Below, in pieces: positions 1-64,000 of a DNA stretch of 64,000 nt (position 1 is the stretch's first letter; every line of letters starts with the position of its first letter). Both the position numbers and the translations under genes were made by a program. The notes below the pieces were generated by a model. That model searched no databases and was not told the DNA's origin. It was given only the letters and a program-made list of their open reading frames with translations. The DNA comes from Clonostachys chloroleuca (Eukaryota > Ascomycota > Sordariomycetes > Hypocreales > Bionectriaceae). Where the stretch lies: positions 22,382,001-22,446,000 of the forward strand of contig JBANAY010000003.1 of NCBI GenBank assembly GCA_037952775.1. Direction: 5' to 3'.

Positions 1-1754
1 AAACTAGCTAAACTATCTAATTTTTTTTTATTTTTTTTTATTTTATTCTCCTCTTTTATTTAGATTTAGAGTATATAGGAAAATAATATCTAGAGGGTTA
101 GGATTAGATATTAAAGGAATTACTCTTAAGTTTATTATTACTATATATTAGAATTAGATATTAGAAGAGCTACCCTTAGATTTATTATTATTATTAGATT
201 TATTAGTACTTCTATAGATAGTACTATTATTATTATTAAGCTTTATAGATTAATAATAAATAGTATAATATTCTAAAAGAGGTTTAATCTCCTTAGAGAT
301 AGTATTCTTAAAAATATAGCTAGAGCTAGATTTTAATCTATATTACTAATAAATAATTAAACTATTAAAAATACTATTTATAGTAAGATTATAAGCTATT
401 TTCTAAATAGTACTAGTATATATAACTAGAAGGTATATCTTAGTATACTTATAGGAAGGTTTTCTAGTAGGTTTATTAAGCTTAGTAAAAGCTTTATAAA
501 TAATAACTAAGTTATATATAAAAGATATTAGAACTTTAAGTATAGTAATATAAATATTACTACTCTTATTATAATATATATACTATATCCTATTACTATT
601 ATAATTAAAGTAATAACTATTATTTTTCCCTAAAGTAAATAACTTAATATATACTATATATTTATTAGAATACTTACTACTAATAAATATATTAGCTAAG
701 AAAGTAAGAAAAAGAAAAACTATTAATATTTATATCTAATTAGAGTACTTCTTAGCTATATAATATTCCTATCTCTTAAGCTTCCTAAGCTCCTTCTATA
801 TTTTTCTAACTTTAGCTTATTACTAGGCTAGTATACTTAATATTCTTTAGACTACTATATAAACTTATTAGTAAGAGTTCCTAAAACTAAGTACTTAAGT
901 ATATATAATTAATAGCTATTTCCCTAGCTATATTATAGTAGGATAGTATTATAAGCTTAGGGGAGAAGCTCTAAGGAGTAGATAAAAAAGAGAAGAAGGA
1001 AGATATTATATCTCTATATTTAGTTAATTCTAAAATATATAAAGAGGAAGTAACTACTTATAGAGAAGAAAATAGTAAGTTAAAAGTTTAATTATATACT
1101 ACTAAGATTAGCTATAAAACTATATCCTAGAATATATATACCTCTATATATAGAAAGAGGATTAGAATATAACTATTCTATAAAATAGTTAGCTATAAAA
1201 CTTTAATCTAAAGTAATAAGGATTATTATAGAGAGTATATATATAATACTAGAGTAGCTATATAGAAAAAGAAAAGGGAAATATTATAGTAATATAGAAT
1301 AGGGTTTAATATAAATAGAATATATATCTATAATTACTTATTACTAGGAGTAACTATAATAATAAGTAGGGAAACCTAATAATAAAATATATATATATCT
1401 AGACTAATATATATAATATATCTTTTTAATAAAAATATAAGGAATTAGAATTATATATATTTATTTCTTATATTTATAGAGGTTATAAAGGGTCTATAAT
1501 TATAAGGGCTATTTATATAGAATAAGAAAATAAAAGACTATCTATATTAGTATACTAAATACTACTAACTAGTAGTTACTAGCTAGAAGCTAGAAGTAGA
1601 GTAGTTTACTTAGTTAGAACTATTCTAGAACTATATTTATAACTAGTTTACTTCTATAGCTAGAATAGTAACTTAATTAATTACTTTTAATCTATCTACT
1701 CTATAGTATATACTTTAGAAAAGCCTTCTAATAATTATAATAAAATAAGATTAA

Positions 1755-2165
1755 AGAGATTAATCTTAAAGAAAGAAAATAAAGTATATCTACTCTATAA
1801 AAATATTATAATAATATAACTAAATAATAAATTAAATTATAAAAAACTTAAACTATTTAAAATTAAGAATAAAAAATTAGATATTAATTATAAACTATTA
1901 CTACTAGATATAATATATATCTATCTAGTTTTTTATATCTTATTATTTAAAAAAATACTAGAAAATACTCTAGATTAAAACTATCTAATTAAAATTTATA
2001 AAGAAAAATATAAACTAGAGAAAATATTAAAAAAAGAAGTTAGAAATAGATAAATATTCTATTTTATTAAATAGAAGGAATATACTAATAATAATAATAT
2101 TTAAAAACTTACTAAATATCTAAAAAACTATTAGAAGTTTAACTAATAGTATTACTAAATTTAAA
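1755..2165 (+). pseudogene. Chromovirus integrase C-terminus and chromodomain remnant (plus strand)
   Basis: Reading through RIP stops on the plus strand gives recognisable Gypsy-type integrase tail text: KVYLLYKNI, NKLNYKKL, KLFKI, then VFYILLFKK, where the family has HPVFHVSLLEK. A chromodomain-like end follows (KEYTNNNN for the usual KGYDxxxNTWEP, then TKYLKN). The same protein text recurs on the minus strand at 12.93-13.33 kb, so both belong to one family. C to T changes explain the differences from living elements (H to Y, P to L or S, G to K or R). Confidence 0.6.
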
Positions 2166-2984
2166 AATACTTATTCTAATAAACTAAGAAGAGAATAGCT
2201 CTATACCCTCTTAAAGGAATAGTAAATTAATTTTAATCTCTAAAAATATAGATTTAAATAAAGAAGTAATCTCTAAAGAAGAAGCTATTTTATAAACTAC
2301 TTTCTCTATCTCTTTATATTCTACCTACTCTAACTCTTTAATACTATTAATACTATAAGATATTATTTATATTATCTTATTAAGCTATATTTTCTTTTAT
2401 TTATATAAATACTATACTTTAGTACTTATATACTCTAACTCCTTCTCTACTATATCTAGCTTCTCTTTAGTCTATTAATAATAAACCCTAATATAATAGA
2501 TCTACTATATAGATAACTCTTAGATATTATAATATAACTAACTATATAATATATATTCTATATAATAAGAAGAATCTAAAGGAGATATTTAATAAGAATA
2601 CTTATTATAACCCTTATAGTAAGAATATACTAATATAATAGAAGAATTATTTAGAATAATAAAAAGAAGAGTATTTCTATAAATTATAGATAATTTAGTT
2701 TTTAATTTTTTTATTTTTAAAATATAACTAGATAATATAGTATTAGTATAAATAATAAAGAAAGAAAGTTAGATAATATACTAACTAGGCTACTAAATAT
2801 AGTTTTAAGGATAAAACTAATAGAAGAAGGTATTATATTATAAACTATCTCTATATTATCTAATAGAACTACCCTTAGTTATTATATATAATTATATATA
2901 ATTAAATAATATAGTTAATATCCTATATATTAAAAATAATATATTATATATTATATATATTACTTTAATATATATATATATTTA

Positions 2985-3195
2985 TTTTACTAGATAGAAT
3001 ACTCTTTTAGATAGTTATTAATATAATTATCTATATCTCTATTATTATTAGCTCTATAATACTTATATATTAATAATAACTTATATTATACAGCCTAAGA
3101 TAATCTAATTATACTACTCAGAATAATACTCTAATTAGTTTAACCCCGACCTATCCTAGACCCTGTTCAGTATAAGTTATCTAACTATTATAAAA
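2985..3195 (-). repeat. AT-rich dispersed repeat, copy 1
   Basis: First of at least seven copies of a 220-350 bp unit. Recognition words in this orientation are CTCTATAATACTTATATATT, AATAATACTCTAATTAG and TATAAGTTATCTAAC. It is the least mutated copy (still holds CCCCGACC and CCCTGTTCAG). Reversed, the unit starts near TATAATAG, which could be a mutated TGTAATAG, so it may be an LTR, but that is inference. It abuts a Fot1/pogo right end. Confidence 0.6.
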
Positions 3196-3337
3196 GTAAG
3201 AGTAATTTATCTTTCTTTCTTAGTTTACTATATAAGTATTAATTAAGTAATTAAAATTTAAAATTTAAAATTTAAAAATTTAGAGAAAGTAATCTATATA
3301 TTAATTTAATCTATATACTAGTAGATTATATTATACT
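3195..3337 (-). mobile_element. Fot1/pogo right-end fragment
   Basis: This matches the terminal 140 bp of the complete-ended copy at 24254-25941, including the words AGTAATCTATATA and CTAGTAGATTATATTATA that form the inverted terminus. No left end is seen upstream; repeat copy 1 begins where the rest of the transposon would lie, so the piece was truncated. Confidence 0.55.
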
Positions 3338-3404
3338 TTTTAACTAGTTACTTAAAAATTATTAGAATTTTAAAATAATTCTTATAATTTAGAAATATAG
3401 ATTA

Positions 3405-3655
3405 TTACTAAGCTTTAATAATCCTTTAGTATATATATATATTTATTCTATTAGTTAGAATATTCTTTTAGATAGTTATTAATAATATTATCTATTATTA
3501 CTAGCTCTATAATACTTATATATTAATAGTAACTTATATTATATAGTCTATAATAATCTAATTATACTACTCAGAATAATACTTTAATTAATTATATCCT
3601 AATCTACCCTAGATCCCTATTTAGTATAAATTACCTAACTATTATAATAATATAA
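3405..3655 (-). repeat. AT-rich dispersed repeat, copy 2
   Basis: Same orientation as copy 1. It shares an additional upstream stretch (ATTACTAAGCTTTAATAATCC) with the copy at 15640-15935, so those two are closest relatives. More C to T change than copy 1. Confidence 0.6.
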
Positions 3656-4250
3656 AAACCTAGTTATTTAAGATTAGCTAGCTATTATAGTAAACTTATT
3701 TTTTTTTAGAGATTTTAACTATATTTAAGAGATATTCTAAGATCAGGTTATATATAACTAGATCTATATAATTTATTTTTAACTAAGTTTTAATTTATAT
3801 CTAATCTTTAACTCTATTTTTTTACTTTTTTATTTATATAAGCTAAAGTAAAGTAATAATATCTTTAAAAACTCTAAGAAAAGCTTACTAAATATATAAC
3901 TTAACTATAAGCTCTAAGAGAGAATACTTATTATATTCTATAATTAACTATAATATCTCTCTAAGCTTATTATTACTAACTACTATAGTAAACTTATATA
4001 AATATATAAAGTAGCTAGATACTCCTACTTTAAGTTTAAAAGCCTTTTTCTATAATATTTATATATTTAGACTTATTTTAATAAATATATCTATTTACTC
4101 TAAAGATTATTTAAATATATTTAAACCCTCTAGAAAGCTAATCTTCTAGTAGTAGTAGATATAGATTTAAAAATTTCTTAAATTACTAATATATATTACT
4201 AGAGTATATAGTAATACTTAGTATAATAAACTATACTTTTCTAAAGTTAC

Positions 4251-4652
4251 TCTAAGGCGTTTAGGGTTAGAAACTTCTAGAGAGCTCTAGGATATTCGAT
4301 AGAAAGTTTACCTGCCAGGATTACGGGCGAGATACAGCTAGTATTCCGAGCGATGTTCATTTAGTTGAAGCGAAAGATCTAGGGTGACTTCAGAATAATC
4401 ATTGCTGAAGGAGATGAGCATATAGACCCTTATTACAACCATAGCGCAGTGCATTATAAGTTTGGATGGTGGTGTTCAAAGTCCCGTTATATGATTCATG
4501 GAGATATTTTAGTACTCGGACATAGCCTCTTTACGGCGGGTTTTTCAATGAGCTAGATCTCTATTGTGTATTCTAGATCTGGTGTCTGTAGCCTCAATTT
4601 GATTCCAAAATACAATTTAGCAAGGGACACCAACATCAAAACTAGCTACATA
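4251..4652. other. Unique-composition DNA downstream of the aminotransferase gene
   Basis: About 400 bp of ordinary base composition between RIP block 1 and the stop codon of the minus-strand gene. It probably holds that gene's 3' UTR and terminator. I see no ORF or RNA gene. Confidence 0.5.
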
Positions 4653-6002
4653 TTAATTTCTGAGCGACCCTCCTAAAGCCTGGAGGATACGGGCCATGGC
4701 TTCATCAAGAGTCTCATCTGGCACAGTATAGACAAGCCTGAACCACCCTGGCTTCTCGGCTCCGAAATCTCTTCCCCTAGTAAGAAGCACTTTATTGTCA
4801 TAAAGGGCTTTCACAATAAGGTCCTCAAGTTCCTCCTCCGGGATACCTGGATAACTCTCGAGAAACCTACTTCCAAGGTCGACCCAAATGAACAGTCCGG
4901 CATTGGCCGGAACGTATGGAATTTGGTTTTTTCGGGCCCATGTGGCAATCTTGCTGTATGCTGCTGACATCTTCTTCCGAGACTCTTCAATGTAGAGATG
5001 GAACCATTCATCATCCTCGAGCATATGGGCTGATACATGGTCCGAAAGCGAGGATACAGACGCTAATATCCCACTAGTGACGAGACTGTCACGGAGAGCC
5101 TCGTTGTGCTGCGAGATAATAGCACCAACCCGCAGGCCGCTGGCTCCAAAGTCCTTGGACATGCCCCAGATAACATGCAAGAACTTACCATCAATAAGCC
5201 CTTCGGTCGGAATCGAGAGTGCAGAGACAAAAGGAACTTGCGTAAAACCTTCATCAACCGTATTATCGAAGGTTGAGAGCGCATATATCTCGTCCACAAC
5301 AAGGTGCATCTCATGGCGTTGGCACAGTTTCATTAACTCAACCAATGTCTCTCGCGGGTAGCAACGTCCCAAAGGATTGTGAGGATTGCAGACAAGCAAG
5401 GCTTTCACCTTTAACCCTGCACCGTGGGGGTCTTGGATCTGCTTGATAGACTTCTCGTATGTAGCCACGGTGGCATCTTTGTCAAACCGGTCCTTGTCAT
5501 TGTCAAACGGCACAACAATGATGTTACGGACGGCACGGGATTCAAATTGCATAATGAAGCTACCGTAAAATGGCTGCCCGAGCAAGACAACTTCACCCCG
5601 ATCTGCCAAGGTGAAGCTTAATTGCTCCAGGGCTGAGTGGCATCCATTGGTAATAACGATATGCTCAGCCTTCAGCTCCTCCGCTGGGGAGAAGTGATGG
5701 CCGAGAAACTTGGCTATCGCTTCTTTCAGACGCTGAGATCCCCTGGTGCCGTGGCTGTATGTGAAGACGTCGGGGCCGGGATTGAAGTGTTTGCGCATAT
5801 GGTTGTATAGTGAATCTTGCATCAGCCAGTTTTCGGCCGTGGCTAGGCTGACTACACCATCCGGGTTGGTTGTGCGATCCCACAAGTTGGAAGCGGCCTC
5901 CCAAATGAGGACGTTTCGACTCTCCTGTTCAGGCTTGTCCGCACGCTTGGCGAGCTCACTTGCCTGCACAGAAAGGCCCATAGTGGTTGTAGATTGCGTC
6001 AT
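4653..6002 (-). CDS. PLP-dependent class I/II aminotransferase, ACC-synthase-like
   Basis: Single-exon gene of 449 residues, the normal length for the 1-aminocyclopropane-1-carboxylate synthase-like branch of fold-type I aminotransferases. Visible motifs: substrate/cofactor region YSHGTRGSQRLKEAI (about 82-96), aromatic stacking segment GQPFYG (142-147), NPHNPLG (206-212), VVDEIYA with the pyridine-nitrogen Asp at about 237, and the cofactor lysine in WGMSKDFGASGLRVG (Lys283). A C-terminal WFRLVYT carries the probable carboxylate-binding Arg. Known family members make ACC, or act as aminotransferases or lyases in fungal secondary metabolism; the actual reaction cannot be read here. It is cytosolic by lack of a signal peptide. 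The ATG at 6002 gives the family's usual N-terminal length. No partner gene adjoins it: it stands alone between two RIP blocks. The reading frame is intact, so RIP has not spread into it. Confidence 0.85.
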   Translation of the reverse strand: MTQSTTTMGLSVQASELAKRADKPEQESRNVLIWEAASNLWDRTTNPDGVVSLATAENWLMQDSLYNHMRKHFNPGPDVFTYSHGTRGSQRLKEAIAKFLGHHFSPAEELKAEHIVITNGCHSALEQLSFTLADRGEVVLLGQPFYGSFIMQFESRAVRNIIVVPFDNDKDRFDKDATVATYEKSIKQIQDPHGAGLKVKALLVCNPHNPLGRCYPRETLVELMKLCQRHEMHLVVDEIYALSTFDNTVDEGFTQVPFVSALSIPTEGLIDGKFLHVIWGMSKDFGASGLRVGAIISQHNEALRDSLVTSGILASVSSLSDHVSAHMLEDDEWFHLYIEESRKKMSAAYSKIATWARKNQIPYVPANAGLFIWVDLGSRFLESYPGIPEEELEDLIVKALYDNKVLLTRGRDFGAEKPGWFRLVYTVPDETLDEAMARILQALGGSLRN

Positions 6003-7740
6003 AGTTGCTAAGAATGGGCAGGATGATGTTGATAAACTGACAGATGAATGATGAAATAAAGTGCAACGATTAATTTGAGGAATATGAAGTTGTTAGTGGG
6101 ATGCCCATGGATGGTAGAGGAGAGAGGCGAATGTTCACAATGACCGATTGAGCACAGTTTTTATAGTCACATGCTTAGTGTGTATTAACTACCCAATTAT
6201 TTCCAGCTATCCCCTGGATATCTTTCGCGAAATGAGGAAAGTAAGCTATAGAACCAACAAGTAGCTACTAGTCACTGTATTCGAGACATGTGAATATTGC
6301 TTCTCCGGTCTCGCATAGACCGAGACATAATATTCCATCAAAATATTGAGAACTACGGGAAAAGGAACAAGACAGAACTAACACACTCAACCGGCTGGCT
6401 CGGGATAAACTCACTCTTGGCCCCACTAAGTCTCGGAAGGAGCCCTCGGATGCAATATAAATATCTCCATGAGCTCGTCGGGCTTGGGGTTATTTGTTCT
6501 TGCTCGGAGGCTAAGAATTATTCGATCAAATGGATCTGACTATTAGATAATGCGTAGCTTCATTGCGTTCCATGATACTGGTAGTCGGTCGAATGAAAAA
6601 GAGGAAAAAGAACTTCACTGACTCACTGATGGAAGCAGCTGCTATCATCTATTTAACTATCTAGCAATCCTTGCTCCACCCCTTTTCACAGGGGAACAGC
6701 ACCTCTCAGTGTCAAAGTGGTCACAACGCAGAGCCAGACACACACATACAAGTCTAGACCGCTACAACAAATGTTTCATGGTTACGGGGTGCTGGAACGT
6801 TTAAGAAGCACAATTTCATGGCACGATCTCATGTTAGAAAAGGCCGAGAAACCGTCATGATGATGTGGAGACGGATAAACTGTCTTGGCATTACCAATTG
6901 TGTCTTGCATCGGGTTGTTCGCTTATTATCAAGAATATCAAGTAAGGTGTCAAAATAAGGCGACTTATATTCGTGGCGGCGGAAGTAGGTACTGAGCGGT
7001 GAAATAGACCAGCCGTGTCTCATGCAAGGCGTCATACTCAACCGGTATAATATACGATCAAACGAACCTACTATCTATCTCCCGTTAGCACATACATGAA
7101 CTTTCGTAGCAGCACCTTGCGACCATATGGGTCGCATTTGATCAAGGAAGCTCTTATAGTGTTTATGAATCATGACGAGCTGCAAACCATGAAGCAATTT
7201 GACGTGTATGTGCAGCTAACGATGTATACTTAGAAGTAGGTGCAACCACTACCTGCTGAGTTAGAAGTAAACCCCCGAATTAGTACCGAAATAGTACCGA
7301 AATAGTAAGCGGCTGTCTGTTGATTCATGGCGGCAGATAAATAACGGCTGGGCCGTGTGGAGCCGCAACCGCAAAAGCAGAACAGGCTCAGGCTATGGAA
7401 GGAGCTAGGATTTGGAAAAGGATGCCTATATATTTTCTGGGGCTCGGCTCGAAACTCCTACGTGTAATCGAATAAAGTATACCGAAAGTCTCGAATTGAT
7501 TTCATAACTGCCCCAGTAGTTTAGAGGAAGGGCCGAGCATCCGTTAAATCAGCGGGGCTACAAAGTTCATCTGCCGCAGAGGATCATAGAGGAACATATA
7601 GAGAGGTCAGTATTACTATCTACATTATATATTGGCAGGATCAATTATGCACTAAGTCCCAGGCGAAGGAACTAATATGTTTGATATTATCAGCCTATCT
7701 GGAGAAGCAAAGAAAATAGCAAGGGTCTGGATAGATAGGT
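6003..7740. other. Upstream/intergenic DNA of the aminotransferase gene
   Basis: About 1.7 kb of normal composition holding the minus-strand gene's promoter and 5' UTR, ending at RIP block 2. Short ORFs (for example 6297-6539 and 6829-7041) lack codon bias, introns or family motifs. A short tandem duplication of AGTACCGAAAT lies near 7282-7305. Nothing else is recognised. Confidence 0.5.
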
Positions 7741-7877
7741 TATATTTATCAGAATAGTATTAAAGAGTAAATATAGAGATATTTAATTTCTTTAATAATT
7801 AATCTTTTAGAGTATTTCTTTTATAAATATTAATTAAAACTTATTAAATATAAAATTATTATTAATTAAATAATTAG

Positions 7878-8776
7878 AATTTATAAATAAAATATATTAT
7901 AAATAAAAATTATTTTTAAATTATTTTTAAATTATATATTAAAATAAATAATATTAATATATTTTAATAATTAATTTTTTTTTTTAAAAAAATAAAATTA
8001 TAAATAAAAATTATTATAAATATTTTTATAAATATATTAATATATAAAAATAAATATTTTTATAATATAATATTTTTTTAAATAATTATTAATATAATTA
8101 TTTATATTTTATTAAAATTAATTTTATAATATTTATATATTAATAATAATTTATATTATATAATTTATAATATTTTAATTAATTATTTTAATTTAATTAT
8201 ATAATAATAATAATAATAAAAAATATTATAATAATTTTAAAAAAAAATTTAATAAAATAAAATAATATTTTAAAATTCTTAATTATTTAATAAATAATTA
8301 AATAATTTATATTATATATAAAAAATTTAAAAAAAAAATATTTAAAAAATATTTAAAAAAAAATTTAGTTAATTTTATTAATTTTAAAATAATTTAAAAA
8401 TTAAATTTAAATTTATAAAAATATATTTTATTAATATTATAAAATAATAATTTTAAATATTTTTATATAATTAATATAAAAATAAAAAAAAATTAAAATA
8501 ATTATAATTATATTAAAAAATTAATTAAAAAAAATAATAAATTTTTTTATTTTTTTATAAAATTTAAAATATAAAAAATAATATTTAAAATAAAATTTAA
8601 TTTTATAAATATTTTATTATATTTTTTAAACTAATAAATATATTTATTATTATATAAAATTATATTTAATTTTTTAATTAATATATTATATTTTTTTTTA
8701 AATATTTTAAAATAATAATTAATTTATTTATTATAATTTTAAATATTATTTAATTAATTTAATTTAATTTAATAAA
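7878..8776. repeat. Tract almost free of G and C
   Basis: By direct reading, 7878-8277 is 400 consecutive A/T bases. Across 7878-8776 only three G or C bases occur (8278, 8368, 8631). Part of it (about 8020-8215) still aligns with the dispersed repeat found elsewhere with C and G present, so the tract is a mutated repeat rather than a simple-sequence expansion. Confidence 0.9.
8020..8215 (-). repeat. AT-rich dispersed repeat, copy 3 (completely C/G-depleted)
   Basis: The skeleton of copies 1 and 2 can be followed base by base (ATAATATTTATATATTAATA, TTATATTATATAA), with every former C or G now T or A. It dates the extreme mutation as acting on a member of the same family. Confidence 0.5.
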
Positions 8777-9079
8777 CTTTTTAATATTTTAATTTAATTT
8801 AATTTTTATTTATTTATTTAATATAATTAATTTAAATAGATTTTAAATTTAAAAAATTATTTATATAATTCTTTATAAATATAATAAAAATTAAAATTAT
8901 TTATATATTTTTTTAATAATTAATTATTAAATAAAATAATAAATTTAATAAATATAATTATTAAGTTTATATATAAAAAAAATTAGTTTTATTATTATAA
9001 ATAGACTTATAATAGATTATAAATTTAAATAATTAATATATAAAAAGAAATTCTAATAATTATTATTAATAATAATTAT

Positions 9080-11300
9080 TATAATATAATCTATTAGTAT
9101 ATAAACTAAACTAGTATATAAACTACTTTTTATACTCTTTTTATTATTAATTTTTATAATTTCTACTCTAGATCTTTATATTTTCTATAAATATTTTTTA
9201 TTTTTCTATTATATATTAATATAACTAAAAAAAATACTTTTCTAAAAATAGCTTATATATACTAAACTATAGAGTTTAATAAGTTAGATAATAATACTAT
9301 ATTTTTTTATCTTTTTCTATTTTAACTCTCTCTCTCTCTTTTAATAAGATTACTATAGCTAAGATATTATATCCCTAAATAGATCTTAACTAGGTCTAGC
9401 TAAATAGCTAGCTTTAAGATATTTTAACTAGATCTAATTAAAATATAGTTTAGCTAGCTTTAGAAGTATATTTCTACTATCTTTAATAAGATCTAATTAA
9501 GATACTCTCTAACCTCTACTTTTTAATCTAATTACTTATAATAACTTTAGAATTAGAGCTAGATAACTTCTTTACTACCTTATAAATCTATATATTATAG
9601 TCTATTTTACTATATATATTATATTACTAAGTATCTTACTCTTAATAAAGTTTCTAATTATAATCTATATAATTTTCTATTTATATTTATTATTTAATAT
9701 CTTTTTTAGCTATAAGATTCTATAATTTTTATATATTAAGAGAGCTTTCTTTATATAAATATAGTTTTTTAATCCTTTAGTACTTATTTAATTACTTATT
9801 TATCTTTTTAAGCTTAGATATCTTTTCTTTTAGAAATATAAACTTATATATAACTTACTATATACTCTTTATAATCTACTTAATTAACTCTTAATAATTA
9901 AGCTTAGAGAACTACTCTAATAGTATTATATTTATCTTTTAAAATATTTAGATTATAAAGTTATTTCTAATAAGTTAGTTAGGATCTTTAATTACTAAAT
10001 AATAAGTAGTTTAAAGAATAACTCTAGTAATATTAATATACTTATTTATATATCTAGCTTTAAAATTATACTCTCTGGATTTAGAGAGATAAATCTAGCT
10101 CCTTAGAATACTCCTAGTATATTTTCTTTAGTAAAAGAGATATTAAATACTATTATAAATATTAGAAAGAAATCTTCCTTTATAATATAGATAATCTGAG
10201 TCTTTATTAGATACTTAATTTACTAATTATATACTTTTTTTAATAGATTAAAATAGTTAATATCTAGTAACTAGAATAAATAAGAAAAGTAAAAAGATAT
10301 ATAGAGAATAATAATATTCTTCTTTTTATAATATTCTTTAAACTCTATTAAATAATAGCTCTTATAGCTATCTAGTATAAGAAGATAATATTTACTCTTA
10401 GTTCTAGTTTAAGTACTTTTATTAAAGTACTTAATTTAATCTATAGTAATTTTATTTAAAATCTAGCTATTTTTACTAATAGAAATTCTTTAGTTAAATA
10501 GTAAGTTAAATTCTTAAGTTTAGAATAAGAGATAATATTAGTCTTTTACTATTAGAAATAGTAGGATTATCTAGTTAGCTATATTAATTATCTAGATTAA
10601 AGAAACTTATTTCTAATTATTAGATTATACTAATTTAGGCCTTATTACTTAATTAAAATATATAATTATAGTATATAAGCTAATCTAGCTTATTAGAAAG
10701 CTAGTTTTATTAAAATTATAGATATTTTTATTAAGAATACTATATTTAGCTATTATATTCTATATAAGGTTAAACTATAATTAGATAATCTTAGAATCTT
10801 TATATAAAGCTCTCTAATAGTTATATTTATAAGATAGAACTATTTTAAATAGTAATTAGTATTTAATAAAGTAAAAAGTCTAATTAATACTAATATACTC
10901 TATATTATAGTTATATAATAGGAGATTAGCTATATCTTCTACCTTAAGTAGTTATAGAGAAAATACTTAAGAATCTAGATTAAAAACCCTTTTAATAATA
11001 ACCTACTCTTCTAGATTAGTAAGAATCTAATTATTATACTGGAAATTAGATTAAGCAGTCTGTCTATACTTATATAAATATAGTATTATATAATTAACTT
11101 TATAGATTAATATAGTCTTTTAAAGATTTAATTTAGAATCTCCTTCTAAAGCTTAGAGAGCTAAGATAATTTAATTTTTATTATTTATTTATATTATTTC
11201 TTTTAATTAAGGAAAGTAGATTTAAAGGTAGAGGATTAAAAAATTAGGAAAAGTAGTTTATATACTAGTTTAGTTTATATACTAGTAGATTATATTATAT
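9080..11300 (-). mobile_element. Fot1/pogo-type DNA transposon, RIP-inactivated, both ends present
   Basis: Terminal inverted repeats of about 50 bp at 9080-9130 and 11249-11300 match almost perfectly and each contains a repeated AGTTTATATACTAG word. The ends read TA outwards, consistent with TA target use in the Tc1/mariner-pogo superfamily. On the minus strand near 10060-10390, reading through stops gives transposase text. LDSYKSYYLIEFKEYY corresponds to the second catalytic Asp region (usually LDGHGSH), and LLDINYF to the third Asp. KEDFFLIF, TKENILG and GARFISLNPE follow in the family's usual order. No open frame remains. Confidence 0.7.
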
Positions 11301-11778
11301 ATAAAAATCTAATTATTTATAATAATTAAATTTTAATTATAGAGAATAATAATATTAAAAATATTTATTATTATTATTATAAAAGATAATTAATAATAAT
11401 AAACTTAGAGAAATATTATAATTAATTATAGAATATAGTTAATATTCTTTTTTAGAGTCTATAATTAAATTATATATTTAATAAGTTCTTTTTAGAGTTT
11501 TTAAAAATATTATTATTTTATTTTAATTTATATAAATAAAAAAATAAAAATTAAAAAATTAAAAATTAAATATAAATTAAAACTTAATTAAAAATAAATT
11601 ATATAGATTTAGTTATATATAGTTTAATTTTAAAATATCTTTTAAATATAATAAAAATCTTTAAAATATTTATAATATAAATAAATTCTAAATATAAACT
11701 TTTAATAGTTTATTATTTCTAAAGTAATAGATAAATAGAATATTTAAATTAAATATTATAATAATATTTATAAATATA

Positions 11779-12135
11779 TATTATAATAGTTAAATAACTT
11801 ATACTAAACAGGGTCTAGAGTAGATTAGGGTTAAACTAATTAGAGTATTATTCTAAATAGTATAATTAGATTATCTTAAGCTATATAATATAAGTTATTA
11901 TTAATATATAAATATTATAAAGCTAGTAATAATAAAGATATAAATAATTATATTAATAACTATCTAAAAGAGTATTCTATCTAGTAAAATAAATATATAT
12001 ATATATATAGGTATATTTACTAGAGTATTTATAATAGTTTTTACTTAAAACTTTATTTATCTAAAATAAAATTACTCTTACTAATTACTAAGGTAAATTA
12101 GTACTATCTATCTTATATATAACTTCCTATAGTTT
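11779..12135 (+). repeat. AT-rich dispersed repeat, copy 4 (extended form)
   Basis: Opposite orientation to copies 1-3. It shares about 350 bp with the copy at 23511-23880, including downstream words TTTACTAGAGTATTTATAAT and CTTACTAATTACTAA that the short copies lack. These two extended copies bracket the minus-strand chromovirus in the same orientation and are therefore candidate long terminal repeats of it. Confidence 0.6.
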
Positions 12136-12934
12136 AAAAATAGCTTTTATTTATAATATAATACTCTCTCTCTATTAGTTTTATCCCTAAAGTTATTTTA
12201 TTATACTATACTATTATTATATATACTTAATTCTATATTTATTTTATATAGTAACTCCTTACTAATAAAATATCTAGTTATATATTAAAATAAAAGAAAT
12301 CTAAATTAGTATATAATTATATCTAAAAGTTAGAATATATTATTATATATAGTTTTAAGATTCTTCTATATTTCTATTATATTAAGAAGAATATATTATA
12401 TATTATTATTCTAAATATTAATTATTATATAACTTATTATTATTTAGATTATTTATATAATTATTTATAATTCCTAATATTATTAAGTAAGTATACCTAT
12501 AGTTAGTACTATTATAGCTATTAACTTATATAGTTAAGAAAATTAATAAGAAGCTCTTTTATTTTAAAAATAAAGAGTTTTAAATTAAAATAGTATTAAC
12601 TAAGGCTTTTATATAAATTTTCTATTTATAGAAGATATAGAAATAGCTTTATAAAAAGAGGATAGAAATATTAAAAAAGAGTCTAGATAATATAAAAGTA
12701 TTAGAAGAGAAGAAATAGAAAAAAATAGAAGAGAAAAATTATTAGGAAGAACTAGAGTATATCTAAGCTTAGGAAGCTAAATTAGTATTCTAAATCTAGA
12801 GTACTTATACTATAGAGGTAATTAATTTTTTAGAATTTCTCTTTAATCCTTCTATAGAGAATCTCTTTAATAATATTATCTAAAGTAATATTACTAATTC
12901 TTTTTCTTCTAGTAAAACTAGTAAATAAATTACT

Positions 12935-13330
12935 AGTAGTTTTTTTTTAAATATTTAGTAAGTTTCTATATATAAATTTTTTTATTATAGTTTTTCTATT
13001 TTATTAAATAAAATATTTATCTATTTTTAATTTTCTTTTTAAATATTATTTTCTAATTTATATTTTTCTTTATAGATTTTAATTAAATAATTTTAATTTA
13101 GAGTATTTTCTAATACTTTTTTAAATAGTAAAATATAAAAAACTAGATAGATATATATTATATTTAATAGTAATAGTTTATAATTAGTATTTAATTTTTT
13201 TTTTAAGATTTTAAATAGTTCTAATTTTTTATAATCTAATTTATTATTTAATTATATTATTATAATATTTTTATAGAGTAAATAAACTTTATTTCTCTCT
13301 TTTAAAATTACTTCTTTAGATAATCTATAG
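12935..13330 (-). pseudogene. Chromovirus integrase C-terminus and chromodomain remnant (minus strand)
   Basis: The reverse strand reads KERNKVYLLYKNI, NNKLDYKKLELFK, VFYILLFKKVLENTLN, NYLIKIYKEKYKLE, the same tail seen at 1755-2165. It lies about 1.4 kb beyond the reverse transcriptase remnant in the direction of transcription, the correct order for a Gypsy element with an integrase chromodomain. Confidence 0.6.
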
Positions 13331-14659
13331 TAACTAATTATATATTATAGGAATTAATATATAAGATCTTCTATAGAACTTATTTTTTTATATAGAATAA
13401 AATATTTATACTTTATAAATCTATTAATAATAATTAAAATACTATTATATTATACTTCTATTATAAGTTCTATTAATAATAATAGCTTAATAATATAATT
13501 AAAAAATATTAATTATTATAGTTATTCTAATACTTATACTAGTTTAAGTTCTTTATAAAATTTATATCTTATAGACTTAATTTATATATAAGTATTATAT
13601 TTTAAAATTATAGTTTATATATCTTTTTATAGATTAAAATAATTATAATATTATTTTATTCTATTATTTTTTTAGTTTCTTAATATTCTAAAAATAAGTA
13701 TTTATAGATTTCTTTAATAAATACTATTTTTATATCTTACTATAGTATCTTTATATCTAGTATAATATCTATCTAGACTTTAGTATATACTATTTTCTTT
13801 AATATAATATCTAAAGTTTTCTATACTAAATATTTCTTATTATTTATTATAAATAGTTATTTATTTATCTTAGATATTATTTATTTATATTTAGATTTTT
13901 AGTTAAAAGTATTAATTCTTTTATTTTCTAATTCTTTTTAATATATAATTTTATAATTAAATTTAGATAAGTATTTAGTATAATATATTTATCTTCTATT
14001 AAGTTATTAAGTAATAGTAAAATACTAAATATTTTTATAATCTATATATACTTTAACTTTATATTATATTCCTAACTAGTACTATTTAAATTCTTTAAAT
14101 ATATATATAATAATTATAAACTCTTTATTATAAATAGAATAATTAAGTTCTATACTATATAGTTTCTTTAAATAGAATATTATAAAGTATAGTCTCTCTT
14201 TATTATTTTTTTAGTTAATTTATATACTAATTATAAAATTTAAAATATTAGTTTTAAATTCTACTTTCTTATTTAGATTAAATATTTATAGTATAAGTTT
14301 ATTAGTTATATAATTCTTAATATTATTAAATATATTTTAATATTTTAAATTCTATTAAAATTCTTTTTTTTATTAAATTATATAGAAATATAATAATCTT
14401 TCTATAGTTTTTAATAAATTATTAATAATAATTAGTAAATCTAAGAAAAACTTATATTTTCTTAATATTTATTAGCTCTTCTTATTTAGAAACTATAATA
14501 ATTTTACTCTTTTCTATTTATATTTTATTAGATTAAATAGTATATTCTAGGAAGTTAATTTTCTTAATATAAAACTAGATTTTTTTTAAATTCTACTAAA
14601 AGATTTATATCTTCTAGTTTTCTTAAACTTTATATATATATTTCTTATATATTTTATAA

Positions 14660-14890
14660 TTATTTAAAAAGATTAAAATATTATTAAGATATATAATTAT
14701 AAAGATATTAGAATACTTCTAAAGTATTTAATTAATTATTTATTAAAATATTATAGATATATTTATTAGTTTAAAAGATATAATAAGATATTTATATAAA
14801 CTAAACTTTATTTTAAATACTATTTTCTATTTATCTTCTTTTTAATTTATATTAAGTTATAAGCTCTCTTTAGATCTAATATAATAAACT
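14660..14890 (-). pseudogene. Gypsy/chromovirus reverse transcriptase remnant
   Basis: Minus-strand reading gives LDLKRAYNLI, then in a second frame KIVFKIKFSLYKYLIISFKL and, near 14669-14692, YLNNILIF. These equal the Ty3/Gypsy landmarks LDLRxAYNLI, TAFRTRxGxYEYLVMPFGL and YLDDILIF after RIP-type changes (D to N, G to K or R, M to I). The catalytic YLDD box is YLNN, so no activity is possible. Protease-like text (YNLILLNSYNIILELL) occurs upstream near 16.85 kb. Confidence 0.7.
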
Positions 14891-15639
14891 ATTATTTACT
14901 CTATAATTAGTTTCTAAACTCTATAATTAGTAATAAAAATATTCTATTCTTATATATAATCTTATTTAACTAATAATAATTAATAACTAAATAGAGTTTA
15001 TTATTTTTCTTAGATATAAATATTATAGAGTATTTTATAGATAAAGTTAATAACTATATATAGCTTTTTATTAATATATTATTAATATATTTATAGAGTA
15101 TTTATAACTAAAGTTCTATAAAATTATAGAGTTTATAAAAAGCTAATTTTTCTTTTTTAATAATAGAGATTTTATAATCTTATTAGCTATATTATAATAA
15201 TTTAATATCTAGAGTTTTCTTAAATAGTTTATTATATTTCTAATATTCCCTTAGAATATAATTTAATCTTTCTTTTTTAAAATATTTCTTTTTATTTTTT
15301 TATTTTTATTCTCTTCTAATTTATTTATACTATAGATTAAACTTAATATTATAATTATATTTTTATTAATTTATTATATATATCTAATTAATAATATTTA
15401 TTTCTAGAGATTATTTTATTTTTTATATCTAGCTTAAGATTTATTTTATTTATTAAAATTTTTAATAAAATATATTTTTTAATATACTAGATTATAATAC
15501 TATTAAGATTATAACTATTATATTTATTTATTATTATAAGTTATTATTTAGGTTTTTTATAATAATATATTATAAATTTAACTAATATATACTATTATAT
15601 ATAGACTTTACTTTTTTTCTCTAACTATAACTAGATTAT

Positions 15640-15935
15640 TCAGATCTTATAATAATCCTTATAATTCTTAAACTTAGAATTATTACTAAGCTTTAATAAT
15701 CCCCTAGTATATATATATATTTATTTTACTAAATAGAATACTCTTTTAGATAATTATTAATAATATTATCTATATATCTATTATTACTAGCTCTATAATA
15801 CTTATATATTAATAGTAACTTATATTATATAGCTTAAGATAATCTAATTATACTATTTAGAATAATACTCTAATTAGTTTAACCCTAACCTACTCTAGAC
15901 TCTATCTAGTATAAGTTATCTAATTATTATATAAT
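15640..15935 (-). repeat. AT-rich dispersed repeat, copy 5
   Basis: Closest to copy 2, sharing the upstream ATTACTAAGCTTTAATAATC stretch. It lies between the protease-like and reverse transcriptase remnants of the chromovirus, so it is probably a nested insertion or solo LTR. Confidence 0.6.
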
Positions 15936-17850
15936 ACTTTTAATTATTAAGAAATTATTATATATTAAGATTTACTCTATAGACTATAGGGTAAATTAAG
16001 ATTACCCTATATTAATTAATTAAATAATATATAATTAGTATAAGGTAAGAAGAAATAAAATAACTAACTTAGAGCTTTCTAAAGCTAGAAACTCTCTAAA
16101 GCTACTAGCCTAATCTACTATAGCTACCTATTAAGATAATTATATTAATAGTTATAACTATTATAATAGCTATTATAGTATTTATACTAGTAATCCTATA
16201 TTATACTAAAGTAGTTATATTAGTAGACTTTATATCTACTATAGTACTTATATTAGTAGATCTTATATTTACTATATAAGAACCTTAGTACTTAGTTTAG
16301 TAAACCTTATAATTATTATAATAGCTATATTAGCAGACTTTATATCTACTATAGTATCTATATTAATAGTTTTATATCCCTCTATATAAGAATCTTATAG
16401 TAGTTATAAGTCTATATTATAGAAGGTAATATATTATCTTCAGGGCCTTTATAGTCTAGAAATACCTATAAATATAGAGCTTCCTTCCTACTAAATAGAG
16501 ATTCTATAAGTTACTAATATATTCTTTTATCTACCCTATAGTCTATCTTTCTTAGCTACTCTATAGCTAATAGAGCTTTATTTTCTCTTATAGAGCCTGT
16601 ACCTTCTACTATATCTTTTTAAATAATCCTTCTTTAGTATTTCAGAGCCTACCCTATAGGCTTTATCTACTCTAGATCTAGCTTATCCTATAACTAGTCT
16701 ACCCTATACTAGAGACCTTAACTTTTTAAAATTATATTCTTCTAATATTTAATAAAATTTTAATTTCTATTAATTCTAATATAGATTTATAAAAGTATTT
16801 TTTTACTCTATATAACTAGTAAACTAATTTATTAATAAGTTTATATCTTATAACTATAATAATTCTAATATAATATTATAGGAATTTAATAGTATTAAGT
16901 TATATATAATATTAAATTTTTTCTTTTAAATTTTAATTATAAAATAATTAGTTTTAGAGTTAATAATTCTATTATTATATTTAAATAATATTCTATTTAG
17001 AATTATAATATTATAGAACTTTTCTTTTATTTTCTATAGTAAATAGAATTAATTAATTACTATTAGTAAGATATAATTACTTAATACTCTATAGTTTATT
17101 TATATTATAAGCTTATTTTCCTTAATTTTAATATTTATAATAATATTAATTAAATTTCCTCTTTTAATAGCTTCTAGGATCTTCTAATTTAATATTATTT
17201 TATTATACTATAACTCTATTATAGTTAGTTTATATTATTTTTTATCTAATTAATTTATTATTTAAGTTATTCTTATTCTTCTTTATTCTTAGATATTTAT
17301 CTTAGAATATCTATAAGTATTTTTAGTTTATCTATATAATTAGAAATAAATTATTTATATTTTTTTCTTTATTTATTTAGTTTACTAATAATTATAAGTA
17401 TTTCTTTATTAAAATAAGCTTTATTTTATTTCTTTTTATTAATAGAGATAATTTTTTATTCCTCTATATTACTACTTTCTCTACTATTTATTAGAAATAG
17501 TATATCTTACTTATAGTATTATTTTAATTCTTCTTTCTATAATTAGTATTATTATAAATATAATTTAATAGGATTTATATTATTATTATTATATCTAGCT
17601 AGTTCTAATAATATCTTTTTAGTTTCTAAATAGTTTCTATACTTTTAGTTATAATATTATTTAATCTAATTATTATATTTAGCTATTATCTAATCTTTAA
17701 GATCTTTATTTTTATATTATAATTTAATTTTAATCTTTTTATAGATTTTATATCTAGACTTAGAGTATAGTTCTATTAGTAGCTTACTATATATATATTC
17801 TTTAGAGTATTCTTCTAAATTCTCTTTAAAGATAATATATTATCTTATAC

Positions 17851-18025
17851 TGTCGGGATAGCTAGTTAGTCAGGGCTCTTGCGATCACGTGGCCTAACCA
17901 CGTGACCGCTCCAGCCTCTATTTAACCCCGGGCCACGGGCCCGTAGGTCAGCTAGCTAGATAAGAACATACACAGAATACAACAGAACCTATCCAACAGC
18001 ATATGCTAAGGAAGTCCTTCCAATA
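17851..18025 (+). repeat. 5' LTR
   Basis: 175 bp. It holds a TATTTAA box (17919-17925) and two CACGTG boxes (17886-17891, 17899-17904) set as an inverted repeat, so it can plausibly drive transcription. It differs from the 3' LTR at two positions that I can see (17880 and 18024), both T here and C there, implying a recent insertion. Confidence 0.88.
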
Positions 18026-18300
18026 CTGATCAGTGCTGCAAGGCAGCTACAGATCAGCTAAGAAGAAGAGATAGGATCTCCGAAATACTCAGGAAAGTGC
18101 AGTCCTTCTGTGAGTGTTAATCCTATGCTACAGGCTAGAAGAAGTGAGTGGAATAACGACGCTGTTATCTTTCTGCAGCTTCAACTAGTTGCTTTAGAGA
18201 CTGCTCGTTCCTCCAACGACGCTGTTGGCACTGGAAACACCTCTGAAGAGCGTCATATCACGCAGACAACGCTGCCCCTTTCACTAGGCTAGGCAGCTAG
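18026..18300. other. Leader between 5' LTR and hairpin array
   Basis: Begins CTGATCAG and contains a second GATCAG 20 bp later, so it can fold immediately after the LTR. No TGG primer-binding site is visible. A 60-codon ORF (18110-18292) shows no family resemblance. It may hold the packaging or priming signals of the element; this is inference. Confidence 0.4.
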
Positions 18301-20880
18301 TCGTAACACAGCTGTCTCAACGGACAGCTGTATCGCGAGCCCACGAAGGAGCCGCCCGTACGAAGCTACGGCTTCGGACAGCTGCTTCGTAGGAACCTGA
18401 CGAGCCCGTCTGCGCGAGCCTTCTGGCCCGGACAGCCGTATCGTCAGAACCCGAAAAGCCCGTCTGTTCAAACCTGCCGGTTTGGACAGCTTTATCGCGA
18501 ATCCCTGACCTTCCTGTCCTGACGAGCCTGCGGCTATGGACAGCTAGGTCAGCCAAACCCGAAGAATGCGTCTGTTCCAACCTGTATGGTTGGACAGCCC
18601 TACCGCAAGCCCGCGATCCCTCTGTCCGTACGAGCCTGTGGCTACAGACAGACGTATCGCGAAGACCCGACCGCTCTGTCCGTACGAGCCTGTGGCTACA
18701 GACAGACGTATCGCGAAGACCCGACCGCTCTGTCCCGACGAGCCTGCGGCTACGGACAGCTGGATCGTACACCTTCGAAGAGCCTGTCTAACCCACCCTT
18801 CCTGCGTTAGACAGCTATCTCTAGCTAGAGGCAGCTAGAGGGAGTAACAAGGAAGAGGGGCTATTAGAGATCTAACTAGCTACCTAATAGCTAGTTAAAT
18901 AGCCCTACGGACCCTCTGGAAACCACCTTTGGGGACGGCTAACAGGAGCGACTGTTACATAGCTAGAGAGTATCTAGCAGTATGTATGCCATTCAAGAGC
19001 TATCCCGCAACCCAAACGCCTGGCCAGGTAGCTACCTATCCACACGGTCTCTCTCGGTGGATAGGATCACGAAGAAACTGTCCGTACGAGCCCGCGGCTA
19101 CGGACAGCGATAACACTCGAACACGAAGGCCCTGTCTGCCTAGCCCGTCCCTCGCAGATACCAGCTTCGTGCCCATACGAAAAGCCTGTCTGACCTGCTT
19201 TCCTTCGTCAGACAGCCGTATCCCGAAGACCCGACCTCTCTGTCCTAACGAACCTACGACCACAGACAGCCGAGTCAGTCAACTCTGAAAAGCGTGTCCG
19301 TCTGAGCCCTCGAGCCCGGACAGCCTGACCGCCCATCTACGAATAGCCCGTCCGTACGAGCCCTACGAGAAGACGGCTATTTCAATCTCAACTGAATGAA
19401 CCCGACCAACTTGATCAATCAACCCGGACCTTTCGTTCCCTTTCATGATCACAAGCCCGGGAACACGGGGGACCTCATTGACCCCGAAACTGCCCCTGAT
19501 CATGAAAATCCCTCAAGATGAGAGTTATATCTGACCGCTCCGACCCCTGTCAGACAGCCAATTCCTCTGCCGCGATAAGCCTGTCCGTACGAGCCTGTGG
19601 CTACGGACAACCGTATCGCAAGCCCCTGACCTACCTGTCTTGGCTAGCCCCTGACGACAGACAGCTAGATCAGGGATCCCTGATGATCCCGTCCATCCAA
19701 GCCGACCCCACAGACAGCCAATTGGTCTGCAGCCGATAATCCTGTCTGGCCGGATTGAATACAACAGACACCCCTATCGTCAACCCACGAAGCCCCTGTC
19801 CACACAAGCCGTTAGAAGTGGACAGCTTCACCGCTGAACCTGAAGACCCTGTCCGTGCTAGCCGAGAGCCACGGACAGCCATTTCGTCTTCCTTTGAAAG
19901 TGTTATCTGGGGCTAGCTAAGAGCCACAGACAGCTACTTCGCTGAACCTGATAACTCTGTCCGTGCTAGTCAAGAACTACGGACAGCTACATCATCTTCC
20001 CTTGAAGACCCTGTCCGTGCTAGTTGAGAACCACGGACAGCCTCTTCGTCTGAACCTGACGACCTTGTCCGTGCTAGCTGAGAGCCACGGACAGCTACTT
20101 CGTCTGACCTGTCTGCCCGACCTGACCCTCGCAGACAGCTACTTCGTCTGACCCTGACGACCTTGTCTAATTGACCCGACTTCCTTGGACAGCCACATCG
20201 TCTTCCCTTGATGAATGCGTCCATCCGGACCGGCCAGCCCGGATGAACCCGTCGTCAAACAACTGCTTCTAACAGCAGCGAAATCGTCCCTGCCGACACG
20301 ATCGGACGAACCCGTCAATTTTAAACTAGCCCGGCTAGCTAGTTGTCTTTTCAACAGCCTTCATTGAAGACCCTCGGTAGCTAACACAGCCAATTTGCTA
20401 GCGAGTCTGACCAACCGAAGCCGGCCCGACCGATCCAACGAGACACACCTCTCGTGGCAACAGCTAGGTAACCTAGCTAGCTGTCTTGCCGTGTCTAATA
20501 CAACCGAAATGCCGGACCCTTCGGACCTGCTGACAGCAGCCTCTCCTTCCCTCTCTTGGACAGCTGTATCGCAAACCCACGATCCCTCTGTCCACCTCTC
20601 CAGGCCTCCTTGGACAGCCGTATCGCAAGCACGCGATAACCCCGTCCAACCTCCCTTTCCCTCGCGGACAGCCTAGTCAGTCGGGCCCGACTGACCTGTC
20701 TGCTATCTCATAATAAAGAAAAGACTGCCTGTGGTAGTTATCAGTCTACTTTCTCTTTCCCTCTTGGACAGCTGCGTCATGACTCCGCGATAGCTCTGTC
20801 CGAGATTCCCTTCTCTCGTGGACGCCTTCGTCAGCCGAACCTGACGACCCCGTCCGCAACAGACAGCCTCTAGGGCTTTG
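18300..20880. repeat. Degenerate hairpin array, family A (about 54-60 bp unit)
   Basis: Unit pattern: CTGTCCGTA, a loop rich in CGAGCC and GGCT, then TACGGACAGC, then a spacer such as TATCGCGAA or TTCGTC...GACGA before the next unit. Three nearly identical units start at 18622, 18677 and 18731 (55 and 54 bp steps). Other units diverge strongly, but the two arms of each hairpin usually remain complementary (see findings). Spacers often form their own small stem. Long open frames here, such as the minus-strand 18317-18772 frame with an 18-residue period, follow from a unit length divisible by three. Confidence 0.85.
20713..20733 (+). repeat. Internal duplicate of the 3' pre-LTR junction
   Basis: Twenty-one bases identical to 21521-21541, the purine tract plus the first two bases of the 3' LTR, then the sequence diverges. 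It interrupts the hairpin array and looks like the ghost of an earlier 3' end or a duplicated polypurine tract. Confidence 0.6.
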
Positions 20881-21345
20881 AACCTAGCCCTGATCACTAC
20901 AGCCCGTATCCTCAGGAATACGATCAAGCCTCCGTCAACAGCTTCAACAGCTATGACCTGACGGACCTAGCGTTGATCGTATTAGCCTAGATTCTCGAGC
21001 ATCCGATCAAGCCTCCGTCAACGCCTTCAAAGATGACCGGTCTGACTAACGCCGCGTTGATCGCATTAGCCGCGATCCGCGAAGATAGGATCAGACGGCC
21101 TTGAAGATGACTAGTCTGACGGACCTAGCATTGATCGTGCGAGCCGAGACTCGCGAGAATACGATCACAACCCAGTCAACGGCTTCGAGAGCTCTCAGCC
21201 GGATAGACCGTAAGTTGATCGTATTAGCCGCTGTTCACGTGAATGCAATCAGGACCCAGTTAGCAGCTTCGCGAGCTGCCGGCTTGAGCGACCTATTGTT
21301 GATCGTATTAGCAGCTATTCGCAAGAGGTGGCTACGATGATGACA
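20880..21345. repeat. Hairpin array, family B (about 110 bp unit)
   Basis: A second palindrome family: TTGATCG (20973-20979) pairs with CGATCAA (21004-21010), and TGATCGT (21132-21138) pairs with ACGATCA (21161-21167). The loop reads roughly ATTAGCC...CGCGA. Between them lies a CCGTCA...TGACGG pair. Four to five units are visible. After them, two or three family A units resume before the 3' LTR. Confidence 0.7.
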
Positions 21346-21539
21346 GCTACGGAAACCAGCTGCCGGACAGCTGCTTCAAGCCCCTATGAAAGACCTGTCT
21401 GTAACCCCCTTTCCTCTTAGACACCTTAGTCAACTAGACCCGACCTTCCTGTCTGTAATAGCCTTCCCTCCTAGACAGCCCGGTCAACTGGGCCTGACTA
21501 ACTTGTCCGTGTTTCGCTTCATAAAGAAAAGACTGCCTG

Positions 21540-21714
21540 TGTCGGGATAGCTAGTTAGTCAGGGCTCTCGCGATCACGTGGCCTAACCACGTGACCGCTC
21601 CAGCCTCTATTTAACCCCGGGCCACGGGCCCGTAGGTCAGCTAGCTAGATAAGAACATACACAGAATACAACAGAACCTATCCAACAGCATATGCTAAGG
21701 AAGTCCTTCCAACA
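21540..21714 (+). repeat. 3' LTR
   Basis: 175 bp copy of 17851-18025 with the same TATTTAA and paired CACGTG boxes. It retains the canonical CA end and is followed by the TATAC target duplication. Confidence 0.88.
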
Positions 21715-22455
21715 TATACTATATTATTAATACATAAATTATTATATTTATTCTATAATATATTTATTAGATATTTTTCTATTAGAGTATAAAAAGAAAT
21801 TATTCTTAGTTTTCTCTATTTAATATATTTAATACTAATTATTATAATAAATTATCTAGAATTCTAAAGAGTAATTATATATTTATATAGTTTTTATATA
21901 AATTAATATTTTATATATACTATTACTAAATTATATAGTACTAGTAGTATTATTTCTAAAAATAACTAATTTCTTTAATAAATCTAGATATTATTTTTAT
22001 ATTTTTTCTTAATAATATATATAGAGTTTATTATATTTAGTTTTAATTTCTATTTTTATAAAAAATATTATTCTTATTCTATTATTATTTATAGAATAAG
22101 CTTATTAATATAATAGAATATATATTTATATTTAGTAAATAGTTTAAATCTTAGAACTTATTTCTCTTACTTATATTTTTCTTTAAACTTTTAAAAGATC
22201 TATTAGATATTTTATTATTATTTTCTAAATATATTTAATTTTATATATTTTTCAGATTCTAATATTTCTTAGAAAATAAATATATTTCTTAGGAGAAATT
22301 TAGAAATTATAATAATTATAGGAGTTTCTTTCTAATTAATTTTATATATTATTTTTAAAACTTTAATATTAGTTTTCTTAATTACTTTTAATTACTTCTT
22401 ACTATCTTTAATAGATTTCTAATCTTTCTTTTTTTTATTTTTTTTTAAATTCTAA

Positions 22456-22497
22456 ATACTAGAATAAAATATATCTAATTTTATTATAATTATAGTA
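22456..22497 (-). pseudogene. Gag zinc-knuckle remnant of the chromovirus
   Basis: The reverse strand reads YYNYNKIRYILF-stop-Y. Taking Y as RIP-mutated C or H, the spacing is exactly C-x2-C-x4-H-x4-C, the retroelement CCHC knuckle. It is on the same strand as the RT remnant and on its 5' side, as gag should be. The call rests on spacing and is tentative. Confidence 0.4.
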
Positions 22498-23510
22498 TTT
22501 ATATTTTTCTATAGCTCCTAGCTCTATAGATTCTATATATATTCTAGAGATTATAATATACTATTATTATAATTTCCTAGTATTAGTAAAATAGGTTATT
22601 TACTATTTATAAGTTTACTATTAGTATTATTAGTTATTAATTCTTATAGTTATAATTATATATTTATAAATATTTACTAGTTTATTTTCCTTATAGAGTT
22701 TATTTTAAACTTTTTTTTTAAATTAGTTAAAATAATAAAATATAATATATTCCTTATTCTATTTAGTCTTAGCTAGTAGCTAAAGATAGCAAATACTAAA
22801 GATTAAGTATAATCCTTTCTAAAAAAGTAGATTAATTTTATATTCTACTTTATACTTTTTATTTTAAATACTAAAGATCTATTTAAAAACTTCTATAAAG
22901 TAATTAAAATTTATTATAATATTAATAATTTATTAGCTCTCTTATTTACTAAGATATTCTTTTATAATAAATTTAAATTAGTTAAATATAACTTCCTTAA
23001 GTTATAAATAGATATATATAATTTTTCTTTTACTAGTACTAAGAGTAATAGGGAAATAATTAAAATATACTTAGAGTTAGATTATAAATTCCTAAAATTT
23101 ATTTTAGATTCTATTAAATATTTTAAATAATAATAGCTTAAATAGTTATTCTAACTTTCTTTCTTAAATAGTAATTATAGTTTATATATAGATATTAGTA
23201 TTTATAATAGCTTATTATACTATAAGGTTTATTATATTAGCTAACTCCTAATAAGTATCTATAAGATATATATTAAACTAGTTAACTTAATCTTATAAAA
23301 GCTATATCTCTTTAGTATAATTATTATTATTATTACTATTATTATTATTCTTATCTATAGTATTATTCTTAATAGTTAGAGTAAATAAATTATTATTAGT
23401 AGTAGAAATATACTACTATTAAACTTAAGATATTATAGTAATTATAATATCTTCTTTATTACTATATAGTAATTAAAATAAAATAATTAATTAAATAAAA
23501 GTTATTAATA

Positions 23511-23880
23511 TATAATAATTAGATAACTTATACTAAATAGAGTCTAGAGTAGGTTAAGATTAAACTAATTAGAATATTATTCTGAATAATATAATTAGAT
23601 TATCTTAAGCTAAATAATATAAGTTATTATTAATATATAAGTATTATAAAGCTAGTAATAATAAAAGTATAGATAATTATATTAATAATTATCTAAAAGG
23701 GTATTCTATTTAGTAAAATAAATATATATATATATAGATATATTTACTAGAGTATTTATAATAGTTTTTACTTAAGACTTTATTTATCTAAAGTAAAATT
23801 ACTTTTACTAATTACTAAAGTAGATTAGTACTACCTATTTTATATATAACTTTCTACAGCCTGAAGATAGTTTTTATTTA
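23511..23880 (+). repeat. AT-rich dispersed repeat, copy 6 (extended form)
   Basis: Shares about 350 bp with copy 4 in the same orientation, including the extended downstream part. Together with copy 4 it brackets the chromovirus remnant, so it is a candidate 5' LTR for the minus-strand element (about 8 kb after removing the 3.86 kb insertion). Confidence 0.55.
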
Positions 23881-24253
23881 TAATATATATTAACTATAAA
23901 TTATATAATTAAATATAACTATTACTTATAATATAAATTATATAGAATAATTTAATATAAAAATCTACTTAGCTAATATTTATATATATAAATTATAAGT
24001 ATAAATTTAAATTTTAAAACTAATAAATATTAAATAAACTAAATATATTTATTATTATATTTATAAATAAAATACTATATTTATTATATATAGAAATAAT
24101 AATAGAATTAGAATTTATTTAATAAAGAATAAAAGAATATTATAATAAAGGAAAATTAAAGAAATTAATTTTAGAAAAAGAAAATGATTTCTATTTATTT
24201 TATAAAAATATTATAATATTATAATTAAATAATTATTATATAGTATAACTAAC

Positions 24254-25941
24254 TAATATAATATACTAGTATATAGATTAAATTAATATATAGATTACTT
24301 TTTCTAATCTTTTTATTATTAAAATATATAATTTTTATTCTAAAACTTTATATTTTCTAGAAATATTTTTTATATTACTATTATATATTAATATAGTTAG
24401 AAAAAATATCTTTCTAAAAATAGCTTATATATTCTAAACTATAAAGCTTAATAAGTATAAAAATAATATTATTTCTTTTTTTTCTTTTTCTACTTTAATC
24501 TTTTCTATCTCTTTTTAAAAAACTACTATAACTAAGATATTATATTTCTAGATAGATCTTAACTAGATCTAGCTAATTAGCTAGTTTTAAAATATCTTAA
24601 CTAGATCTAATTAAGATATAGTTTAGCTAATCTTAGAAGTATATTTCTACTATTTTTAATAAAATCTAATTAAAATACCCTCTAGTCTCTATCTTTTAAT
24701 CTAATTACTTATAGTAACTTTAGAATTAAAGCTAAATAACTTTTCTATTATTTTATAAATCTATATATTATAGTTTATCTTACTATATATATTATATTAT
24801 TAAATATCTTATTTTTAATAAGATCTCTAACTATAATCTATATAATTTTCTATTTATATCTATTATTTAATATTCCTTTTAATTATAAAGTTCTATAATT
24901 TCTATATATTAAAAGAACTTTCTTTATAATATAAATAATCTAGATCTTTATTAAATACTTAATTTACTAGCTATATATCTTTTTTAATAAATTAAAATAA
25001 TTAATATCTAGTAATTAGAATAGATAAGAAGAGTAAGAAAATATATAGAAAATAATAATTTTTTTTATAGTATTTCTTAAACTCTATTAAGTAGTAACTC
25101 TTATAGCTATTTAATATAAAAAGATAATATTTATTTTTAGTTTTAATTTAAATATTTTTATTAAAATATTTAATTTAATTTATAATAATTATATTTAAGA
25201 TCTAGTTATTTTTACTAATAGAAATTCTCTAGTTAGATAGTAAGTTAGAATCTTAGATTTAGAATAAAAAATAATATTAGTTTTTTATTATTAAAAATAG
25301 TAGAATTATCTAACTAGCTATATTAATTATCTAAATTAAAGAAATTTATTTCTAATTATTAGATTATACTAATTTAGATTTTATTACTTAATTAAAATAT
25401 ATAATTATAATATAAATACTTAGATAATCTAAAGATCTTTATATAAAGCTCTCTAATAATTATATTTATAAAATAGGATTATTTTAAGTAGTAATTAGTA
25501 TTTAATAAAGTAAGAGATCTAATTAATACTAATATATTCTATATTATAATTATATAGTAGGAAATTAACTATATTTTCTATTTTAAGAAAGTATAATAAA
25601 AATATTTAAAAATCTAAATTAAAAACTCTCTTAAAAATAATTTATTTCTCTAGATTAGTAAGATTCTAATTACTAGATTAATAATCTATTTAAGAAGTTT
25701 AGCTATATTTCTATTATTATAATATTATATAACTAATATTATAGATTAATATAGTTTTTCAGAGATTTAATTTTAGTATTCTTACTAGAGCTTAAAGGAT
25801 AAGAGTAATTTATCTCTTTTTCTTAGTTTACTATATAAATATTAGTTAAATAATTAAAGTCTAAAGTAAAAGGGTTAAAAATTTAGAGAAAGTAATCTAT
25901 ATACTAATTTAATCTGTATACTAGTAGATTATATTATATAT
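24254..25941 (-). mobile_element. Fot1/pogo-type transposon, RIP-inactivated and internally deleted
   Basis: Both terminal inverted repeats are visible (24254-24304 and 25889-25941) and the sequence aligns along its length with the 9080-11300 copy. About 440 bp corresponding to 9.75-10.18 kb of that copy are missing, joined near 24920. The transposase frame on the minus strand is destroyed by stops. Confidence 0.65.
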
Positions 25942-26789
25942 AAATAAATATTAGATTAATATTAAATCTATATTATTTCTAATAAAAAATATCCTATAGC
26001 TATAAATATATACTATACTTATAGAGATAAATTAATTAATAATCTTAAATAACTATATTTTCTTATTTCTAAATATATATAATTTTAAATATAATTAAAA
26101 TAAACTCTAAAATATTTTAATTTAATTTAAATAATATTTTAATTTAAATATAATTAAAAAAAAATTTAAATAATTAATTTTAAGAGCTATTTCTAAAATA
26201 TAGTTTTTCTTCTAATTAGTCTCTATTCTCTATAAGTACTTATAGTAGTACTAGATATGCTATATAATAAAGTAATAAACTAAGCAGATATAGCTGTTTA
26301 ATTTATATTATTAAAAGCAGCTTTATTATAATAAATAGATTTTTAATTAATTAGAAAGATATATTATAAATATAGTTAGTAAATAGCTATCTTATATTAT
26401 TTTTAATAATAGCTATTATCTCTTAAAGAGCTTTATTAAAAGTATTAGCTAGGCTTTAAGAGATTAGAATATTTAAATTAGATATAGATATTATAATTAT
26501 TCTTATTTAAAAGGTAATTATAATTAATAATTAATAATAAGATATTTAGTAATTAATTAATTAAGTAATTAATAATATAATTAATTAATTAATTATAATA
26601 AGCTTTAAATTAGAAAGAAAATATAATTATTATTATTATTAAATAATAAGCTTCCCCCTTAGAAGCTATAGCGATAGCTAGATTATTTATATATCTAGCA
26701 ATATAAATACCTTCTATTGCTAGAGTTTTTATAAGATTAATACCTATATCTGGGCTAAAAGTATAATATTTTAACTTTATCTTATATAG

Positions 26790-26890
26790 CTTAATAATAA
26801 TCTAATTATACTATTTAGAATAATACTCTAATTAGTTTAACCCTGATCTACTCTAGACTCTATCTAGTATAAGTTATTTAATTATTATAA
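26790..26890 (-). repeat. AT-rich dispersed repeat, copy 7 (partial)
   Basis: Contains AATCTAATTATACTATT, AATAATACTCTAATTAG and TATAAGTTATTTAATTATTA in the copy 1 orientation. Only one end of the unit is present. Confidence 0.5.
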
Positions 26891-27153
26891 TAATAAAGCT
26901 ATTATCTCTCTCTCTAGAATAATTATTAATTAAATAAAGATCTAATTACTTCCTAGCTACTCTATAGCCTGGAAGAGTATTATTTATTATAATCAAAATA
27001 TAAAAGTTTTATATTTAAGAGAAAAAGAGATATATTATATATATTAACTCTTTCTCCCTATTAAAGAGAGGTTCTCTATAAAGATCTATATTATTATTCA
27101 TTTAAAGCTAGTATAGTTAGATAACCCTTCCTTCTTAAGTAATAAGGTGTATT

Positions 27154-27337
27154 TGTCATGCTACGAACAGGGGCTGTACGGAGCCCCTTATAAAAGGGTC
27201 GGAAACAACCAACAGATAGAAGAGAATTCAAGCCTTTAGAATCATACTACCTCATACACAAGTCAAGGTATCGTGAACCTAGGTTTCAACTACAACCCGT
27301 CAGAACCCGGCTACCCTGTAGCCAAGTACGAATAACA
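27154..27337 (+). repeat. Possible solo LTR of a different retroelement
   Basis: A 184 bp stretch starting TGTCAT and ending AATAACA, with short inverted ends and a CTTATAAAAGG TATA-like box near 27190, sits exactly at the edge of the RIP block. The flanks GTATT and CATCT do not match, so no target duplication supports it. It could equally be ordinary DNA with a promoter-like motif. Confidence 0.35.
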
Positions 27338-27720
27338 CATCTACAGCGCCAAGCTGGTTGCGGCCAGTTTTGAGCGTAACAGGATTTTTATATAATAAGC
27401 CTCGAACTCTATAATACCTTAGTTTAACAATAGTGGTGGTGCCTTTGCTCTCTGAGCGGCATCCCTATGCCGAACACCAGCCGAAGCGGCCAAACTACTT
27501 GCCGGCTCACGTGCCGATTTCGGAAGGGGGGTGGAATGTGCACCGCACTCTCGGAGGTTGAATGCCTATCCAACGGTGATAAGATTATTCCTTATAGTGC
27601 GCATCTCCTTCCCTTGGTGGCTAGTTGGGAACCTGAAATATCACCATCAGGAGTTTTAACTACTCAGTTTTGCCAGAGGTTCCGGTCCAACTTACCAGCA
27701 ACTATTCAGATAACAGCACT
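27338..27720. other. Upstream region of the DUF1445 gene
   Basis: Ordinary composition. Presumed promoter and 5' UTR of the next gene. The overlapping ORF 27467-27724 has no recognisable content. Confidence 0.4.
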
Positions 27721-28532
27721 ATGAGTATGAGCCGACATGATGCTTCAACGGGCGAGCAGTCCCGCATGCTCAGCCGCGAGAACAAAGTCACAATCACCAG
27801 TGGGCTCTCGCCCTCATACCTGCAGGCAAACCTCATCATCCTGCCGTCCCGGTATGCCAGTGACTTCCGCCGCTTCTGTCAGCGCAATCCCGTCCCCAGC
27901 CCTTTACTCGCCGAGTCCTCACAACGGGGCTCTCCCGTTGGTTGGAAATCTTATATTCAGGGGATACCGGACTCAGCTGTCGCAGCTAACTGCGACATCC
28001 GCACCGACGTGCCCCGTTACGTGGTTTACCGCGACGGAGTTCCTATACATGAGAGCCAGGACCTACTGGAGGAGTGGACTGATGATCACATCGCTTTCTT
28101 GCTAGGCTGCTCGATGAGCTTTGAGAGTGCTTTGACCAGGGCGGGTCTTGAACCTCGACACACTACCCTGGACATCAATAACCCAATGTACATTACGAAC
28201 ATCCCGACGAACCCGGCTGGCGTCTTTACTGGTGGCACATACATTGTGTCGATGAGGCCGTATCGCCGAAGTGAACTTGATCGAGTAAGGGAGACTACGA
28301 GACCATACGTTCTGACCCATGGAGAACCGATCGCATGGGGTTGGGATGGGATGGCCAGGCTCGGCATCACGGACATTGACCAGCCAAACTGGGGCGACCC
28401 TCCCCGAGCTCGCTGGGGGGCAAGTTCGGCGAAGCCCAGGGCTTGACAGGCGAGGACGACGACATACCCGTCTTCTGGGGATGCGGAGTCACGCCTCAAC
28501 AAGCAGTGATCACCGCTAGGTGCCCGGGATAA
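27721..28532 (+). CDS. DUF1445 / D-glutamate cyclase-family protein (putative hydro-lyase), one frameshift
   Basis: Family landmarks in order: SPSYLQANLIILP, DFRRFCQRNP with PSPLLAES, DIRTDVPRYVVYRDG, WTDDHIAFLLGCSMSFE, PMYITNIPTNPAG, GTYIVSMRPYR, PYVLTHGEPIAWGWDG and DIDQPNWGDPP. The expected ending VPVFWGCGVTPQ is present as IPVFWGCGVTPQQAV, but one frame over. A run of six Gs near 28415 is short by one base, so the first frame stops at 28446 while the true end is at 28532. Start: the in-frame ATG at 27721 gives the family's normal N-terminus; 27670 would add unrelated residues. The family is named for D-glutamate cyclase activity (D-glutamate to 5-oxo-D-proline) and includes Bacillus subtilis YcsI, encoded with the 5-oxoprolinase genes pxpABC. 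Here a 5-oxoprolinase follows 7 kb downstream. The reaction of this protein is inferred. Confidence 0.8.
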
Positions 28533-29221
28533 TCCTAGCACATGCACCGGGCCATATGTTAGTACTAGATGTAAAGGAAGATGATGTACTTGAAAAGGAT
28601 TGAGATTTCTTGTCTATTGATTGAAGAAAGTCGGTTCTATGTTGAAGGTTTTGTCTATCTAAGAGTCTCGTAGAACTACCTTATATAAGTCGTTTTAACT
28701 GAGTATTAACCAGTATATTTTTTTATTGCCTCCTGCAGGTTTATTATGTGGTATAGGAATGGCGTAAGTTTGAGTGATTATTATTCCAGTTTATTATCTA
28801 CTTGATCCCCCCTCGCCCGCGGCAGAATTGGCGAGGACTTCTCTAATAACTAGCTATAAGTATTAATGCTAATCAACTACGAAGAAAACCCCTCTTCGGT
28901 CCTTATAGATTCGAATCTGCATGCCGACTAGGAAGTCATCGAATACATACTTGCGTGGGAGCCGGACTGCTCGCTCCGCCAGGCGGAATAAAAGCCATCG
29001 GTAACAACTTGCCGAAACGCACTAAGGTACAGTCGCGGGCCGTGGATAGTAATTAAACATAACTAAGTAATAAGTATTTAACACATCAGAAAGTCGCATT
29101 GTGAAGGTCATCATAACATGAAGCAAAGCATCGGAGCAGGACACTTTCAAGTCGCTGTTTATTCGCACGGACAGAAATCTTACGAGGCAACCATACGATT
29201 CAGCCAGCCAGTCAACCGGCC
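28533..29221. other. Intergenic region
   Basis: 690 bp of ordinary composition between two plus-strand genes. No ORF with family resemblance and no RNA gene were found. Confidence 0.45.
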
Positions 29222-30162
29222 ATGGACTGCTCCAAGGTTCTTCAAGCGTCTGGCGTGGACTTGAGAGTGAACTGGGACACATTTTGGAAGATCTTTAGAC
29301 ATGGCTCCGTAAAGGCTAATGGCATCTACCTCCACTATGTCGAGGGCGGAAACGGACCTGTGATCCTGCTAATCCCTTGCTGCTGGCCGCAGAACTGGTA
29401 CTCGTGGCGCTACATCATGCCGGGACTCGTTGATGCAGGTCACCGCGTGGTTGTTGTGGACCCGCGAGGCGTAGGCGACTCGGAGCACCCGGCCAGAGGC
29501 TACGATCTCAAGACACTGGCAACGGATCTTCACTGTTTGGTGGAGGCCCTGGGACTCCTCGCGAAAGGCCCAATCGACGTTGCGGGCCATGGCATTGGGA
29601 CGTGGCTTGGCTATGCGTATGCTGCCGACTGGCCGCAAGACGTGAGACGGCTCACCGTTATGAATGCTTCTGTCCCCGGAGTCTCGGCTTCCCGAACGGA
29701 CCTGGATCCCCTAGAGGTGAACCTCCAGGGCTGGCACTTTGGCTTTAACCGGCTCGACGATCTGCCGGAGCTGCTCCTCAGTGGCCGGGAAAGGCAATTC
29801 ATAACATGGCTTTTCCGGGCCAAGGCCATGAGGCCTTGGACGATCCTGCCTGAGGACGTCGACGAGTACGCCCGGCAGTTCTCCGCGCCGGGAACCATCC
29901 GCGCCCTTAGCGACTATTACAGGACCATATTCAGCCCGGAAGGCGTCGTTGCCAACCGAGCGCGGGCCCAGAAGCAGCTCAGCATCCCGATCCTGGCTCT
30001 CGGGGCGGAGCGCGGCTACGGGGGGCTCTGGTAGAGGCAATGCGGCAGGTCGCGAGCAATGTTAGCGGCGGCGAAATCTCTGGGATCGGCCATTACATGC
30101 TCGAGGAAGGGCCGAAGCAAGTAGGCGACGAAATGATACGATTTTTCGACCTCAGCTCATAA
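29222..30162 (+). CDS. Alpha/beta hydrolase, epoxide-hydrolase-like, nucleophile position altered, one frameshift
   Basis: Alpha/beta hydrolase fold of about 313 residues once read across a frameshift. Landmarks: lid/oxyanion segment IPCCWPQNWYSWR, VVVVDPRGVGDSEHP, then VAGHGIGTWLGYAYA, where epoxide hydrolases and dehalogenases have GHDxG. The nucleophile Asp is Gly here (GGC, one transition from GAC). The catalytic His region IGHYMLEEGP lies after the frameshift at the six-G run near 30020; the first frame ends at 30034, the true stop is 30160-30162. A paralogue lies directly downstream (30937-31820) and shares FNRL..LPE...GRER...WLF. Without the Asp, ordinary hydrolase chemistry is doubtful; it may be inactive or have another role. 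It is probably cytosolic (no signal peptide). Confidence 0.75.
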
Positions 30163-30936
30163 GGCAACCAGCGCCTGACAGTAACAACCACATCGGGGTA
30201 CGGCCAAGCACCTGGGGAATGCATATCATTGACGGATAGCGCTGGTGACTATTGCGGGAAAGGAACATAGAGTATTAATGAATTCCCCTGTTGATAATCA
30301 TCTTCTCACGTTGTAATCCTGTCTTGAGCCAAAAACTATTGCTATGGTTGGTGGTATCTGCTGACTTCAAGCATACATGATCATAACACTGTTTCAATGA
30401 ATGCCCCATAGACGATGCATGTGAATGTAGAGATCCATATTCGGTATATGCAGGTAGACTGATTCCTTCGATGTCAAACTCAAATCTGTATAAGCTGAAT
30501 TCAAGCTAGTCGTTAGTGCAGCAGAGGGGGGAGGGATTGCGCAGGTGATGCGGTGCACTTGTCGGTCGGAGGTTGGTCTGTGAACCGGAAACAAGATGCC
30601 GCGGTTTCGGCAGCAGAAGCCGATAGCCTTCTTTCTGGTCTCCACGCCTGGTGCAATATTAGCAGAGCCATAAGTCTTATGTAAAGGTTCAAGAAACATG
30701 CAAAAGATTGTATTTTATGTATGTCACTTATCAAGCTTCTGGCAAGGGTAGTCTATTGAAACACTCAAAAGTCACTGTCCATTGCAAGGTACGAGAGACA
30801 TTCAATCCAACCTTTGAACTTGCTTGCGTTCGCGGCCTCGCAGCTGTTCTTGTTAGCGGGAGAACGCACCTTGAATCAAGTCGACAAAGGATCGGGCGAT
30901 TAATCATCCCTCTCCCCATCAACTGACCAACCCACC
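30163..30936. other. Intergenic region between the two hydrolase genes
   Basis: 770 bp, ordinary composition, presumed terminator of one and promoter of the other. Antisense ORFs such as 30394-30699 show no family features. Confidence 0.45.
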
Positions 30937-31820
30937 ATGGCTCATGTCAGCCACACCACCAAGACCCTGGGCAGCGGCGTACGCGCTTTAGTCGCAGGCA
31001 AAGGACCTGTCATTATTTGCGTTGCCGGCTGGCCGCAGACCGCTGAATCATTCCTTGATATACTCCCGGCTCTGTCGGAGAACCACCGGGTCCTTGTCCT
31101 TGATCCCCCCGGCCTGGGCGACTCGGCCCCGAGCTCGGGGGGTATAAGACGCAGGCTATCAGCAGGATACTCCTCGATGCCATCAGGGACGAAATCGGCC
31201 ATAGTACAAGCTACCATCTCGTCGGTCACGATGTCGGAGCCTGGATCGCATTTAGCTGGGCTACCCTGGACCGCGAGCAGCTTCGCTCAGTGACCCTGAT
31301 GGACGCCACCATCCTCGGATTCGTCCCCAATGCGACTTTCCCGCTCCCGTACGAGGCCAACATCAAGTCTTTCCAGTTCGCGTTCAACAGACTTCCTCAT
31401 CTGCCCGAGATTCTCACGGCCGGCCGCGAGAGGGAACTTCTTGATTGGCTATTTGACCAGAAATCGGTTCACCCAGAGCGCATCACGCGGGCCAGGCGTG
31501 ATATTTACGTCAACGCATACAGCAGACCGGGGGCCATGACCCAGGGATTCGCGTACTATCGCGACTTCATCGCCGGCGCCGAGGAGAATCAACGAGCCAT
31601 GGCGGAAAAGCTACTGGACATCCCCGTCATGACTGTCGGCGGAGACCACGCGGCCGGTGACGCAATGAAGCCCGTGGCCGCTAATATCACAAAGCAGACG
31701 TCTCTGTCAAGATCCGTCAGTCTTGAACAGTGCGGCCACTATGTGATGGAGGAGCAACCCGAAGCCTGTGCTAATGCGATCCTAAACTTTATTCGCGACA
31801 CTGAGACTATGGGGTCGTGA
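30937..31820 (+). CDS. Alpha/beta hydrolase, epoxide-hydrolase/haloacid-dehalogenase-like, one frameshift
   Basis: About 294 residues when read across a frameshift at the six-G run near 31136-31142. Landmarks: ICVAGWPQTAESF (oxyanion), VLVLDPPGLGDSAP, then in the next frame YHLVGHDVGAWIAFSWA with the nucleophile Asp in GHDVG. FNRLPHLPEILTAGRERE (cap) and CGHYVMEEQPE with the catalytic His follow. Both the Asp nucleophile and the His are present, unlike its upstream paralogue. The family hydrolyses epoxides, C-halogen bonds or related esters; the substrate is unknown. The tandem position suggests duplication. Placement beside the oxoprolinase and RidA genes suggests a step in the same catabolic route, which is inference. 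Confidence 0.78.
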
Positions 31821-32661
31821 AGAGGAACAGAAAAGGAAACGGATGGGAGGCTTGGGCTCGTATCTATTTTCTTTCAAAGCACTTTCGAGAGGTCTGCATT
31901 CAGCAGTCTGTGTAGTTGGTGTCTGCGAGTCAGGGAGGATTATATGGCAAGCAACATTAAGGCCAATCACAGCGGGTGGTTGCTCTTTCGATGAAGAAGA
32001 GCGAGCAACTCGCTGTGTAGCGGTCATAACAATCGCCGTAATCTCTAGCTGCTTTGGCTGAAGCCAGCTGCAGAGACTGCTTACACACACAACTGGGCGG
32101 AAGAGGAGGATGGAAGGAAGGGAGATAGATAGCTAGGCCAGTCAAATACAAGCCCACTTGTCTCTCTCAAACACACACTCACGCCCTCACACCCCCACCT
32201 ACAAGAATGCAGGATATGATTCCGAAAGTATATACTTGGCATCGTAGTACTAATGTGATAATCCATATGTTTTAATTGAGATCGGCCGTCCCGCATCCAT
32301 TAGCCCTCGGCCAAGTCATATCGGGATCCGACCCCGATCAAAAGCCAAGGCACCATATTCCGCGTCGGCATCAGGTTCCCGCAACAACTGAACTTCAATC
32401 GTAGGCGTATTTGTGTCTGGCAGAAGACCGCGGGATATATGGGGCATGTGAGCAAGAGCCTCGGAAACATTATCGGCATGTTATCGTTCCTGTCGGATCT
32501 GGCGTCACTGAGGCATGGTTTGACACATAAGTCTGGCCCAACCTCTGCCTTTTTCTCTCTCTTTTTATCGCGGAATGCACCAATGCCTAGAGTCGTGGCT
32601 TAGTCCTTTTCGCTCTCGAATAAGAAAACCCGATCTTTGGTATCAGAAAGTCATTTCCGAC
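31821..32661. other. Intergenic region upstream of the RidA gene
   Basis: 840 bp without a supported gene. Antisense ORFs (for example 31782-32090) lack features. A CT-rich stretch just before 32570 (TTTTTCTCTCTCTTTTTA) is typical of fungal promoters. Confidence 0.45.
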
Positions 32662-33216
32662 ATGTCTAAGGTAGTCAAGGCCGTTTTCACAAAGAACGCT
32701 CCCTCTCCCCGGGCGGGGATTTATAACCAGGCCATCATCGCCAATGGATTCATTTATACCTCCGGCTTCACACCAGTGGACCCAAAGGTTGGCAAATTAG
32801 TCGAAGGAACTGTTGCAGACAGAGCCGTACGCCGACCCCCAAGTTACTACCTACCTAACCTGGAATTTTGGAAAAAAGAATGCTGATGGTAGACTGAGAA
32901 AAGCTTCAATGCCTGAGGAACATTGGCGCAGTTCTCGATGCTTCCGGGTCAAGCATCAACCACGCAGTCAAGGTGACCGTCTATCTGACCAGCATGAACG
33001 ATTTTGATATCGTCAACAAGGTATACTCTGAGTTCTGGGGAGAGGTGAAGCCTGCAAGAGCGTGAGTCAACCTCCTTATAGTCTATATAACTACAGGGCC
33101 AAAATGCTTTCTCTCAGGGCCTGTGTAGCTAATGTTTTCGCAGCTGTGTCGCAGTCAAGGAGCTACCTAGAGGGACCGATGTTGAGATGGATTGTGTGGC
33201 CATGGTATCTGATTAA
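32662..33216 (+). CDS. RidA / YjgF-YER057c family enamine/imine deaminase
   Basis: Three exons (32662-32826, 32904-33061, 33144-33216) give 131 residues, the normal family length. Introns are 77 and 82 bp with GT-AG ends. Landmarks: APSPRAGIYNQAIIANGFIYTSG near the N-terminus, CLRNIGAVLDASGS, VKVTVYLTSMNDF, VYSEFW, and the C-terminal PARACVAVKELPRGTDVEMDCVA with the conserved Arg that binds the substrate carboxylate. RidA proteins hydrolyse reactive 2-aminoacrylate-type intermediates released by PLP dehydratases. The next gene is exactly such a dehydratase, so the pairing makes biochemical sense. The ATG at 32662 is preferred over an upstream one because the protein then starts at the family's usual point. 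Confidence 0.85.
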
Positions 33217-33681
33217 AGCTTGACTCATAAGCTTAGTTTGAGGCGTCAAGTGTTCAGAAAAGAGGAATTGAAAGATATATTCACCTTCGAAATATGAATA
33301 TTACACATGGCAGTAACCTAGTAGTGATGCGTTCGTGGCTATCGTCCGAGTTTATAGTTAGTCATACAGCCCGCTGCCTATACTGAGTCGTTCCTACTTC
33401 CCTGGCACGGAATGCCAACTTTTTATAGAGTATTCCTCCTTATTATGTTCCATAGATGTTTAGTTACCTACTTTATCAATCCATCAGCCTGCATCAGATA
33501 GACCACGCTCAGCATAGGCAGTAAGCTTATATCTTGCCTAGTTGCATTAGGTACATGCATTTGCTATTTATTTCTGTACCCTTGATACTTGACTTGCAAT
33601 TTTATTCTGGGGATATAAGAGAGTATACTTCATAGCCCATATCAGGTCTTTTACTACTCCATGCTTATGTATCCTCATCCT
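33217..33681. other. Convergent 3' intergenic region
   Basis: 465 bp between the 3' ends of the RidA gene (+) and the dehydratase gene (-). It probably holds both terminators. Nothing else is recognised. Confidence 0.45.
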
Positions 33682-34821
33682 TCATGACTCCTCGCGGACA
33701 AGATCACCAATGGCATCAAGGTTAATGTTCCCTCCGCTGAACACAACGGCCAAGTTGAATACACCACCACTGGCCTCTCTCTCCACCATCGTCCGAAAAT
33801 CTTCGTTGAAGAGGGCAACCGCTAGAGGCACAGTCGAGCTAGGTTCTACAACGACCTTCAGCCGCTCGAGGACAATCCGCAGAGCCTTCTTGATCTGCTC
33901 GTCCGTGACCGCGTAAACTCCGGCGACTTTGGTCCGATCGCTGATGACTGACCATGGGATCTCGCCCACCGACGTGCGAAGACCGTCCGCAATGGTGAGA
34001 GACCTGACGCGGTCGATCCTCTTGCCTGCCGCCAGCCCACGACGGCAATCGTCCGCTCCTTGATAGCTGGGCTCAGCCCCGAAAACTTTGATGCCAGTGC
34101 CGATACAACTGGTCGCTACGCCGCTCAACAAGCCACCACCTCCACAGGGCAAGATGACCGCGTGTAGTCTGCCAGCCTCAGGGGTCTGGTCCAGGATGCT
34201 CCTGGCCTGCTCCTGCAGCTCTAGTCCCAGCGTTCCCTGCCCGAGGAGGACATCGGGATGGTTGAACGGAGGCACGAATCTGGCGCCCGTCTTCTCAACA
34301 ATATCGGACACGGCTGCCTCTCTCTCCTGCAGCGTGTAGCCACTAAACACCAGCTCCGCCCCGTAAGCCTCTGCGGCAGCGATCTTGTTGGGCATCGACA
34401 CTAGCGGCATGACAATCCGAGCCTTGATCCCCAGGTCCCTTGCGGCTAGTGCTACAGCCTGCGCATGGTTGCCGGAGGAATGAGTCACCACGCCGCGTTC
34501 TTTCCAGTCATTTGAGGCTTCGGCGTCCTTCAGTGTTTCTTGTTGATACCGGAGCAGCGAGTTGAAGCCGCCCCTGGCCTTGAACGCGCCGATCCTCTGC
34601 AAGTTTTCACATTTAAAGAAGAAATGGATTCGCGGGTTCGCAGGAGGGAGCCCTTCCCACTGGGTACCCTTTAGTGCTTCCTCTGACTGAGGTACGCTCG
34701 CGATCGAGTCGATGGACTGAGCAGTGAGGAGCGGCGTGACATGGACGTGAGCCACGATTCGCGCTCTTGCCTCGATGACGGACTCTCTGCTCAGGGGTGG
34801 ACAAGTGCTCAGGTCCGCCAT
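33682..34821 (-). CDS. Serine/threonine dehydratase or serine racemase-like PLP enzyme
   Basis: Single exon, 379 residues, fold-type II PLP enzyme. Landmarks: FFFKCENLQRIGAFKARGG with the cofactor Lys at about 81, SSGNHAQ (115-121), the phosphate-binding PCGGGG (225-230), and GAEPSYQGADD, where Glu, Ala and Asp match the metal site of serine racemase-type enzymes. VFSGGN lies near the C-terminus. It lacks the C-terminal ACT regulatory domain of biosynthetic threonine deaminase, so it is a catabolic dehydratase or racemase type. There is a family-atypical insertion of about 20 residues (SVPQSEEALKG...PPANP) before the FFFK strand. It is transcribed divergently from the oxoprolinase gene, and RidA lies on its other side. 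Likely reaction: deamination of L- or D-hydroxy amino acids to 2-oxo acids; substrate not determinable. Confidence 0.85.
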   Translation of the reverse strand: MADLSTCPPLSRESVIEARARIVAHVHVTPLLTAQSIDSIASVPQSEEALKGTQWEGLPPANPRIHFFFKCENLQRIGAFKARGGFNSLLRYQQETLKDAEASNDWKERGVVTHSSGNHAQAVALAARDLGIKARIVMPLVSMPNKIAAAEAYGAELVFSGYTLQEREAAVSDIVEKTGARFVPPFNHPDVLLGQGTLGLELQEQARSILDQTPEAGRLHAVILPCGGGGLLSGVATSCIGTGIKVFGAEPSYQGADDCRRGLAAGKRIDRVRSLTIADGLRTSVGEIPWSVISDRTKVAGVYAVTDEQIKKALRIVLERLKVVVEPSSTVPLAVALFNEDFRTMVEREASGGVFNLAVVFSGGNINLDAIGDLVREES

Positions 34822-35484
34822 GGCTGTCTGCAGGCTGGTGGCTGGTGGCTGCTATGGTATAATACGAAATGGGATTGCCTTGATATCTGAAGGCTAACCT
34901 AAAGAGCAAGGCCGGTTGGATTGTCAAAGACTCAATAAGACAGTCCTCAGATTTAGTAGCCGGGTGCCCATTGTAGGAGGAATATAACTCGTCTGCACGA
35001 GGGACACAAAGGATGCTTTACCTACCGCCGAATAGGGTGAATGCAAGGCCCAGACTACTGGCCCCGGCACCAGTCGGATGCATGATGCCGAAAATCAGGG
35101 GGTTAGGGCTAGCCGCCTCACGCAAGGTTCCCGAAGAGCGGCGACGCAGTAGAGCGAGCGGAGCCGATGACTCGGATCCTTGATACCGGCCGGCTGGCCC
35201 CGATACCCGTACAGCCCCGAGGTGCCTAGTCGTTCGTCCCTCATCGGGATCTTGATGATAGTGCATCTAGCATGCCGTCGGCTTTTTTCTATGTACTAAA
35301 AACTTGTGATTCGTCGTGATGGGATAATTTTCTATCTGCAAATCTTGGAGAGTTCAACTGATTAGTATTAATATTACCCTTTGCTCAACTGACGGGGCCA
35401 GACTTGGAAAACAATACACCTTCACACTCTGAATCCCCCTAACTTAATTCCTTCGACCAAACACGAGTCTCAAAAGCAGAAGAG
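34822..35484. promoter_or_regulatory. Divergent promoter between dehydratase and oxoprolinase genes
   Basis: 663 bp shared upstream region of two divergent genes of the putative catabolic cluster, so joint control is plausible. Several CGG/CCG triplets, the half-sites of Zn2Cys6 regulators, lie in 35020-35230, but such triplets are common and no clear palindrome stands out. Confidence 0.4.
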
Positions 35485-38400
35485 ATGCCTTCTGCAACTG
35501 TCAAGGGCACCCGTATCGCTATTGATCGAGGTGGTACGTTTACCGATTTCTGGGCCCGCATCCCTGGACGCAAGGACGATGTCGTCTTTAAGCTGCTTTC
35601 GGTATCCCCGGACGAATACTCAGACGCCCCTTCGGAAGGTGTCAGGAAAATCCTCGAGATTGCTGAAGAAAGGCCAATACCTCGCGGAGAAGCATTGGAT
35701 CTCAACCAAGTAGAGAGCATTCGGATGGGCACTACGGTTGCAACGAACGCATTGCTGGAGCGGAAGGGGAAGAAAATCGCTCTCCTCCTGACTAAGGGCT
35801 TCGGAGACCTTCTCATTATCGGCAACCAGGCTCGTCCTAAGATCTTTGATCTTTCTGTGAGAAAGATGGAGAAACTCTACCAGAAGGTTATCGAGATCGA
35901 CGAGCGGGTCACGGTAGAAGGCGCCACAGAGGATCCGGAAGCACCCAAGGGCCTCGACCCGAATGACCCGGACCTCGTCGTGGGACTTTCTGGAGATGTG
36001 ATTCGTGTATTGAAAAAGCCGGATTTTGATCAAGTACGGAGAGACCTCCAAGGCCTGTGGGATGAGGGCTACCGCAATCTGGCGATTGCTCTCATGCATT
36101 CCTACGCATATCCCGAGCATGAAGTCGCAGTCGCGCAAATCGCCAGGGAGATGGGCTTCGAGATTGCGGTGTCATCCCAGCTGCAGCCGATGATCAAGGT
36201 TGTCAACAGAGCGCAGTCGGCGACAGCGGATGCCTATCTGTCACCCGTCATCCAGGAGTATCTGGCGAGCTTCGCCAAGCGCTTCAAAGGCGAGTTCAAG
36301 GACTCGGAGAACCTCAACAAGCTGCTTCTCTCCCAGTCAGATGGAGGCCTTACAACCTTCCAGAACTTTACCGGTCTCCGTGCCGTGCTCTCCGGCCCTG
36401 CCGGTGGAGTCGTCGGAATGGCTAAGACGTGCTGGGACAAGGAAGACGGCACCCCCGTCTTGGGGTTCGATATGGGCGGGACTAGCACCGACGTCTCTCG
36501 TTTTGGAGGCAGGTATGAGCATATGTTCGAGAATACCACGGCTGAGGTCACCATTCAGAGCCCCCAGCTGGATATTAACACAGTGGCCGCCGGTGGTGGT
36601 TCAATGCTGTTTTGGCGCAATGGTCTGTTTGTCGTCGGTCCAGATTCCGCCGGAGCTTTCCCTGGCCCTGCGTGCTATGGCAAAGGCGGACCACTCACAA
36701 TCAGTAGGTTGATTGATACCTCCCGGATCTGCCCCATAGTTCCCAGTCATTGATCATGTTTCTAACACAATGTTTTCCCTTCTATGTAGCCGATGCAAAC
36801 CTGTTCCTCGGTCGCATTCTCAGCGACTATTTCCCTAACAAGCTGGACCACGATGTGGTCCAGAATAAGTTCCTCGAGTTGACAAACGTGGTCAACTCTG
36901 AAAAGCATGGCAGCGATAAACTGACACCTGAGGAGGTAGCCATGGGGTTCCTGCAAGTGGCCAATGCCGCCATGACTCGGCCGATCCGAACGCTGAGTGA
37001 AGGGCGTGGATTCGAGACAAGCTCACATAACCTGGCCTGCTTCGGCGGCGCAGGAGGACAGCACGCCACTGCCGTGGCCAGGGATCTTGGCATCAAGAGG
37101 ATCCTGATTCACCGTCTCTCGAGTATCCTGTCGGCCTACGGTATGGCCCTTGCTGATGTCGTCGTGGACGTACAGGAACCAGAGTCGGTCGCATTTGGAC
37201 CTGATACCCTCCTACACATCCAGAACCGCCTCGAGGCTCTGCAACAGAAAGCTACCGAGAGACTGCTCCCCCAGGGCTTCAGAGAGGAGCAATGCATCCA
37301 CGAAAGGTTCCTCAACATGAGATACGAGGGCAGTGATACGGCCTTGATGGTCCCGCAGCCGGAGAATGCTGCTGACTTCCCCGAGGCCTTCTTTGTTGCC
37401 CATCAACAGGAGTTTGGCTTTACTCAGCAACGCCGCGTTCTCGTCGACGACATCCGCGTCCGCAGTGTGGGCCGCGGATTCGATGTGCAGACTTCGAGCC
37501 CGTTTGAGCAACTCAGGGACCCGCATGCCATTCGTGTCGGCACAGCAGACGCCAAGTCGACGCGCCAGGTGTACTTTGAAAATAAAGGATGGACCGACAC
37601 TCTTGTTTTCCACCTCGCTGACTTGCCTAAGAGAGCCTTCGTCCAGGGGCCGGCCATCATCATAGACTCTACGCAGACCATTGTCCTTGACCCTGCCAGT
37701 ACAGCGATAATTCTTGACGAGCACGTTGTTATCGAGCTCTTGGATACCGACAAGAAGAAGATCGACAATGAGACTGTGGACCCTATTGCCTTGTCAGTCT
37801 TCGGACACAGGTTCATGAGCGTGGCCGAACAGGTAAGCCGGATTGTTTGCCCTTCCTTTAATTCGACAGGCTGTTGATGACCGACTGGCTGACGAGAAAA
37901 TTTTATTTTCTTCAATAAAGATGGGAACCGTCATGCAAAAGACTTCCATCTCTACTAATATCAAGGACCGGCTCGACTACTCCTGTGCTATCTTCTCCGC
38001 AAATGGCGGGTTGACGGCGAACGCGCCACACATCCCCGCTCATCTGGGATCAATGTCTACGGCCATCGCCTACCAGGCCCTAAGATATGCAGAAAAGGGA
38101 TCCCTGAAGCCGGGCGATGTGCTTCTCTCGAACCACCCGAGTGCCGGCGGAACCCATCTTCCTGATCTCACAGTGACGACGCCCGTCTTTGACGAGGCCG
38201 GAGAGGAAATCCTTTTCTTTGTGGCTAACCGCGGCCATCACGCTGACATTGGTGGCATTGCAGCTGGTTCCATGCCCGGCAACTCAACAGAGCTATGGCA
38301 AGAGGGCGCGGCCGTTGAGTCTTTCAAGTTGGTCAAGGAAGGCCGTTTCGACGAAGATGGACTTCGCGAACTGCTCATCGACATCCCAGCCTCGTATCCC

Positions 38401-39608
38401 GGATGCAGCGGCACAAGGACCTGGAAGGACAACGTTGCCGACCTCAAGGCCGGCATCGCGGCTAATAACCGCGGCACGCAGCTTCTCCAGGACCTTATCA
38501 AGGAGTATACCTGGGAGGTTGTCAAGTTCTACATGATTGCCATCCAGAAGAACGCCGAGGAGAGCGTGCGCGAGCTTCTCAAGATCCTCAGCAAGCGCTT
38601 CCGCGGTCTCCCGCTGTCGGCTGTAGACTACCTCGACGATGGAACTGAGCTTGCGTTGAAGGTCACAATCGACAGCGAGACTGGTTCCGCCAAGTTCGAT
38701 TTCACGGGCACAGGTCCCGAAGCATTGAACAACCTGAACTCCCCCCGGCCGTGATCCACAGTGGAATCATCTATTGTCTCCGGTCCATGGTCCAGTCCGA
38801 CATTCCGCTCAACCAAGGATGTCTCGCGCCCATCGAGGTCTATTGTCCGCCTAATACCGTTCTCTCCCCGAGTCTGACCGCCGCCACTGTTGGCTCCAAC
38901 GTGGAGACCGCTCAACGTGTTATCGATGTTATTTTCAAGGCCTTCCAGGTCACTGCTGCTAGTCAGGGTACATGCAATAACCTTACCTTTGGCTACGGCG
39001 GCACGGACTCGAATGGCAACGTCACCTCCGGTTTCGGCTACTACGAGACGATTGCAGGAGGTACTGGTGCTGGGGCCGATTGGGTCGGCCAGAGCGGCGT
39101 CCATGTAAACTCCTCAAACACCCGAATGACGGACCCCGAGGTATTTGAAAAGCGATACCCTGTCCTCCTCCGCGAGTTCTCTATCCGCAAGGGCAGTGGT
39201 GGCGCTGGAAAGAACCGTGGTGGCGATGGCTGCATCCGCGATATCGAGGTCCGCCGCACCATGTCCGTCAATATCTTATCCGAGCGCCGCGTCGTGGCTC
39301 CGTACGGCCTGGCTGGCGGAGAGTGCGGCAAGAAGGGTGTAAACTATTGGGTCAAGCTGGAACCGGATGGCTCGACCAAGACCATCAGCATGGGGGGCAG
39401 ATCCACGGCGTTAATGAGAAAGGGCGACAGAGTCATCATCCACACGCCCGGCGGCGGCGGCTATGGCCCACCTGAAACGACGAATAAGCCGCCAGAGGGT
39501 TTGTTCGCGTTCAAGATGCACGAGAAGTTTGTTGGCAACATGAAACCACACGCCTTCAAGACCTCTGGAAGTGTTGGGAATCGTGCTGCTGCGGCAGAGT
39601 CCACCTAG
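35485..39608 (+). CDS. 5-oxoprolinase / N-methylhydantoinase A+B fusion, ATP-dependent, one frameshift
   Basis: Three exons (35485-36703, 36790-37832, 37921-39608; introns 86 and 88 bp) give about 1316 residues, close to eukaryotic 5-oxoprolinase. HyuA half: IDRGGTFTDFWAR ATP-binding start, MGTTVATNALLERKG, SGPAGGVVG, DMGGTSTDVSRFGG, AAGGGSM, GPACYG, FGGAGGQHA. HyuB half: QKTSISTNIKDRLDYSCAIF, NAPHIPAHLGSM, LSNHPSAGGTHLPDLTV, FFVANRGHHADIGG, PGSMPGNS-like GSMPGNSTE, DFTGTGPEALNN, FGYGG, and TPGGGGYGPP at the end. Exon 3 has one lost base in a run of six Cs near 38745, shifting frame between NSP and AVIHSGI. The family cleaves 5-oxo-L-proline to glutamate with ATP, or hydantoins. It is probably cytosolic. 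Placed with a DUF1445 gene, transporter and regulator, a 5-oxoproline or cyclic-amide catabolic role is likely. Confidence 0.9.
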
Positions 39609-39726
39609 GCAAGATTAGTAGGTAGTTATATAGGGAGGGAGGGAAGAAGGCATTAGGTAGGGAGTTGAAATGGGTTTTGCCACACTGAATCCTGAAGTAT
39701 TTGCACATTTCAATATTTACGTCGGA

Positions 39727-42403
39727 CTATATCCTGTTCATTTCCAAGATCCCATAGCCATCCCACCAAAAGTTGGGATCGTTAGTGACATCTAGATCCC
39801 TCATCATGTCCTCATCCCCTTGAAATTCTCCCACTTCGTTGCTAAGATCAAATTGTGGCAATAGGGCTGCAAGGTCGCGTGCGGGAGAAGGAATCTCTGG
39901 ACCCTGTATTTGCGTCGGGCTGTCTGTCGATGACTCGTTGGGCTGGCGAAGGCCCATGGCCGTACATAGGTTAAGCAGGAGGTTGTGAAGGTATCTCACA
40001 TGATCAGATCCTTTGTCAGCCATTCCCTGCATGATTTCCAAAGCCGTGCACATGGCTTTGTGATCATCAGCGCGAAATGGTAAGGCGATATTAACCATGA
40101 CGAGGATGAGAGCAGCAGAAAAGGCATGCTCGGCATCTTGGTACCCATAGGTGGCTGCGAAGATTTAGTGAATCCGAACTGAATGTTACTTCCTTCCATG
40201 ACTACACTTTATTTTCGTCTCGTTTTTCCTTTCTAGAATAGGTCTTGCAGGTATGCGCATTGAAGGGAACTCACCTATCCAGTTCTGATGAGCTGCCCTG
40301 GCCATCACAAAAACTGTGTTGCGGGCTGCCGCAACGCATGCATTGACGATACTCACGGCGGCTGGGAGCAGGCCAGTCATCCAGTCATCGGTATCGGCAT
40401 CTTTCTGACACTGTAGCCTCTTTCGCACAACCTGGAACACCAGTGGTCTTGCCGCCATGTTGATACACTGTGAATAGTGAAGGTATATCGAGACAACTTC
40501 GCGGGAGATGGATTGATCATTGCTGTCAAATTTAAAGCGCAGACGCTGTGGAAGATTGGCATCCCAGCTGGAAAGGTCGGCGAGAATGGATTGCACCGAT
40601 GTGATGAGGTTCGCCTTGGGAGATTGGCCTCGTCGGTACAGAGCTTTGACAGTTAAGGCTCATTTTTTCATGCTGTTTATTCGGAGATGATCTTTTACTC
40701 ACCTTTCAGGATTTTGCCCAGTAATTTTGATAATTCGGTATAGTGTCGTAGAGCAACAGCTGGGCCGTCTTCATCAGACTCGCCCTCCTATGAACAATGA
40801 GCGCCTCCACACATCTCCCATCCTAGATAGATAATGGAGCTATTTACCAGACTAGAAGGTGGCAAAACATTTATATCTTCATCAGATATCATAGGTGGGT
40901 TACCAAACTTGATGCACAGAATCCTGCAATAGCATAAATATCAAGGAGCTCCAGGAACAAAGCCGTATCCTTGGCTTACCTGTCCATGCTGTAAATAGAC
41001 CACCAAAGCCTGCACTGGTGTTCTCTGGTAGCGGCATCATAAAGCCGATCTGAAACCTCTTGGTGTAGGCCAAGGGTTACGGACATGCGAATTGCCAACC
41101 CAATCTGCAGGGTGAATCAGCAAAATTCAGAAGAAATAGTGTCGCGATTCTCTGGACTACTAACATATAGAAAAGCAGCATCTCTTCGGTTCAGATTCTG
41201 CAAGAACCATGCAGTCAAGGCAAGGACCTTTACAAAGGTCAAGGATCCCTGACCATGAATCTCGGGAAGCAATTCCATAGCTTGCTGAAAATAAGCATAT
41301 CCAGGTGGCCCTTGGTCGTTTGTCCATTGGTTTATAGAGTACATCTGGCCAAACGCAAGGATGATCAAGACTTGGCAATAATCAAGGCAGTCGTCTTGAA
41401 AATTCAAGTCAAGCTGTTCGGTGTGTATTCTTCGCAGGTCCTCTTCAAACTGGGCCCGATCTGTTAGACAGAATGTCGAACCGAAGTAAGCGAACTGTGT
41501 TTCAAATAAGCGTTTGGCAAGGGGGACAGGAGGCAGCGCTATCAGTTTTTGGCCAGCTGCTATTGGCTTGCGGCGGGCCGGTGAATGGGCCACGACGTTG
41601 TCCATCGGGGGATCAACGTCTGGACGGTTGCCAAGGCTATTCCTGAGCGTCCCAATGAAATTACAGAATCGTAGCCCGAGGCTCAAGGATGACGACACTC
41701 CCAAATAGTCTGCGAAAGTAGTCAGTGGTTGGTGACCAAGCTGGGGCATGGGCCAAATGTACTGATTCGCTCATGCGCCTTTAAAAGATGAATTCTTACG
41801 CCGTTCTCCTTGGGGACGGTCCATAAGCTGGACTGGGTCTTCCGCCGTGAAGGGATTGTCATCAACGTCGCAAGCATCGCTCCTGGAAGTTGATGGCGGA
41901 GTTTGTTGCGCTTGAAGTTGTGGTGTTTCAGGCGATGTGAAGTGATTGTCCGGCGGTGATATGGGCGGGTCAGCTCCCGATGGCCGAGCGGCGGGTTGAC
42001 TCTGGTATGAGTCGAGGCGAGCCTCTAGCTGATGGAGATAGCTGAATTAGGACTTTTGTCAATAGGTTGCCGACTTTCTTCACCTTCATAATGCCTGCCC
42101 GGCCGTGGGAAGATTCAGCTTACTCCTCAGCGACTAGAACCCTCTTGGGGGCCTTGAAGTAGATGCAATCGAGTCCGGCCAGGGCACACGCTTGGCATGG
42201 CTGCCCGCCCATGCACTTTGTCTTGCGTCTGCGGCATCGCTGGCAGCTAGGAAATGAAGATTCATTGAGCGTTCCGAGCGAGTTGATCTGATGAAGAGGG
42301 TGCGTAATCGTCTACTCACGCGGCAGGTGCCCGCCTTAAATCGCTGCGGTTGATCGGCTTGTCGCTGGCTATTGGCGGCGACATCGTTCACATGTTCATG
42401 CAT
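39727..42403 (-). CDS. Zn(II)2Cys6 transcription factor with fungal-specific domain
   Basis: Multi-exon gene. Exon 1 (42403-42320, 28 codons) ends in the first zinc Cys. Exon 2 (42239-42124) holds the rest: C-RR-C-RRRKTK-C-MGGQP-C-QA-C-ALAGLD-C, the exact C-x2-C-x6-C-x5-C-x2-C-x6-C binuclear cluster. Exon 3 (from 42041) begins with a short dimerisation helix YLHQLEARLDSYQSQ. A Pro/Ser-rich linker follows, then the fungal regulatory domain: about 41.1-41.75 kb, and near 41.0 kb the landmark GLAIRMSVTLGLHQEV...RLWWSIYSMDR. The last exon ends in an acidic tail (EFQGDEDMMRDLD, possible activation region) with the stop at 39727. Exact borders of the internal exons between 41.75 and 40.1 kb are approximate. 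It lies between the oxoprolinase and transporter genes, so it is the natural candidate for a pathway-specific activator. Confidence 0.8.
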
Positions 42404-43970
42404 ACGAGCTGGCCGTATGTGCAGGTAGGCAAAGGGAACCATCGAGAGGGAGAGGGGAGGGTTAAAAAGTACGGGGGGGAGATAGGACGGGGGAGTGAAC
42501 AGGTAGGGGTGGGCCACAGTGGCGGGGTGCTTACTGATGGTGACGTCCTGGCGAAGGTACCAGGCTGAGGAGTCTCGCGCTTCTTACAATTGGATTCACG
42601 ATAGATTTGTTGATTATTATGGTGTGAATCGGTCTGATGAATATCTCTTCTATTGAGATCAACCGCGACTATGATCAACTAGGTCATGTCTTCGTCTAAG
42701 GCCTTTCCTTCCTTGAGGAAACTGATGGTCGGTAGAGTTAGAGGGAGACTGACTAGTCGTCAATGATAGTGACTAGGCGCTAACACTGGTGCAAAGCAGA
42801 AGAACGTCAGTGTAGGTTCAGGCGCCACTGTAGAAGATCCGGCATGCATGATAAGGCAAGTCACGCGTACCTCGGCAACACATATGTAACTCTAGGTAGA
42901 TGTCAACTCATAGTTATGCTAAGTCAGCAGGCTGCCTTCATAGTTTATGGAGAGAGTAAAGCTTCATCCTATGTGTATATCTCCCTTTATCGCAACTGCA
43001 TCCACTATTCGCCGCTTCAGCTATGTGTCAACAACGAAGCTATCACTACTTAGTAATCACCTCCTACATACTGCCATCTCAATTCAACTTGATGGAATTA
43101 TGTTCGAAGGGTTGGACCCGGTGCAGCGACCATCGCGCATGAAACTATGCTGCTTACCTTAGTAGCTGCCAGGTACGCAGAAGGTCAAGCATTACGTCCT
43201 TCGGCCTACCCAACTAGAAACCCTTATTATGTGCTCGTCCCTATGAATTTTCAATCATTCTTAGTCGGTAATTTGATTTCAGTTCACCACTAAAACAAGA
43301 CTGAGATATAAAACCGGTTGCCAATTCTTCCCGGGTGTCATGGCCAACTGCGAAGCGTCGGGAAGCCCGGCAAACCACCGCCGTTACTAACAGCATCAAG
43401 CAAACAACCAGTGCAGTGATGAACTCTAATCGTCCACCTTCCACTCTTTCTCGACTTCAAAGTTGCGCGGTGCTATAGACCAGAGGTTGGCATTGCCTGT
43501 CTGTTCACAAGGTCTCCGGCAACTCCAGCCCGATGCTATCCCCAATCTATCCTACTTATCATCGCCACCGGCATCCCGTTCCCGGAGTCTGCCCGATCAA
43601 ACTAGCTTCGTCATCCAGACCCCAGCAATCGACTAGCGGCCCCCCAGCCCAGAGCTACAGCCCAATAAGCGATTGTACAGATATCATATTCCCCACGGCA
43701 ATCATCAGACCTCAAATCTTTGCTGATCTTGGCACTGTTTCTTCCGGGTACCCCAGAATCTGTCGACGCACTGGGCAGTTCACTAGATCCACTGGTACTA
43801 CAAAGGGTTTACGATAAGGAGCTGGTGTTAAACTAAGGAGAATAGAGGGCGTGGTCGAGGACGTATCGATATATATATGAACACTCCTGGATGCCCTTTC
43901 TCTCCGACCTTCTTCTCATTCTCAACTCGCATCTTTACCACCGCCCCAATTCTCTTTCATACTTGTTAAT
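42404..43970. promoter_or_regulatory. Divergent promoter region between regulator and transporter genes
   Basis: 1.57 kb separating the start of the Zn2Cys6 gene (-) from the MFS gene (+). TATATATATA near 43870 followed by a CT-rich tract and start codon at 43971 is a plausible core promoter for the transporter. Small ORFs here (for example 43533-43817) have no family signature. Confidence 0.4.
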
Positions 43971-45783
43971 ATGTCAGTTTCTTTTCCGAGAGCCATGAAG
44001 GAATCAGAGCTGTCTGAGCGTGACAAACAAGATACAACAAGAATGGCCGCTCTGGGGAACGAGGTTTCGCCCGGCGAGTCTACCGCGCAGCTCTACATTG
44101 ACCCTGTTAAGGAAGCAAAGCTGCTCGCCAAGCTTGACTTATTCCTCGTCCCTATTATCATGCTTGCATACCTTGCATGTTTCTTGGACCGTTCAAATAT
44201 CGGTACGGATGAACCCATACCTCAGAGAGCCTAACTGCCACTTTGGTTACAATCATTCGGCACCTATAAAGCTAATCCCTCCCCAGGAAATGTGAAAGTC
44301 GCGGGTATGCCAGAGGACATTGGCGCCTCGGAAGCCGAGTTTTCAACAGCCATCTCCATCTTCTACGCCACGTACGTGGCCTTCGAGACACCGTTGGCGA
44401 TTGTGACCAAGAAATTGACTCCGCGCTACCTCCTCACCGGTCTCTGCGTCGCCTGGTCTCTTGTCACTGTTTTTTCCGGTTTTATCACCAGCATTGGGGG
44501 TCTTTACGCAACGAGGTTGCTATTAGGCACCTGCGAAGCTGGCTTGTTCCCGGGCCTTAACCTCTACCTGACTTTGGTTTACCGGAGAGAAGAACAGGCC
44601 AAGCGCGTCTCGTACCTCTTTGCGTGTACTGCCCTCGCCGGGGCCTTTGGAGGTCTGCTGGCATACGCCTTACTGAAGATGGATGGGGTTGCCGGGGTTG
44701 CCGGCTGGAGGTAATCCTTATATACCACGTTCCTATGCCAAGCTCAGCCGCTCTCCACACGATAATAATTACTGACCTTCGATCTTGATCAGATGGGTGT
44801 ACTTTCTGGAGGGTGCTTTCAGTATCGTCGTGGGGCTTGCCATCTGGTTCGGCCTCCCCAACGATCCGACCAACGCATACTTCCTCAATGCCGAGGAAAG
44901 GCAGGTCATGGCTGTTCGCGCTGCGATCAACCAGCAATACATGGGTAGCGAGGAATTTGATTGGCAAGAAGTCAAAGCCGGTCTCCGAGATCCCAAGGTT
45001 TATTTGAGGTGTGCGCCCCCCCTTTTCTCATTCCACCCGAAAAGGATCTACTCTGACTCTACTGAACGTCACAGCGGTGTTATCCAATTTTGTCAAAACA
45101 TCCTCTTGAATGGATTCAGTACCTTCTTACCTTCCATTCTCAGAGCGCTGGGCTACACCGGTCTGTCAACCCAGTATCTTACCATTCCGGTCTATTTGTT
45201 AGGCGCCATAGTCTTCATCATTGTCGCTGTGATTTCCGACAAGATGCGACTCAGGTTCCCAGTAAGTTCTGTCCCGGCATTATCGCAAGGGCCTCCAGAT
45301 TTATTGTTTCCAAACATATGCCATTGAACCCCGCCCCTAACGCTGATGCAGTTCTTTTTTGCTACTAATTTTATCGGAGCTGCCGGCTACATAGTGCTGC
45401 TGACCGTCTCAAACAACTCGGTTAAGTACTTCGCCACGTTCTTGTGCGCTGTTGCCGTGTACACCGGTCCTGGTCTGAACTTGACCTGGCTCAACGTTAA
45501 TGTAGCTCCACAGTACCGACGAGCGGCCGCTATCGGTTTGCAACAGACCTTGGGAAATACCGCAGGCATTGTTGCCGGCCAAATCTACCGCTCGCCACCC
45601 TATGTGTTGGGAAACGCCTTCTCACTCGGTGCTGTGGGTTTAGCTCAGGTTACGATCCTGGGTCTTGCTCAGTACTTAAAGTACAGCGCCAACAAAAAGG
45701 CCAAGATTGTAGCTGGCGATATTCAGGACAAGAGACGTGTGAAGACTGGAGACCGGGAGCTTGACTTCAAGTATCATTTTTAA
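43971..45783 (+). CDS. MFS transporter, allantoate permease / anion:cation symporter family
   Basis: Five exons (43971-44202, 44287-44710, 44793-45008, 45075-45261, 45352-45783) splice to 496 residues, typical of the Dal5-like ACS family. Landmarks: LDLFLVPIIMLAYLACFLDRSNIGNVKVAG at the first helix, ATYVAFETPLAIVTKKLTPR, GTCEAGLFPGLNLYLTLVYRREE-type motif in helices 4-5, RWVYFLEGAFSIVVGL after helix 6, and NTAGIVAGQIY with YVLGNAFSLG in the C-terminal half. About 12 hydrophobic segments are visible. Plasma-membrane uptake of a carboxylated small molecule (allantoate, ureidosuccinate, pantothenate, nicotinate or amino-acid derivatives) is the known family role. Being the last gene of the cluster and next to its regulator, it probably imports the pathway substrate. 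Confidence 0.87.
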
Positions 45784-46675
45784 GGGGCCAAGAATGCATG
45801 TGGATTAACAGGCCTCAAAGGGCCCATTAACGCTGGGGATGGCTGTTGTAGCTTGACGAGAGTCAAAGGGGGAGATCAGTACGAGGAAGGGCCGTCGTGA
45901 AAGAGTGCAGGCTCCATGAGATATTGGAAATGGGTGTTTTACTAGTACTTCATTTCTTTTCAAACGCTCGCTCAAGCTTTACTCAATATCAACATCACTG
46001 CATGACAGGCAAACTAACCTTGGGTTGTACACAACTATTTCAGATGAAGTGGCATGCATGGTCAAGGAGACAGCACTCAGTGGATTTGTAATCTTTCTTG
46101 AATCGACTTGATTCTGCTTCATCACCCTAGCTTATTTGGCCCTTGCTGGCAACAATTTCCTCTTGCCTTTCACAGGACACTTAGTCGAGCGAACATCAAA
46201 ATAAGAAAAGCTTTCTCGTAAAAGCCAGCATCTCAAAAACAGCTGATTGGGTTCCTTGTGCCTATCGACACCATACTGCGACAGCGAACAGACTTGCCCG
46301 GAGTGATCTGAGAAGCCAATATGGTGGCTTGCCGGGAATCTTTCCATACTCTTGATTGATTGTCCCTTATCGCAAAGACTTAGCCGGCGCCAATATAAAG
46401 CCGGGGTCGAGATTTACAGGCGCTGCTTTCCGGCCACCCGCTTTCCGCAGTTTCCAGGTTCAGGATACGAAGAAAGTATGCTTGTGCTTCCGGGGCCGAG
46501 TCAAGGGGATGAGATTCGAGTTTACGGAGCTCAGAACCCGGACGTCGGCTTTCTGAACTAATCTAGTTCAATGGTTTTGATGGCTGTCGAGGAGATAAAA
46601 GTCCGGAATTGCAACGGAGTTGACCTCAGGTCAAACTAGTTCAACGGATTCAGACCCGTCCATTCTATTTCTGCC
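45784..46675. other. Intergenic region
   Basis: About 890 bp. Two overlapping short ORFs at 46352-46561 have no recognisable content. Ordinary composition. Confidence 0.4.
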
Positions 46676-47029
46676 ATGAACTTTCAAGTCCTCGAAAGAG
46701 CTTCACAATATGGCACAGGCAGCAACAACAAGCGCATTGGCTATGCTATTTGCGGAGATGTTCCTGACGCGGCCCGCAAGATTATGACCGAGGATGCTTG
46801 TCACTTCTTAGAGTTTCTGCAAAAGGTTTTCGAGCCAACCCGTCAAGCTTTGCTTCACCAGCGCAAGTTGAGACAGAAGAGATTCGATGCTGGAAAACTC
46901 CCTGACTTCCTCCCCGAAACCAAATGGGTGAGAAATAATGAGACGTGGCAGGGAGCTCGACCTGCGCCTGGCCTGATCGACCACCGGCTGGAGATTACCG
47001 GACCTGCCCACTGCAAGGCATGGCGGTAG
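46676..47029 (+). pseudogene. N-terminal fragment of malate synthase
   Basis: 117 codons resembling only the N-terminus of fungal glyoxylate-cycle malate synthase: AARKIMTEDACHFLEFLQKVFEPTRQ, LLHQRKLRQKRFDAGKLPDFLPETKWVR, then NETWQGARPAPGLIDHRLEITGP. The resemblance stops at ITGP, where the enzyme normally continues with the TDRKM segment; here HCKAWR and a stop follow. A complete enzyme has about 540 residues with its catalytic Arg, Asp and Glu further on, so this piece cannot be active. No further malate synthase sequence follows. It is probably a partial duplicate of a gene elsewhere. Expression as a small protein cannot be excluded since the frame is open. Confidence 0.7.
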
Positions 47030-48501
47030 GGGAAGAAATAATGATATAATATTCATTTGCTTATGAACTGCATCTAACAATAATATCTAGAAAAGCAATA
47101 ATAAACCCCCCATCTACCGATAATAATATAAGAAGACAGAGCGGCCCTGCGTAAGGGTACGACAGAACACGAGTGATCTACAATTGCCAAGCCAGCATCC
47201 CTTTTTTTCAGTAACATGGTGATGTCAAGAAATAAACCCTAACGTAAGAAAAAAGAAAGTGAATTCTCGCCCAAAATGCCTGCCGGGCCGCTCGGGGTAT
47301 ACAAATGAGAATTGCTTCCCACACTTCTACAGTGGCACTGTTTAGATCTTAGTCAATTCCTCTCATATAACTTTCTGGCGTTGACTGTACTACTCTCTAC
47401 TACAAATCTGCGCCGTGCAAAAGATTTTTATGCGACTTCAGTCACCAGTACAAAGAAACACATAGAATGGTCTCATTGTGCAAGGTATTATTGCACTTTG
47501 ATATGTTGGCTTTCAGTCTTGAATCATCTAGCATCGGGCTGTTTTGTCCCCGCTGGACTATTGGAGGCTCGTCCGATGTGTGCATGGCTGAATTAAACTA
47601 AGGTAACGGAAGCCAATATACGCCACATTGCCGTTACCGGTTCCAAAACCAGGGCATCCTTACCTTCTTGATCAATATGTTTCTCTGCGAATGGGCGGCC
47701 CCGTCTACGTACGTGCGTGGTGTAATAAGCATTTGACACTATTGGTGAGACTTCTTACTCAAGGCGCACCAGCTAATGGTGAGGACAAAGCCTTGTGTTT
47801 GGTAACTTAGATATGTGGAGGGTGGTCCCTCTTCCTTGGAGTTTGTCTGCATGTGGATGGTAGCATTCAGAAGAAAACAAAGGACATGGGCTAAACTATT
47901 GTTTGCATATTGGCGCAATGTACGCGAAATGCCTCATCGGGTGTTAGCCGTGATAGTTTGCCTTTTGGGTCGTAAGTCGTTGTTTTCAGCTGGGCATATA
48001 GCCAATGAGATTGGTTGAAACAGCGTCGTGCATGGGTGAAAGAATCCAATAGCGCCTGAGTGGCTGGTTACTCTTCCCTAGAGGACCGTTTAACGAACAG
48101 CTAGATGACCAACAACAAACCGTTACGTCCATGAAAAGTATGTCTCCCATGTCAGCCAAGAAGGTTGAAGCTGCTCAGCTGGTTTAGTGAATAGAACTAA
48201 CTGATTTTGGGTCACAGCCCACCCAATCGCGGACAAGATTCAACATCCACGGGATTGTTCGATACCCTCTCCGGTTATCAGCCTGTGTTTGAGCCACAGA
48301 TGGCCATTGAAGTCAGCATTGGCTTGGATGGGTCGTTTGCGAGAAAGTAGCAATAGGACGTATAGGGATGGAGCGATGCAGAAATGTATAAAATGATGGA
48401 TACTCACTGCACATCTATAATTCTCACTCTTCCTCGATAAAATCAGCATTTTGCGTTCGTTGGACATATTACAATCCTTCGCATCGATTTAGTTTTAGAA
48501 G
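47030..48501. other. Intergenic region
   Basis: About 1.5 kb without a supportable gene. Several 60-95 codon ORFs (47312-47596, 47628-47810, 47815-48018, 48240-48467) show no motif or splice-linked extension. It includes the promoter of the terpene cyclase gene at its right end. Confidence 0.45.
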
Positions 48502-49738
48502 ATGAAACTCAGTCGGGCCTTTTTAGGGAAAAAACAACTTCAACTCCCTCGCCCACGCCAGTTGAAGATTGTAAATATCCCTCTCAAGAAGCATGATATA
48601 TGCCTTGAGGTACAACAATCAATTTCCCGCAATATATCCTATGTTCTACCACTAACACATATTAGCTACAAGTCCCCAATGTTGATCCAAATCCTGTAAG
48701 GTCCGAGCCCATAGTTCTCAACTCAACCCACCTCGGCGCATCAACCCATGTCTCAGCAGTGCAAAAGGCTCATCTAGAACTCAAAGTGGCCATGCATCCA
48801 GCTGCGGCATCATGTCAAACCTTTGAAGAACAGAGCAGAGCTGAGGTCGGTGTCATTGAGAGACTTTTCCCTGGTAACCTAGCGGATAGCGTGCGGGTCT
48901 GCTTCGTAGCATGGCTCGCCTTTGTCTGTACCATGGACGACATCTTGGAGTGCCTTAGCCCTTCTGATGGAGAGGCTGTTCTGTATCGCTGTATTGGAAT
49001 GTTGAGAAATAATCACAAAACCAACACCAATGGTAAGAATCCCAAAGAACAAGCAAGGTGGGTGCACGACTGGACACCATACTAACATCAATTCATCGAA
49101 CAGGAAGGGTCCCCGACACTGAGGTTGAAAGGCTAACCCGGCTCTTATACGATCATAGCAGGCTTCATCTTCCCGCAGATGTCTGTGATGTATTCTTTCA
49201 GGCAATATGCGAAGTTTTTCAAGCTCATATCGCCGAGTTTCACTTCCTAGATGGTCAGACTGACCACGATCTATCTACATACATGTCCATCCGAAGACAA
49301 ACCATCGCACTTGGCCCTTTCTTTGAGGTAATCAAATATGTACATCTTCCAGAGAGTTGGCGTCGAAAGCCTACATGGAAGAAGCTCCAAGAAGAGATTT
49401 GCAGCACCGCAGGACTGCAAAATGATCTTCTCGGGCTGGAAAAAGATATTGAGAACGGCGACGGGCTCAACTCTGTGCTTGTGCTTCTACGGAACGAAGG
49501 GGTAGGGAACGCTTATGACGGTGACCCTGCAATGTTTGCTAAGTGTATTTCTATCATCGTCAAGATGCACAATGAGAGTGCCATAAGGGGGGCAGATTGC
49601 ATGGAGGAGCTCCTACAACCAGCTGGCAATGTTCTACCAGATTCAGTAGTGGAGGTTGCGAGGCATCTTATGTTGGTCTGCGAGACACACCTGGCATGGT
49701 GCGCCTCGGCAAAAAGGTACATGCCAAGATCAGAGTGA
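48502..49738 (+). CDS. Class I terpene cyclase (sesquiterpene/trichodiene-synthase-like fold)
   Basis: Three exons (48502-48609, 48666-49032, 49104-49738; introns 56 and 71 bp, each with an ACTAAC branch site near the acceptor) give 369 residues, the usual size for single-domain fungal cyclases. The aspartate-rich motif is MDDILE, in a hydrophobic helix (FVAWLAFVCTMDDILECL). The second metal motif is NDLLGLEKD, matching (N/D)DxxSxxxE with Gly in the Ser position. An effector-type Arg lies in SIRRQTIALGPFF. The protein is expected to ionise a prenyl diphosphate and cyclise it in the cytosol. The product cannot be predicted. A P450 and a Zn2Cys6 regulator lie 4-8 kb downstream. Confidence 0.75.
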
Positions 49739-51462
49739 TAGGTATGTAATTAGTTCGATTTATACCTGAGGCCTCAGAGACGCGCGGGTTCAGTTCCACA
49801 GACAAATACATAGTTAATTCGGGCTAGAGTGAAATTTTGAAGCAGACGCACCGTGACGCCCATTTGGCAAAAGATGGAGGATCAGTTGGACGTATATAAA
49901 GTCACAACTCAGGCATGATCCTCATGCCGTTGTTTCTTAGAAAATTACACAGCCTTGCTTAGAACGGATTTCTCTCACCATCGGTAGCAATCATCAAAGA
50001 CCACCTTTGCATCTCAAGAAACTCAAATTCGATTTAGATGCGCTCTACGGATTCATCTCCCCTTTTCCAAGCCCAATAAAAATGTTTCCCTTGCAGTCCA
50101 ACGACATCCTGTGTACCAGTGCACTCCCCCTTCACTCATAACACTGCTTGTGAAACACATCGTCCTTCTTCATGGCTTCAGCTACAAGTAGCCCAGTTGA
50201 GTTCCCGGCCGCTATCGTCGGCCCTTAATATGCCCTTGCATTTCCCTTGATACTCTCAGTTCCACATTTAGACAAGTCTTTGAGTCGCTGAATCCAAAAA
50301 CCCCAACTTTGAGGGTTATATGTAGTTTGTGGCGCCGTTGTGGTTATACCTGCTTGGCGAGCCAAGTCGCCAAGGTCGGACAAATGCGGATGGTCGGCAT
50401 AGTCGATCATAGTACTAGCAGTTACAGCTAATGACTGCTGACTACTCAAGATGGCTAGGATATATTCAGAATTCTGGCTCAATTTGTTGTCAGTTCCACT
50501 GGCTGCCCTGCTTGCTCCTCTTGATAACGGCATTCTTCTGGAATGATCCTGCCTTGGGCACAAGGAATTGGAACTACTCCAACCCCTTGCTCCTCAATGC
50601 CGATATGACACTGGAATCGATTTCATCCTCGGGCACACGCCCAAGGAATCCTGCCCAAAGTTGCAGAGGGCTAAGACCTGCTCGGCAGAGAGGCTAGACT
50701 TCGCGCTTGGTTGAAGCGGTTCTAATTCCTTGTGCCCAAGGCAGGGTCATTCCAGAAGAATGCCGTCACCGAGAGGAGCAAGTAGGGCAGCCGGTAGCAC
50801 TGACAAGAAGGGAGGGAAAGATGTGGAAGGAAGCCAGGTGAAGAGGGCAGCTTTTATAGTCATTCGACGCGCAGCTCATCCTGACGGCAAGTGAGTCATC
50901 GGCATGAAGGTTTATAGAATTTTCTTCCGCATGACTGCAGCCTTGGGCTAGCGAAGCTTTTTTTCATTAATATTTCGTATTGGTTGTGTTGAGTTGTCGG
51001 GTGTGGCTTGTTCTATTTTTTTCTTTATTTTATTTTTTTTCTACTTAAACTCTCTCCCGTATCGACCTTGTTGCCTTGGGTGAACCTGCCTCGTTCAATG
51101 CTCCATCTATGATCTTACCTCTCACATCTCGCCTGGGAAGAGAGCTGGATTAGACTAACCCGCAAATAAAGTCCCTTGAGCCGGAACAAGGATAAGGAAT
51201 CCACCGAGATTACTGATGATTGACTTTGGGCGCTTCTGGAATGGATCTGGTAGATCTTATATTTTATGTATATGGCGGCTGACCTCAACATCCACAGTAA
51301 TTATCAACACTCTGCTATGTTAACAACCTCCAATAGCCTCTTCACTTGACCACCTTTCGATACTGGACACGATCAGCCCCTCGGTTTCGTTGAGGATGGA
51401 CCTTGTATTGTGCCCCCGGAACGATGTGGAGGGGCGTGGTGTATCTCAACCATCTATGAATT
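49739..51462. other. Intergenic region with a long inverted repeat
   Basis: 1.7 kb between convergent genes. Apart from the inverted repeat at 50487-50806 (listed separately) I see only CT-rich and T-rich tracts (51013-51055) and no gene. Confidence 0.45.
50487..50806. repeat. Imperfect inverted repeat, two arms of about 100 bp
   Basis: Left arm 50487-50586 and right arm 50709-50806 are reverse complements at roughly 85-90% by eye, with identical cores (GGCATTCTTCTGGAATGA, CCTGCCTTGGGCACAAGG). The central spacer is about 120 bp. A transcript through it would form a long, slightly bulged hairpin. The arms could be a foldback element or a tandem-inverted gene fragment. Confidence 0.75.
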
Positions 51463-52654
51463 CTACGGTGTATCAGTGATATTGTGAATGACTGTAAACT
51501 CTAACACGATGAAAGCAACATAGCCAGCCAGCATTGCGCCTCCAATCCAACGGTCCAGTCTGCCACCAAACCAGACAGTTAATGTGAAAGCCAGAGTTGA
51601 GCCCCACAACACTGCAAGTTCTGTAATGTTGACATTGCTACCATCGAATTCCCCAGACGTGTCCAGCATGATAATTCCCATACAGAGGGTGAGAAGAAAG
51701 ATATTGCTCCCAACGGTATTGGCCACGAGAATACCTATTTGTCCCCTGCGGCCGCTTATAACGGCTACGAATTTCTCAGGAAGTGTGGTGGCAATGGAGA
51801 GGATAATGACGCCAAAAAGGACGTCAGAAATGCCGATACCGTCCGCAATGTTCGTCGCGGCGTGGGCCAAGACATAGCCAGCTAGGCAGATGGATAAGAA
51901 ACCAAGGACTAAGTAGAAAATATGGTATAACAAACTACGCCGGGGATGGCTGTGCCGCTGTGACTGAGGTCCTGTCGCCGAGTTACCCCCATGGTTCAGT
52001 AGCGCATCAGTCTCCCGACTCTCTGACCCTTCTTCATCGATGGATGTCCTCGCTGAATCCGTGTCGCTGTCATCATCACTGCTGTCGTCATCCGAGTCTT
52101 CTGGAGCAATAAGGCTGCCTTTGCTGATGGCCCAGCTTATCGAAATAACATAGGCAGTGAAAGCGGCTATCAAAATGGCACCACATGCCAGCCAGATCGT
52201 CCTATAGTGAAAATATGCGACGGGTGTAATAAAGCTGGTGATGACTAGTAGGATGAGGGAGTATATTCTAGAACTCCTATCGAACTCAGCTGGCCTCCCC
52301 CTCTCACCGAATAGGAGGCCAAGCGAGAAAGCGCCTAGGATATTCGAAATGGCGGACCCGATAATATTGCCTACTGCCAATGAGGACCGCCCCTGGGCAA
52401 GAGAGGAGATAACGACGACAAGCTATAACCAATATCATGATCAACAATGAATCAGAAGTAATTTTGGGCCCGTTGAAGCTCACCTCTTCCCATTCCGCGC
52501 CGGCCGTAAGAAGCGCGATTATCGTGCCGGGGATTCTGGTGCGTCGTGCGACAATGGCGGTATGGTCGACGAACTTATCTGCGCCGAACTCGAGGAGGAA
52601 CAAAGTGCTCACGAAGGTTGCTATATTGTAGGCAATAGCGTCACCGTTAGCCAT
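51463..52654 (-). CDS. Sodium/calcium exchanger-family membrane antiporter
   Basis: Two exons (52654-52484, 52422-51463; intron 61 bp) give 376 residues. Two alpha-repeats typical of the CaCA superfamily are visible: TAGAEWEELVVV...VGNIIGSAISNILGA in the first half, and ATTLPEKFVAV...GILVANTVGSNIFLL in the second. Around ten hydrophobic helices flank a hydrophilic loop that is strongly acidic (EDSDDDSSDDDSDTDS), a usual calcium-sensing feature. The first repeat has TAGAEWEE where many members have GTSxPE, which may shift ion choice. Likely role: calcium or other cation export or vacuolar loading. It is not obviously linked to the neighbouring genes. Confidence 0.82.
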
Positions 52655-53752
52655 GACGGAGTGTTGGGGAGTGGAAGCGCTTGGGGTGGGCGCTGTGTGA
52701 TAAGTTAGTTCGACAACTCAGTTGCTGATGGAGACAGAGTTATGGATACAGAGTTGTGGAAAATCTGCGGCAATACATCATTCCCCCCATTTGCGATAAA
52801 TGATAAATACCCGTGGACCACTACACTAACCTCTTTCCATTCCTTTCCGTTACGCCAGCCAATGTTTAGCTGCAACGTAGAACGTGTGAAAAAATTCGGG
52901 TTATAGGGTATACGCCAAAGCTGGTATGTACCTAGATCACACATTTGCCGATCGGCACACAAAGTGACTTTAGAATAGCACTACTACTGCAAGCAGGATT
53001 TTTCACGCACGGGAAATTCGAATTTGGAAACCAATTTAGGCGACAAAACAAGGTGAAATGGCTATAGTTAAGTTCGTTCCTCGAGCACCGTCCCAATAAA
53101 CCGCGACTGGTTTGCCTCTCTCGTGTGTCAACTCGTGAAGGTTGACATGTGATGATTGGGGAAGACTCTTTGCCACGATAGTTATTTTTCTATATAAGCA
53201 GATATTAGGTGTAGTCTGATAAGCGGGAAGAGTAGAAAATTGCTTGCAACTTTTGAGCAGCTGTATGAGATCAGGAGGAAAGTCGAAAGTCCGATAGCTT
53301 CATGCCATAGTTGTGTATCTGAGTGTGCGGGGAAGCTTCTTGGGAATAAATACGCATTATCATTCATGCCAGATGAGAAAGTCTAGAACGACAAAGATAC
53401 GCCCATCTACTGCAATAATACGTACTTTGACCAACATACTCAAAAGCTTTCTTCAACAGGTTTGCTCGGATAATCGGTGCCGTTAATGCTCCGTAGTGCC
53501 TACACGAGCGTACTGTTCAGCTTTGACCGTTATTTTACATATGCAATATTACGGCCGTAGATCATACCCGAAAAGAAAACACCCGAAAATGCCCTATCCC
53601 TTATCCACATACATGCGGAAAAAGGCCGAAAATTCTCCATTCATAGGAACCCCGACACTATCAAAGAGTCCTCTGTAAAATTCTGAGGCCGTCAGCGATT
53701 AAAGAAACTGAAAAATCACCGCTGTTCGGCGATTTTCTCTCCCTGTATCTCT
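52655..53752. other. Divergent intergenic region
   Basis: 1.1 kb between the exchanger gene (-) and the Zn2Cys6 gene (+), presumably holding both promoters. No supported ORF. Confidence 0.4.
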
Positions 53753-55520
53753 ATGGATAGCCCAGTCCAGTCCAACGCTAAACCCTCCGAAGCCGACAAA
53801 TCGCGAATACCAAGAGCATGCGATCTTTGCCGCCGTAGAAAGGTCAAGGTATGGAGATTCGTTACCGGCCAGCCACGTTTCATTATTGACTCACGCCCCG
53901 TTAGTGCCGTTGGGCGGCTCATGAAGATGCCACTTGCGTGAGCTGCTCTTCCATGGGAGCTCGTTGTACATGGGATATTAAGCCGCAGAAAAGAGGAAGG
54001 CCTAATCGGTACCTAGTAGCCCTTTGTCGAAGCCTCAGTCCACGCTTGGAAATTAACCACTCCGGTTTAGCCATGCTCCTGCTAGTCCAGTTACCGATGG
54101 CCGTGACGCGAATAGCTTGCCGCAGTCTCCCCACGGGACGATTGTAGAAAAAGTCCTGCGCGACCAGGGTCCATCATCCGAAGAAACACAAGGGGTTAAG
54201 ATCCAAAGCGAGTCACTCCTCTCGCAGCTAGGATCTCCCTCGTCCGTACAGCAAGCTCTTGATGATTGGTTTGAGTTCTTCTACCCTATTCAACCGCTAC
54301 TGCACCGAAGGTACTTCATATCACGGTATCAAGGAGGAGAGATGCAAACAAACTCGGAATTCCTGGCATTGGTGATTTCGATGTGTGCTTCTATTGTTGT
54401 CACCCTGCCCCGGAAAGCTGCTACGGAGTATAGCGGGATTACAGTCTCAAAGAGCCTCCACCTAGTCCGGTACTACAATCTGTTACAGCCTACCACCGGA
54501 TGTAGTGTGGACTGGTGCGTGGCGTATTATTTGCTGTCTTGGGCCCAGATGGGTGAGCATGGTTTCACCGGGTTTGACGTCTTTAACAACCTCAAAAGTG
54601 CTATGTCAGGAGTTCAGTGGCTTTTGTCTTTCCAGCCCAGACAGAGCAGTGTTCACGACGAAGAAATATTGAAGCGCCTTTATTGGCAACTGACAATATT
54701 GGACATGTTGGTAATCCATTTACTTCTTGTTGATTTCATCTTTCTTTGGCTAATCACAACCTTACAGAGGACTAGATACGAAAGGGTGGCCGGCCTGTTC
54801 TTTTTACCCTCTAAGCGGTGACCAGTCCCGACTAAGACCTCGATGTTTATCTGATGAGGATCTATCTCCAGCAGATGGCCTGATCCCACGCATACGCGCA
54901 AGCCATGAAGACACTATAGATTACGTTACTGGCTTCAACGCTCACGCAGACATAATCCTAACGTGGTGGCACGCAAAAGCAGATAGCGAGCATAGAACCC
55001 CACGTGAAGTCATTGATCACGGCCTTGAGCGTCTACAAAGCATATTAGATGGTCTCCCTCCTGAGCTCAGGTGGAGGGGCGGCTTATCACGAGATCCGAG
55101 AGCAACACGCGGACATGAGATGCAAATGCTCAACATCATGATTAGTTTTCTGTACATCAAGTCCAACCTTCTGGAGATTTATGGGCCAGTAGCAGAACCA
55201 CCATTTACTCATTACACAATTATCAGGTAAGTACAACTTACTATCCAGAGCATGTCCAGAGTTCACTCTGACTAGTCTTCTTTCTCAGTGATGTTCTCGA
55301 AATTCTCCATCATGTCCCCCGGACCATCTTGGAGTCGGTAGGGTTCTCGGTAGTCAAGAGGGTCAGAGACATGGGTGCGCCCTACCTCGAGGAGTTGAAA
55401 CTTATGTCCAACGCGGATGCTTTAGCGTCGGAACCAACAAGACAGCGATTATGGCAACTTCTGAGCGAGCTCGAGTTATTAGATTATCAAGGACGTCCAG
55501 AAATTAGCACTCATTGCTAG
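53753..55520 (+). CDS. Zn(II)2Cys6 transcription factor 2
   Basis: Five exons (53753-53848, 53905-54008, 54071-54706, 54768-55226, 55289-55520) splice to 508 residues. The zinc cluster crosses the first intron: C-DL-C-RRRKVK, then C-RWAAHEDAT-C-VS-C-SSMGAR-C, spacing C-x2-C-x6-C-x9-C-x2-C-x6-C, followed by a basic linker KPQKRGRP. The middle-homology region starts near DWFEFFYPIQPLLHRRYF and continues through ATEYSGITVSKSLHLVRYYNLLQPTTGCSVDWCVAYYLLS to GWPACSFYPLSGDQSRLRPRCLSDEDL, as in regulators of fungal secondary metabolism. It lies between the terpene cyclase and the P450, so it may regulate one or both. The donor of intron 3 (GTTGGT) is non-standard after the GT but is required by frame. 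Confidence 0.8.
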
Positions 55521-56269
55521 AAACTCAATCCAAGTCGTTGATAGAGCAAAATGTAAAAGAGACCGTTCCCATCTCAGATGACGAAGCTGCTGGCACCTGA
55601 ACTGTTGCGGGGTGTCCAAACCTCCCATTATATTATAATTTTATGCAGACTGGAATTCATAGGATTAGGCCATCGAAACCAAAAAGGGAAAAAAATAAAA
55701 AATAAAAAATAAGCCAGCCAATTGAGGCATTCGAATTACAACCTAGTGTGATCGACTCGTCGGAGCACCGGAAGTCAGCAGGCCCTCGAGAAACGATGTG
55801 CTCCGTCTGGGGTATTTTCGGGGAATATCGATGCGCAAGAGTGACATGCTTGCCGCACGGCTCGGCCCTAACTCAACGCAAGTCTTCGGTGCATCGGCCG
55901 TAACGCAACCAAAATAAGCCATATTCGTCATTCATTCAGTGGACCAGTGTAATGATGGCGGTGCGAGAGTTGCATTGCAGATCAATGCACTGCAGATTGA
56001 TGAAGTTGTCCTTCCTCTTGTGGGTTCTTCACTTCCAGTTGCATCTAGCGAGCGCCTGCGCGTAAGGTAGCAACTAAATTGTTTCAGTCAGTCCGGAAAG
56101 ACCGGGCTCATCATCTATGCCGAAATCCCTTGGAAAAGGGGCTGTAATTTATATATAAGTTCTAAGGGGTATTGCTTCAATGTCCAAGACTTAAGGCAGT
56201 GACCCAAAGAAGAACAATAATTGACCATAAACTCGCATTCTTACACCTGGGTATACGGTCAAAGCAAAA
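55521..56269. other. Intergenic region upstream of the P450 gene
   Basis: 750 bp. A minus-strand ORF at 55743-55931 has no recognisable features. TATATATAAG near 56150 is a plausible TATA element for the P450 gene. Confidence 0.4.
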
Positions 56270-58071
56270 ATGGCTCTTTCAAATTCCTCGACACATCATC
56301 TTCCAGAAAGCAGTACCTTGGTATCGTATTTTGACCTCTCGACTTTCTCATTCTTCTTGGCAACCACCGTCTTCGTTGTTCTGTTGAGCCGTGCTCGCCA
56401 ATCCCGAGATGCTATTCCAATCCTAAATCCGAAGAACAGGTTTGAGCTTACAGCTCACAGAGTCAAGAAGCTGTTCCTCACCAATGGAAATACGATGGTG
56501 GATTCGTGGTTCAATGCGAATCCTCACAAGCCCGCCCGCCTCCATGCCGATTTTGGCGAAGTCACAATCCTTCCACCCAATCTAACAAATGAGATCCGAA
56601 ACGACGAAAGGTTCAACTTCTCAAAGTGGACGCTCAATGTAAGTCGCAGCACTCTTTCTTTGAAACATGACTGACGAAAGTAGGCGTTCCATGGCCACAC
56701 ACCCGGCTTCGAAGGCTTCCGTGAGGGCGGCCACGATTCGCGCATACTGCAAAACGTCATCATTAAAGACATTACCAAGTCTCTCAGTATGTCCCGGTCA
56801 TTGATGTGTACCTAGGCTAAATGCTAATTGATCATAGACCTAATTACAGGACCGCTTGCCGAGGAGACCGCCCTGGCAGTCTCAGACGTGCTCCCATCTG
56901 ATAAAGGTAAAATATTTCTTTCTTCGAGTTGAAACCAGCTGCTTACTATATCTTCTTGAAGAATGGCATACAATTACCGTTAGGAGCACAATCGCACATA
57001 TCGTCGCGCGAGTCTCATCCCGTGTGTTCTTGGGTACGGAAATCTGTCGCAATAAAAGATGGCTTCAAATCACCCTGCGCTACACAGTCGATGCTTTCAT
57101 GGCTGCTGAAAACCTCCGGTTGTGGCCGGCACCTTTTCGTCCCCTAGTGCACTGGTTCATGCCAAGCTGCCAGAAACTGCGCAGCGAGGTTGCCGAAGCA
57201 AAAGAGATCATCACTCCCGTTCTCGAGGATCGCCGTCTGAAAAAGAAGCAAGCGCAGCAGGGTCAAGTCAAATATGAGGCACCAGATGATGCTATTGAAT
57301 GGGTCGAGAGAGCAGCAAACGGGGAATCATATGATCCGGTGTCAATTCAGCTGATCCTCTCTGTTGCTGCAATCCACACAACCTCAGATTTGGTCACTCA
57401 AGTCATGGTCAGGCTGGCCCAGAATCCCGAAATATTGGAGCCTCTAAGGAATGAGATTCAGGCCACCCTGAAGCAGGATGGCTGGCGCAAGTCGTCATTG
57501 TACAATATGAAACTGCTAGACAGTGTGATCAAGGAAAGCCAGCGCCTAAAGCCGATTGGGAACGGTATGTCTAAATGTCTCTTCAAGTTCTTCCCTGACT
57601 CACAAGTTGATAGTTGTTATGCGCCGCGTGGTATCCGAAGATGTCACGCTCAGCGACGGTACCCGTATCTCGAAAGATAGCACTATTGTTGTCACTTCCC
57701 GTAGACTGTGGGACAAGAATATCTACTCGGAGCCTGACAAATGGGATGGCTATCGCTTCTACAACATGCGATCTGACCCCGACAAGCAAGCAAGCGCTCA
57801 GCTTGTCGCTACGTCGGACAAGTTCCTCGCGTGGGGGCACGGCAAACACGCTTGTCCAGGTCGTTTCTTTGCTTCAAATGAGGTCAAAATTATTCTCATC
57901 CATGTCCTTATGAATTACGACTGGGAGTTGCCCGAGGGAGCGTCAACAGTTATTCATAATGTGGGCCTTGCAATGACTATGGATCCAGCACTTGAGTTAA
58001 GGATCAAGGAGCGGGAGGTTCCATTGAGATTTGAGCGTGTCCCTTGTCAATATCTAGCATCCAAATTTTAG
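56270..58071 (+). CDS. Cytochrome P450 monooxygenase
   Basis: Five exons (56270-56638, 56684-56786, 56838-56906, 56962-57564, 57614-58071; introns 45-55 bp) give 533 residues. N-terminal membrane anchor about 25-42 (FSFFLATTVFVVLLS) for ER attachment. I-helix AAIHTTSDL (oxygen-binding Thr pair), K-helix ExxR as KESQR, and heme-binding loop FLAWGHGKHACPGRFF with the thiolate Cys. The overall pattern (WGHGKHACPGRFFASNEVK) resembles fungal P450s of the ent-kaurene-oxidase and secondary-metabolite groups. Terpene oxidation fits the nearby cyclase but is not shown. Every splice junction keeps frame, so the gene appears functional. Confidence 0.85.
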
Positions 58072-58745
58072 ATTGCGTCTTGGACGCGGAAGGCGCTCTG
58101 TCGCATATTAGTTACTCATAGCGACGCTGAGATAACCAGGAAATGTGTCTCTGGTTTAACATTGTCAGTTGATATTCAAATGAACTGTAAGAGCCAAATA
58201 GCCAAGGGCAGACAGGGCTTTGAAAAATCGAGTCTACGCCATACCCTGATATAGTTTAGTTATTATGATGTGATATTCCTCCTTTTCCTTTCTCAGCATG
58301 GAACATTTTTGAATTCTCAAACAGTATGCGAGCATTCCTATCTAATTGAATCATGAAAGGTTCGGAGATAGGAAATCGCCCGGAACAGCCTCAAGCGAGA
58401 TTAAGTGGCTGGGATTGTGTCCCCAGGATATCTGTTGTTCAGGTACATTGACAATACGACTCGTTTGCTAGTTGGCATTTACCTGTCAGCAATTGGTGCC
58501 GTTAAAGAGCTTGCGTTGCACTGTCCGAACCGGGCGGCACAACCTTCGTCAGCATTCCGGTTGCATATTTGGTAGAGCCTGGTGTGAGTTATTCTGCTTA
58601 CATGCATATCAAGGCATCTACCTACCCGATAGCATCATATCGTCGTGGCTGCCTAAAAGCGGTCTTCGGTACCTCAATTGAAGCGCTGGATTCATTCTAC
58701 CTCCACCAGACAAGCCAAAGATATCACGGTTTTTTTTTTGTTAAA
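58072..58745. other. Intergenic region
   Basis: 670 bp between the P450 stop and the F-box gene start. An open frame extends upstream of 58746 (from 58569), but the T9 tract and lack of F-box homology before 58746 favour it being 5' UTR. Confidence 0.4.
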
Positions 58746-60203
58746 ATGACCACCATTCTCAGTCTTCCAGATGAGCTTTTGGCTCCTATACTACACGACT
58801 CTGTACTCCATGATTGTGCCCATCGTGTAGCGCCACTGGCCCTTGTTTGCCAATGCTTCCATCGCATTATTACACCGCTTCTTTATCGCGACATCGATAT
58901 ACAATGCAATGGTGCCTCCGGGGCACATCAAGATATTCGTAGAACCAAGCTGCTTCATCACACGTTTCGCTCAAAGCAGTCATTGCGGCAACATTGCCAG
59001 AGTCTTGTCATTAAGTTTGGGCCGACTTCATGGGATTCAATGGAACCTCTCGACGGGGAAGACACTACCCCGAATCTGGCCTATATCGCCGTGGACTTTG
59101 TCAAGTGGCTCTATAATACTGCGGAGCTTCGTATCAGCCTTATGTCATTTTATGACGACACGTGGTACGAGACTTTCAGGACGTCAATGCCATCGGATCT
59201 GTTCGTGTTATATAGTCAGGCCCCCAAGTCCCTAACGCGTCTCAAGCTTCTCCAGATAGATCAAGAAAATGCGCCTATGCACTTGCCTACTCTAATTGGA
59301 AGTCTAGAGTGTTTGGATAATAGCGCATGCCTACGAATTCTGGATCTCACAGGCGTGTCCCAAATTGGAACTGAACACGATTGGAAGCGACTGAAGGTGA
59401 GATCGAACCATACCTCTTTTCTACCTAATGGTGAAAGCACGATGAGTGTTTCTGAGCGAACGCTAATATTCTTCTTGGTATAGGCCAAGGCGGGCACTGC
59501 TCCATTCACAGAGCTCAAGTTGCGCCATTTCACCCAAAGCGCAACTGCTCTTGAAGCGCTCGTGATGTGGCCGGTCGGGTTGAAAGCGTTTCACTTCTCG
59601 ATGCCAATGTCCGACTACTACAGTGGTGACTTTGCATTAACGAGATACGACTTGGGTATAATGAAGACGATATTATCGCATCAAAAAGCCTCGTTGAGCC
59701 ATATAAACATTCACGAGCTCCTAACAAAGTCTGGCGTGGAGGACTTTAATCTTTCAGGATTTCATCAATTGCACACCCTGTGTATGTCACGCGATTTAAC
59801 AGGCATTGATACCAGTCACGTGGCCAATCTTCTTGCGCCCAACCTGCTGATATTTCGCTGGGATATGAGACTCGAAGATCAGCAGTGTTGTAGGGGTCTA
59901 GAGGGATTTGCTCAACCTCAAGAAGAGTGGATAAGAGTGTTCGCTAAATCTTCTATGGGGCGCAAGACTTCTCTCAAGCAGATCCAGATCAATTTCTACC
60001 CCGAGGGATGGTTTAATGAAGACATTGATAAGGACTATCAATATCCATGGGATCGAATGGACAGGCTTGCCGAAGAATTTGAGTCTCTCGGTATCAATGT
60101 GGTATACAACCCCCCTAATATCACTAAGGAGGAATTCCTGAGGACCAAGGAAGAATGCTTAAACTTTAGAGCTTCCCTAGCCCGAGGGGAGATTACTTGG
60201 TAA
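58746..60203 (+). CDS. F-box protein
   Basis: Two exons (58746-59396, 59484-60203; 87 bp intron) give 456 residues. The first 45 residues are an F-box: ILSLPDELLAPILHDSV, then APLALVCQCFHRIITPLLYRDIDI. The rest is leucine-rich without a clear repeat (for example LECLDNSACLRILDLTG), as in the large and variable ascomycete F-box families. It would bridge Skp1 to an unknown target in an SCF ubiquitin ligase. The C-terminus carries charged segments (NEDIDKDYQYPWDRM). No obvious link to the P450 or terpene genes. Confidence 0.8.
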
Positions 60204-61260
60204 CAGAGCAGTGATTTATACGACCTTTGGAAACCACAAAATTGAGAAGCAAGCTTCAAACGGCGAGTAGAAAATGATTCCAAGCTTTCAGCAGTTCATA
60301 GAGTAACTAAGACCTCTATAGAAATGTCTGATGCTGATTAATGGTTGGCTCATTTATCGTATCTGCATTTACGAACAAATTTATGATCCGACAAGCGAGA
60401 CTAACCAACTTTTACGTCATTGGCTACTAGCATAGAAGGAAGTACGCGCTGATGGCAAACGGAAGGCAATTGAAGCCACTGCTGTCATATTTGGCCAAGG
60501 ATGAAATATCAGTTGATGATATACGGCAAGATATATTTTCTCGTTCTTTCCCTTGCAATGAAACTTATCATATCCAGAGAAGGTGCCCCGACATCGCCGA
60601 AGACTCGGCTTTTTAAGAGAACTTTACTAGGCGGCCAAAAGTACTATAGAAGCAAAAGCGCGTAATGATGTGAAAGTTGAAAGAAGATTTTGGAAGAAGA
60701 TTGGAACACAGCAAATTTGCCAAGTTCAGCGGGAGCTTCCTTGTATGGTGGACTGACGTTGGAGAGAGTATGGAAAATTTGAGCAATACCTAGCCATCTT
60801 GATAATCGACGGAGCCATAACACTTTGGCTTCATGCTCACGTCATGAAATTTCTGCTTGTACATGCCGTTTTAGGGAATTATATCTTCAAAGAGTTTAGG
60901 TGCGAAATCTTGCAATCAGGGTGTACCCTGTTCACTAGTTAGTTTACACATTCATACATAATCAGCAGATGGATGATTTGGGTAATTCCCGTTGGACCTA
61001 CACTCAATCCTTCAGCTTAATAATTTAGTAGCATGCATTAAAGATACGTATCAATAATGTAGTAGTATGCATTAAAAATACGTATCACCACATGACAAAT
61101 GTTATACAATTATAGCAAGCCACGACCATACCCAAGATATCAAAACCAAGATAATTCTTCATCTATAAAGCTTTAATCGCAGAACAATGTCTCAATACCT
61201 TTTTGTCACTAAGTCAACAACATTGTTTCTGTATCTACTTCAGCCCAATCTACCAACAAG
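60204..61260. other. Intergenic region
   Basis: 1.06 kb, AT-leaning, with a short direct repeat of GTAGTATGCATTAAA-like sequence near 61025-61085. No gene is supported. A promoter for the secreted protein gene is expected at the right end. Confidence 0.45.
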
Positions 61261-62333
61261 ATGCGGTTCACGTCCCTCGCTCACATAATCAACTTGGCTG
61301 CCCTGGCTAGAGTTCAGGCCAAACCTTTCCCTCAGGATGGCGATCTGAATCTACCAACGCACACAGTCGCAAGTGTCAATCAGACAGGATCATGGTTAGA
61401 GAACCTTGCCGTACGCCCCAACGGAGATCTCCTGGTGACGATGATGGTGCCAGATGCCACGCTTTACCATGTCCAGTCTCCCGGTTCTACGAATGCACAA
61501 CTCGTTCCGCTCTACAAGTTTCCCAACGCTACGGGCCTTGTGGGCATTACAGAGCTCGGTAACGACAGGTTTGCGGTGAACATGCATAACTTCTCATCAT
61601 TTGTGACTCCAGTTGCCGACACTGGAGCTGTGTGGGAGATTAGCTTTTCAAACACCCACAAGGATGACTTCACTGCTCGGAAAGTGACTGTCATCAAGGG
61701 AGCCGGATTTCTGAACGGGATGACTCCTCTCACCACGAAGAACAACAAGTCGCGCAATTGCAAGGCAGAGACAAGTCTCATCGTGGCGGATTCATACGCG
61801 GGTGTCATACGCCGCGTGGACCTCTCAACCGGAGCCTATGAGACAATTCTTGATGCCCCCGAGCTAAAGCCCGGAGTGGCCAGTCCTTTTGGGGTTAACG
61901 GTGTCCACGTTAGGGGAGATTATCTCTACTTTACAAACACGGCTCTTCGGGCGCTCTACCGCATCGCAATTGACTCGTCGGGCTATCCTTTGAAGAATGC
62001 TGCTGTGGAAGTGCTCCTCTCGTTGCCTGATCTGGCCATTATTGACGACTTTGCCTTCGATAAGAAGGGAAACATCTGGGCAGCCGCGTCAAGTAACAAC
62101 TCGGTATTGGTGATCTATAAGAACGGGGGATCCAAGGAGTATAGCACCTACAAGTCCGCTGCGGGAGCGATCACCTCTCTCGCTCTTGGGGGAGTTACAG
62201 CGACAGCCTTCGGGAAGGGGGTGATTCACATACGCTTTTCGCGTCGACTTCTGGTGCCAGCGCTTTTCCTGTCAATGGCACAGCGACCGAGCCTGGGAAA
62301 GTTGTGGCTGTCGATCTGTCTAGTGTCCTGTAG
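61261..62333 (+). CDS. Secreted SMP-30/gluconolactonase-like six-bladed beta-propeller protein, one frameshift
   Basis: Single exon, about 357 residues when read across a frameshift. Signal peptide MRFTSLAHIINLAALARVQA with cleavage near residue 20. Propeller strands are marked by WLENLAVRPNGDLLVTMM, LVGITELGNDRFAVN, SLIVADSYAGVIRRVDLSTG, FGVNGVHVRGDYLYFTNT and IIDDFAFDKKGNIWAAAS. At 62216-62221 a run of five Gs appears one base short: the first frame runs into unrelated text and stops at 62361. The next frame continues with LFASTSG, FPVNGT and GKVVAVDLSS to a stop at 62331-62333, the expected end for this family. Potential N-glycosylation sites (NQT, NAT, NFS) agree with secretion. Function unknown; relatives include lactonases and proteins in secondary-metabolite clusters. 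Confidence 0.78.
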
Positions 62334-63085
62334 GCCTGAGGAAATAGAAGGGAGAATATAAAAGGGAGTATACATTCGGTAAACCTAGAGTCGGTAGTGG
62401 CTTGTCACCAATCTCAAAACCATCATGTTGAGGTTTTATTATGATATCCTTCAGTGATGTAAATTTAACGTTTCTGGCTGTACAGCGCCTTTGCGTCAAA
62501 TAAAAAGCTCGACATGCGTGTTCATGCCGTTCCAGATAACATAGATTATTGAGGCAGAGAATTGACTTTCTTCCGCATCTCATAACTGGAGGTCGTCGGT
62601 GAAGTTGGCTTAACTTGATCAGAGTGCTGTAATTTAATCAGAGTATGACGAAGTTCGGACTCATTTAGTCGCCTCATATGCCATGCGGGATATTTTCAAT
62701 GATAAATTAATGCAGTATTACCTTCTTGATATCATACTATGGAAGGGCTAAGTCACCAACTACAATACGATGCGGCAACGCTGCCATTTGATGGGCTTAG
62801 ATGATGGTAACACTGATTGTTAGCGGATCTGCCACTCACTTCCCGTTGGCTGCCTCAACCCACGAATAATGTCCATCATCCGACTAAAGTGTCTGTTGGT
62901 TGTAACGCACCTGAATGAGCTAGAGCTGTGGATCTTTCTATATATATGGCAAGTACTTACGTATCTCACATGCACCACTCTTGTTTAAAAGCAGTCGTCT
63001 GACCAACAACATGAAAAATTATTCTTCCCTCCGCTCCACCATTGTGCTGCCTTGAAGATTTCGCATTCGAAAAACAAACGGGAAG
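62334..63085. other. Intergenic region
   Basis: 750 bp of ordinary composition. TATATATATGG near 62940 precedes the last gene and is a plausible TATA element. No other feature. Confidence 0.4.
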
Positions 63086-64000
63086 ATGGCTCACACAGGT
63101 AGTCTCACCGATGCCGAGAGAAGGCAGGCTACGATCCAGAGTGAGAAGGCATTTGTCTCAGAAGCTATTTCTAAGCTGCATGCCATTGCGCTTCAAGTAC
63201 CCCGCTTGGCAGGCAACAGCAGCGAATGTGATGAAAACAGGGAGCTCAAGGCTTTGCTAAGGCAGCTCTACACGGTCATATGCAGACTTTCAGATTACCG
63301 GCGCGGTAAACACTACGCCCCATTTCCGGAGGAAGACAACAACGAGGATGAAAAAGTTGAGGAGAACAACAACGGAGAGGATGGCGGAAGTGGCGAAGAA
63401 GAGGTTAGTGGGAATGATGACGCGGAAGATGACAGTGACGCCGACTCCGACGATGATGACGAAGACGCCGGCGATGACGGCGGCTTCAGTTCAGGCTTCG
63501 AGAACATCCCGGGCGGTTTTGAGCTGGACCAGATACTGCTCGGGGGCTGGCGCGCCGTGCTGGAGCCAGTCGACGCACTGGCAAAGCTTGATCCTGATGG
63601 CCCCTTCCTCGCCGCCAGGATGATCCTCTTCACCCAACACGCCATTTCCAAAAATAAAGCTTTTCCAAAGAGCCTCGAAGATGGTGAAGAAAGGTTCCAG
63701 CTCCAGGCTGACCTGGGCCAGGAATTTGATGAGGCCCTTCTTGTTCAGCTACGCAGAGCATGGGAGCAGGGTGGACAAAAGGATGATCTCTCCTGGGCTT
63801 CGACGTTCCTCGAAGTTGATAACTCTGATTGCGTCTCCAACGATTACAATCGCGTTATCATGTCAGCATGCTCTCCATCTGAGTTCTGGGAAGTCCGGAA
63901 GCAGGCAGCAAAGTACAGAATCAAAAACAGGAAGCGGCGGCGGGAGTCGATGTGGGATCTTCCATCCGAACCCCTATCGACCAGGCACGGACCCATCGCC
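63086..64000 (+). CDS. Acidic protein of unknown function, truncated by the window edge
   Basis: An open frame of 305 codons from the ATG at 63086 runs off the end without a stop or obvious intron. N-terminal 75 residues are helical in character (ERRQATIQSEKAFVSEAISKLH). Then a strongly acidic low-complexity stretch of about 55 residues rich in Glu, Asp and Asn follows (79-133). Next comes a globular segment (GGFELDQILLGGWRAVLEPVDALAKL...AARMILFTQ), and a basic patch KNRKRRR near the current end suggests nuclear location. The acid tract plus basic patch resembles histone-chaperone or DNA-binding proteins in composition only. I do not recognise the family. Confidence 0.65.
   Translation, partial: MAHTGSLTDAERRQATIQSEKAFVSEAISKLHAIALQVPRLAGNSSECDENRELKALLRQLYTVICRLSDYRRGKHYAPFPEEDNNEDEKVEENNNGEDGGSGEEEVSGNDDAEDDSDADSDDDDEDAGDDGGFSSGFENIPGGFELDQILLGGWRAVLEPVDALAKLDPDGPFLAARMILFTQHAISKNKAFPKSLEDGEERFQLQADLGQEFDEALLVQLRRAWEQGGQKDDLSWASTFLEVDNSDCVSNDYNRVIMSACSPSEFWEVRKQAAKYRIKNRKRRRESMWDLPSEPLSTRHGPIA

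Follow-up and report, generated by a model that had tools for sequence, protein, structure and literature searches.

LARD type elements are known from cereals and carry kilobase LTRs, and the term LARD is also in use in fungal genome papers. The passages of PMC7215508 that deal with such elements describe a LARD as an LTR element that has a core domain but no coding sequence, is presumed to move in trans and is said to specify a conserved RNA structure, and TRIMs as almost entirely without internal domains. In the portion of PMC4918200 relevant here, retrozymes are non-autonomous LTR elements with structured RNA and with end boxes common to an autonomous family. The part of PMC8794818 that concerns hairpins presents template switching as a process that both makes and mends stems, leaving perfect stems and compensatory changes in a single event.

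We analysed a window of 64,000 nt from Clonostachys chloroleuca (GenBank assembly GCA_037952775.1, contig JBANAY010000003.1, positions 22,382,001 to 22,446,000 of the forward strand). The segment 17851-21714 of this window is a non-coding LTR retrotransposon whose body, between the leader and the 3' LTR, is largely made of hairpin repeats. It resembles a LARD in being an LTR element with a non-coding core (interior of about 3.5 kb), but its LTRs are 175 bp and not kilobases long, and its core consists of tandem hairpin units. Short LTRs and the lack of coding sequence are shared with TRIMs, from which the element differs by the length of its interior, 3.36-3.5 kb across the full copies. Like a retrozyme it is a non-autonomous LTR element with ends common to a presumed autonomous family, but it is larger and carries its structure in the body, and no Rfam match to a hammerhead ribozyme was obtained in the window at gathering score. 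Quasipalindrome correction, argued for DNA replication and RNA genes in the same part of PMC8794818, is here proposed for a retrotransposon hairpin array. Among the papers listed by a search of the literature at the level of titles and abstract openings, covering few subscription journals, none describes a fungal LTR element with a hairpin array.

The element and its copies in the genome

The assignment as an LTR retrotransposon follows from LTR pairs, 5-bp target duplications, full copies and solo LTRs. The first-pass annotation had described hairpins here and had not recognised that they form the body of such an element, adjoining a structured leader. The features outside the leader are listed below; hairpin array blocks 1 to 5 come from motif and arm-pairing analysis.

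17846-17850, no strand: left target-site duplication TATAC, matching 21715-21719
17851-18025, plus strand: 5' LTR of 175 bp, TGTCGGG...CCAATA, with 2 mismatches to the 3' LTR; its first 173 nt match the genome at 21 places
18352-18814, plus strand: hairpin array block 1, 54-nt period, 9 units
19078-19376, plus strand: hairpin array block 2, 6 units
19527-20192, plus strand: hairpin array block 3, 13 units, including a 98-nt stretch missing from the other two copies
20588-20825, plus strand: hairpin array block 4, 4 counted units
20715-20724, plus strand: a further, internal occurrence of the purine tract AAAGAAAAGA, within a 76-nt internal repeat (77%)
20875-21333, plus strand: second repeat array with 74-84-nt spacing and stems of the TTGATCGTAT...ATACGATCAA type (repeat families D9 and D11; hairpins)
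21395-21478, plus strand: hairpin array block 5, 2 units
21523-21532, plus strand: purine tract AAAGAAAAGA, candidate PPT read directly, 7 nt before the 3' LTR and not abutting it
21540-21714, plus strand: 3' LTR of 175 bp, TGTCGGG...CCAACA, from LTR pair comparison and genome matches
21715-21719, no strand: right target-site duplication TATAC, matching the left one

Both LTRs start with TG and finish with TA (5' LTR) or CA (3' LTR). The LTR search covered the element's own genome (59.4 Mb, 4 contigs), where the 21 matches comprise three pairs spaced 3.5-3.7 kb apart, 14 isolated copies and a partial match of 66 nt, that is, 3 full copies and 14 solo LTRs. All three full copies have LTR pairs of 175-179 bp, and a 5-bp target duplication flanks 16 of the 17 insertions, L029 being the exception. 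The two LTRs of a full copy differ by 2, 0 and 1 mismatches, respectively, and this near identity suggests a recent insertion. The window copy is embedded in AT-rich surroundings (about 12-21% GC) despite its young-looking LTRs. At 8001-9000 of the window, GC drops to 0.8% over 1 kb, far under the neighbouring AT-rich DNA. On the other side, within 27670-39608, the window has a D-glutamate cyclase (27670-28446), a serine-racemase-like gene (33682-34821) and hydantoinase/oxoprolinase domains (35485-36753) in close proximity, perhaps a catabolic cluster. The serine-racemase-like gene has one 100% match and named relatives, for the most part from ascomycetes, of about 60% identity.

The longest listed ORF of the interior (151 aa) lies inside the 54-nt-periodic part; a coding origin of the array was rejected, as this ORF spans block 1 only and tracks the 54-nt (3 x 18) period. 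Apart from a 171-nt fragment, the array is matched in the same genome by the 3 full copies only. This fragment, at 1501-1671 of L046 on the minus strand, is a 72% relative of the array start and is located in GC-rich DNA where the LTR search was blank. A tRNA-3'-end primer site starting TGG is absent after the 5' LTR, and the leader begins there with CTGATCAG, a hairpin arm. LTR element families with internal-tRNA or self-priming exist, so the absent TGG site does not exclude membership. A second version of the stretch that precedes the 3' LTR and contains the purine tract (21464-21540) lies 0.8 kb further upstream, at 20657-20732, with 77% identity.

Pairing between the arms of the hairpin units

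Each 54-nt period holds one hairpin, composed of CTGTC and a variable inner arm, a loop of about 12 nt, and an inner arm followed by GACAG. The 12-nt flanks outside CTGTC and GACAG also tend to pair, which makes the hairpin longer than first described. These outer flanks pair within their own unit (duplex energy z -4.4, 34 units); an alternative linker hairpin with the neighbouring unit was rejected, its pairing being at chance level (z -0.96, 27 units). The set of 34 units was picked by hand from 40 motif matches, by dropping seven that are out of register (18298, 19000, 19036, 20481, 20696, 21340 and 21533) and adding 18352. The units are related, with a mean identity of 0.54 across 44 arm columns. 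The unit model also scores many of them on the minus strand, as expected of palindromes, and elsewhere in the window, at E up to 1, it matches only 62041-62093 (E 0.54). A known RNA family was considered and rejected, as no Rfam family reached its gathering score anywhere in the window, and a scan for bacterial promoters and terminators gave nothing above shuffles.

The first-pass annotation had quoted six pairs of arms that change together while pairing is kept. All six were located exactly where it had placed them, unit 19581 finishing with GACAA rather than GACAG, and they rank among the better of the 34 units. The arms of one unit match each other beyond relatedness, as an aggregate only. 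Over the four inner variable pairs, 78 of 136 cells (34 units) are Watson-Crick (WC) versus 54.1±5.6 after arm swapping, a count reached in 0 of 5,000 swaps, and own arms do pair better than arms drawn from different units. All four inner pairs are WC in 8 of the 34 units and none in 4, where arm swapping predicts 1.5 and 5.4, respectively. The 12-nt core arms are also favoured by duplex energy over swapped arms (z -3.5). The constant CTGTC/GACAG part, which hardly varies, is without signal, and 9-nt inner arms taken without CTGTC in free register give no energy excess (z -0.07).

Redundancy was removed by grouping the units into 22 clusters at less than 75% identity, and further into 16, 11 and 4 clusters. 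The inner-arm excess has a z of 3.9 at 22 clusters (mean p 0.0002), 3.2 at 16 and 2.6 at 11, and a p of 0.10 at 4; the outer-stem signal fades from p 0.007 at 22 clusters to 0.058 at 16. In a tree null, for which each column was given its own rate and a single FastTree tree was built from the 29 units that also served to count two-sided changes (below), the WC excess is 18.8 versus 0±4.7 (0 of 4,000) and the raw WC count has a p of 0.009. The raw inner count is weak in this null when G-U is included (p 0.09), and the outer stem does not reach significance when the register is fixed.

The signal is called aggregate because no pair taken alone passes an R-scape-like test. With 200 null alignments, the best p was 0.043, corresponding to an E of ~47 over all pairs, and 0 of 15 pairs were significant. 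The covariation proposed in the annotation is hence upheld for the array as a whole, above relatedness in both the clusters and the tree null, and is not found in any individual column pair. Two-sided changes were counted on 29 of the 34 units, five with 29- or 31-nt cores, including 18784 of the six quoted in the annotation, being left out. In these 29 units, 23 cells are two-sided versus 14.1±3.2 in shuffles (0 of 500), with 5-10 in slid controls; neither the pairs with two-sided changes (4 versus 4.3 in shuffles) nor further pair types (13 versus 14.0) are raised. RNAalifold predicts 5 pairs only, with a covariation term of -0.34.

The leader and a putative helper family

Upstream of the array, the leader harbors two hairpins.

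18024-18258, plus strand: leader common to a degraded gag-pol-type family, from genome matches and alignment to L045
18026-18057, plus strand: leader hairpin I, directly after the LTR at the expected primer-site position, conserved in leader relatives, where 4 of 14 pairs have changed on both sides
18072-18125, plus strand: leader hairpin II, where 7 of 18 pairs have changed on both sides and where all four double compensatory changes that separate the window from L045 are located

The leader is matched in whole or part at 25 other places in the genome, with 67-79% identity, and the same junction between LTR end and leader occurs in 19 of the 20 leader loci retrieved. We aligned 14 leaders, namely the window and 13 hand-chosen loci of the 19 with this junction, leaving out six. 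In this alignment, 94.9% of the hairpin cells are paired and 11 pairs have changed on both sides, versus 5.5±1.5 in shuffles that ignore kinship (0 of 500); further pair types are not above shuffles (68 of 500). The cells include 89 G-U and 19 A-C, for which the column products predict 97 and 28, and most of the G-U to A-C ratio reflects column composition, on which either selection or C-to-T decay could have acted. Twelve of the 14 rows are AT-rich and apparently C-to-T decayed. The window, L052 and L045 alone give 11 G-U and 3 A-C, with 15 and 7 expected. By their compensatory changes and their preponderance of G-U over A-C, the latter in part column composition, the two leader hairpins look like a selected RNA. 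The 3' arm of hairpin I ends with GATCAG and could set the primer end at the LTR border, by self-priming or internal-tRNA priming. A GC-normal leader copy with an LTR-like end, at 1507-1611 of L052 on the minus strand, perhaps represents a third related family.

The helper is probably a decayed gag-pol-type family with the same leader and LTR end. L045/L087 is about 6.9 kb long and degraded, with an LTR pair 91% alike over 186 nt, and L045 aligns with the element across the LTR end and the leader. Its protein-like pieces follow the order DTGA (protease-like, by eye), HRFSHLS and NPADTL, which suggests the Ty1/copia order (PR-IN-RT-RH). The copia identity is unconfirmed by HMM (Pfam, RVT_2) and tblastn: Pfam returned nothing above cut-off on 9 helper-family fragments, the open frames of 6 RVT_2 loci gave no tblastn match to the family, and the family is not found among the at least 34 RVT_2 matches listed. 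RVT_2 elements with long open frames are present in the genome and belong to other families by tblastn. The RNase-H-like (pol-like) piece of L045/L087 has at least 31 further close matches (84-91%) and a distant one at 45%, and is separated from the leader by about 5.1 kb at several loci. Among the matches listed, no open frame exceeds 107 aa at this piece and no intact helper was seen, so that the probable helper family appears degenerate here. Searching proteins with a 92-aa helper fragment gave 3 partial Colletotrichum proteins only.

Unit copying, RNA selection and other explanations of the array

Our preferred reading, to which we give a probability of about 0.5, combines an element mobilised in trans, an array renewed by unit copying and templated re-matching of arms, and a leader under RNA selection. 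The element would be mobilised by the proteins of the family that has the same LTR end and leader. Whole hairpin units would be duplicated, lost and exchanged, and drifted arms would be re-matched in blocks when reverse transcription or DNA replication switches template inside the inverted repeat. Such re-matching would leave WC-only arm matches, near all-or-none per unit and alike on both strands. The leader hairpins, by contrast, would be kept by selection on the plus-strand RNA, for packaging, priming or dimerisation.

Matched inner pairs tend to all-or-none per unit (variance 1.74 versus 0.93, 0 of 5,000; mean p 0.003 on 22 clusters), which may also be read as a mix of working and decayed units. 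Where three of the four inner pairs match, the odd pair is G-U in 1 of 8 units. Among the 306 cells at positions 1-9, 18 are G-U and 21 A-C. At positions 6-9, G-U and A-C stand at 0.57 and 0.48 of expectation, and the 95% bootstrap interval of the difference, -0.16 to 0.33, is compatible with a modest G-U preference that the array may have.

When the stems of the 34 units (positions 1-11) were compared between the three copies, no compensatory point change appeared. The double changes are one T.T to C.C (unit 18514) and three WC-to-WC pairs (unit 20109, copy C), the remaining stem differences being single changes. The three WC-to-WC pairs lie inside a 15-substitution tract that resembles another unit, and unit 18514 of copy B reads after its change, by eye, like unit 18730. 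A 54-nt unit is present, together with the 98-nt stretch of block 3, in the window copy only. Two tracts, 19970-20006 (copy B) and 20107-20141 (copy C), account for 27 of the 70 substitution columns; these swapped-unit tracts adjoin the 98-nt difference and may in part be alignment effects. No template-switch event itself was caught in the three-copy comparison. A process that copies arms or units accounts somewhat better for the block-like, WC-only matches and the unit-level differences, which is not a proof.

Selection on a folded plus-strand RNA, whose hairpins would act as repeated Gag-binding or packaging sites, in compaction or in protection, and would be maintained by compensatory mutations, is a close rival and quite possible. 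It agrees with the arm complementarity above relatedness, with the RNA-structured leader nearby and with an excess of stability across the element: folding against dinucleotide shuffles gives a mean z of -2.43 on the plus strand (24 windows, LTRs included), and 13 control windows in nearby genes give 0.22 and 0.05 on the two strands. However, the minus strand is equally stable (z -2.39), many units are imperfect, including the 4 without an inner WC pair, and no individual pair reaches significance. RNA selection is disfavoured for the array because G-U is about as frequent as A-C, folding is alike on the two strands and the copies differ by no compensatory point change. The annotation had offered RNA selection or cruciform-templated gene conversion as the cause of the matched arms; the former is not favoured for the array, and templated copying fares somewhat better. 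Unit copying with templated re-matching thus fits the array somewhat better than RNA selection does.

Alternatively, one ancestral palindromic unit was amplified whole and nothing has acted on pairing since. This is in line with the relatedness of the units, with copies that differ at unit level and with the lack of a significant individual pair, but we consider it improbable, as own arms beat swapped arms at 22, 16 and 11 clusters, if not at 4, and exceed the tree-based independent-sites null. Very improbable is a putative DNA-level function of cruciform-forming palindromes in recombination, chromatin or protein binding, which strand symmetry, WC-only matching and perfect linker palindromes (e.g. 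20676-20695) would suit, but solo LTRs without arrays outnumber full copies by 14 to 3.

Covariation is the usual proof of functional RNA structure. Under the reading by unit copying and re-matching, two kinds seem to coexist in a single young element, a G-U-rich covariation in the leader and a WC-only, strand-symmetric, block-like one in the array. We suggest tentatively, and with more doubt than belief, that the hairpin array is self-mending, a template switch during the copying of each hairpin re-matching the arms and producing 'covariation' without RNA selection beside a leader with selected covariation. If true, the array would offer a natural control wherever covariation is taken to prove RNA function and, if confirmed, would allow a direct test of the extent to which copying mechanisms by themselves imitate selected structure. 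Among non-coding LTR elements, this one may also represent an additional form, with short LTRs and a hairpin body.
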